Source of the DNA: an uncultured Faecalibacterium sp.
GTDB taxonomy: Bacteria > Bacillota > Clostridia > Oscillospirales > Ruminococcaceae
Length of the DNA stretch: 34,326 nucleotides
NCBI GenBank assembly: GCA_944385995.1
Contig: CALWZL010000019.1
Location: 1-34,326 of the forward strand
Direction of reading: 5' to 3'
Under the pieces are notes generated by a model, which had not been told where the DNA came from, searched no databases, and saw nothing but the letters and a program-made list of their open reading frames with translations. The stretch's first letter is position 1; the number at the start of each line of letters is the position of its first letter. Shown in pieces: positions 1-34,326 of this stretch. A program made the translations under genes and the position numbers.

Positions 1-272
1 GGCACTGTGAGGGCCGGTTTCAGAACTGCAAGGGCCTGCGGACCATCTTCAAGATGCACGGCTTCATCCATCCGCTGTTGGCCCGGGACAATGCAGACCG
101 CTGCTTTGGCCTGACCGCCAAGGAGAAGAACATCATCCGCAGCCACATGTGGCCCCTGACGCTGTTCCATGTGCCGTCCTGCCGCGAGGCCGTGATCGTC
201 TGCATTGCCGACAAGTACTGCGCTGTGATTGAGGCCATGTACCGCAACCGCCAGAAGGCCATCTGCGTCTGA
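1..272 (+). CDS. HD-domain phosphohydrolase, C-terminal part (5' end outside window)
   Basis: Only the last 89 or so residues are present; the frame is open to the window edge. The first two bases (gg) would complete a Trp codon, followed by His, which would give the DWH signature typical of this HD-hydrolase group (inference, because the first base is missing). Visible family-like motifs are HGFIHP, the NADRCF stretch, HMWPLT and the conserved DKYC near the C-terminus. HD proteins of this kind are metal-dependent cytosolic phosphohydrolases; the substrate of this group is not established. The catalytic HD dyad would lie upstream of the window. It ends in TGA and is followed 32 bases later by a strong terminator, so it is the last gene of its transcript. 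Confidence 0.75.
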   Translation, partial: HCEGRFQNCKGLRTIFKMHGFIHPLLARDNADRCFGLTAKEKNIIRSHMWPLTLFHVPSCREAVIVCIADKYCAVIEAMYRNRQKAICV

Positions 273-304
273 TCTCCCCGGAGAATACATCCAAAACACA
301 AGAA

Positions 305-336
305 AATCCCGCTGTCCGGCGACAGCGGGATTTTTT
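305..336 (+). terminator. Rho-independent terminator after HD-hydrolase gene
   Basis: A perfect 12-bp stem (305-316 with 321-332) and a CGGC loop are followed by a T run at 331-336. An A-rich flank on the other side means it may also stop the minus-strand GNAT gene that ends at 351. Confidence 0.9.
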
Positions 337-350
337 GTTTGAATTTTGGA

Positions 351-875
351 TTACAGTTTTTTGTAGCCGGGGGGCTCGTCGGCGGGGCAGCGGCGTTCCA
401 TCAGCCAGGTGTCCAGCCAGCGGCCGTGACAGTCCCGGGCAATCCGCTCCCGGCGGCCCACCTCCCGGAAACCGCATTTGGTGTGGAGGCGGTGGCTGGC
501 CTCGTTGTCCTGCAGGACGGTGGACTGCAAAGTCCAGTATCCGGCCTGTTCGGCCTCCCGACACAGGGCGGTCAGCAGGTGATAGCCGTAGCCCCGGCCC
601 CGGTACCGCTCCCCCACATAGATGCTCACCTCGGCGACGCCCCGGTAGCACCAGCGCATGTTTACCCGGGAGAGCACCGCCCATCCCGCAATTTCCCCGT
701 CCGGGGCCAGAATGACCAGCCGGCACTCCTTGATGTGAGAGGCGTCCCAGGCGCTGTAAGGCGGACAGGCGGTCTGAAAGGTGGCGTGTTCGGTGGCGAT
801 TCCTTCTTTGTAAATCTCGGCGACCGCAGGCCAGTCGTCGGGCCTCATAGGCCGGATCAGCATTGATTCATCCAT
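351..875 (-). CDS. GNAT N-acetyltransferase, phosphinothricin/MnaT-like
   Basis: A 174-residue cytosolic GNAT. The N-terminal part has the pattern of the PAT/MnaT (YncA) branch, with IYKEGI followed by HATFQT. The acetyl-CoA binding loop is RGRGYG in the middle of the protein, followed by a helix, and KCGFREVG matches the family's C-terminal strand. Relatives acetylate small amines such as methionine sulfoximine or phosphinothricin; the real substrate here cannot be read from sequence. The start at 875 (MDES) has no good ribosome binding site; 863 (MLIRP) is an alternative. It lies 26 bases downstream of the DUF975 gene on the same strand and is probably co-transcribed with it. Confidence 0.85.
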   Translation of the reverse strand: MDESMLIRPMRPDDWPAVAEIYKEGIATEHATFQTACPPYSAWDASHIKECRLVILAPDGEIAGWAVLSRVNMRWCYRGVAEVSIYVGERYRGRGYGYHLLTALCREAEQAGYWTLQSTVLQDNEASHRLHTKCGFREVGRRERIARDCHGRWLDTWLMERRCPADEPPGYKKL

Positions 876-901
876 GAAAATTGTTCGTCCGTTCTTTCGT
901 T

Positions 902-1615
902 TCAGAATATCTGGCCAGACAGCTCAGCTTCGGTCACATAACCGGAGGCCAGCACCTTGGCCCGCATGGCGGCGTACAGCTCGGCCTGGGTTGCAGAGTA
1001 GTAGGGGGTGACAAACAGAGTGCCGATCCCAAACAGCAGGGAACCCAGGATGTTCCATCCCAGGAAGGACAGGTCCAGCACAAAGATGTTCCACTTTTCT
1101 CCGTCGGTCATCAGGGTGCTGATCTCGGCGGCCCGGGCCGGTTCCATATCAGGGTTCTCAGCCAGCAGGTAGGGGACAAAGGTGTACTGGTACGCCTTGA
1201 TGATGCCGGGGATCACCAGCAGCAGGGTAAACAGGAAAATCCGCAGGTTGGCGTAGAACATCCCGCTGACGGTGTTCCAGTAGCTGCTGGTAAAACCCGA
1301 GAACAGGGTGCCCAGGCCCACTTCGCCGGCCCGGTTTTGGATCAGATAGCGGCACTGCCCCACCCGGATCACCGGGCTGAACAGGATGCCCCAGCATAGG
1401 CTCGCCACCAGCACCACCACCAGGGCCAGCACCCCCACCAGCCGGGAAGCCTGTTCCACCGTGGTCTGGTAATTGATCTGGGTGTTGACAAGGTTGAAGT
1501 TCAGATCAATGTCCCCGGCCAGCAGCGAAGCGATCAGGCACATCAAAAAGACGCGCCAGTAGCTGCGGCGAAGAACCGTTTTGGCGTTGGCTTTCAACAG
1601 CGCGCGTGTCCACAT
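902..1615 (-). CDS. DUF975 family integral membrane protein
   Basis: A 237-residue multi-pass membrane protein. Hydrophobic segments include the LVGVLALVVVLVASLCWGIL region, FLFTLLLVIPGIIKAYQYTF and the ILGSLLFGIGTLFV region. The phrase LLVIPGIIKAYQYTFVPYLL, the NP and TDGEKW segment and the C-terminal YYSATQAELY match DUF975, a Clostridia/Bacilli family of unknown function. The start at 1615 is chosen because AGGAGGT (1624-1630 complement) sits 8 bases upstream; a longer open frame to 1867 lacks such a site and would run through the promoter region. It is the first gene of a two-gene unit with the GNAT. Confidence 0.88.
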   Translation of the reverse strand: MWTRALLKANAKTVLRRSYWRVFLMCLIASLLAGDIDLNFNLVNTQINYQTTVEQASRLVGVLALVVVLVASLCWGILFSPVIRVGQCRYLIQNRAGEVGLGTLFSGFTSSYWNTVSGMFYANLRIFLFTLLLVIPGIIKAYQYTFVPYLLAENPDMEPARAAEISTLMTDGEKWNIFVLDLSFLGWNILGSLLFGIGTLFVTPYYSATQAELYAAMRAKVLASGYVTEAELSGQIF

Positions 1616-1668
1616 AAAGAAAGACCTCCTCATAAGAGAAAAGAAAAATTTGGGCAAGAGGTACCCAC

Positions 1669-1697
1669 AGTATAGCAGATTTTGACCCAAAGCACAA
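1669..1697 (-). promoter_or_regulatory. Candidate promoter of DUF975-GNAT unit
   Basis: On the minus strand a TATACT -10 box (complement of 1669-1674) lies 17 bases from a weaker TTGTGC -35 (complement of 1692-1697). It is divergent from the esterase promoter at 1720. Confidence 0.55.
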
Positions 1698-1719
1698 TGC
1701 CGCATGCGCTGTAAAGGTT

Positions 1720-1748
1720 TTGACAAGAAGGCCTGCAGGGGGTACAAT
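1720..1748 (+). promoter_or_regulatory. Sigma-A-type promoter of the esterase operon
   Basis: A perfect TTGACA (1720-1725), a 17-base spacer and TACAAT (1743-1748). Transcription would start near 1755, giving a leader of about 75 bases before the ATG at 1830. Confidence 0.85.
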
Positions 1749-1829
1749 AGAGGCGAAAAGCGTTCCCCGTCCCGGTATCGGCGGGAAGGGAAAAAGCCAG
1801 AGAGACCTTGGGACAGAAAGGAACTACAT

Positions 1830-2933
1830 ATGACTGGGAAGATCAAGCGAATCCTGTCCATCGGCACAGCGGGACTGCTGTTGGGGGCCCTGTTGGCGGC
1901 GCCTGCACAGGCCGAAGCGCCCTATCTCACCACCGAATCCACGGTGGCGGAACTCCACGCCAACGAAGGGATTGTGGGCTCCGGCTTTGACAGCTGGGAT
2001 CGGGGGAGCATTCTGCCGGAACAGCCCTGGGAATACGCCAGCTGGACCCTGCGCCAGTACACCGGCGATACCGCTGACGACGCGGTGGCAGGTCTGAACC
2101 TCATCATTGACAATTACAACAAGGGCATTCAGGTGACGTATCCGCTTTACACCCCGGAGGAAATCGCCCAGGACCCCACCCGGGCGGATGCGGAACTTTA
2201 CTATTTCCCGGCCCAGCAGCCGGGGACCAAATATGCTCTGCTCCTTTCGGGCAATATGCTGGAGCGCAGCGCCAAGGTGGACGAGTGCTGCAGCGCGGTG
2301 AGCCAGCTCCACGAGATGGGATATGCAGCCTTTATCCTGCGGTATCGGATCGGCCATGAACTGAAAGACAATGCCAACTACGATGACCTGGTGCGGGCGG
2401 TCGCGTTCATCACAGAAAACGCCGGCAATCTGGGGGTTCAGGCGGAAGATTATGCCCTGGTGGGCTTTTCGTCGGGCGGTCAGCTGTGCGGGATGTTTGG
2501 CACCGAGCGGATAGGATATACCAACTACGGCCTTCCCGAGCCCGGCGCCCTGCTGCTGGCCTATCCCATTTTGAATTATGTCTATGGTAAGCCCATCATG
2601 TTTTATGTCTATGATGGGGCCAACCCGGGGGATCACCTGGCGCCGGGGGACTACTTTTATAATATAGAGGTCCCCGCCGAGGTGACAGCCAGTTTCCCGC
2701 CCACCTTCCATTGGTTTGGCCGGGATGACAGCACCCTCAAGGTCTTGTTTCCGAGCCAGCAGAGTCTGAAACTGGATGAGGCTCTGGAACAGTGCGGCGT
2801 CATGCACAAGCTGGTGGTGTATGACCATGCGCCCCATGGCAGCGGCAACGGCGCCGGTACCGATGCGGCGGGCTGGCTGTACGATGCGGCGGCCTTCTGG
2901 GAGGCGGCTGTAGCGGCCCGCCACCAGGTCTAA
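1830..2933 (+). CDS. Secreted alpha/beta hydrolase (esterase-like), copy 1
   Basis: A 367-residue exported hydrolase. A basic N-terminus and hydrophobic core precede an AQA signal-peptidase site at about residue 28. A family-specific region of about 100 residues follows, then an alpha/beta-hydrolase fold of the acetylesterase/lipase type. The nucleophile elbow GFSSG places Ser at 214; Asp299 or 300 in FGRDD and His333 or 336 in DHAPH are the likely triad partners. The substrate is unknown; a polysaccharide or peptidoglycan acyl ester is a guess. The start at 1830 is preferred over upstream in-frame starts because AAAGGA (1817-1822) and a signal peptide fit it. It is the first gene of an operon with a close paralogue 20 bases downstream. 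Confidence 0.85.
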   Translation: MTGKIKRILSIGTAGLLLGALLAAPAQAEAPYLTTESTVAELHANEGIVGSGFDSWDRGSILPEQPWEYASWTLRQYTGDTADDAVAGLNLIIDNYNKGIQVTYPLYTPEEIAQDPTRADAELYYFPAQQPGTKYALLLSGNMLERSAKVDECCSAVSQLHEMGYAAFILRYRIGHELKDNANYDDLVRAVAFITENAGNLGVQAEDYALVGFSSGGQLCGMFGTERIGYTNYGLPEPGALLLAYPILNYVYGKPIMFYVYDGANPGDHLAPGDYFYNIEVPAEVTASFPPTFHWFGRDDSTLKVLFPSQQSLKLDEALEQCGVMHKLVVYDHAPHGSGNGAGTDAAGWLYDAAAFWEAAVAARHQV

Positions 2934-2953
2934 AAGCGGGGAAAGGCAATCGA

Positions 2954-4078
2954 ATGAAAAAATGGATCGCTGAAACAATCCGGCGGACACTGTCTGCCGC
3001 GGCGGCGGGGTGGATGGCCGTCTGTCTGGTGGTCCCGGCCCAGGCGCTGGGAGAACCCAACATCACGCCCGACACCACCATAGGAGAGATCCGGGCCAAT
3101 GAGAGCATCATCGGGTCTGGATTCAACACCCTGGACCGGACAGCCCTTTGGCCGGAACAGCCCTGGCAGTACACAAGCTGGACACTGGAGGAATATCTGG
3201 GGCCGTCGGCGCCCGATGCGGCCGCCGGCATGAACCTGCTGATTGAAAATTACAACAGCGGGGTCCAGATCACCTACAAGATTTACACCTCCGAGGAAAT
3301 CGCGGCCGACCCCAGCAAGGACCAGGTGGAACTGTATTATTTCCCGGCCCGGCAGCCGGGCGCAAAATACGCCCTGGTTCTCCCGGGAAACATGTTTGAA
3401 AAGAGCGCCAAAATGCGGGAAGGCTGTTCCACCTGCTACCATCTCCATGAGATGGGATACGCCTCTTTCATTCTGCGGTACAGCATCGGCAGAGACAATT
3501 CAGGAAACGCCGCCTATAACGATCTGGTCCGGGCGGTGGAGTTTATCACCCGGCACGCCGATGAATTCGGAGTGCAGCCGGAAGATTACGCCCTGGTGGG
3601 CTATTCGGCCGGCGGACAGCTGTGCGGGATTTTCGGCACCGACCGGATGGGGTACAGCAAGTACGGCTTGCCCAAACCCGGCGCGCTTCTGCTGGGATAC
3701 CCCATCGTGAACTATGTCTATGTAAAGCCGATCTACTTCTATCTTCTGGACGGCGCCAAGCCGGGAGACGATCTGGCACCCGGCGACTACTACTACAACA
3801 TCGAGCTGTCGGCAGAGGTGAGCGCCAATTATCCGCCCACCTATCATTGGTTTGGACGGGATGACATGGTGCTGCTGCGGATGAACATCTTTCAGCAGGG
3901 CCCGGCTTTGGACCGGGCTTTGGAACGGAGCGGCGTCCTGCACAAGATGGTGGTCTACGACCATGCGCCCCACTGCACCAGTACCGGCATCGGCACCGAC
4001 GCCAACGGCTGGCTGTATGATGCGGCGGCCTTCTGGGAAGAGGCTGTGGCAGCAAAACAAGAATCGGAGAGGGGATAG
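2954..4078 (+). CDS. Secreted alpha/beta hydrolase (esterase-like), copy 2
   Basis: A 374-residue paralogue that aligns with the preceding gene along its whole length, including the TPDTTIGEIRANE-type N-terminal region, the YYFPARQPG strand, the LHEMGYA strand and the C-terminal GWLYDAAAFWEEA. It has its own signal peptide ending in PAQA (about residue 31). The nucleophile motif is GYSAG with Ser218; WFGRDDM and YDHAPHC supply the likely Asp and His. Differences in the HAPH loop (HCTSTG here, HGSGNG in copy 1) and in the signal peptide suggest divergence in specificity after a tandem duplication. GGGGAAAGG at 2938-2946 lies 7 bases before the ATG. The next gene starts 6 bases after its stop. 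Confidence 0.85.
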   Translation: MKKWIAETIRRTLSAAAAGWMAVCLVVPAQALGEPNITPDTTIGEIRANESIIGSGFNTLDRTALWPEQPWQYTSWTLEEYLGPSAPDAAAGMNLLIENYNSGVQITYKIYTSEEIAADPSKDQVELYYFPARQPGAKYALVLPGNMFEKSAKMREGCSTCYHLHEMGYASFILRYSIGRDNSGNAAYNDLVRAVEFITRHADEFGVQPEDYALVGYSAGGQLCGIFGTDRMGYSKYGLPKPGALLLGYPIVNYVYVKPIYFYLLDGAKPGDDLAPGDYYYNIELSAEVSANYPPTYHWFGRDDMVLLRMNIFQQGPALDRALERSGVLHKMVVYDHAPHCTSTGIGTDANGWLYDAAAFWEEAVAAKQESERG

Positions 4079-4084
4079 AGACCC

Positions 4085-5539
4085 ATGGTTTTTGACCACA
4101 ATGAAACTTTTCGCAGTTTGAATCTGGGCCTGCCGGACGAAATTGCCCGGCTCAAGACGGCAGGGTACTACACCGAGGCCATTGCGCGGATGGACCGCTG
4201 TCTGGCGGAGGACTGGACCGCGGTCCAGAACGGCCCCAACCGGGCCGCCAATCCCACACCCCAGGGGGTGAAAGCCCAGCGGATGGCCCTGCTGGCCCAG
4301 CGGGAGATGATGCGCCGCCTGCCCGGGGAATACCCCTATACCGAGGCCCAGGCTGTGGCCCGGATGCAGTCCCTGGTCCATGACTTCACCCCGGAGGAAT
4401 TCCGGGCGCTGGACCAGGCCGGACGGGTGGACTGGCGGTTTGTGGAAGGAGAAAAGCACTATCAGAAGCGCTTTGCCGAGACCCTGCTGGATACCGATCC
4501 GGTCTACGGGGCCCGGCGGCTGGTTCCTGCCCCGGACGGCAGCGAAGCCCGCGCCCGCCGGCGGGCAGTCCATCAAAAGATGATGGAAACGGGCAGCGCT
4601 TCGGCCCGCATCACAGTGGAGGCCGGGATTGGCATGACCGACGCGGCCTTTGCCGAGGCCCTGGCCAAAGCAAGGGCGGAGGGCCGGGACACCGTCCATG
4701 TCCGGGCCTGGCTGCCTTTGGCGGCCGCCTGTGCGTCACAGAGCGATATCACCATCGATTGGGTGTCGGAACAGCCGGTTCATATTGCGCTGGAAGATGC
4801 GCCCCAAAGGACCGTTTTCTGGAAGGCAGACCTGTCCCAAAACCGCCGCTTTACCCTGCGGTACAGCTATACCCAGACTGCCCGCTATGTCGACCCGCTG
4901 GACTTTGTGCCTGATCCGGTCCAGCCCGATTTTGACACCGGCGAGGAGGCGCCCCATATCGTCTTTACCCCCTATCTGCGGGCTCTGGCGGCCCAGCTCA
5001 CCGAGGGTGTCACCAGCCCGGCGGAAAAGGCCAGGCGCTTTTACGATTACATCACCCTGAATGTCCACTATCACTACCAGCCGGCCTATTTTGTGCTGGA
5101 GGACATTCCCACCCGCTGCGCCGCCGACCGCCGGGGGGACTGCGGCATCATGGCCCTTACCTTTATTACCCTCTGCCGCATCGCCGGTATTCCGGCCCGG
5201 TGGCAGAGCGGCCTTTCGGTGGGCCCCGGCAAATGCGGCTGCCATGACTGGGCCATGTTCTACATTGCCCCCAAGGGCTGGATGTACGCCGACTGCTCTT
5301 ATGGCGGGTCGATGGCCCGGGCCGGGGAGGAGGAACTGCGCCGGCATTACTTCGGCAATCTGGACCCCGGCCGGATGGTGGCGAATCGCGCCTTTGAGGC
5401 GCCCTTTGATCCGCCCATGACCGGATTCCGGGCCGACCCCTACGACAACCAGAGCGGCGAGATCGAGGCCGACGGGGTTGGAATGTATGGGGACCAGGTT
5501 TCCGCCGTCAAAGAAACCCTCCATTACCAAGAACAATAA
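4085..5539 (+). CDS. Transglutaminase-like cysteine peptidase domain protein
   Basis: A 484-residue protein without an evident signal peptide, hence probably cytosolic. The C-terminal third holds a transglutaminase/protease-like core: Cys353 in RGDCG, His387 in GCHDW and Asp403 in YADCSYGG give the expected Cys-His-Asp order. The IAGIPARWQSG strand is typical of the superfamily (GIPAR). The N-terminal 330 residues hold helices and a region with DPVYGARRLVP that I cannot assign. Such proteins act as peptidases or amide hydrolases; the substrate is unknown. Translation is likely coupled to the esterase upstream (6-base gap, GAGAGGGGAT before the ATG) and to rmuC downstream, whose ribosome binding site overlaps this stop codon. 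Confidence 0.85.
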   Translation: MVFDHNETFRSLNLGLPDEIARLKTAGYYTEAIARMDRCLAEDWTAVQNGPNRAANPTPQGVKAQRMALLAQREMMRRLPGEYPYTEAQAVARMQSLVHDFTPEEFRALDQAGRVDWRFVEGEKHYQKRFAETLLDTDPVYGARRLVPAPDGSEARARRRAVHQKMMETGSASARITVEAGIGMTDAAFAEALAKARAEGRDTVHVRAWLPLAAACASQSDITIDWVSEQPVHIALEDAPQRTVFWKADLSQNRRFTLRYSYTQTARYVDPLDFVPDPVQPDFDTGEEAPHIVFTPYLRALAAQLTEGVTSPAEKARRFYDYITLNVHYHYQPAYFVLEDIPTRCAADRRGDCGIMALTFITLCRIAGIPARWQSGLSVGPGKCGCHDWAMFYIAPKGWMYADCSYGGSMARAGEEELRRHYFGNLDPGRMVANRAFEAPFDPPMTGFRADPYDNQSGEIEADGVGMYGDQVSAVKETLHYQEQ

Positions 5540-5548
5540 GGAGATACC

Positions 5549-6919
5549 ATGGAAACACTGATTGCTGCGCTCTGCCTGCTGCTGTTGCTGGCGGGGGATG
5601 TTTTATTGGTGGTGCTGCTGATGCGCAGCCGCCGCCCCGACGATGAAAACCAGATGCAGGACCTGGAGGATTGGCTGGAACAGCGGCTGACCGCCCAGGA
5701 GGAAGGCTTCAGCAAGCGGCTGCGGGACAGTCAGGCAGCGCTGGCCGACCAGAACTATGCGGCCATCCGGGGGGTGCAGAACGCCGTGGAGGGGATGGGG
5801 TCCCAGCTGACCAACAGCCAGGCGGCCCAGCAAAAGAACCTGGAAGGCCGGTTTGAGACCCTGGAGCGGACCCTGGAAAGCCGTCTGCGGACCCTGGAAC
5901 TGTCCAACGAGCAGAAACTGGGTGAGATGCGCCGGACGCTGACCGAGGGCATGGACGCCGTCCGGGCGGAAAACAACAAAAAGCTGGATGAAATCCGCCG
6001 CACCGTGGATGAACAGCTCCAGGACACCCTCCAAAAGCGTGTGAGCGAGAGTTTCAAAGCGGTGAGCGACCAGCTGGAACAGGTGTACAAGGGCCTGGGC
6101 GAGATGCAGAGCCTGGCCGCCGATGTGGGCGGCCTGAAACAGGTGCTGTCGGGCGTCAAGACCCGGGGCATTCTGGGCGAGATTCAGCTGGGGGCCATTC
6201 TGGAAGAGATTCTGGCCCCCGAGCAGTACGCCACCAACGTGACCACCATTCCCGGCTCCACCCAGCGGGTGGAATTTGCGGTCAAACTGCCGGGCGCCGA
6301 TGGCCAGAATGTCTGGCTGCCCATTGACTCCAAGTTCCCCGGAGACACCTATGCCCATTTGCAGGATGCCCTTGCGGCGGGAGACCCCCAGGCGGTGGAA
6401 GCGGCCCGCCGGGCTCTGGAACAGGTGATCCGGGCCGAGGCCAAGGACATCCGCACCAAATATGTAGAGCCCCCCTATACCACCAATTTCGGCATTCTGT
6501 TCCTGCCCTTTGAGGGCCTCTATGCCGAGGTGGTCAATCGGGGGATGGTGGAAAGCCTTCAGCGGGATTATCAGGTCAATGTGGCCGGTCCCAGCACCAT
6601 GGCCGCCCTGTTGAACAGCCTGCAAATGGGCTTCAAGACCCTGGCCATCCAGAAGCGCTCTAATGAGGTCTGGCAGGTGCTGGGCGCTGTCAAGACCGAG
6701 TTTGAAAAGTTCGACAAGGGCCTGGCCAAATTGCAGGAGCGGCTGCGCCAGTCGGACCGGGAACTGGACGACCTGATCGGGACACGGACCCGGGCCATCA
6801 ACCGGAAATTGCGGTCGGTCCAGTCCCTGGATGACGCCAGTGCGGCGGCCCTTTTGGAGCTGGATGCGGCGCCGGGTCAGCCGCCCCGGGCCAGCTTGAG
6901 CAGCGGCGACGATGTGTGA
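5549..6919 (+). CDS. rmuC: DNA recombination protein RmuC
   Basis: A 456-residue protein with an N-terminal membrane anchor (residues about 4-25) and a long Gln/Glu/Leu-rich coiled coil (about 30-190). The RmuC domain follows, with signature stretches KTRGILGEIQLGAILEEIL, EFAVKLPG, WLPIDSKFPGD and VAGPSTMAALLNSLQMGF. RmuC limits recombination at inverted repeats and short-inversion events and carries a predicted nuclease-like core. Length and domain order match the family. AAGGAG (5538-5543) overlaps the previous stop codon and lies 5 bases before the ATG, so expression is coupled to the transglutaminase-like gene. It is the last gene of the operon; no clear terminator is visible before the next promoter at 6952. 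Confidence 0.95.
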   Translation: METLIAALCLLLLLAGDVLLVVLLMRSRRPDDENQMQDLEDWLEQRLTAQEEGFSKRLRDSQAALADQNYAAIRGVQNAVEGMGSQLTNSQAAQQKNLEGRFETLERTLESRLRTLELSNEQKLGEMRRTLTEGMDAVRAENNKKLDEIRRTVDEQLQDTLQKRVSESFKAVSDQLEQVYKGLGEMQSLAADVGGLKQVLSGVKTRGILGEIQLGAILEEILAPEQYATNVTTIPGSTQRVEFAVKLPGADGQNVWLPIDSKFPGDTYAHLQDALAAGDPQAVEAARRALEQVIRAEAKDIRTKYVEPPYTTNFGILFLPFEGLYAEVVNRGMVESLQRDYQVNVAGPSTMAALLNSLQMGFKTLAIQKRSNEVWQVLGAVKTEFEKFDKGLAKLQERLRQSDRELDDLIGTRTRAINRKLRSVQSLDDASAAALLELDAAPGQPPRASLSSGDDV

Positions 6920-6951
6920 GCAAATTTTTCAAAGAATGCACCGTTCAGCCA

Positions 6952-6980
6952 TTGCTTTTTCCCTACAAGTATGGTATGAT
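6952..6980 (+). promoter_or_regulatory. Promoter of fprA
   Basis: TTGCTT (6952-6957), a 17-base spacer and TATGAT (6975-6980) preceded by TGG (extended -10). The predicted 5' leader is about 100 bases; within it a short CTGTC/GACAG inverted repeat (about 7026-7039) is the only structure noted. Confidence 0.75.
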
Positions 6981-7087
6981 AAGTCGGCCCGGATGAGACT
7001 GGGCTTGAAAAAGGTTTCGGGGCCGCTGTCAGCAGACAGTTTCCCTGCGCAATGTTGTAAAAGATTCAATGGAAAGGACGACCTGCG

Positions 7088-8272
7088 ATGAATGTACATA
7101 AGACAAAAATCACCGACTCTGTCCTGGGCATCAGCCTCAACGACACGACCCTGGACCTGTTTGAAAGCCAGTACCCCGTGCCGAATGGGGTGAGCTATAA
7201 CACCTATCTGATCCGGGATGAAAAGACCGCTGTCATGGACACGGTGGACGCCCGTGCCACCGATCTGTGGCTGGAGACTCTGGAGGCAGAGCTGGCCGGC
7301 ACTGCACCCGACTATCTGGTCGTCTCCCATGTGGAACCGGACCATTCGGCCAATGTGGCCCGTCTGGCCGCCAAGTACCCCGAAATGAAGGTGGTCGGCA
7401 ACGTCAAGACCTTTGCATTCCTGGCCAACTTCTTCCCCGGCGCCATTTCGGCTGACCGTCAGGTGGTGGTCAAGGAGGGCGACGTGCTGAATCTGGGCAG
7501 TCACACCCTGCATTTCGTCTTTGCCCCCATGGTTCACTGGCCCGAAGTGATGGTCAGCTATGAATCCAGCGAAAAGCTGCTGTTCTCGGCCGACGGTTTT
7601 GGCCGTTTTGGAGTTGTGGCCGACGGCGACAGCATCGACAACTGGGTGGAGGAGTCCCGCCGCTATTATCTGAACATTGTGGGCAAGTACGGCGCCCAGG
7701 TTCAGGCCCTGCTCAAGAAGGCAGCGCCCCTGGACATCGCCCAGATCTGCCCCCTGCATGGTCCGGTCCTGAACGGCGATCTGACCCCCTACCTGAGCCT
7801 GTATGACACCTGGTCCAAGTACCTGCCCGAGTCCGCCGAAGAAATTCTGGTGGCATCGGCTTCCATCCATGGCCACACCCGCGAGGCGGCCCACACCATG
7901 GCCGAGAAGCTCCGCGCCGCCGGCGCCAAGGTCACCGAAATTGACCTGACCCGCACCGACGTTTCCTACGCGGTGGCCGAGGCATTCCGCTGCGGCAAGA
8001 TGGTGCTGGCCAGCGCCACCTACGACGGCGGCCTGTTCCCTGCGATGGAGTCCTTCCTGGCTCACCTCAAGTCCAAGAACTTCCAGAATCGCACCATCGG
8101 CCTGATGGAGAATGGCATGTGGGCCCCCATGGCTGCCAAGCTGATGACCGCTGTCCTGACCACCATGAAGGGTGTCACCCTCTGCGAGCAGGTGGTCACC
8201 GTCCGCGGCGCTGCCCACGCCGCCGAGGAAGCCCAGATGGACACCCTGGCCAATGAGCTGATTGCAAAGTAA
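7088..8272 (+). CDS. fprA: FprA-type flavodiiron protein (O2/NO reductase)
   Basis: A 394-residue cytosolic A-type flavoprotein. The N-terminal metallo-beta-lactamase-like domain has the full diiron set: His81, Glu83, Asp85 and His86 in HVEPDH, His150 in VHWPE, Asp169 in SADGFG and His224 in PLHGP. The C-terminal flavodoxin domain has the FMN phosphate loop S-x-S-x-x-G-x-T at 257-264 and a YDGGLFPAMESFL segment. The family reduces oxygen to water, and in some members nitric oxide to nitrous oxide, protecting anaerobes; electrons come from rubredoxin or a similar donor, which is not encoded nearby. GGAAAGGA (7071-7078) precedes the ATG. It is a monocistronic unit with its own promoter and a strong terminator. 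Confidence 0.95.
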   Translation: MNVHKTKITDSVLGISLNDTTLDLFESQYPVPNGVSYNTYLIRDEKTAVMDTVDARATDLWLETLEAELAGTAPDYLVVSHVEPDHSANVARLAAKYPEMKVVGNVKTFAFLANFFPGAISADRQVVVKEGDVLNLGSHTLHFVFAPMVHWPEVMVSYESSEKLLFSADGFGRFGVVADGDSIDNWVEESRRYYLNIVGKYGAQVQALLKKAAPLDIAQICPLHGPVLNGDLTPYLSLYDTWSKYLPESAEEILVASASIHGHTREAAHTMAEKLRAAGAKVTEIDLTRTDVSYAVAEAFRCGKMVLASATYDGGLFPAMESFLAHLKSKNFQNRTIGLMENGMWAPMAAKLMTAVLTTMKGVTLCEQVVTVRGAAHAAEEAQMDTLANELIAK

Positions 8273-8292
8273 TATTGATCCCCTGATACCCA

Positions 8293-8325
8293 AACTGCCC
8301 CGGCGGATGCCGGGGCAGTTTTTTT
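8293..8325 (+). terminator. Terminator after fprA
   Basis: A perfect 12-bp stem (8293-8304 with 8309-8320), a GGAT loop and a run of seven T (8319-8325). It also lies between the convergent fprA and the minus-strand SdpI gene. Confidence 0.95.
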
Positions 8326-8334
8326 GTTATGTTT

Positions 8335-8712
8335 TTACCGCCTGTTTCCGTCCTTATCAAAAGTCCGTTTCAGGGCGGCTTCGGTGGGAAAGATGCAGCC
8401 CACCAGAGGGATCATCTGGAGCAGACAGACGACAGTCCCCACAGCCCCCACGGTGCCGGCCGGCTTTCCGATGGTCAGCAGAAGCGGCAGGACGGTAAAG
8501 GGCAGCAGAACCAGCCCCCAGCGGAACCACAGTTTGCCGCAGTACTGGTGGGCAAAAAGCCAGGTGTCCTGGTTTTTCATGGACCGGGTGGTGCGGTAGC
8601 CGAACAAATAGTTGACGGTTTTGGGGGGACGCTTACGGAACAGGTATCCAAAGCCGATCATGATGGCGGGGATCACAAGGTCGCTGGCCAGCATGAAAAA
8701 CCAGTATCCCAT
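8335..8712 (-). CDS. SdpI/YhfL-like small membrane protein
   Basis: A 125-residue protein with three hydrophobic segments (about 5-24, 67-80 and 86-105). Between the first and second lies the SdpI-family signature: NYLFGYRT, SMKNQDTW, AHQYCGKLW. SdpI of Bacillus is an immunity protein against the SDP toxin and a signal transducer; most SdpI-family proteins in Clostridia are uncharacterised, so an immunity role here is only a possibility. No toxin gene is adjacent. AAAGGAG (complement of 8719-8725) is 6 bases from the ATG. No clear promoter fits in the 33 bases between the upstream terminator and this gene, so it may depend on read-through. Confidence 0.8.
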   Translation of the reverse strand: MGYWFFMLASDLVIPAIMIGFGYLFRKRPPKTVNYLFGYRTTRSMKNQDTWLFAHQYCGKLWFRWGLVLLPFTVLPLLLTIGKPAGTVGAVGTVVCLLQMIPLVGCIFPTEAALKRTFDKDGNRR

Positions 8713-8745
8713 GGGTTGCTCCTTTCACCGGGCGGGCCCGGAAAC

Positions 8746-8777
8746 AAAAACAGGCAGCAGAAGGAATCTGCTGCCTG
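8746..8777 (-). terminator. Terminator between the DUF1836 gene and the SdpI gene
   Basis: An 11-bp perfect stem (8751-8761 with 8767-8777) with a 5-base loop. On the minus strand it is followed by five T (complement of 8746-8750). It should end or attenuate transcription from the DUF1836 gene. Confidence 0.8.
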
Positions 8778-8786
8778 GAGAGGGTG

Positions 8787-9335
8787 TTATTTCAGGTCGT
8801 CTAGGATGTCGGGCCAGAGGGCCTGTTCCTGACGGAGGGCATCAAAGCAGCAGTCCAGATAGAGCTTGTGGGCGGCCGGGATGATGGTGCGCCGGAGCAA
8901 AAACTGTTCGTCGTTCAATGCACTGTCCGGGGGCCGGTCAAAGCTGCGCAGACCGAACACAGAGCCTACAGCGGCTTCCAGCTCGGCGCAGAAGGTATTG
9001 TAGGCCGTCTCAGCGGTGCAGTAGTCCTGCTGGATGGAAAACAAAAGCTGAATATTCTCCATCGACAGCACATTTTTGACCGCGATGATGTACATCAGAT
9101 ATCCGATTTGGTCCCGGGTGTATTTTTTGCGCACCGGGTGGGAGATAAGCCCTTTTTTGACATAGTTGCTGACCATCGAGCCAGTCAGTTCGATCCCCGG
9201 AAAGGTACGGAAATGGAGATTGACGTATTGAACGGTCTGGTCAAGGTAGAGCCCCATGCCGGGAAGTTCATCGTACCGGGGCAGGGCAAAGCCCGCAGCC
9301 GAAGCCGCGATGCGGCGTTTCGTTTCAGTATTCAT
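8787..9335 (-). CDS. DUF1836 domain protein (putative regulator)
   Basis: A 182-residue protein of the DUF1836 family. The core GLYLDQTVQYVN, MVSNYVKKGLI, KKYTRDQIGYLMYI and NVLSMENIQLLF resembles a MerR-like winged helix seen in many Clostridia; the role is unknown and DNA binding is an inference. The longest open frame starts at 9350, but that ATG lies upstream of the predicted -10 box (9342-9347), so it would not be in the mRNA. The ATG at 9335 falls 7 bases after the -10 box, about where transcription should begin, and has no Shine-Dalgarno sequence, so a leaderless message is likely. It is divergent from the degV gene. Confidence 0.82.
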   Translation of the reverse strand: MNTETKRRIAASAAGFALPRYDELPGMGLYLDQTVQYVNLHFRTFPGIELTGSMVSNYVKKGLISHPVRKKYTRDQIGYLMYIIAVKNVLSMENIQLLFSIQQDYCTAETAYNTFCAELEAAVGSVFGLRSFDRPPDSALNDEQFLLRRTIIPAAHKLYLDCCFDALRQEQALWPDILDDLK

Positions 9336-9341
9336 AATTTT

Positions 9342-9369
9342 AGTATACATCGAAACACCGAAAAGTCAA
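9342..9369 (-). promoter_or_regulatory. Promoter of the DUF1836 gene
   Basis: On the minus strand TTGACT (complement of 9364-9369), a 16-base spacer and TATACT (complement of 9342-9347). The predicted start coincides with the ATG at 9335. Confidence 0.75.
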
Positions 9370-9380
9370 CAGAATTTGAA

Positions 9381-9397
9381 AATAAAAACCTTTTATT
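9381..9397. promoter_or_regulatory. AT-rich inverted repeat between divergent promoters
   Basis: AATAAAA (9381-9387) and TTTTATT (9391-9397) are perfect inverted arms around ACC, in the 45-base gap between the DUF1836 and degV promoters. It could be an operator for either gene; this is inference only. Confidence 0.35.
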
Positions 9398-9414
9398 AAG
9401 ATTTTCAGATATTG

Positions 9415-9443
9415 TTGACAAGTTATCGGAAAACTGCTATGAT
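9415..9443 (+). promoter_or_regulatory. Promoter of the degV gene
   Basis: A perfect TTGACA (9415-9420), a 17-base spacer and TATGAT (9438-9443). The leader is about 85 bases before the ATG at 9535. Confidence 0.85.
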
Positions 9444-9534
9444 GGGAGCAGAAAGCACAACTTGTTCAATCACGGACGAGTGCTAAAAGCTACGGTTGGC
9501 GCTTGCCGGCTGCAGGAATGGAGAGATGTATTGT

Positions 9535-10383
9535 ATGAAACGGAAAATCGTTGTGGATTCGTCATCGAATCTATGCCAGCTGCCGGGGGTTGATTTTGCC
9601 TGTGTGCCGCTGAAGATCATCACCGATGAGCAGGAGTATGTGGATACCCCCGACATTGACGCCTTCGCCATGGCCTCGGCCATGCGCAGCTACAAGGGGA
9701 AGAGTTCGACCTCCTGCCCCAACGTGGGTGACTTCCTGGCGGCGTATCAGGGTGCGGACGAAATTTTTGTTGTGACCATCACCGGCACCCTGTCCGGCTG
9801 CAACAATGCGGCCCGGATGGCGGCCGAAGAATATCAGGACATCAACCCCGGCACCAAAGTTTATGTGCTGGACAGTCTGTCCACCGGCCCCGAAATGTCT
9901 CTGATTGCAGCGCGGATGGCCGCCCTGGCCCAGACCGACGCCACCTTTGAGGAGATTTGCGCGGCGGTGGAGGAGTACAGCCATCACACCCACCTGCTGT
10001 TCTCACTGGAGTCGCTGAACAACCTGGCCCGGAACGGCCGTGTCAAGCTGACCGCAGCCATGGTGGCCCGCGCCCTGGGCATCCGGGTGGTGGGCCAGGC
10101 CAGCCCCCAGGGCGACCTGGGCATCATCTGCAAGACCCGCGGCGAGCACGGCGCCCTGGAGCGCCTGGTCCTGGAAATGCGGGACAAGGGCTTTGCAGGC
10201 GGCCCGGTGGAAATCGCCCACTGCGACAATGAGAAGGCGGCCCGCCGCCTCAAGCTGATGATCGAGGCCATCTGGCCCGCCGCCAAGGTGGAGCTGGTGT
10301 GCTGCGGTGCGCTGTGCAGCTTCTATGCAGAGCTGGGCGGCCTGCTGGTGGGCTATGAGGATGCAGGAGCATCGGCACACTGA
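9535..10383 (+). CDS. DegV family fatty-acid-binding protein
   Basis: A 282-residue cytosolic protein of normal DegV length. Family marks are the N-terminal KIVVDSSSN strand, the acyl-carboxylate loop TSCPNVGDF, the TGTLSGCNNAA segment, LDSLSTGPEMSL and the C-terminal LARNGRV region. DegV/FakB proteins bind a fatty acid and present it to the kinase FakA for phosphorylation and phospholipid synthesis; no fakA is in the window. The start at 9535 is chosen because GGAGAG (9520-9525) is 9 bases away and the first strand begins directly; upstream ATGs at 9496 and 9526 fit less well. The gene next to it, a cardiolipin synthase, also serves membrane lipids, but each has its own promoter. Confidence 0.92.
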   Translation: MKRKIVVDSSSNLCQLPGVDFACVPLKIITDEQEYVDTPDIDAFAMASAMRSYKGKSSTSCPNVGDFLAAYQGADEIFVVTITGTLSGCNNAARMAAEEYQDINPGTKVYVLDSLSTGPEMSLIAARMAALAQTDATFEEICAAVEEYSHHTHLLFSLESLNNLARNGRVKLTAAMVARALGIRVVGQASPQGDLGIICKTRGEHGALERLVLEMRDKGFAGGPVEIAHCDNEKAARRLKLMIEAIWPAAKVELVCCGALCSFYAELGGLLVGYEDAGASAH

Positions 10384-10405
10384 GTCTGGGACAAACCAAA
10401 AGAGC

Positions 10406-10449
10406 AGGAGGCAAAACCGGCCCATGGGGGCGGCTTTGCCTCCTTTTTT
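10406..10449 (+). terminator. Terminator after the degV gene
   Basis: A 10-bp stem AGGAGGCAAA (10406-10415) with TTTGCCTCCT (10435-10444), GC-rich inner pairing and T6 at 10444-10449. Confidence 0.85.
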
Positions 10450-10458
10450 GGTGTCGGC

Positions 10459-10487
10459 TTGCAAAAAACGGCGTCGGGCGGTATACT
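10459..10487 (+). promoter_or_regulatory. Promoter of the cardiolipin synthase gene
   Basis: TTGCAA (10459-10464), a 17-base spacer and TATACT (10482-10487) within the recurring GGTATACTGA context. Confidence 0.75.
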
Positions 10488-10562
10488 GACAGGGAACCCA
10501 GTCCACAACCAAGGCCGGCGCGGGCGTTCCGGCAGATGCCCGCTGCCAGAGAGGGGGAAGCC

Positions 10563-12089
10563 ATGTTTCGACTGCCTATCGTGAAATTTTTCAGCCGCTT
10601 TGTCAACCGGGTCACCATCACCCTGATGCTGATTCTGGTTCAGGTGGGGTGGATTGCCTCCCTGTATCTCCGCCTCACCGAGTACGCCGCCTGGCTGAAC
10701 AGCGTCATGGTGGTAATCAGCGTGCTGATTATTCTGTTTCTGGTGCGCAAGGATGAAAACCCGGCCTACACCATCGCCTGGATGGCCCTCATCGGCATTA
10801 CCCCGGTGTTCGGCGGGCTGATGTATCTGTTTTGGGGCAATAAGCGGCCCTCCCGGCGGATGCGCCGCCGGATGGAATCGGTGGACCGCCGCCATCGGGG
10901 GCTGGTGGCGCAGCATCCCGACCAGGTAGGAGGGCTGGACCCCCGTATGCGGGAACTGACCGGCTATATTGCCAAGTACGGCCCATGGCCGGCCTGGAAG
11001 GAAACTTCGGTCCAGTATTTTTCCAGCGGGGAGGCCATGTTTCCCCGTCTGCTGGAGGACCTGCGGCATGCCAAGCGCTTTATCTTTCTGGAAACCTTCA
11101 TCATCCGTCCCGGCAGGATGTGGAATGCAGTGGAGGAAATTCTGCGGGAAAAGGCCGCTGCCGGCGTGGATGTCCGGGTGATTTACGACGATATGGGCTG
11201 CCTGACCACCGTTCCCTCCGGCTTTGTGGTCCAGCTGGAGCGGGCCCGCATCCGCTGTATTCCCTTCAATCCGGTGGTGCCGGTGGTGTCCCTGGTGATG
11301 AATCATCGGGATCACCGCAAGATTGTTTCCATCGACGGGAATATCGCCTACAACGGCGGCACCAACTTTGCCGACGAGTATATCAATGCAGAAGAGCGGT
11401 TTGGCTACTGGAAGGACGCCGCCGTCCGTCTGGAGGGCAGCGCCGTATGGAACTTTACCGTCATGTTCCTGAATTTCTGGAATTCTTTCCGCCCCATGGA
11501 GGAGGATTACAGCGAATTCCGGCCTACCGTGAAAGCGCCGCCGGATGGGGTGGTGCAGCCCTATGCCGACAGCCCCCTGGACGAGGAGCGGCTGGCCGAG
11601 AGCGTCTACCGGGACATCATCGATCAGTCCCGGGACTATGTGTATATTTTTACCCCCTATCTGGCCATCGGTGAGGATCTGATGAACTCTCTCCGGCTGG
11701 CTGCCAAGCGGGGGGTGGATGTCCGGCTGGTGCTGCCGGCCATCCCCGACAAAAAAATTGTGTTCCGGCTCAGCCGCTCCTATTATCTGCCTCTGCTGCG
11801 GGCAGGGGTCAAAATCTATGAGTTTACCCCCGGTTTTATCCACTCCAAGTGCTATGTCAGCGATGACCGCGTGGCGGTGGTGGGCAGCATCAATATGGAT
11901 TACCGCAGCCTTTACCTCCATTTTGAGTGCGGTACCCTGCTGATTGACAACAGCCAGGTGGCCTCGGTTCGGGCCGATGCCGAAAAGACTTTTGCCCAGA
12001 GCCGCCGGATCACCATTGACGATTGCCGGACCAGTCTCCCCGGCACCCTGCTGGATGATGTGCTCCGCCTCATCAGCCCCATGATGTAA
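10563..12089 (+). CDS. cls: Cardiolipin synthase (phospholipase D family)
   Basis: A 508-residue membrane enzyme that joins two phosphatidylglycerol molecules into cardiolipin and glycerol. Three hydrophobic segments occupy about residues 13-90. Two HKD phosphodiesterase motifs follow: His251, Lys253 and Asp258 (HRKIVSID, followed by GGTN) and His427 with Lys429 (HSKCYVSDD, followed by GSINMDYRS). Both are intact. The length fits Firmicutes Cls. The start at 10563 is preferred over 10536 because AGAGGGGGAA (about 10549-10558) is correctly placed. It is a single-gene unit with its own promoter and terminator. Confidence 0.94.
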   Translation: MFRLPIVKFFSRFVNRVTITLMLILVQVGWIASLYLRLTEYAAWLNSVMVVISVLIILFLVRKDENPAYTIAWMALIGITPVFGGLMYLFWGNKRPSRRMRRRMESVDRRHRGLVAQHPDQVGGLDPRMRELTGYIAKYGPWPAWKETSVQYFSSGEAMFPRLLEDLRHAKRFIFLETFIIRPGRMWNAVEEILREKAAAGVDVRVIYDDMGCLTTVPSGFVVQLERARIRCIPFNPVVPVVSLVMNHRDHRKIVSIDGNIAYNGGTNFADEYINAEERFGYWKDAAVRLEGSAVWNFTVMFLNFWNSFRPMEEDYSEFRPTVKAPPDGVVQPYADSPLDEERLAESVYRDIIDQSRDYVYIFTPYLAIGEDLMNSLRLAAKRGVDVRLVLPAIPDKKIVFRLSRSYYLPLLRAGVKIYEFTPGFIHSKCYVSDDRVAVVGSINMDYRSLYLHFECGTLLIDNSQVASVRADAEKTFAQSRRITIDDCRTSLPGTLLDDVLRLISPMM

Positions 12090-12102
12090 TCCAAACAAAA
12101 CC

Positions 12103-12131
12103 AGCGCTCCTCGGTCTGAGGGGCGCTTTTC
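12103..12131 (+). terminator. Terminator after cls
   Basis: A 10-bp stem with one G-T pair (12103-12112 with 12118-12127), a 5-base loop and a tail of four T (12127-12130). Confidence 0.75.
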
Positions 12132-12147
12132 GTTTGGATGCAGGATG

Positions 12148-12153
12148 TATAAT
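12148..12153 (+). promoter_or_regulatory. Candidate -10 box of the lipoprotein gene
   Basis: A perfect TATAAT at 12148-12153, 74 bases before the ATG. No convincing -35 box is seen; the region 17 bases upstream is the end of the cls terminator. Confidence 0.45.
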
Positions 12154-12227
12154 GAGAGCTTTTGCGGGCAGACTACCCCAAAAGAGCCCCAGCCGGGGCG
12201 TCAGCAATCAGCAAAGGGAACGAGAGA

Positions 12228-13250
12228 ATGAGAGCAAATCGATCGATGGCAGCGCTGGCCGCGGCGGCCCTGCTGCTGACCGCCTGCGGAAGAATGAACA
12301 GCAGCTCGTCGGGCAGTTCGTCCAGCAGCAGCGCGTCGGGATCAGGACAGAAGGAAGGCGCCTGGAAAACAGGCCTTGCGATTCAGACCGAGACCGAAGC
12401 GGGGGACAAAGCCGGAACCATGCGTTCCATTGCAGCGGCAGTTCTGCTGGATGAAGACGGTCGGATTGTCCAGGTGGTGGTGGACGAGCTGCAAGGAAAG
12501 ATCACCACAGCCGACAACGGTGCCGTGACGGTGGCCGAGGACCTGCGGAGCAAGCGCCAAAAGACGGACGCCGAATATCCCCTGTCGTCGGTGTCCTCCA
12601 TCGGAAAGAGCTGGGTGGAACAGGCCGACGCCTTTGGAAGCTACCTGATGGGGATGACGGCGGAGGAAGTCAGCAAATTGGAGACCGACATGGACGGTTA
12701 TCCCAAGGATGCGGATCTCTTGTCGGGCTGTACCATCAAAGTGGATGGCTACCGGGAAGCGGTAGCGGCAGCCTGTGCCCAGGCCAAGGCTCTGGGAGCC
12801 GCCCAGGGTGACAGCCTGGCCCTGGGCATGGAGACGGCCGATGCCAGTACCGCCCTGCAGGCCACCGCAGACAAAGACGCCAGGGCTCAGCTGGATGTCA
12901 CGGCTGCCGCCCTGACCGTGAATGTGTCGGGTCGGGTGACCAGCGCCGTCTGTGATATGGCGGAACCCTCCCTGACGGTGGATGAAAAGGGAATGGTGTC
13001 GGGAGACGGCGAGGTCAAGAGCAAGAACCTGCTGGGGGATGACTACGGGATGCGGAAGGCGTCGGCCCTGGGCAAGGAGTGGTATGAACACAGCGATGGT
13101 TTTGCCGGCTATCTGAAGGGCAAGACCGCCCAGGACATCGAACAGATTCCAGATGACGGCACCGATGCAGATCTGGCCTCCCTGTGCACCATCGACATCA
13201 CCGACCTGCAAAAGGCGGCTCTGCGGGCTCTGGACAGTCTGCGGGAGTGA
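12228..13250 (+). CDS. Lipoprotein with a duplicated domain of unknown function
   Basis: A 340-residue predicted lipoprotein. The lipobox LLTAC puts the acylated Cys at 20, followed by a Ser/Gly linker (about 23-42) that would hold the domain off the membrane. Two similar units follow: about 49-190 and about 215-340. Each has a strand resembling VLLDEDGRI or VNVSGRVTSAV, then a helix with SIGKSWVEQADAF in unit 1 and ALGKEWYEHSDGF in unit 2, the Y-L-x-G-x-T-A turn and a C-terminal CTI strand. The layout recalls FMN-binding-domain-like lipoproteins of Clostridia, but no flavin attachment motif is evident. The start at 12228 follows AAAGGGA (12213-12219); an upstream ATG at 12162 would bury the signal peptide. 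Confidence 0.82.
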   Translation: MRANRSMAALAAAALLLTACGRMNSSSSGSSSSSSASGSGQKEGAWKTGLAIQTETEAGDKAGTMRSIAAAVLLDEDGRIVQVVVDELQGKITTADNGAVTVAEDLRSKRQKTDAEYPLSSVSSIGKSWVEQADAFGSYLMGMTAEEVSKLETDMDGYPKDADLLSGCTIKVDGYREAVAAACAQAKALGAAQGDSLALGMETADASTALQATADKDARAQLDVTAAALTVNVSGRVTSAVCDMAEPSLTVDEKGMVSGDGEVKSKNLLGDDYGMRKASALGKEWYEHSDGFAGYLKGKTAQDIEQIPDDGTDADLASLCTIDITDLQKAALRALDSLRE

Positions 13251-13330
13251 CGACGGGCATCCTGAGAAGGTAAGGTAAAAATAGATATTTTTCAGATCAA
13301 AATGAAATCGCAGATTGTCCAAAAATACGC

Positions 13331-13359
13331 TTGCCAATTTTAGCATCCTGCACTATAAT
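13331..13359 (+). promoter_or_regulatory. Promoter of the MATE gene leader
   Basis: TTGCCA (13331-13336), a 17-base spacer and a perfect TATAAT (13354-13359). Transcription would start near 13366 and run through about 375 structured bases before the ATG at 13741. Confidence 0.8.
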
Positions 13360-13376
13360 AAACTCCAATCACCAAG

Positions 13377-13406
13377 CGTCCTGCCCCGCTTTGGAGCAGG
13401 GCGCTT
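13377..13406 (+). repeat. Direct repeat copy 1 (hairpin-forming)
   Basis: A 30-base unit that matches 13620-13649 at 28 of 30 positions. It folds on itself: CCTGC and GCAGG arms, then CC with GG, around a GCTTT loop. Confidence 0.85.
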
Positions 13407-13569
13407 CAGCGTGTCAGAGACACGCTCCAGGGGGAACCCATTTCTGCCTGCATACGCAGGTCAGAAATTCCTTCCCCCTGGTATCCCCCTGGGGACAAAA
13501 TTTCCCGGCGAACCGTGCACGCGGCCTTTGGCCTCGCACACTCCCGCCGGAAAATTTCCCTGGCGGTAT

Positions 13570-13606
13570 CCAGACCGTACGCGCATGTCGTCCGGTCTGG
13601 ATTTTT
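13570..13606 (+). terminator. Terminator-like hairpin inside the MATE leader
   Basis: CCAGACCG (13570-13577) pairs with CGGTCTGG (13593-13600) and is followed by five T at 13602-13606. As it lies upstream of the coding region it could attenuate transcription or end a small RNA of about 235 bases. Confidence 0.55.
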
Positions 13607-13619
13607 CTGCGGACCGAAA

Positions 13620-13649
13620 CGTCCTGCCCCACTTTGGAGCAGGGCACTT
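13620..13649 (+). repeat. Direct repeat copy 2 (hairpin-forming)
   Basis: The second copy of the 30-base unit at 13377-13406. The hairpin is kept (one loop-side change, one flank change) and is followed by TTTT. Confidence 0.85.
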
Positions 13650-13740
13650 TTCGTGGGAATTTTTTGGAAAAAACGATTGGGTGCACCCGCCGCAGGGCGG
13701 GGCCTTCCGCCGGTGCGGAAGGGCTAAGGAGGATGTATCT

Positions 13741-15132
13741 ATGACGAAAGACATGACCCAGGGCCAGCCGCTGCGGCTGATTCTGCTCTTTGCGGTGCCC
13801 ATGATGCTGGGCAGCCTGTTCCAGCAGTTTTACAATATGGCCGACACCATCATTGTGGGCCGGTTTGTGGGGGTGGACGCCCTGGCCGCAGTGGGCAGCG
13901 TCGGCGGCCTGAGCTATCTGGTGCTGGGCTTTGTGAACGGCATTGCCTGCGGCTTTGCGATTCCGCTGGCCCGGTGCTTTGGCGCCAAGGATGACACCGA
14001 AATGCGCCGCTACACCGCCAATTCGGTCTGGCTGTCCCTGATTTTTGCCGCCGTGCTGACGGTGGTGACGGTGGCTCTGACCCGCCCCATTCTGGTCCTC
14101 ACCAACACCCCCGCCGATATCATCGACCTGGCAGATGTCTATATCCGCACCATCTTCGCGGGAATTCCCTTCACCCTGCTGTACAACGTCACCAGCGCCT
14201 TTATGCGGGCCTTGGGAGACAGCCGCCGCCCCCTGTATTTCCTGATTGTGGCCAGCGTGCTGAACATTGGGCTGGATATCTTCTTTGTGCTGTTCTTCCA
14301 TGCGGGGGTCTTTGGCGCGGCGTTTGCCACCGTCATCAGCCAGGCGGTGGCCGGTTTGTGGAGCCTGGGCTACATGGTCAAGAATTTCCGAATGCTGGGC
14401 TGGTCCCGGGAAGAAGGCCGGTTCAGCACTGCGCACTGCGCCAAACTCTGTATGATGGGCCTGCCCATGGGCCTGCAGTGCAGCATCACGGCGGTGGGCA
14501 ATATTGTCCTTCAGACGGCGGTCAACGGTCTGGGCAGCTCGATTGTGGCGGCCATGACTGCCGGCAGCAAGGCCGGACAGATTCTGTCGGTGCCCCTGGA
14601 GAGCATCGGCACTGCCATGACCACCTATACCAGCCAGAATCTGGGGGCGGGGAGCCTGCCCCGGGTCCGGCAGGGGGTGCGGACGGCGCTGGAGATCGGC
14701 ATCCTCTACAGCATTGCCTCGTTCATCATCTTCCACTTCTCGGATAAGCTGGTGATCGGGATGTTCCTGGACAGCAGCGAAGATGTGGGCGGAACCATCA
14801 TGGCCAACGCCCAGGAGTTCCTGTTCTGGAACAGCGTTTTCTATATCCCCCTGGCCGTCCTGATCGTCTACCGCTACTCGATCCAGGGTCTGGGGTATTC
14901 GGGCCTGGCCATGTTCGCCGGTGTCTTTGAGATGTTCGCCCGCGCTCTGGTGGGCTTCTGGATGGTGCCGGTCTGGGGCTATTGGGCCGGCTGCATCGCC
15001 AGCCCGGTGGCCTGGTTCGCGGCCTGTTTCTTCCTGATTCCGGCCTACTACCTGGTGATGCACCGTCTGGAGGGCCGCAGAAACGGCCCGAAGGCGGCCA
15101 GCCGTCCCGAACCCCGGCTCCGCAAAGCCTGA
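13741..15132 (+). CDS. MATE family multidrug/cation exporter
   Basis: A 463-residue inner-membrane protein with about 12 hydrophobic segments. MATE features are the N-terminal GQPLRLILLFAVPMMLGSL, QQFYNMADTIIVGRFVG, the RALGDSRRPL loop and the pseudo-repeat in the second half with GLPMGLQCSITAVGN and the TSQNLGAG loop. Such transporters export drugs, dyes or metabolites in exchange for Na+ or H+; the substrate is not predictable. AAGGAGG (13726-13732) sits 8 bases before the ATG at 13741. Longer frames reaching back to 13315 run through hairpins and repeats and are rejected. Expression is probably controlled by the structured leader upstream. Confidence 0.93.
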   Translation: MTKDMTQGQPLRLILLFAVPMMLGSLFQQFYNMADTIIVGRFVGVDALAAVGSVGGLSYLVLGFVNGIACGFAIPLARCFGAKDDTEMRRYTANSVWLSLIFAAVLTVVTVALTRPILVLTNTPADIIDLADVYIRTIFAGIPFTLLYNVTSAFMRALGDSRRPLYFLIVASVLNIGLDIFFVLFFHAGVFGAAFATVISQAVAGLWSLGYMVKNFRMLGWSREEGRFSTAHCAKLCMMGLPMGLQCSITAVGNIVLQTAVNGLGSSIVAAMTAGSKAGQILSVPLESIGTAMTTYTSQNLGAGSLPRVRQGVRTALEIGILYSIASFIIFHFSDKLVIGMFLDSSEDVGGTIMANAQEFLFWNSVFYIPLAVLIVYRYSIQGLGYSGLAMFAGVFEMFARALVGFWMVPVWGYWAGCIASPVAWFAACFFLIPAYYLVMHRLEGRRNGPKAASRPEPRLRKA

Positions 15133-15151
15133 ATGGCCTTTTGAATTTCTG

Positions 15152-15184
15152 TCCGCTCCGGGACCATCCCGGGGCGGATTTTTT
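15152..15184 (+). terminator. Terminator after the MATE gene
   Basis: An 11-bp stem with one T-G pair (15152-15162 with 15168-15178), a 5-base loop and T6 at 15179-15184. Confidence 0.92.
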
Positions 15185-15204
15185 GTGCTCCGTCAAAACC
15201 ACAA

Positions 15205-15233
15205 TTTACAAAATCCGCCCGAAAGGGTATACT
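15205..15233 (+). promoter_or_regulatory. Promoter of recD2
   Basis: TTTACA (15205-15210), a 17-base spacer and TATACT (15228-15233) in the GGTATACTGATA context. Confidence 0.8.
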
Positions 15234-15276
15234 GATAGCATTACCGAACGGCAAGCGGGAAGGAGGACATCGGCCC

Positions 15277-17520
15277 ATGGAGGAACAGCAGCTGGAGCAG
15301 CTGGAAGGGACCATTGAGGACATTATTTTTGAGAACAGCGACAGCGGATATGTGGTGTTTGAGCTGTCGGGCGGCGGCACCCTGACGGTGGTGTGCGGCA
15401 CCCTGGGAGAGCTGCATGTGGGCCAAAGTGTGGTCTGCCGGGGCCGGTATGAGACCCACGCCACCTACGGCCGCCAGTTCCACGCCGCCGAGTGCATCAC
15501 CGATATGCCCAAAGACCTGGATGCCGTCTATGCGTTTTTGGCCAGCCGATCCCTGCCCTATGTGGGCCCCGCCACCGCCCAGAAGATCATCGAAAAATTC
15601 GGCGCTGCCTCCCTGGATGTCATTGCCAACGAGCCCGCCCGCCTGACCGAGATCAAAGGGATTTCAGCCGACAAGGCCGACCGTATTCAACAGGAATTCA
15701 AGCGGATGTTCGGGATGCGGGAGCTGATTGCCTACCTGGCCCAGTTTGAGATCGGCCCCCGGCGGGCCATGGAGGTGTTCCGCACCTTTGGTCCGGGGGC
15801 GGCCCAGGCCATCGCTTCCAATCCTTACCTGCTCTGCGGCGAGCCGCTCCAGCTGGATTTCCGCCACGCCGACAGCATCGCCCAGTATTATCAGATGGAA
15901 GGGGATTGTGCCCAGCGTCTGGAGGCGGCCCTGCTGCGGACCCTGCGCCACAACGCCGGCAACGGTCATACCTGTCTGCCCCGGGAACGGTTGGTAGCGA
16001 CAGCGTCCGCCTTCATCCATCAGCCGGACGAAAAATTGACCGCCGCTTTGGAGCGCTGCCTGGACAGCGGGGAGCTGGCCTCCCGCAGCTGGAACGGGGG
16101 AGATTATATCTACCTGCCCGAATTCCTGGCCGCCGAGGAGGCCATCGCGTCCCGGCTGGCCGCTCTGGTCCGGCGGGAAAAACAGACTGCCCACCAGATG
16201 GAACAGAAGATCCAGGTGCTGGAATTGTCCCAGGGTTTTGCCTATGCCCCCGAACAAAAGGAGGCCATCCGCCGGGCGGTCACCGAGAACTGTCTGGTTT
16301 TGACCGGCGGCCCCGGTACCGGCAAGACCACCACCGTCAATGCAATCCTCCAAATTCTGGAGAGTCAGGCCGAGCGGGTGGCCCTCTGCGCCCCCACCGG
16401 GCGGGCGGCCAAGCGGCTGAGCGAACTGACCGGCCGCAAGGCCTCCACCATCCACCGGCTTCTGGAGGTGGATTATGCGGGGGGTGTGGTCAGCTTCATC
16501 CACAACGAAAAGAACCTCCTCAAGTGCGACGTGGTCATCCTGGACGAAATGAGTATGGTGGATGTCCAGCTGTTCCAGAGCCTGCTGGCGGCCCTGCGGC
16601 CCAACTGCCGGATCATCATGGTGGGAGACGCCGACCAGCTGCCCAGCGTCGGCCCCGGCAATATCCTGAGTGAAGTGATTCGTTCCGGTGCGGTGCCCAC
16701 CGTCTGCCTGAAACGGATTTTCCGTCAGGCCAGGCGGAGCCTGATTGTAGAGAATGCCCACAACATTGTCAGCGGCCGCCCCCTTCAAAAGGGCGGAAAG
16801 GAAGATGATTTCTTCTTTCTGGAGGCCGACGGCGAAGCCTGCCAAAAGCTGATCTGTGACCTGGTGACCACCCGTCTGCCCCGGAGCTATGGCTTTGACC
16901 CCATCCGGGATATCCAGGTTCTCTGTCCCACCAAGATGGGCCCCTGCGGCACCCAGGCGCTGAACAGCCTGCTGCAGGAGATGCTGAACCCGCCCGCGCC
17001 GGGCAAACCCCAGCTCCAAAGTGCGTCGCGGGTGTTCCGGGTGGGGGACAAGGTGATGCAGGTGCGGAACAACTACGAGATCATCTGGCACCGGGACGGC
17101 GGCGAACAGGGGGTAGGGGCCTACAATGGCGACATCGGGATTGTGGAATCCATCCATACCCGGGACCGGTCGATGGTGGTGCGGATGGACGACCGCAAAC
17201 TGATTTATCCCGCCGAAAACCTGAGCGAACTGGAGACCGCCTATGCCATCACCATCCACAAGAGCCAGGGCAGCGAGTTTGCAGCGGTGGTGCTGCCGGC
17301 GGCCCAGGTGCCGCCCCGGCTGTGCTACCGGAATCTGTTTTACACCGGGGTGACCCGGGCCCGGAAACTCTGCGTTGTGACGGGGCGGCGTGATACCGTG
17401 GCCGCCATGATGGCCAATGTCCGCCAGAACCTCCGGTATTCGGGGCTGGCCGCCCTGCTGCGGGAGGCCCTGCCCCCCGAACAGCAGGCCCTGGAACAAG
17501 GCGGGTCCGGGAAAGAATAA
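15277..17520 (+). CDS. recD2: ATP-dependent RecD-like DNA helicase RecD2
   Basis: A 747-residue SF1B helicase that unwinds DNA 5' to 3' in the cytosol and works in repair without RecBC. Order of parts: an N-terminal OB-like domain (about 1-80); helix-hairpin-helix repeats (about 90-210, with YVGPATAQKI and LTEIKGISADKA); Walker A GGPGTGKT at 344-351; Walker B VVILDEMSMV; a GDADQLPSVGPGNIL motif III; and C-terminal motifs TIHKSQGSEF and YTGVTRARKL. All helicase motifs look intact and the length matches Firmicutes RecD2. AAGGAGG (15260-15266) precedes the ATG by 10 bases. It stands between a terminator and the mreB promoter as a single-gene unit. Confidence 0.95.
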   Translation: MEEQQLEQLEGTIEDIIFENSDSGYVVFELSGGGTLTVVCGTLGELHVGQSVVCRGRYETHATYGRQFHAAECITDMPKDLDAVYAFLASRSLPYVGPATAQKIIEKFGAASLDVIANEPARLTEIKGISADKADRIQQEFKRMFGMRELIAYLAQFEIGPRRAMEVFRTFGPGAAQAIASNPYLLCGEPLQLDFRHADSIAQYYQMEGDCAQRLEAALLRTLRHNAGNGHTCLPRERLVATASAFIHQPDEKLTAALERCLDSGELASRSWNGGDYIYLPEFLAAEEAIASRLAALVRREKQTAHQMEQKIQVLELSQGFAYAPEQKEAIRRAVTENCLVLTGGPGTGKTTTVNAILQILESQAERVALCAPTGRAAKRLSELTGRKASTIHRLLEVDYAGGVVSFIHNEKNLLKCDVVILDEMSMVDVQLFQSLLAALRPNCRIIMVGDADQLPSVGPGNILSEVIRSGAVPTVCLKRIFRQARRSLIVENAHNIVSGRPLQKGGKEDDFFFLEADGEACQKLICDLVTTRLPRSYGFDPIRDIQVLCPTKMGPCGTQALNSLLQEMLNPPAPGKPQLQSASRVFRVGDKVMQVRNNYEIIWHRDGGEQGVGAYNGDIGIVESIHTRDRSMVVRMDDRKLIYPAENLSELETAYAITIHKSQGSEFAAVVLPAAQVPPRLCYRNLFYTGVTRARKLCVVTGRRDTVAAMMANVRQNLRYSGLAALLREALPPEQQALEQGGSGKE

Positions 17521-17564
17521 GACGCTGTCTTTCGAGAAAATCGCTATACTTTTCGGTCGGGTTA

Positions 17565-17573
17565 TGGTATACT
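17565..17573 (+). promoter_or_regulatory. Extended -10 promoter of mreB
   Basis: TGG followed by TATACT (17568-17573). No good -35 box is found 16-18 bases upstream, so the extended -10 probably carries it. Confidence 0.6.
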
Positions 17574-17652
17574 GGAAACTGGATTTTTACGGCTCATCCT
17601 GAGCTTTCATAGAGATAGACTGCTTGTGGACACAGAAAGGAATATTTGGATT

Positions 17653-18678
17653 ATGGCACAGAATGATATCGGGATCGACTTGGGTACAACCACCATCATC
17701 ATCGCCCAGGAGGGCAAGGGCGTAGTGCTCAACCAACCCAGCGTGGTAGCCATCGACACCCGCAAAAATACCGTCCTGGAGGTGGGCGACAAGGCCCTGG
17801 CCATGGTAGGCCGCACCCCCAACTACATTTCGGCCACCTTCCCCCTGAAGGATGGCGTCATCAGCGACCACACCATGACCCGGGAACTGATCTGCCGCTT
17901 TGTGAATCAGGTCTACAGCTCCCATATGGTCAAGCCCCGGGTGGCGGTCTGCGTCCCGGCGGCCATCACCGGCATCGAGAGCGACGCTGTGGTGGAAGCG
18001 GTTGTGGCGGCCGGCGCCCGCCAGGTCTATCTGATCGATGAGCCCATCGCCGCGGCGCTGGGTTCGGGCGTTGACATTACGGTGCCGGATGGCCGGATGA
18101 TTATCGACATCGGCGGCGGCACCACCGATATTGCGGTGCTGTCTCTGGGCGGCAAGGTCAAGGCCACCAGCGTCCGGGTGGCGGGCAACCATTACGACGA
18201 CGAGATCCTCAAGCATGTGCGCGCCAAGTTCAACATTGCCATCGGCCAGCGCACCGCCGAGGAACTGAAAAAGCGGGTGGCCTGCTGCCCCCAGAAAACC
18301 GATTTTGACGAGACCATGGAGATCAAGGGCCGGAGCCTGCTGACCGGTCTGCCGGTCCGGGTCAACGTCTCCACCGGCGACCTGTACGACCCGGTCATGA
18401 TGCTGAGTGAACAGATCGGCACCGCGGCTCATCAGGTGCTGGAGAAGACCCCGCCCGAGCTGGCCGGCGATATCTACAAAAACGGCGTCATGCTGACCGG
18501 CGGCGGCGCCCAGCTCCACGGCCTGCCCGAATATCTGAGCCAGGAATTGAAGGTGGATGTCTATGTCTCTCCCGACCCGGTGAACTGCGTGGCTCTGGGA
18601 ACTGCCATGAGCCTGAGCATGGGCGACAAGCTGGAGGTGGGCTTCACCGACGCCACCCCCCGGATTGGCCGGCGGTAA
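17653..18678 (+). CDS. mreB: MreB-type rod-shape actin homologue
   Basis: A 341-residue bacterial actin that forms membrane-bound filaments guiding cell-wall synthesis. Nucleotide-binding parts are visible: phosphate 1 IGIDLGTTT near residue 6, the connect region EPIAAALGSG, phosphate 2 DIGGGTTDIAV and the adenosine motif TGGGAQLHGL near the C-terminus. The length fits MreB/Mbl. The start at 17653 is supported by GAAAGGA (17635-17641) and by alignment of the first strand; a start at 17626 would add nine residues. It is not next to mreC/mreD and stands alone, as do mbl-type paralogues, so it could be Mbl or a divergent MreB rather than the main copy. Confidence 0.9.
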   Translation: MAQNDIGIDLGTTTIIIAQEGKGVVLNQPSVVAIDTRKNTVLEVGDKALAMVGRTPNYISATFPLKDGVISDHTMTRELICRFVNQVYSSHMVKPRVAVCVPAAITGIESDAVVEAVVAAGARQVYLIDEPIAAALGSGVDITVPDGRMIIDIGGGTTDIAVLSLGGKVKATSVRVAGNHYDDEILKHVRAKFNIAIGQRTAEELKKRVACCPQKTDFDETMEIKGRSLLTGLPVRVNVSTGDLYDPVMMLSEQIGTAAHQVLEKTPPELAGDIYKNGVMLTGGGAQLHGLPEYLSQELKVDVYVSPDPVNCVALGTAMSLSMGDKLEVGFTDATPRIGRR

Positions 18679-18719
18679 AGGGACCCTTTGTGAACCTTTT
18701 GAAGTGAATGAACATCAGC

Positions 18720-18757
18720 GCCCGCTCCGGCGATTTTGGCCCGGAGCGGGCTTCTTC
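18720..18757 (+). terminator. Terminator after mreB
   Basis: An 11-bp perfect stem (18720-18730 with 18741-18751) with a 10-base loop. The tail TTCTTCTTC is T-rich but broken by C. Confidence 0.65.
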
Positions 18758-18787
18758 TTCCGGGGTCTGTCCACAGGGGCCGGTTTG

Positions 18788-18796
18788 TGGTATACT
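18788..18796 (+). promoter_or_regulatory. Extended -10 promoter of pcrA-thyX-tmk
   Basis: TGG followed by TATACT (18791-18796); the -35 candidate TGTCCA (18768-18773) at 17-base spacing is weak. Confidence 0.65.
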
Positions 18797-18830
18797 GATA
18801 ACAATTATGAGCAAGGAGCAGTAGTACGGA

Positions 18831-21344
18831 ATGGCAACCGATTTACAGACAGAATTTTGTACCCTTCGGGATACCTACATTGAAAAGCAGTTTGGACGCC
18901 TGAACGAGATGCAGCGTCGGGCGGTCTTTACCACCAGCGGCCCTTTGCTGATTCTGGCCGGCGCCGGCAGCGGCAAGACCACCGTGCTGGTCAACCGGAT
19001 CGCCAACCTGATTCGGTTCGGCAGCGCCCACGGCAGCAGCTGGACTCCCCGTCCTGCCGCCGATGAGGACCTGCGGGCCCTGCGCACCGCCATTATGACC
19101 GGCACCGATGTGCCGGCCTGGCTGGATGACATGATGCGCTGCAACACCACCCGCAGCTGGAACATTATGGCCATCACCTTCACCAACAAAGCGGCGGGGG
19201 AGCTGAAAGCCCGTCTGCGGTCCATGCTGGGGGATGAAGAAGGGGACGAAGTGTTTGCCTCCACCTTCCATTCGGCCTGTGTGCGGATTCTCCGCCGGTA
19301 TGCCGAGGAGATCGGCTGGCCCCGCAGCTTCACCATCTACGACACCGACGACGCCCAGCGGGTCATGAAGGCCATCTACAAGGAACAGAGCGTGGACGAC
19401 AAGTTCTTCCAGGTCAAAGCGGCCCTCAACCAGATCGGCCGGTGGAAGGATCAGCTGGTGGACCCCGTTGGTGCCGCCAAAGAGGCCATCGGCAAGACCA
19501 AGCTGGAACTGGCAGCCAAGCTCTACGGCATCTATGAAAAACGGCTCCACGAGGCGGGCGCCTTTGACTTTGACGGTCTGATTTACTACACCGTCCGGCT
19601 GCTGCAGGACAACGCCGAGGCCCGCGGCTACTACCAGAACCGGTATCATTATCTGCTGGTGGACGAGTACCAGGATACCAGTGTGGCCCAGTTCCAGCTG
19701 GTGAGCCTTTTGACGGGGCCCGACAAAAACGTCTGTGTGGTGGGCGACGACGACCAGAGCATCTACCGGTTCCGGGGCGCCACCATCGAAAATATTTTGA
19801 ACTTTGAGCGGTATTACCCCGGGGCCAAGGTGATCCGGCTGGAGCAGAATTACCGCTCCACCTCCAACATCCTCAACGCCGCCAACTGTGTCATCAGCCA
19901 CAACACCGAGCGCAAGGGCAAGACCCTCTGGACCAAAAACAGCGAGGGCGCCCCGGTCCATGTCTATCAGGCGGAGGACGAGCGGGATGAGGCCAGCCAC
20001 ATTGCCGAAGTCATCGGCCAGCATCTGAGGGCAGGGGGACATCTGTCCGACCATGCGATTCTCTACCGGATGAACGCCCAGTCCAACCCCATCGAAAACT
20101 ATTTCACCCGGGCCGGCATCCCCCACAAGATTGTGGGCGGCCAGCGGTTCAATGACCGCAAAGAGGTGAAGGATATCCACTCCTATATGTCGATTGTGGC
20201 CAACCCCAGGGACGATGTCCGGCTGCGGCGGATCATCAACGAACCCGCCCGGAAAATCGGCGCCTCCACGGTGGACACCATCGCCGAGCTGGCCGGTCAG
20301 GAAGGGGTCAGCATGCTGGACATCATCAGCCGCGCCGATGAATACGCCCGGCTGTCCCGGGCGGTGGCGCCCCTGCTGAAATTCTGGCAGATCTACCGCC
20401 AGCTGCAGGATGCCCTGGACACCTGCCCGCTGGACCTGTTTGCCCAGAAGGTCATTGACCTGACCGGCTACCGGGCCATGCTGGAACAGCAGGCCAATCA
20501 GGGCCATGAGGACGCCCAGGACCGGCTCCAGAACCTGGGCCAGCTGGTCAACAACGTCAAGAGCTACTGCGACACCCGCGGGGTGGACGCCAGCCTGGAG
20601 GGGTACCTGGAGGAAATCGCCCTCATCAGCGACATTGACAGCTACAACGAGGACGCCGACCAGGTGGTCCTGATGACCATCCATTCGGCCAAGGGTCTGG
20701 AGTTCCCCTATGTGTTTCTGGTGGGCATGGAGGAAGGGATCTTCCCCAGCGAGATGAGCCGCTTCTCCCAGGAAGACCTGGAGGAGGAGCGCCGGCTGGC
20801 CTATGTGGGCATCACCCGCGCCAAGAAAGAGCTGTATATCTCCCACAGCGTCACCCGGATGCTCTACGGCCGGACCTGCCGCAATGAGCCCAGCCGTTTT
20901 TTGAACGAGATCGATCCCCAGTACCTGGAGACCACCCGCAGCCCGGCGCTGGAGCGCCCCGCCCGCAGCTGGAACAGCTTCGGGGACAGCGTCCCCGGCG
21001 GTGCATTGGGCTATTCCGGGCCTTCGGGCCGGAGCCGGGCCGCTTCCGGCGGCCGCAGCAGCGGCTACCTCAACCGGGAATACAACGCCGGCAGCAAGCC
21101 GGTGCATTTTCCGGGTGCGCCGGCAGGCGGTTTTGCCCGACCGGCGGCCGCAGCGCGGCCCTCTGCCCCCGCCAAGCAGTATGCGCCGGGTGAGACGGTG
21201 TTCCACAAGGTCTTTGGCCGCGGCACCGTCACCCGGGTGACGCCGGCGGCCGGGGACAGCATTGTGGAAATTCACTTTGAAAAGGTCGGCACCAAAAAGA
21301 TGATGGCGAACCTCGCCCCGCTGACCAAAGGAACGGAGGATTAA
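18831..21344 (+). CDS. pcrA: ATP-dependent DNA helicase PcrA/UvrD
   Basis: An 837-residue SF1A helicase (3' to 5') used in nucleotide excision repair and in removing RecA and stalled complexes. Q motif LNEMQRRAV (about 24-32), Walker A GAGSGKT at 44-50, motif Ia AITFTNKAAGELKAR, Walker B VDEYQDTS, motif III GDDDQSIYRFRGA, motif IV EQNYRST, motif V TIHSAKGLEF and motif VI YVGITRAKK are all present. The linker between Walker A and motif Ia is longer than usual (about 50 extra residues with a DEDLRALRTAIMTG stretch). A Gly/Ser/Arg-rich disordered linker leads to a C-terminal Tudor-like domain (VFHKVFGRGTVTRV), which binds RNA polymerase in PcrA. AAGGAG (18813-18818) is rather far (12 bases) from the ATG. 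Confidence 0.95.
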   Translation: MATDLQTEFCTLRDTYIEKQFGRLNEMQRRAVFTTSGPLLILAGAGSGKTTVLVNRIANLIRFGSAHGSSWTPRPAADEDLRALRTAIMTGTDVPAWLDDMMRCNTTRSWNIMAITFTNKAAGELKARLRSMLGDEEGDEVFASTFHSACVRILRRYAEEIGWPRSFTIYDTDDAQRVMKAIYKEQSVDDKFFQVKAALNQIGRWKDQLVDPVGAAKEAIGKTKLELAAKLYGIYEKRLHEAGAFDFDGLIYYTVRLLQDNAEARGYYQNRYHYLLVDEYQDTSVAQFQLVSLLTGPDKNVCVVGDDDQSIYRFRGATIENILNFERYYPGAKVIRLEQNYRSTSNILNAANCVISHNTERKGKTLWTKNSEGAPVHVYQAEDERDEASHIAEVIGQHLRAGGHLSDHAILYRMNAQSNPIENYFTRAGIPHKIVGGQRFNDRKEVKDIHSYMSIVANPRDDVRLRRIINEPARKIGASTVDTIAELAGQEGVSMLDIISRADEYARLSRAVAPLLKFWQIYRQLQDALDTCPLDLFAQKVIDLTGYRAMLEQQANQGHEDAQDRLQNLGQLVNNVKSYCDTRGVDASLEGYLEEIALISDIDSYNEDADQVVLMTIHSAKGLEFPYVFLVGMEEGIFPSEMSRFSQEDLEEERRLAYVGITRAKKELYISHSVTRMLYGRTCRNEPSRFLNEIDPQYLETTRSPALERPARSWNSFGDSVPGGALGYSGPSGRSRAASGGRSSGYLNREYNAGSKPVHFPGAPAGGFARPAAAARPSAPAKQYAPGETVFHKVFGRGTVTRVTPAAGDSIVEIHFEKVGTKKMMANLAPLTKGTED

Positions 21345-21350
21345 ACGCCT

Positions 21351-22136
21351 ATGATGACGGTTCGACTGATTGCCTATACCCCCGAGCCCGAAAAAGTGGT
21401 GGCCGCCGCAGCCAAACTCTGCTATTCCGACAGCCACATCACCGACCTGCTGGACGGCCTGGATGAGGAAAAGACCGCCCGGTTTCTGAATATGCTCAGC
21501 GATTTGGGCCACGCCAGCCCCATCGAGCACGCCAGCTTCACCTTTGGCATCGAGGGGGTGAGCCGGTCCCTGCTGGCCCAGATCACCCGTCACCGGATCG
21601 CTTCTTTCAGCGTCCAGAGTCAGCGGTATGTCCGGCTGGACGACTTCCGCTATGTGGTGCCTCCCGCCATTGAGGCGGTGCCCGAGGCCAAGGCGGCTTT
21701 TCTGGCCAGCATGGAGGAGGATGCCAGCCGCTACCTGGACCTGGCCCACAAGCTGGAGGAGGGCCACACCGCCCGTCTGATGGCCGAGGGGATGCCCGAG
21801 AAGGAAGCCCGCAAAAAGGCCGAAAAGATGGCCAACGAGGACGCCCGGTTTGTCCTGCCCAACGCCTGCGAGACCAAGATGGTGGTCACCATGAACGCCC
21901 GCAGCCTGTTGAACTTCTTCCGGCTGCGGTGCTGTGAGCGGGCCCAGTGGGAGATCCGCCAGCTGGCCGATGAGATGCTGCGGCTGGTGTATCCGGTGGC
22001 GCCCCATCTGTTCCGCACCGCCGGCCCCGGCTGCTTGGAGGGCCCCTGTCCTGAAGGAAAGATGTGCTGCGGCCACCCCGACGCGGTGCGAAAGAAATAC
22101 CTGGCTCTCCGTGAAGGCGGTGGGGAGCATGTGTGA
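21351..22136 (+). CDS. thyX: Flavin-dependent thymidylate synthase ThyX
   Basis: A 261-residue enzyme that makes dTMP from dUMP using FAD, methylene-tetrahydrofolate and NADPH. The ThyX motif RHRx7S is at residues 80-90 (Arg80-His81-Arg82, Ser90), followed by QRY. HASPIEH upstream and the C-terminal NARSLLNFFRLRCCERAQWEIR helix region agree with the family. The C-terminus has an unusual Cys-rich tail (GPGCLEGPCPEGKMCCG), seen in some Clostridia ThyX proteins. GGAGG (21335-21339) overlaps the pcrA stop region, so translation follows pcrA; a second Met codon lies directly after the first. Its end overlaps tmk by 8 bases. Confidence 0.96.
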   Translation: MMTVRLIAYTPEPEKVVAAAAKLCYSDSHITDLLDGLDEEKTARFLNMLSDLGHASPIEHASFTFGIEGVSRSLLAQITRHRIASFSVQSQRYVRLDDFRYVVPPAIEAVPEAKAAFLASMEEDASRYLDLAHKLEEGHTARLMAEGMPEKEARKKAEKMANEDARFVLPNACETKMVVTMNARSLLNFFRLRCCERAQWEIRQLADEMLRLVYPVAPHLFRTAGPGCLEGPCPEGKMCCGHPDAVRKKYLALREGGGEHV

Positions 22137-22839
22137 AGGTGCAAAGCGGGGCCGCCTGCTGGTGATTGACGGTCTGGACGGCAGCGGCAAGGCCACCCAG
22201 GCCAGGCTGCTGGCCGAGACGCTGACCGCCCGGGGACTGCCGGTGCGGCAGATCAGTTTTCCCAACTATGCCAGCGATTCCTCGGCCCTGGTGAAGATGT
22301 ATTTGGCGGGACAGTTCGGGGACAAGCCCGACGATGTCAACGCCTATGCGGCCTCCAGCTTTTTCGCGGTGGACCGCTATGCCAGCTACAAGACCGACTG
22401 GGGTGCGTTTTACCGGTCGGGCGGCATCGTCATTGCAGACCGGTACACCACCTCCAACGGCGCCCATCAGTGTTCCAAGCTTCCGCCGGAGGCCTGGGAC
22501 GGCTATCTGGACTGGCTGTTTACATACGAATACGACCTGTTGGGATTGCCTGCGCCGGACGCGGTGATTTATCTGCGGGTGGACCCGGCTGTCAGCCAGC
22601 GGCTGATGACCGGCCGCTACCACGGGGATGAGAGCAAAAAGGACATCCAGGAGCGAGACCTGGAATATCTGGAGCGGAGCCGCCGCGCCGCCGAGTACTG
22701 TGCCCGGAAGCTGGGGTGGCTGACGGTGGAATGCAGCGAGGACGGCGCCATGCGGACGGTGGAGGACATCGGGCGGCAGGTGCTGGACCTAGCGCAAAAG
22801 GTGCTGCAAAAACCGGAAACACAGGAGAATATGCAATAA
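22129..22839 (+). CDS. tmk: Thymidylate kinase
   Basis: A 236-residue P-loop kinase that phosphorylates dTMP to dTDP. The Walker A loop GLDGSGK is at 15-21, the DRYTTSNG (DRY/H-type) motif contacts dTMP, and the YHGDESKKD segment is a lid-like region. The protein belongs to the longer Clostridia-type Tmk group. The ATG at 22129 lies within the last codons of thyX (overlap 22129-22136), so it is translationally coupled; a GGGGAG-like sequence just upstream may help. Longer frames starting at 21934 would lie inside thyX and are rejected. Placing thyX and tmk together means consecutive dTTP-pathway steps are made from one message. Confidence 0.92.
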   Translation: MCEGAKRGRLLVIDGLDGSGKATQARLLAETLTARGLPVRQISFPNYASDSSALVKMYLAGQFGDKPDDVNAYAASSFFAVDRYASYKTDWGAFYRSGGIVIADRYTTSNGAHQCSKLPPEAWDGYLDWLFTYEYDLLGLPAPDAVIYLRVDPAVSQRLMTGRYHGDESKKDIQERDLEYLERSRRAAEYCARKLGWLTVECSEDGAMRTVEDIGRQVLDLAQKVLQKPETQENMQ

Positions 22840-22866
22840 AAACAAGAAGAAGGGGGTATCTTAAAG

Positions 22867-23682
22867 ATGTTTCGACTGATGGAACCGTCGGATCAGACGG
22901 CCGTAGAGGAGCTTTGGGCTGCCCAGTGGCAGGAACCCGCAGATTTGGCCGAAAAGGCAGTCCGGCGGTTTGCCGGAGAGGAAAATACCTACCTGGCCGA
23001 GGAAAACGGCCTGCTGCAGGCCCTGGTGCTGGCAGTGCCGGTTGCCTTGCAGGGACGGCGGGGCTGCTATCTGTACGGGCTGTGCAGCCGGGACGACACG
23101 GCGGCCGCCGGTCTGGTGGATTATGCCTGTGCCCAGCAGAGCCGGCAGGGGGCCGAATTCATGGTGACGGTGCCGTCGGGCGCCCAGCAGACCGCATTTT
23201 ATGCGTCCCGCGGATTCGGCAAGGCCTTCGGGCTGCGATGCCTGACCCGGGAGATTCGCCGCAACCTGTGGAGCCAGGCCGAGTTTGACGCGGTCACCGC
23301 CAAAAAGCTCTGCGAACTGCGCCGGAAATACTGCCCCGACTGTGTCGAGCTGGATGCCGGCCGGATGGCGGTGGTGCTGGGGGACCTGTATGCCCGGGGC
23401 GTTACCATTGTCTCCAATGACCACGGCTATGGCCTGTATTTCCGCAAGGAGGACACCCTCTTTTTTGTCGAGATGATGGCCGACGACGACCGCGCCGCCG
23501 AGGTGCTGATGGAAGCCGCCCGCCAGAAACAGGGCGTGGTGGAAAAAGCTGTGATTACGGTGGGCGCATCTCAGCCCCTGTTTTTGGGGGAGGGAAGCCG
23601 GCAGGACTACGGAATGATCCGGTTTGCCGCCGCGCCGATGGATGTCAGCGGCAGTTATATGCGGCTGATGATGGAAAAATAA
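22867..23682 (+). CDS. Two-domain GNAT acetyltransferase-like protein
   Basis: A 271-residue protein. The first half looks like a GNAT fold: a FRLMEPSD start, then YLYGLCSRDDTAAAGLVDYA where the acetyl-CoA loop would be, and FYASRGFGKAFG as the typical C-terminal strand. The second half (about 150-271) is a less conserved region with LYFRKEDTLFFVEMM, similar to the second domain of Eis-like acetyltransferases. The glycine loop R/Q-x-x-G-x-G/A is poorly kept, so activity is uncertain. AAGGGGG (22850-22856) precedes the ATG. It follows tmk by 27 bases and may be part of the same transcript; no link to thymidylate synthesis is evident. Confidence 0.7.
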   Translation: MFRLMEPSDQTAVEELWAAQWQEPADLAEKAVRRFAGEENTYLAEENGLLQALVLAVPVALQGRRGCYLYGLCSRDDTAAAGLVDYACAQQSRQGAEFMVTVPSGAQQTAFYASRGFGKAFGLRCLTREIRRNLWSQAEFDAVTAKKLCELRRKYCPDCVELDAGRMAVVLGDLYARGVTIVSNDHGYGLYFRKEDTLFFVEMMADDDRAAEVLMEAARQKQGVVEKAVITVGASQPLFLGEGSRQDYGMIRFAAAPMDVSGSYMRLMMEK

Positions 23683-23746
23683 AGCGGAACCCTCCGGGCC
23701 TGTTTCCGGCGCCCGCCGGACCCGCACAAGGAAGGACAAACTTTCT

Positions 23747-24889
23747 ATGAAGGACGCGAAAACGAGCAAACATTCTGCCCCGCTCACCCAAAAGCAGCTC
23801 CTGATCCGGGCGGCTCTGGTGTTGCTGCTGGTGCTGGTGCTGGCAGCGGGAGGGCTGGCCTGGCTGTTCCGGCAGGACATCACCGGCGGCCGCGCCGATG
23901 GTCAGACCGTTACCGTCACGGTGGAACAGGGCAGCGGCGTAGCTGCCATCGCCCAGGACCTGAAACAGGCCGGCGTCATCCGTTTCCCGCGGCTGTTCCG
24001 CTGGTATGTGGGCTGGCAGGGCGCCGCCGGCAAACTCCAGTACGGCACCTTTACCCTGGAACGGGGCGCTTCCTACGATGATCTGATTGCATCCCTGTCG
24101 GTCTATGCGGCCGCCGAGTCCACCCGCCTGACCTTCCCCGAGGGGACCACCGCCATCGCCATCGCCCAGCAGATGGAAAAAGCAGGGCTGTGCACCGCGG
24201 AGGAATTCCTCACCGAGGCCAACGAAGGGGATTTCAGCGCGTTCACCTTCTGGCAGTATGTCCCCACCGACGAGGAAGCCCCCGGCCGCTTTATGAAGTG
24301 CGAGGGCTATCTCTTCCCTGACACCTACGAATTCCTCAACGACGGCACCGTCCACGACTACGTGGCCACCTTCTATGCCCGGTTTGACCAGATGATTACC
24401 GACGAGATCTACGACAGTCTGGAAGAACAGGGGATGACCCTGCACCAGCTCATCACCCTGGCATCTTTTGTCCAGGAAGAGGCCGGCAACGACCAGGACA
24501 GCAATGTGGCCCAGGTGTTCCGCAACCGCCTGGCCGAGGGCTCGCCCTATCCGCGGCTGGAGAGCAACGTCTCCAGCTATATCCAGAGCGACCAGGACAA
24601 CAATTATCTGTGGAACTGGGTGGCGCCCTGGTACGGCGGCTGGGATCAAATTCCCCAGGAGATCATCGATGCCTATGACACCTACAGCCGCAATGGCCTG
24701 CCGGCGGGTCCGGTGTCCAATCCCGGACTGGATGCCATCCGGGCCGCCCTGGACCCCCAGCCCGACGAGGAAGCCAAAGACGCCTATTTCTTTGTCACCG
24801 ACCTGACCGGTCACTATTATTACGCTCAAACCCTGGCCCAACACCAGGCCAATGTACGGACCGCGCGGCAAGTCAACGCCGGCCTGTAA
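23747..24889 (+). CDS. mltG: Endolytic murein transglycosylase MltG
   Basis: A 380-residue membrane-anchored enzyme that cleaves nascent glycan strands and so sets their length. A cytoplasmic tail (1-20) and one transmembrane segment (about 21-46) precede a LysM-like region (about 52-120, VEQGSGVAAIAQDLKQAGVI). The YceG catalytic domain follows with EGYLFPDTYEF, LASFVQEEAG and the C-terminal NGLPAGPVSNPGLDAI. In the ASxVxxE motif the conserved acid is Glu245. The insertion DQDNNYLWNWVAPWYGGWDQIPQE before the YxR-G-LPxGP segment is slightly longer than in the E. coli protein. AAGGAAGGA (23728-23736) precedes the ATG. The U32-family gene follows 21 bases later. Confidence 0.94.
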   Translation: MKDAKTSKHSAPLTQKQLLIRAALVLLLVLVLAAGGLAWLFRQDITGGRADGQTVTVTVEQGSGVAAIAQDLKQAGVIRFPRLFRWYVGWQGAAGKLQYGTFTLERGASYDDLIASLSVYAAAESTRLTFPEGTTAIAIAQQMEKAGLCTAEEFLTEANEGDFSAFTFWQYVPTDEEAPGRFMKCEGYLFPDTYEFLNDGTVHDYVATFYARFDQMITDEIYDSLEEQGMTLHQLITLASFVQEEAGNDQDSNVAQVFRNRLAEGSPYPRLESNVSSYIQSDQDNNYLWNWVAPWYGGWDQIPQEIIDAYDTYSRNGLPAGPVSNPGLDAIRAALDPQPDEEAKDAYFFVTDLTGHYYYAQTLAQHQANVRTARQVNAGL

Positions 24890-24910
24890 CCAAGAGAGGA
24901 ACCATATTGT

Positions 24911-26140
24911 ATGCTTGAGATTCCTGAGCTGCTGGCCCCCGCAGGGGACCTGGAACGTCTGCGCTATGCGGTCTGCTACGGCGCCGATGCCGTCTATTGT
25001 GCCCTGCCCGAATTCGGGATGCGGTCGGCCCCCGCCAATTTCACCCCCGAGGAACTGGCCGACGGGGTCATTTATGCCCATGCCCGGGGCCGCAAGGTCT
25101 ATCTGACCCTCAACACCCTGCCCACCAACGCAGAAGCCGACCGGCTGCCCGACGCCATCCGTCAGGCCGCCGCGGCCGATGTGGATGCCTTCATTGTGGC
25201 GGACCTGGGGGTGCTGGACGCCTGCAAGACCTACGCCCCCGACGTGGACATCCATATGTCCACCCAGACCGGCATCACCAACTATGCAGCCGCCACCGCC
25301 TGCTATAAGATGGGGGCCAAGCGGGTGGTATTGGCCCGTGAACTGAGCCTCACCGATATCGCGGTGATCCGGGACAAGACTCCGCCCGAGCTGGAGCTGG
25401 AAGCCTTCGTCCACGGCGCCATGTGTATGAGTGTGTCGGGCCGGTGCCTGCTGTCCAACTATCTGGCCGGCCGGGATGCCAACCGGGGCCAGTGTGCCCA
25501 GCCCTGCCGCTGGAAATATTACCTCACCGAGGAGACCCGCCCGGGCCAGCTCTACGAAATCGGAGAAGGGGAGGGCGGCAGCTACATTCTGAACGCCAAC
25601 GACCTGTGCACCGCCCCCTTCCTGGACTTGATCTGCAAGGCCGGGGTGGACAGCCTCAAGATCGAGGGCCGTGCCAAGACCTTCTACTATGTGGCCAGCG
25701 TGACGGCAGCCTACCGGCGGGCCCTGGACCAGTATCTGGCCGATCCCTTTGCAGAGGACTTTGACCTGCCGGAAAGCGTTCTGACCGAGCTGACCCGCAC
25801 CAGCCACCGGCCCTATTCCCCCGGTTTCTATTTTGGCCCCGACAAGGCCCATCAGAACACTTCCAGCGCCGCCTACATCCGGGAATGGGAGTTTGTGGGC
25901 ACGGTGGACGGCTGGGAAAACGGGGTTGCCTCCTGCCAGCAGCGGGGCAAGTGGTCCCTGGGAGATACCATCGAGGCCCTGACCCCCGACGGCTCCAGCA
26001 TCCCCCTGACCCCGGCCTGGATTCGGAACGAGGCAGGGGAGGAGGTTGCATCCACCCCCCACGCCATGGAAAAGTACACCATTCCCACCCCTGAGCTGCC
26101 GCCCATGAGCCTGCTGCGCCGGCGGACCGCTGAGGGATAA
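24911..26140 (+). CDS. U32 family protein, likely tRNA U34 hydroxylation factor (TrhP-like)
   Basis: A 409-residue protein of the U32 (collagenase-like) family. It has the N-terminal PELLAPAGDLERLRYAV barrel start, HMSTQTGITN and the family signature EAFVHGAMCMSVSGRC with Cys172 and Cys179, followed by Cys195 and Cys199 in GQCAQPCRW. Four such cysteines hold an iron-sulfur cluster in the TrhP/RlhA branch. Although named peptidases, the characterised members are prephenate-dependent tRNA or rRNA hydroxylases. Position next to mltG mirrors the Bacillus yrrL to yrrO region, and the length matches YrrO, so TrhP function is the best inference; RlhA remains possible. GAGAGGA (24894-24900) precedes the ATG. 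Confidence 0.88.
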   Translation: MLEIPELLAPAGDLERLRYAVCYGADAVYCALPEFGMRSAPANFTPEELADGVIYAHARGRKVYLTLNTLPTNAEADRLPDAIRQAAAADVDAFIVADLGVLDACKTYAPDVDIHMSTQTGITNYAAATACYKMGAKRVVLARELSLTDIAVIRDKTPPELELEAFVHGAMCMSVSGRCLLSNYLAGRDANRGQCAQPCRWKYYLTEETRPGQLYEIGEGEGGSYILNANDLCTAPFLDLICKAGVDSLKIEGRAKTFYYVASVTAAYRRALDQYLADPFAEDFDLPESVLTELTRTSHRPYSPGFYFGPDKAHQNTSSAAYIREWEFVGTVDGWENGVASCQQRGKWSLGDTIEALTPDGSSIPLTPAWIRNEAGEEVASTPHAMEKYTIPTPELPPMSLLRRRTAEG

Positions 26141-26165
26141 AGGAAACCATCCATACATGAAAAAA

Positions 26166-26210
26166 CAAGCTGCCCCGCTCTCCCGGAACCAGTCCGGAAG
26201 GGCGGGGCAA
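26166..26210 (-). terminator. Terminator between convergent U32 and cutC genes
   Basis: TGCCCCGC (26171-26178) pairs with GCGGGGCA (26202-26209), with an extra CCGGA/TCCGG stem inside. On the minus strand the tail is GCTTGTTTTTT, so it serves cutC best; the plus-strand tail lacks a T run. Confidence 0.75.
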
Positions 26211-26241
26211 CTTGCTGTATAAGGAGAAAGAAAATGACGTT

Positions 26242-27006
26242 TTAAAGGCTGTCCAGAGCCTGACGGGCCCGGCGGACAGCGTCCGGGTCGGTCTGCCACA
26301 GCTCGAACTCCTCAAAGCCCGGCAGGCCCATGGGCACTCCCGGCCGCCGGAAGGTCATCCGGCTGGGAAGGGTCCGTTTGCCCGACAGATGATAGGACAG
26401 GATGCCGGTTTCCCGGGCCAGCAGGGGGATGTTTTCCGCATTCACCCCCGACCCGGCCAGAATCTCAATCCGCCCCGCGGCCTGCTGCTGTACCTGGGCC
26501 AGCAGCGCCCGGCCGGTGTAAGCGTCGGCGGCCTGACCGCTGGTGAGAATCGTGGCGAGTCCCAGATCACAGGCCGCTTCCAGACAGGCGGAGGCGTCCC
26601 GGCAGACATCGAAAGCCCGATGGAGGGCCAGCGCCACCGGCCGGCCCTGGGCGGCCTGACGGGCGGCGTCACAGATTCGCTCCATGGCAGAAACATCCAA
26701 TGCGCCGTCCGGGGTCAAAACCCCGGTCACAATGCCGTCTGCTCCGGCCCGGACCAGGTCCGCGGCCAGAACTTCCATTTGGGCCAGCTCCCACCGGTCA
26801 TAGCAGAAGTCTCCCATCCGGGGGCGCAGCAGAGCACGCACCGGCAGGCCGGTTTCCGCTTTGACCTGCTGCACCAGTGCCAGACTGGGGGTGGTGCCCC
26901 CGATGGCCAGATCGGCGCAGAGTTCCAGCCGGTCAGCCCCGCCTGCGCGGGCGGCCATGGCGCTGGCGGTACTGTCCACACAGATTTCCAGGACTTTCTG
27001 GGACAT
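26242..27006 (-). CDS. cutC: CutC family TIM-barrel protein
   Basis: A 254-residue cytosolic TIM-barrel protein matching CutC throughout: LEICVDSTASAMAARAGGADRLELC at the N-terminus (two strands), GGTTPSLAL, RPRMGDFCY, DGIVTGVLTPDG, LHRAFDV and ILTSGQA, then the GSGVN phosphate-type loop. CutC was named for copper homeostasis in E. coli, but this role has been questioned, and in Gram-positive bacteria Cu(I) binding by CutC is reported; the reaction is unknown. AAGGAGGA (complement of about 27012-27019) is 5 bases from the ATG at 27006; an upstream in-frame ATG at 27075 is rejected. It is downstream of galT with an 81-base gap and probably in the same transcript. Confidence 0.92.
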   Translation of the reverse strand: MSQKVLEICVDSTASAMAARAGGADRLELCADLAIGGTTPSLALVQQVKAETGLPVRALLRPRMGDFCYDRWELAQMEVLAADLVRAGADGIVTGVLTPDGALDVSAMERICDAARQAAQGRPVALALHRAFDVCRDASACLEAACDLGLATILTSGQAADAYTGRALLAQVQQQAAGRIEILAGSGVNAENIPLLARETGILSYHLSGKRTLPSRMTFRRPGVPMGLPGFEEFELWQTDPDAVRRARQALDSL

Positions 27007-27087
27007 GGCGGTCCTCCTTGGAATAGGATGGGCTCCGCCCGGCTCTTTTATACAGGCCGGGGGATGCCCTTCCATGGTTTCAGGCAG

Positions 27088-28587
27088 TTACTGGATGCTC
27101 TCCAGGAAGCGGACAAAGCCGGCCTGGCCTGCCTCGTCCCGCTTGTAGACGCCGGCGTCTTCCAGCACCTCGGCAAAGACGTGGCCGATCTCTTCCTGCA
27201 CAATGCCCTGGACGTTGCCGGCGTTGATGTCGGGGTACTTGGCCAGCAGTTCACCGGCCCACTCGGCGTGTTTCTGGATGGCCTCGCTGTACTGGTCCAG
27301 CGGGGTGCGGTTGACCAGAGCGGTCTCCAGTTCGGCGATTTCGCCCTTCAGACGGCTGGGGAGGACGGCCAGGCCCATGACCTCGATCAGGCCGATGTTC
27401 TCCTTCTTGATGTGGTGAAGCTTGGCATGGGGATGGAAGACGCCCAGGGGATGCTCGGGGGTGGTGATGTTGTTGCGCAGCACCAGATCCAGCTGGAACT
27501 TGCCGTCCCGCATCCGGGCGATGGGGGTAATGGTGTTGTGGGGCTCGCCGTCGGTCTCGGCAAAGATGAAGCAGCTCTCATCCGAATAGCCCCGCCATGC
27601 GGTCAGGATCTTGTCGGCCAGCTCCACCAGACGCTCATCGTCGGTGCAGGTCAGACGGATGCAGCTCATGGGCCAGCGGACAATGCCGGCCTCCGCATCC
27701 TCGTAGCCGGGAAAGGTCCAGGGCTTTTCGATAGGAGCCTTGGCCATGGCGAATTCGTAGTGGCCGCCCTGGAAGTGGTCGTGGCTCAGGATGCTGCCGC
27801 CCACGATGGGAAGATCGGCATTGCTGCCCACAAAGTAGTGGGGGAACTGGGCCACAAAGTCCAGCAGCTTGCGGAAGGTGGCCCGCTCAATCTTCATGGG
27901 GGTGTGGACGCTGTTGAAGACGATGCAGTGCTCGTTGTAGTAGACGTAGGGGCTGTACTGGAGGTTCCAGTCGCTGTCGTTGATGGTGATGGGGATGATC
28001 CGGTGGTTTTCCCGGGCGGGATGGTTCATCCGGCCGGCGTAGCCCTCGTTTTCCTGGCAGAGCTGGCACTTGGGGTAGGCGCTCTGGGGGGCCAGCTTGG
28101 CGGCAGCGATGGCTTTGGGATCTTTTTCGGGCTTGGACAAGTTGATGGTGATGTCCAGGTCGCCGTAGGGGGTCTTGGTGACCCACTTCAGATCCTTCTT
28201 GATCCGGTAGCGGCGGATGTAGTCGGTGTCCTGGCTGAACGCATAGAACCAGTCGGTGGCAGCCTTGGGGCCCTCTTCCTCGTACTTCTCCCAGAAGTTG
28301 GCCCGGACGATGCTGGGCCGCGGGGTCAGAACGCCCATCAGCTTGGTATCAAACAGGTCCCGGGCCACCGAGTTGTCCTCGCAGACGCCCCGGGCCACTG
28401 CGTCGTCCACCAGGGCGGTGAGAATGGATTCCAGATCAATGTAATAGCAGTCGCCCTCGGGCTCCTCAAAGCTGTCCAGCTGCATGGTCATCAGGAGCTG
28501 GTTGCGGATGTAGATTTCGTCGTCAGGCTGAATCAGACCGGTGTCCAGCCCATAATTGACGAGCTGTTGAATTGCATTGTAAATCAC
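27088..28587 (-). CDS. galT: UDP-glucose--hexose-1-phosphate uridylyltransferase, Firmicutes class II
   Basis: A 499-residue GalT of the Firmicutes type, which exchanges UMP between UDP-glucose and galactose-1-phosphate in the Leloir pathway. The first step of the sequence (INAIQQLVNYG-type N-terminus) and the active-site motif SHDHFQGGHYEF with His269 and His271 (HIT-like histidines) match this class rather than the shorter E. coli enzyme. The start is GTG at 28587, supported by AAGGAGG (complement of 28597-28603) 9 bases away. The start overlaps the galK stop as GTGA (28584-28587), which couples translation of the two enzymes. Confidence 0.96.
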   Translation of the reverse strand: MIYNAIQQLVNYGLDTGLIQPDDEIYIRNQLLMTMQLDSFEEPEGDCYYIDLESILTALVDDAVARGVCEDNSVARDLFDTKLMGVLTPRPSIVRANFWEKYEEEGPKAATDWFYAFSQDTDYIRRYRIKKDLKWVTKTPYGDLDITINLSKPEKDPKAIAAAKLAPQSAYPKCQLCQENEGYAGRMNHPARENHRIIPITINDSDWNLQYSPYVYYNEHCIVFNSVHTPMKIERATFRKLLDFVAQFPHYFVGSNADLPIVGGSILSHDHFQGGHYEFAMAKAPIEKPWTFPGYEDAEAGIVRWPMSCIRLTCTDDERLVELADKILTAWRGYSDESCFIFAETDGEPHNTITPIARMRDGKFQLDLVLRNNITTPEHPLGVFHPHAKLHHIKKENIGLIEVMGLAVLPSRLKGEIAELETALVNRTPLDQYSEAIQKHAEWAGELLAKYPDINAGNVQGIVQEEIGHVFAEVLEDAGVYKRDEAGQAGFVRFLESIQ

Positions 28588-29867
28588 AGTACAGCGCCTC
28601 CTTCAGGACGGATGGAAAGAACGTGGCAGCGGCCCTTGCCGATGATGGTTTCGATGCCGGCCTTGAATGCGTCCAGTTTGTGCAGGGGGACAAAGGCCTG
28701 GACGGTGCCTGCAAATCCGCCGCCGTGGACACGGACGGCGCCCTCGCCGGCCAGCAGATGCTTGGCGGCGGCGATGGTGACAGCCACTTCCTGGTGGGTG
28801 GTATAGCCGGCGGGAATCACGTTCTGCAGGTATTCCCAGCTGCTGCGGCCCGACTCATTGACCAGGGACAGGAAGGTCTCAAAGTCCCCGGCCCGGAGTG
28901 CGGCCACCTGACGGGTGACCCGGTCGTTGTCGGCATAGACATGGAAGGCCCGGAGGACGGCGCGGTCGCCGCAGGCGGCGCGGCAGGCCGGAATGTTGGC
29001 CAGGAAGGTCTCGAAGGGAACATCCCGCAGGACTTCACCGCCGCAGACCTTGGCCACACCGCAGCAGTCGGCGGGGATGGCGGCGTACTCATCGGTCAGG
29101 TCGGCATGGTCGGCGCCCGAGTCCAGAATGCACAGGGCCAGGCCGGCCTTGGAGAAGTCCACTTCCACCGGCTCCACCACCGGGCTGGCGGGATCGGCAA
29201 AGTCGATGGTAATGATGTTGCCCACGCTGGAAGCCATCTGATCCATCAGGCCACAGGGCTTGCCGAAGTAGACATTTTCCGCCCACTGGCCGATCTGGGC
29301 GATGGCGATGGGGGAAACCTTCTCGGTCATGAACAGTTCGTTGAGGATGGTGCCAATCAGCACCTCAAAGGCTGCGCTGGAGGAAACGCCGCTGCCCTTG
29401 GGCACGTTGGAGGTGACATACACGTCCAGGCCGGAGAGCTTGGCGCCCCGCTGTGCGAAGGCGGCACACTCGCCCCGCAGGATGGCAGCACTGGTGTTCT
29501 CTTCTTCTTTGCGGGCGGTCAGGTCATCCAGGGCGATGGTGCACAGGGGATAGCCTTCACTCTGGACCCGCAGTTCGCCCTTGTCGTTGGGGCCGGCGGC
29601 TGCAATCATGTCAATGTTGACGCTGCCTGCCAGAACGCGGCCGTGCTGATGATCGGTGTGGTTGCCGCCGATTTCGGTGCGGCCCGGCGCACTGAACAGC
29701 GCCGCGGCACTGTGGGGGCCGAACGTGGCCTCCAAACCGTCCAGAGCTGCCGCATACCGGGCAGCCTGCGGCGCGGTCTCACTGGGCGCACAGCAGTAAA
29801 GGGAGGCCAGCCGGGCGGCGTGGACACCGTCCGCCAGCTCCTGCTTCCAAATACGGACATCCTTCAT
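28584..29867 (-). CDS. galK: Galactokinase
   Basis: A 427-residue GHMP-family kinase that forms galactose-1-phosphate from galactose and ATP. The galactokinase signature APGRTEIGGNHTDHQ is at residues 60-74. The ATP loop PKGSGVSSSAA is at 156-166, the GLMDQMAS segment follows and HGGGFAGTVQAFV is near the C-terminus. The start at 29867 is set by AAGGAGG (complement of 29876-29882) 8 bases upstream; an open frame to 30092 extends into the promoter region and is rejected. It is the first gene of the galK-galT-cutC unit; no mutarotase or epimerase is nearby. Confidence 0.96.
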   Translation of the reverse strand: MKDVRIWKQELADGVHAARLASLYCCAPSETAPQAARYAAALDGLEATFGPHSAAALFSAPGRTEIGGNHTDHQHGRVLAGSVNIDMIAAAGPNDKGELRVQSEGYPLCTIALDDLTARKEEENTSAAILRGECAAFAQRGAKLSGLDVYVTSNVPKGSGVSSSAAFEVLIGTILNELFMTEKVSPIAIAQIGQWAENVYFGKPCGLMDQMASSVGNIITIDFADPASPVVEPVEVDFSKAGLALCILDSGADHADLTDEYAAIPADCCGVAKVCGGEVLRDVPFETFLANIPACRAACGDRAVLRAFHVYADNDRVTRQVAALRAGDFETFLSLVNESGRSSWEYLQNVIPAGYTTHQEVAVTIAAAKHLLAGEGAVRVHGGGFAGTVQAFVPLHKLDAFKAGIETIIGKGRCHVLSIRPEGGAVL

Positions 29868-29894
29868 TCTCGTTTCCTCCTTATACAGTGCAAG

Positions 29895-29915
29895 GGGGCT
29901 CTTGATGGCAGCCCC
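29895..29915 (-). other. Hairpin in the galK 5' leader
   Basis: GGGGCT (29895-29900) and AGCCCC (29910-29915) form a 6-bp stem with a 9-base loop, 13 bases upstream of the ribosome binding site. There is no T run, so it is not a terminator. Confidence 0.5.
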
Positions 29916-29952
29916 GACGGTTTTCGTGCAATTTAATAATAAAGAATTCTTG

Positions 29953-29979
29953 CGCAAAATAACATGTATTATTGTTGCG
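29953..29979. promoter_or_regulatory. Candidate operator upstream of galK
   Basis: CGCAAAATAA (29953-29962) and TTATTGTTGCG (29969-29979) are inverted arms with one extra base in the right arm, around CATGTA. They lie in an AT-rich patch (about 29930-29990) that is also the likely galK promoter, although no convincing -35/-10 pair could be fixed. The rest of 29868-30171 holds a GC-rich CCGGCC-containing palindromic patch (about 30094-30119) and no credible gene. Confidence 0.4.
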
Positions 29980-30171
29980 TTTTGATGAAAAGTTGCAGAA
30001 AATTGCCTGTCGGGGCTTCGGGAAGGTTTCCACAAAAAAATTTCGGACCAGAAAAAGCTTTTGGAGTCTTCGTCAAACCTCGGAAGGGGCAAACCGGCCC
30101 AGGCCGGCCGCCGGCCGGAAAACTAGGCGGAGCGAGCGGAAGCCGTGGGCATGGAGAAAAAACGGCAGAAC

Positions 30172-30209
30172 AAAAAAATCCGCCGCAGTGCACAAGGCAC
30201 CGCAGCGGA
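30172..30209 (-). terminator. Strong terminator of the small-peptide operon
   Basis: A 13-bp stem with two G-T pairs (30179-30191 with 30197-30209) and a 5-base loop. On the minus strand it is followed by seven T (complement of 30172-30178). It is 75 bases after the stop of the 86-residue protein. Confidence 0.93.
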
Positions 30210-30283
30210 GGAAAAGGAGGGAGAGCGGGAACGGCGGACCAGGCCGCGTTCCGACCCTTCCCGATGGCTGGGACGCGCAGCGG

Positions 30284-30544
30284 TTACAGCTGCTGGAACA
30301 GGTCAAAGATACCCGTGACCAGTTCCTGACCCAGAGAGATGACGGAGCGCACCGCCGTGAACAGCAGAGCAGGGACAAAGGTAAAGGAGATGGCGAGGAC
30401 CGAAGAACCGCGGTAGAAATCGGTCAAATGCAGGCTGTCAAGGAAGTCGACAAGTGCATCACTGACCGGGCCGCCGCCTTGGATCATACGCTGCTCGGAT
30501 CTGCTGATCTCTGCATAATGCGCAGGCATACGAAGGTTCTGCAT
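30284..30544 (-). CDS. Small protein with double-glycine leader, 86 residues
   Basis: Not matched to a named family. The N-terminus MQNLRMPAHYA-x11-GG ends at residue 24 and fits a double-glycine secretion leader: Ile at -4, Glu at -8 and Ile at -12 relative to the cleavage site. The predicted mature part of 62 residues has no cysteine and has a hydrophobic segment (about SSVLAISFTFVPALLFTAV) flanked by two amphipathic stretches ending in ITGIFDLFQQL-like helix. It shares the leader module with the 145-residue gene upstream (61-base gap, same strand). AAGGAGG (complement of 30551-30557) is 6 bases from the ATG. A bacteriocin, pheromone or membrane-acting peptide is the inference; no C39 transporter or immunity gene is in the window. 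Confidence 0.78.
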   Translation of the reverse strand: MQNLRMPAHYAEISRSEQRMIQGGGPVSDALVDFLDSLHLTDFYRGSSVLAISFTFVPALLFTAVRSVISLGQELVTGIFDLFQQL

Positions 30545-30605
30545 GATAAGCCTCCTTTCTTTAGAATGGGTGACAGGCAGAGCCTGCCGGGATCAGGTGC
30601 CGTCA

Positions 30606-31043
30606 TCAGGCAGCCGCGGGAACCTGTTCAGCTTCAGCGGGTGCATAGAAGGCATCCTGGAACGCCTTGACAAGGGGATCAATCAGAGAATTGTAGTAGT
30701 AGGCCGCCATGGTCAGGCCGTACAGGCCGCCCAACACGCTGGCAATGGCCAGGAAGCCCCACTGCGAACGGTTCAGGGAAGAGAAAAAGTCCTTCATGAT
30801 CTTGCCGCCGGAGGTGGCTGTGGTGCCGAGGAAGGCATTGCCCACCATGGAGACGCCAGCCGTAAAGAAGGTTCCGCCGATGAACATCAGACCGTTGACC
30901 AGAACATTGATGCCGAATTGGATGACCTGCTCCTGGGTGATATTGAAGAGCGCGCCGCCTTCCAGATAGACCATCTCTTCCTGGGGGACAAGCGCATAAT
31001 GCGCAGGCATGGCAATCATGCCCGATGATGTTGTATATTCCAT
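30606..31043 (-). CDS. Small protein with double-glycine leader, 145 residues
   Basis: Not matched to a named family. Residues 12-17 are MPAHYA, followed by 11 residues and GG at 29-30; Leu at -4, Met at -7, Glu at -8 and Val at -12 match the double-glycine leader pattern exactly. The predicted mature part (about 115 residues) has no cysteine and contains hydrophobic, Gly-rich segments (INVLVNGLMFIGGTFFTAG and FLAIASVLGGLYGLTMAAYY) joined by a lysine-containing loop, with an acidic Ala/Pro tail. AAAGGAG (complement of 31052-31058) is 8 bases from the ATG. It is the first gene after a strong promoter. An open frame extending to 31385 crosses that promoter and is rejected. Confidence 0.8.
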   Translation of the reverse strand: MEYTTSSGMIAMPAHYALVPQEEMVYLEGGALFNITQEQVIQFGINVLVNGLMFIGGTFFTAGVSMVGNAFLGTTATSGGKIMKDFFSSLNRSQWGFLAIASVLGGLYGLTMAAYYYNSLIDPLVKAFQDAFYAPAEAEQVPAAA

Positions 31044-31101
31044 AAGTAGGGCTCCTTTCAAGCTTGGCCCCGCAGAGGTGCGCGGGAACTGAGTTACCTG
31101 A

Positions 31102-31130
31102 ATTATAGCATATTCAGAAAAAAACAACAA
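31102..31130 (-). promoter_or_regulatory. Strong promoter of the small-peptide operon
   Basis: On the minus strand TTGTTG (complement of 31125-31130), a 17-base spacer and a perfect TATAAT (complement of 31102-31107) preceded by TGC (extended -10). The leader is about 50 bases. Confidence 0.88.
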
Positions 31131-31418
31131 GGCATCGCATAGCTTGGTTTGGACGGGCTTTGTGAGGTTGTTGTGAAAAATACAAGACAAAAATGACGTA
31201 TCTGTGTAAAACGAAAGAAAGGTCTGCCGGCGGTCCGGCGTAAAAAAATGTTCCAGTGCAATCTTTTCACAGATTCGGCAAAAGCCAGCGGCGGCGCGGC
31301 TTTTGGATTTGGAAGGGCGGAGCGCTTCACAGGCAGAAGCCGCCGCACCGGCCCAAGGGACGGCACAGCGGCTTCCACTGCGCAAAGTAAGGAGAAAGAA
31401 AAGGAAGAAATCAGGGGA
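31131..31418. other. Non-coding gap between the peptide promoter and malQ
   Basis: About 290 bases with no credible gene on either strand. The only structure noted is a stem with a bulged A (31280-31290 with 31295-31304) ending in four T on both strands, which may weakly terminate malQ. Confidence 0.5.
31280..31304 (-). terminator. Weak terminator candidate after malQ
   Basis: AAAAGCC and GGCTTTT arms with an inner GCG/CGC stem and one bulged base, 115 bases beyond the malQ stop. The T tail is only four long. Confidence 0.4.
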
Positions 31419-32894
31419 TCAGTTTTGGGCCGGGGCCCGGTCGTAGAGACAGGTGAGCCCGGCGATGGTTTGGGCCAGCGTCTCGGTCAGGGCGCCGGCG
31501 TCCAGCCGCCATTGCCAGTTGCCGCCCTGGGTGCTGGGGGTGTTGATGCGGGCTTCGGGGCCCAGGTGGAGCCAGTCGGCCATCGGAATGACGGACAGGG
31601 CCGAAACGCTGGACAGACAGGCGCAGATCATGGCGTCGGTCAGGCCGTCGGGGGTGCAGCGCAGGTAGCGGCAGGCGTAGTCGATATCGGCGGGGCTGGC
31701 GGTCTGCTGCCAGCCCTGGGTGGTGATGTTGTCGTGGGTGCCGGTGTAGACCACGCTGTTGGCGGTGTAGGTGTAGGGCAGATAGTTGCCCGGCTCCCGG
31801 CTGTCAAAGGCAAACTGCATGATCTTCATGCCGGGGCATCCGCTGGCGGCCAGCAGGGCTTTCACTTCATCGGTCAGATAGCCCAGGTCCTCGGCGATGA
31901 CGGCATCCCGGCCCACCGCCTGGTGCATGGCGTCGATGAAGGCCAGCCCGGGGCCCTTGACCCATTCGCCGCCGTGGGCGGTGGTGTTGCCGGCCGGAAT
32001 CGAAAAGTAACTCTCAAACCCGCGGAAGTGATCGATCCGCACCAGGTCGTAGATGGAGGTGGCGTGGCGCATCCGCTGTTTCCACCAGGCAAAATCCTCG
32101 GCGGCGTGACGGGGCCAGTCATAGAGGGGATTGCCCCACAGCTGGCCATTGGCCGCAAAGGAATCGGGCGGGCACCCGGCCACCCGGGTCAGATGAACCT
32201 GACCGTCGGTCTGGAACAATTCCGGCCGGGTCCACAAATCACTGGAATCGGGGCTGACATAGATGGGGATGTCTCCGATCAAACGAATGCCTTTGCCGTT
32301 GGCGTAGGCCTTGAGGGCGGTCCACTGGTGGTAGAAGAAGAATTGCACGGCCCGGTAGTAGTCGCAGCGGCTGGACAGCCGTTCCCGGGCCGCGGCGATG
32401 GTGTCGGGATGACGGCACCGCAGGGCGTCGGGCCAGTCAGCCAGACCGGCCTGACCCTGTTCCTCCTTGATGGCCATGAACAAGGCATAATCTTCCAGCC
32501 AGGAAGCCTGTTCGGTGCAGAAGCGCTGGTATTCAGGGGTTGGACTGGACAGAAGCCGCTCGGCTGCCCGGGCCAGAAGCGGCGGGCGGTCGGTGTACAG
32601 GGTTCCGTACTGGATGGGTTCCACCGGCTGGGGGGGAGGAAGCTCGGCTTTGTCCAGGAAGCCCTGCTGTACCAGCAAATCAAAATCGATGAAGTAGGGA
32701 TTTCCCGCAAAGGCGGAAAAACTTTGATAGGGACTGTCCCCATAGCCGGTGGGGCCGATGGGGAGAATCTGCCAGAAAGTCTGTTTGGCCCCGGCCAGAA
32801 AATCCACAAAACGGTAGGCCTCGCGGCCCAGCGTGCCGATGCCATAGGGGCCCGGCAGGCTGAACACTGGCAGCAGGATGCCGCTTGCACGCAT
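31419..32894 (-). CDS. malQ: 4-alpha-glucanotransferase (amylomaltase)
   Basis: A 491-residue GH77 enzyme that transfers maltosyl and longer glucan units, releasing glucose. The N-terminus RASGILLPVFSLPGPYGIG and the IGPTGYGDSPYQSFSAFAGNPYFID stretch (two adjacent motifs) are typical. Catalytic residues are in place: nucleophile Asp288 in RIDHFRG, acid/base Glu335 in AEDLGY and Asp388 in THDN. The length matches the bacterial family. The start at 32894 is fixed by AAGGAGG (complement of 32902-32908), which overlaps the end of the permease gene. It is the last gene of an operon with two sugar ABC permeases, so it probably processes imported malto-oligosaccharides in the cytosol. Confidence 0.96.
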   Translation of the reverse strand: MRASGILLPVFSLPGPYGIGTLGREAYRFVDFLAGAKQTFWQILPIGPTGYGDSPYQSFSAFAGNPYFIDFDLLVQQGFLDKAELPPPQPVEPIQYGTLYTDRPPLLARAAERLLSSPTPEYQRFCTEQASWLEDYALFMAIKEEQGQAGLADWPDALRCRHPDTIAAARERLSSRCDYYRAVQFFFYHQWTALKAYANGKGIRLIGDIPIYVSPDSSDLWTRPELFQTDGQVHLTRVAGCPPDSFAANGQLWGNPLYDWPRHAAEDFAWWKQRMRHATSIYDLVRIDHFRGFESYFSIPAGNTTAHGGEWVKGPGLAFIDAMHQAVGRDAVIAEDLGYLTDEVKALLAASGCPGMKIMQFAFDSREPGNYLPYTYTANSVVYTGTHDNITTQGWQQTASPADIDYACRYLRCTPDGLTDAMICACLSSVSALSVIPMADWLHLGPEARINTPSTQGGNWQWRLDAGALTETLAQTIAGLTCLYDRAPAQN

Positions 32895-32908
32895 GAAAAA
32901 CCCTCCTT

Positions 32909-33751
32909 TTACCCCTTGACGGCGCCGGCGATGACGCCCTCGATGATGTATTTCTGACATGCCACATACAGAATGATGATGGGGACAATGGCAATGATGA
33001 TGCAGGCCATCATGGGGGCCAGCTCCACCCGGCCGTAGCCGCCGCGGAAATACTGGATGGCCATGGGGATGGTGCGGTATTTCTTGATGTCCAGCACCAG
33101 GGTGGGCAGGAGGTAGTCGTTCCAGACCCACATGGTTTCCAGAATGGCGGTGGAGATCATGGTGGGCTTGAGGATGGGGAACACAATGCGGAAAAACAGC
33201 TGGATGGGGTTGCAGCCGTCGATCATGGCCGATTCCTCGATTTCAATGGGGACGCTCTTCATGAAGCCGGTGAACATAAAGACGGCCAGACCGGCGCCGA
33301 AGCCCAGATAGATGATGCAGATGTTCCAGGGGGTGTTGAGTTTGAGGGTGTCGGCGGTCTTGGACAGGGTGAACATGACCATCTGGAAGGGAACCACCAT
33401 CGAAAAGACGATCAGCAGGTTCATCCCTTTGGACAGGACGTTGTGGACCCGGGTCAGATACCAGCCGCACATGGAGCAGCACAGCAGAATCAAAAAGACG
33501 CTGGTGACGGTGATAACCAGGCTGTACAAAAAGCTGGACAGGAAGTTCATCTTGACAATGCCGTAGATGTAGTTGCTCAGTCCGGCGAAGTTCTCGGCGG
33601 TGGGCAGGGCAAAGACAGTGGATGTGGTGAAGGTGCCCTCCACCTTCAGGCTGTTGATGAAGATCAGGACGATGGGGTAGACCCACAACAGACAGAGGAC
33701 GACCATGACGGCGGTCGTGATGTTGTTGGACAGGCGTTTGGATTTGGACAT
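32909..33751 (-). CDS. Carbohydrate ABC transporter permease, MalG-type
   Basis: A 280-residue inner-membrane subunit with six hydrophobic segments. The first is TAVMVVLCLLWVYPIVLIF, and the typical NSLK follows. The cytoplasmic EAA loop that docks on the ATPase is IEIEESAMIDGCNPIQLFF, with the usual ILKPT after it. It ends with EGVIAGAVKG, a common C-terminus of the CUT1 family (MsmG/MalG). The start at 33751 uses AAGGAGG (complement of 33762-33768), 10 bases away, and shares one base with the stop of the upstream permease. No ATPase is encoded, as is usual where MsmK is shared; the binding protein should lie upstream, beyond the window. Confidence 0.93.
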   Translation of the reverse strand: MSKSKRLSNNITTAVMVVLCLLWVYPIVLIFINSLKVEGTFTTSTVFALPTAENFAGLSNYIYGIVKMNFLSSFLYSLVITVTSVFLILLCCSMCGWYLTRVHNVLSKGMNLLIVFSMVVPFQMVMFTLSKTADTLKLNTPWNICIIYLGFGAGLAVFMFTGFMKSVPIEIEESAMIDGCNPIQLFFRIVFPILKPTMISTAILETMWVWNDYLLPTLVLDIKKYRTIPMAIQYFRGGYGRVELAPMMACIIIAIVPIIILYVACQKYIIEGVIAGAVKG

Positions 33752-34326
33752 CAGGACTGCACCTCCTTCGAGCGAGTGAAGCGGAGCTGAATCAGGGAGA
33801 TGACCACCACGATCAGGAAAAAGACCACGGCCTTGGCCTGGCCGATGCCCTTCCACTGGGCGCCGCTGCGGCCGTAGAAGGTGGAGTAGATGTTCAGGGC
33901 CAGCATTTCGCTCAGGTTGGAGGGCTCGCCGCCGGTCAATGCCACGTTCTGGTCGAACAGCTTGAAACTGTTGGTCAGGGTCAGGAAGGTGCAGATGGTG
34001 ATGCTGGGCATGACCAGGGGGACTTTGATTTTGAAGAGAATTTCCCGGCTGGTGGCGCCGTCGATCTTGGCAGCTTCGATCAGGTCGTTGGGAACGCTCT
34101 GGAGACCGGCGATGTAGATAATCATCATATAGCCGATCTGCTGCCAGCACATCAGGATCACCAGGCCGATGAAACCGTAGTGCTCATCCAGGGCCAGAAG
34201 GGGTTTGCCCAGGTTGGCCAGGATGCCGTTGAGCAGAATCTGCCAGATGTAGCCCAGCAGAATGCCGCCGATCAGGTTGGGCATGAAGTAGACGGTGCGG
34301 AACAGGTTGGTGCCCCGGATGCCCCG
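33751..34326 (-). CDS. Carbohydrate ABC transporter permease, MalF-type (5' end outside window)
   Basis: The C-terminal 191 residues of a sugar permease; the frame is open to the window edge, and the visible start begins RGIRGTNLFRTVYFMPN. The EAA loop is LIEAAKIDGATSREILFKI, with MPSITICTFL after it. The TVYFMPNLIGGILLGYIW and LALNIYSTFYG segments are typical of the CUT1 MsmF/LacF branch. It pairs with the MalG-type permease to form the membrane channel. Neighbouring malQ suggests malto-oligosaccharides as cargo, which is inference from context. Confidence 0.92.
   Translation of the reverse strand, partial: RGIRGTNLFRTVYFMPNLIGGILLGYIWQILLNGILANLGKPLLALDEHYGFIGLVILMCWQQIGYMMIIYIAGLQSVPNDLIEAAKIDGATSREILFKIKVPLVMPSITICTFLTLTNSFKLFDQNVALTGGEPSNLSEMLALNIYSTFYGRSGAQWKGIGQAKAVVFFLIVVVISLIQLRFTRSKEVQS

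Follow-up and report, generated by a model that had tools for sequence, protein, structure and literature searches.

A conserved two-gene operon of Faecalibacterium for putative MAM-type double-glycine precursors

The minus strand of the DNA analysed here (the window, a stretch of 34,326 nucleotides that is contig 19 of a 2.25-Mb, 87.7% complete draft genome of an uncultured Faecalibacterium sp.) carries a real and widely conserved operon of two precursors of the kind associated with C39 peptidase transporters (PCATs) and typified by MAM, the known anti-inflammatory surface protein of Faecalibacterium (described in the available portions of PMC8836110 and PMC12184118). The operon is undescribed in the literature found: a search whose coverage was short on subscription journals, preprints and supplements returned no description of the pair, the relevant papers being the two MAM papers just cited, while PMC4573289 names Faecalibacterium once only, in its reference list. 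We propose, with a probability of roughly 0.6, that the pair are two further MAM-type envelope proteins exported through the PCAT. What we infer is that the single PCAT of the genome, encoded beside MAM, would bind the MPxxYA..E..GG leader, cut after the GG and export both cargoes, and that these would remain in the cell envelope, as MAM does, and assemble with the MAM surface coat as its probable partners or accessories.

Gene 1 (30606-31043, minus strand, stop included), an open reading frame with a Shine-Dalgarno sequence, encodes a precursor of 145 residues, in which residues 1-30 (30954-31043, minus strand) are an N-terminal extension and a leader with GG at its end, and the other 115 (30609-30953, minus strand) are a cargo of 12.2 kDa. 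Gene 2 (30284-30544, minus strand, stop included) follows after 61 bp with its own Shine-Dalgarno sequence and encodes 86 residues: a leader that also ends in GG (residues 1-24; 30473-30544, minus strand) and a 62-residue cargo (30287-30472, minus strand) with a strongly hydrophobic core, where S53, F56, P58, L60 and F62 are invariant in the alignment of 26 species. As a preliminary description of this DNA had observed, both proteins contain MPAHYA, then exactly 11 residues, then GG, a DNA pattern that has two matches in the window and none in any of 100 shuffles; in the genome as a whole, a looser leader pattern has three matches, namely gene 1, gene 2 and one MAM gene. The hydrophobic residues reported at -4 and -12 (L/I and V/I) and the Glu at -8 are likewise present in the two leaders, and the two cargoes are indeed unrelated to each other (hhalign score 14.7, at noise level). 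The lack of cysteine that had been pointed out is true of the window pair but is not a family trait, since Cys is found in 13 of the 26 gene 1 cargoes and in one of the 26 gene 2 cargoes.

MPAHYA varies among the orthologues: only nine of the 26 gene 1 proteins and ten of the 26 gene 2 proteins have its H. GG at -2/-1, P at -18 and an aliphatic residue at -12 are found in all 26 orthologues of either gene, and E at -8 is found in all 26 of gene 2 and in 25 of gene 1, the remaining one having D. The residue at -4 is L (17), T (5) or I (4) in gene 1 and I (16), A (4), L (3), V (2) or T (1) in gene 2. The two leaders differ at -7, where a hydrophobic residue is usual: M in the gene 1 protein of the window and hydrophobic M in all 26 orthologues, Q in the gene 2 protein, whose orthologues have Q (18), L (5), K (2) or M (1), so that the residue is non-hydrophobic in 20 of 26, the window's included.

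A gene 2 orthologue was found in 26 of the 31 Faecalibacterium species and in none of the 389 genomes from other genera among the 396 genomes of the family searched. Directly upstream, on the same strand, all 26 species have a gene 1 orthologue (25 located by script and one, L048, by hand), with a gap of 24-111 bp in the 25 species measured. The neighbours are also largely kept. In the window, malQ for a 4-alpha-glucanotransferase (31419-32894, minus strand; Pfam PF02446) lies upstream and a galactokinase gene (28584-29867, minus strand; PF10509 and PF00288) downstream. malQ adjoins the operon at 20 of 26 loci and a galK-like gene at 22, of which 13 have the opposite orientation and no more than 42-45% identity; one or both stand beside the operon in 24 of 26, and two loci have neither in the stretch examined. 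Both genes are real and under purifying selection, with median dN/dS values among ten close species of 0.24 for gene 1 and 0.16 for gene 2, which are rough because the dS medians are 0.8-0.9. In gene 1, constraint is much stronger on the leader than on the cargo (0.06 up to the GG versus 0.30), whereas in gene 2 it is not (0.19 versus 0.16). Separate conservation of the leader, as envisaged in the preliminary description, is therefore seen in gene 1 and across the cargo groups presented below, but not within gene 2. Because F. prausnitzii ATCC 27768, a named strain, has the pair, the proposal is easy to test.

Genes 1 and 2 are probably co-transcribed. The promoter that had been proposed, TTGTTG-17-TATAAT, was found at 31102-31130 (minus strand) with an extended -10 (TGC), and its TTGTTG and TGCTATAAT are invariant across the 10 close relatives aligned; its -35 element is poor, with only three of six consensus matches, and a sigma-70 scan of the region called no promoter. 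In the 180 nt upstream, gene 1 has a TGnTAnnnT in all 26 species and gene 2 in one of the 26, the pattern that a single transcript would give. The 13-pair terminator-like hairpin after gene 2 is also where it had been placed (30179-30209, minus strand), but it is not significant by itself because shuffles of the region average 2.2 terminators. Upstream of the promoter, TTTCACA-N6-TCACAA (31160-31178, minus strand), with half-sites invariant in the 10 relatives, is a possible regulator site. By eye, TTTCACA and TCACAA, wider apart, also precede a second precursor pair of this genome, on contig 14, and a regulator shared by the two loci is possible. A hairpin or RNA element in the 5' UTR was rejected: the folding z-score is 0.26, and Rfam returned nothing at its gathering thresholds.

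The genome encodes a single PCAT, two profile matches falling in one frame, so that the C39 transporter predicted in the preliminary description, whose absence was to count against it, does exist. The frame is open and encodes 776 residues with C39, ABC membrane and ATPase domains; it matches TIGR01193, the peptide cleavage/export kind, and its closest solved structures are PCAT1 entries (4ry2 and others). Q8, C14 and H92, which the available portions of PMC12184118 assign to the active site, are present in it together with GIETIK, as published there for the F. duncaniae PCAT, while the position of the published Asp136 is V, with a D three residues on that is unaligned. The PCAT gene is on a different contig from the window operon and is followed on the same strand by MAM, a MAM-type paralogue, a HlyD-like gene and an Ig-domain gene, a layout that agrees with the MAM loci described in the excerpts of PMC8836110. 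The leaders of MAM and its paralogue are of the same type as those of the window pair. In a congener (G021), a protein contains the N-terminal peptide of F. duncaniae MAM as published (PMC12184118, available part), the match starting at the fourth residue of the peptide. According to the same part of PMC12184118, MAM exceeds every other envelope protein of F. duncaniae in abundance, has a mass of 12.1 kDa when processed and may form a hexameric lattice, an S-layer or surface lattice being discussed as possible; according to that of PMC8836110, it inhibits NF-kB signalling in published assays.

MAM and the window pair have further company. A leader profile of 20 positions built from 25 leaders, those of the window pair included and thus found by construction, detected four to nine precursors in 27 of the 31 species and none in the other four at a cut-off of E ≤ 1, where the weakest matches may be due to chance. 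In the own genome, eight of nine profile matches read as real precursors, six of them at E ≤ 1e-4. Besides the window pair, contig 2 carries two MAM-type precursors and contig 14 another two, while contigs 3 and 7 have one each, with weaker matches (E 1e-4 and 9e-4). Cargoes of 135 distinct precursors, taken from a subset of loci rather than from all precursors of all genomes (frames with a leader match of i-E < 0.01 that extends to model position 18, a length of ≤260 and a cargo of ≥25 residues), were joined by single linkage at phmmer E < 1e-4 into clusters of 49, 26 (gene 1), 26 (gene 2), 18 (MAM), 11, 3, 1 and 1. The relatives with variable cargo that had been anticipated are thus represented by six groups of at least three members without phmmer links between them, although unlinked groups are not necessarily unrelated, gene 1 and MAM being two such groups. 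The leader is common to different cargo groups. These results suggest that MAM is a member of a larger, little-described family that shares the leader.

The pair on contig 14 (L072:3577-3969 and 4078-4434; MENKIRYPEHFAPVAQDEMVYLTGG.. and ..MPANYNLMTEDEMTYTTGG..), a second unlinked precursor pair, adjoins what by eye is an apparent dnaJ gene, and its second precursor falls in the largest cargo group, that of 49 sequences. Contig 7 encodes a lone precursor (L133:1477-1839; ..MPYSYTAIADKEMEYVDGG..), whose cargo is rich in Asn, Ser and Thr and joined no cluster. Outside Faecalibacterium, three genera of the family have the leader type (e.g., MPANYAAVSEEEMTYIDGG), with five genomes (L205, L206, L207, L208 and L209) among the 389 searched, and in three of the five the precursors stand side by side, in twos or threes. 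The cargoes of these other-genus proteins match no Faecalibacterium cargo group well; against MAM the best E in a set of nine was 0.0054, on which we claim no relation.

The pair and the transporter tend to be present or absent together. A full PCAT-type C39 match is found in 26 of the 31 species, a count that leaves out G027; the Pfam C39 tally itself is 27 of 31, as G027 scores above the Pfam cut-off. The G027 match is a stand-alone protein of 293 residues (L082:10131-11012) with a C39-like domain (E 7.5e-8) and without transporter domains. PCAT and gene 2 are both present in 25 of the 31 species and both absent in four (G009, G018, G019 and G027), which are also without the leader family (Fisher p 8e-4, uncorrected for kinship). 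A C39 transporter is thus present in 25 of the 26 species with gene 2, the exception being G002 (77% complete), with gene 2 and leaders and no C39 match; conversely, G011 (79% complete) has PCAT and leaders and no gene 2 match. In a recA tree, which took in 28 of the 31 species including three of the four that lack the family, these three are on one side of one branch (support 92/74). Consequently, the co-occurrence may reflect a single gain or loss event, and the tree weakens an account in terms of many independent events.

The gene 1 cargo may itself be related to MAM. When leader-free profiles were compared with hhalign, gene 1 versus MAM scored 29.7 (E 1.9e-4, probability 47) and led all 28 family pairs, the runner-up reaching 20.6, whereas ten column-shuffled MAM controls scored at most 15.9 against gene 1. 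The alignment covers 64 columns with 16% identity. The AlphaFold models of the two window proteins are of low confidence (mean pLDDT 49.6 and 58.4); the weak gene 1 model has helices at 37-71, 79-92 and 94-132, a predicted layout that much recalls the published helices of MAM at 37-70, 74-86 and 100-119 (PMC12184118, available part). The profile match is suggestive, not proof, of the gene 1 cargo being a remote MAM relative. Gene 2 against MAM gave noise in the same leader-free comparison, and its cargo showed hhalign likeness to none of the other cargo families compared; it has no match in Pfam, NCBIfam, PADLOC, PHROGs or the PDB sequences at the thresholds used. The signature MMMPANx(8,11)VxGG is found in 15 of 18 members of the MAM cluster and in no gene 1 or gene 2 protein (26 of each), and for this reason a signature search as given in the available portions of PMC12184118 would miss proteins of the window type. 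A PSI-BLAST search from MAM by Auger et al. yielded 108 sequences, as stated in the available text, and gene 1 proteins may be among them.

Several observations weigh against this reading of the window pair. There is no linkage between the operon and the PCAT gene, and the leader of gene 2 is no more conserved than its cargo, which is like none of the families compared. To these are added the low identity of the gene 1-MAM match, the low confidence of the models, the possibly single event behind the co-occurrence, and G002 and G011, in each of which only one of gene 2 and the PCAT was matched. Gene 2 is nevertheless probably still a substrate, because GG and E at -8 are kept in all 26 orthologues. 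In a wider form of the proposal, one PCAT and several kinds of small hydrophobic cargo with one swappable leader would constitute a modular surface display in Faecalibacterium and scattered relatives, MAM being only one cargo and the window pair a fixed partner module of the MAM coat in nearly every PCAT species; we put this forward tentatively, as an idea that has the odds somewhat against it.

Among the alternatives, the cargoes could be secreted signals, that is, pheromones or host-directed effectors rather than structural parts of the envelope. The MAM type of the leader, the possible remote relationship of a cargo to MAM and the activity published for MAM (PMC8836110, available part) are compatible with such a role. 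The two flanking genes identified, malQ and galK, however, encode sugar enzymes and not sensors or regulators. As a matter of general knowledge, cargoes of 115 and 62 residues are also large for pheromones, and we regard a signalling role as unlikely.

The pair could also be a two-peptide bacteriocin whose cargoes are both exported and jointly permeabilise competitors. The preliminary description had favoured a two-component bacteriocin or signal peptide, and the adjacency of two double-glycine precursors, the hydrophobic cargoes and a PCAT of the peptide cleavage/export kind are in keeping with the bacteriocin. An immunity gene was not seen in the operon, however: the stretch from malQ to galK showed no recognisable genes other than the two precursors, with the qualification that immunity proteins can be unrelated to known ones. 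Moreover, the gene 1 cargo is long, GxxxG occurs once in gene 1 and not at all in gene 2, and the operon is not patchy in distribution, having its chromosomal place kept in 24 of 26 species and purifying selection on both cargoes. For the missing immunity gene, the cargo sizes and the conserved place, a bacteriocin pair was rejected as the best reading, and we hold it to be distinctly improbable.

It is very unlikely that gene 2 encodes a membrane partner or chaperone of gene 1 with a degenerate leader instead of an exported cargo. Q at -7 in 18 of 26 orthologues, a leader no more conserved than the rest and the hydrophobic core of the protein would fit this role, but the presence of GG, E at -8 and an aliphatic residue at -12 in all 26 orthologues would be difficult to account for if no peptidase recognised the leader. 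A phage or defence origin was rejected, as there was no PADLOC match and the PHROGs search gave only two gene 1 matches, with E values of 0.19 and 0.35.

If MAM is one of several cargo groups that share a leader, the envelope architecture of Faecalibacterium and the differences among its strains will have to be re-read family-wide, and so will the candidate anti-inflammatory factors, with the PCAT as a single handle on all of them.

Class IIb bacteriocins consist of two adjacent double-glycine precursors with short mature peptides, GxxxG motifs in both, an immunity gene and a dedicated transporter. The window pair has the two adjacent double-glycine precursors in common with them, but its cargoes are of 115 and 62 residues, its gene 2 has no GxxxG and neither an immunity gene nor a dedicated transporter was recognised in its operon. 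With PCAT/AMS systems such as PCAT1, LahT and ComA it shares a C39 exporter and leaders with GG, E at -8 and hydrophobic residues at -4 and -12; it differs from them in the polar -7 of gene 2, and the Faecalibacterium precursors are encoded at several loci away from the exporter. The gene 1 cargo is also large for a PCAT peptide substrate. The closest described relative, by leader, by transporter and perhaps by the gene 1 cargo, is the envelope protein MAM. Unlike MAM, the window proteins are encoded by two adjacent genes in an unlinked operon between malQ and galK, their leaders lack MMMPANx(8,11)VxGG, and the gene 2 cargo is shorter than MAM and unlike it. Common to both are the genus, the leader layout MPAxYxVxxxxEMxYxxGG, presumably the PCAT and, for gene 1, a small hydrophobic cargo of ~12 kDa with possible remote similarity to that of MAM.
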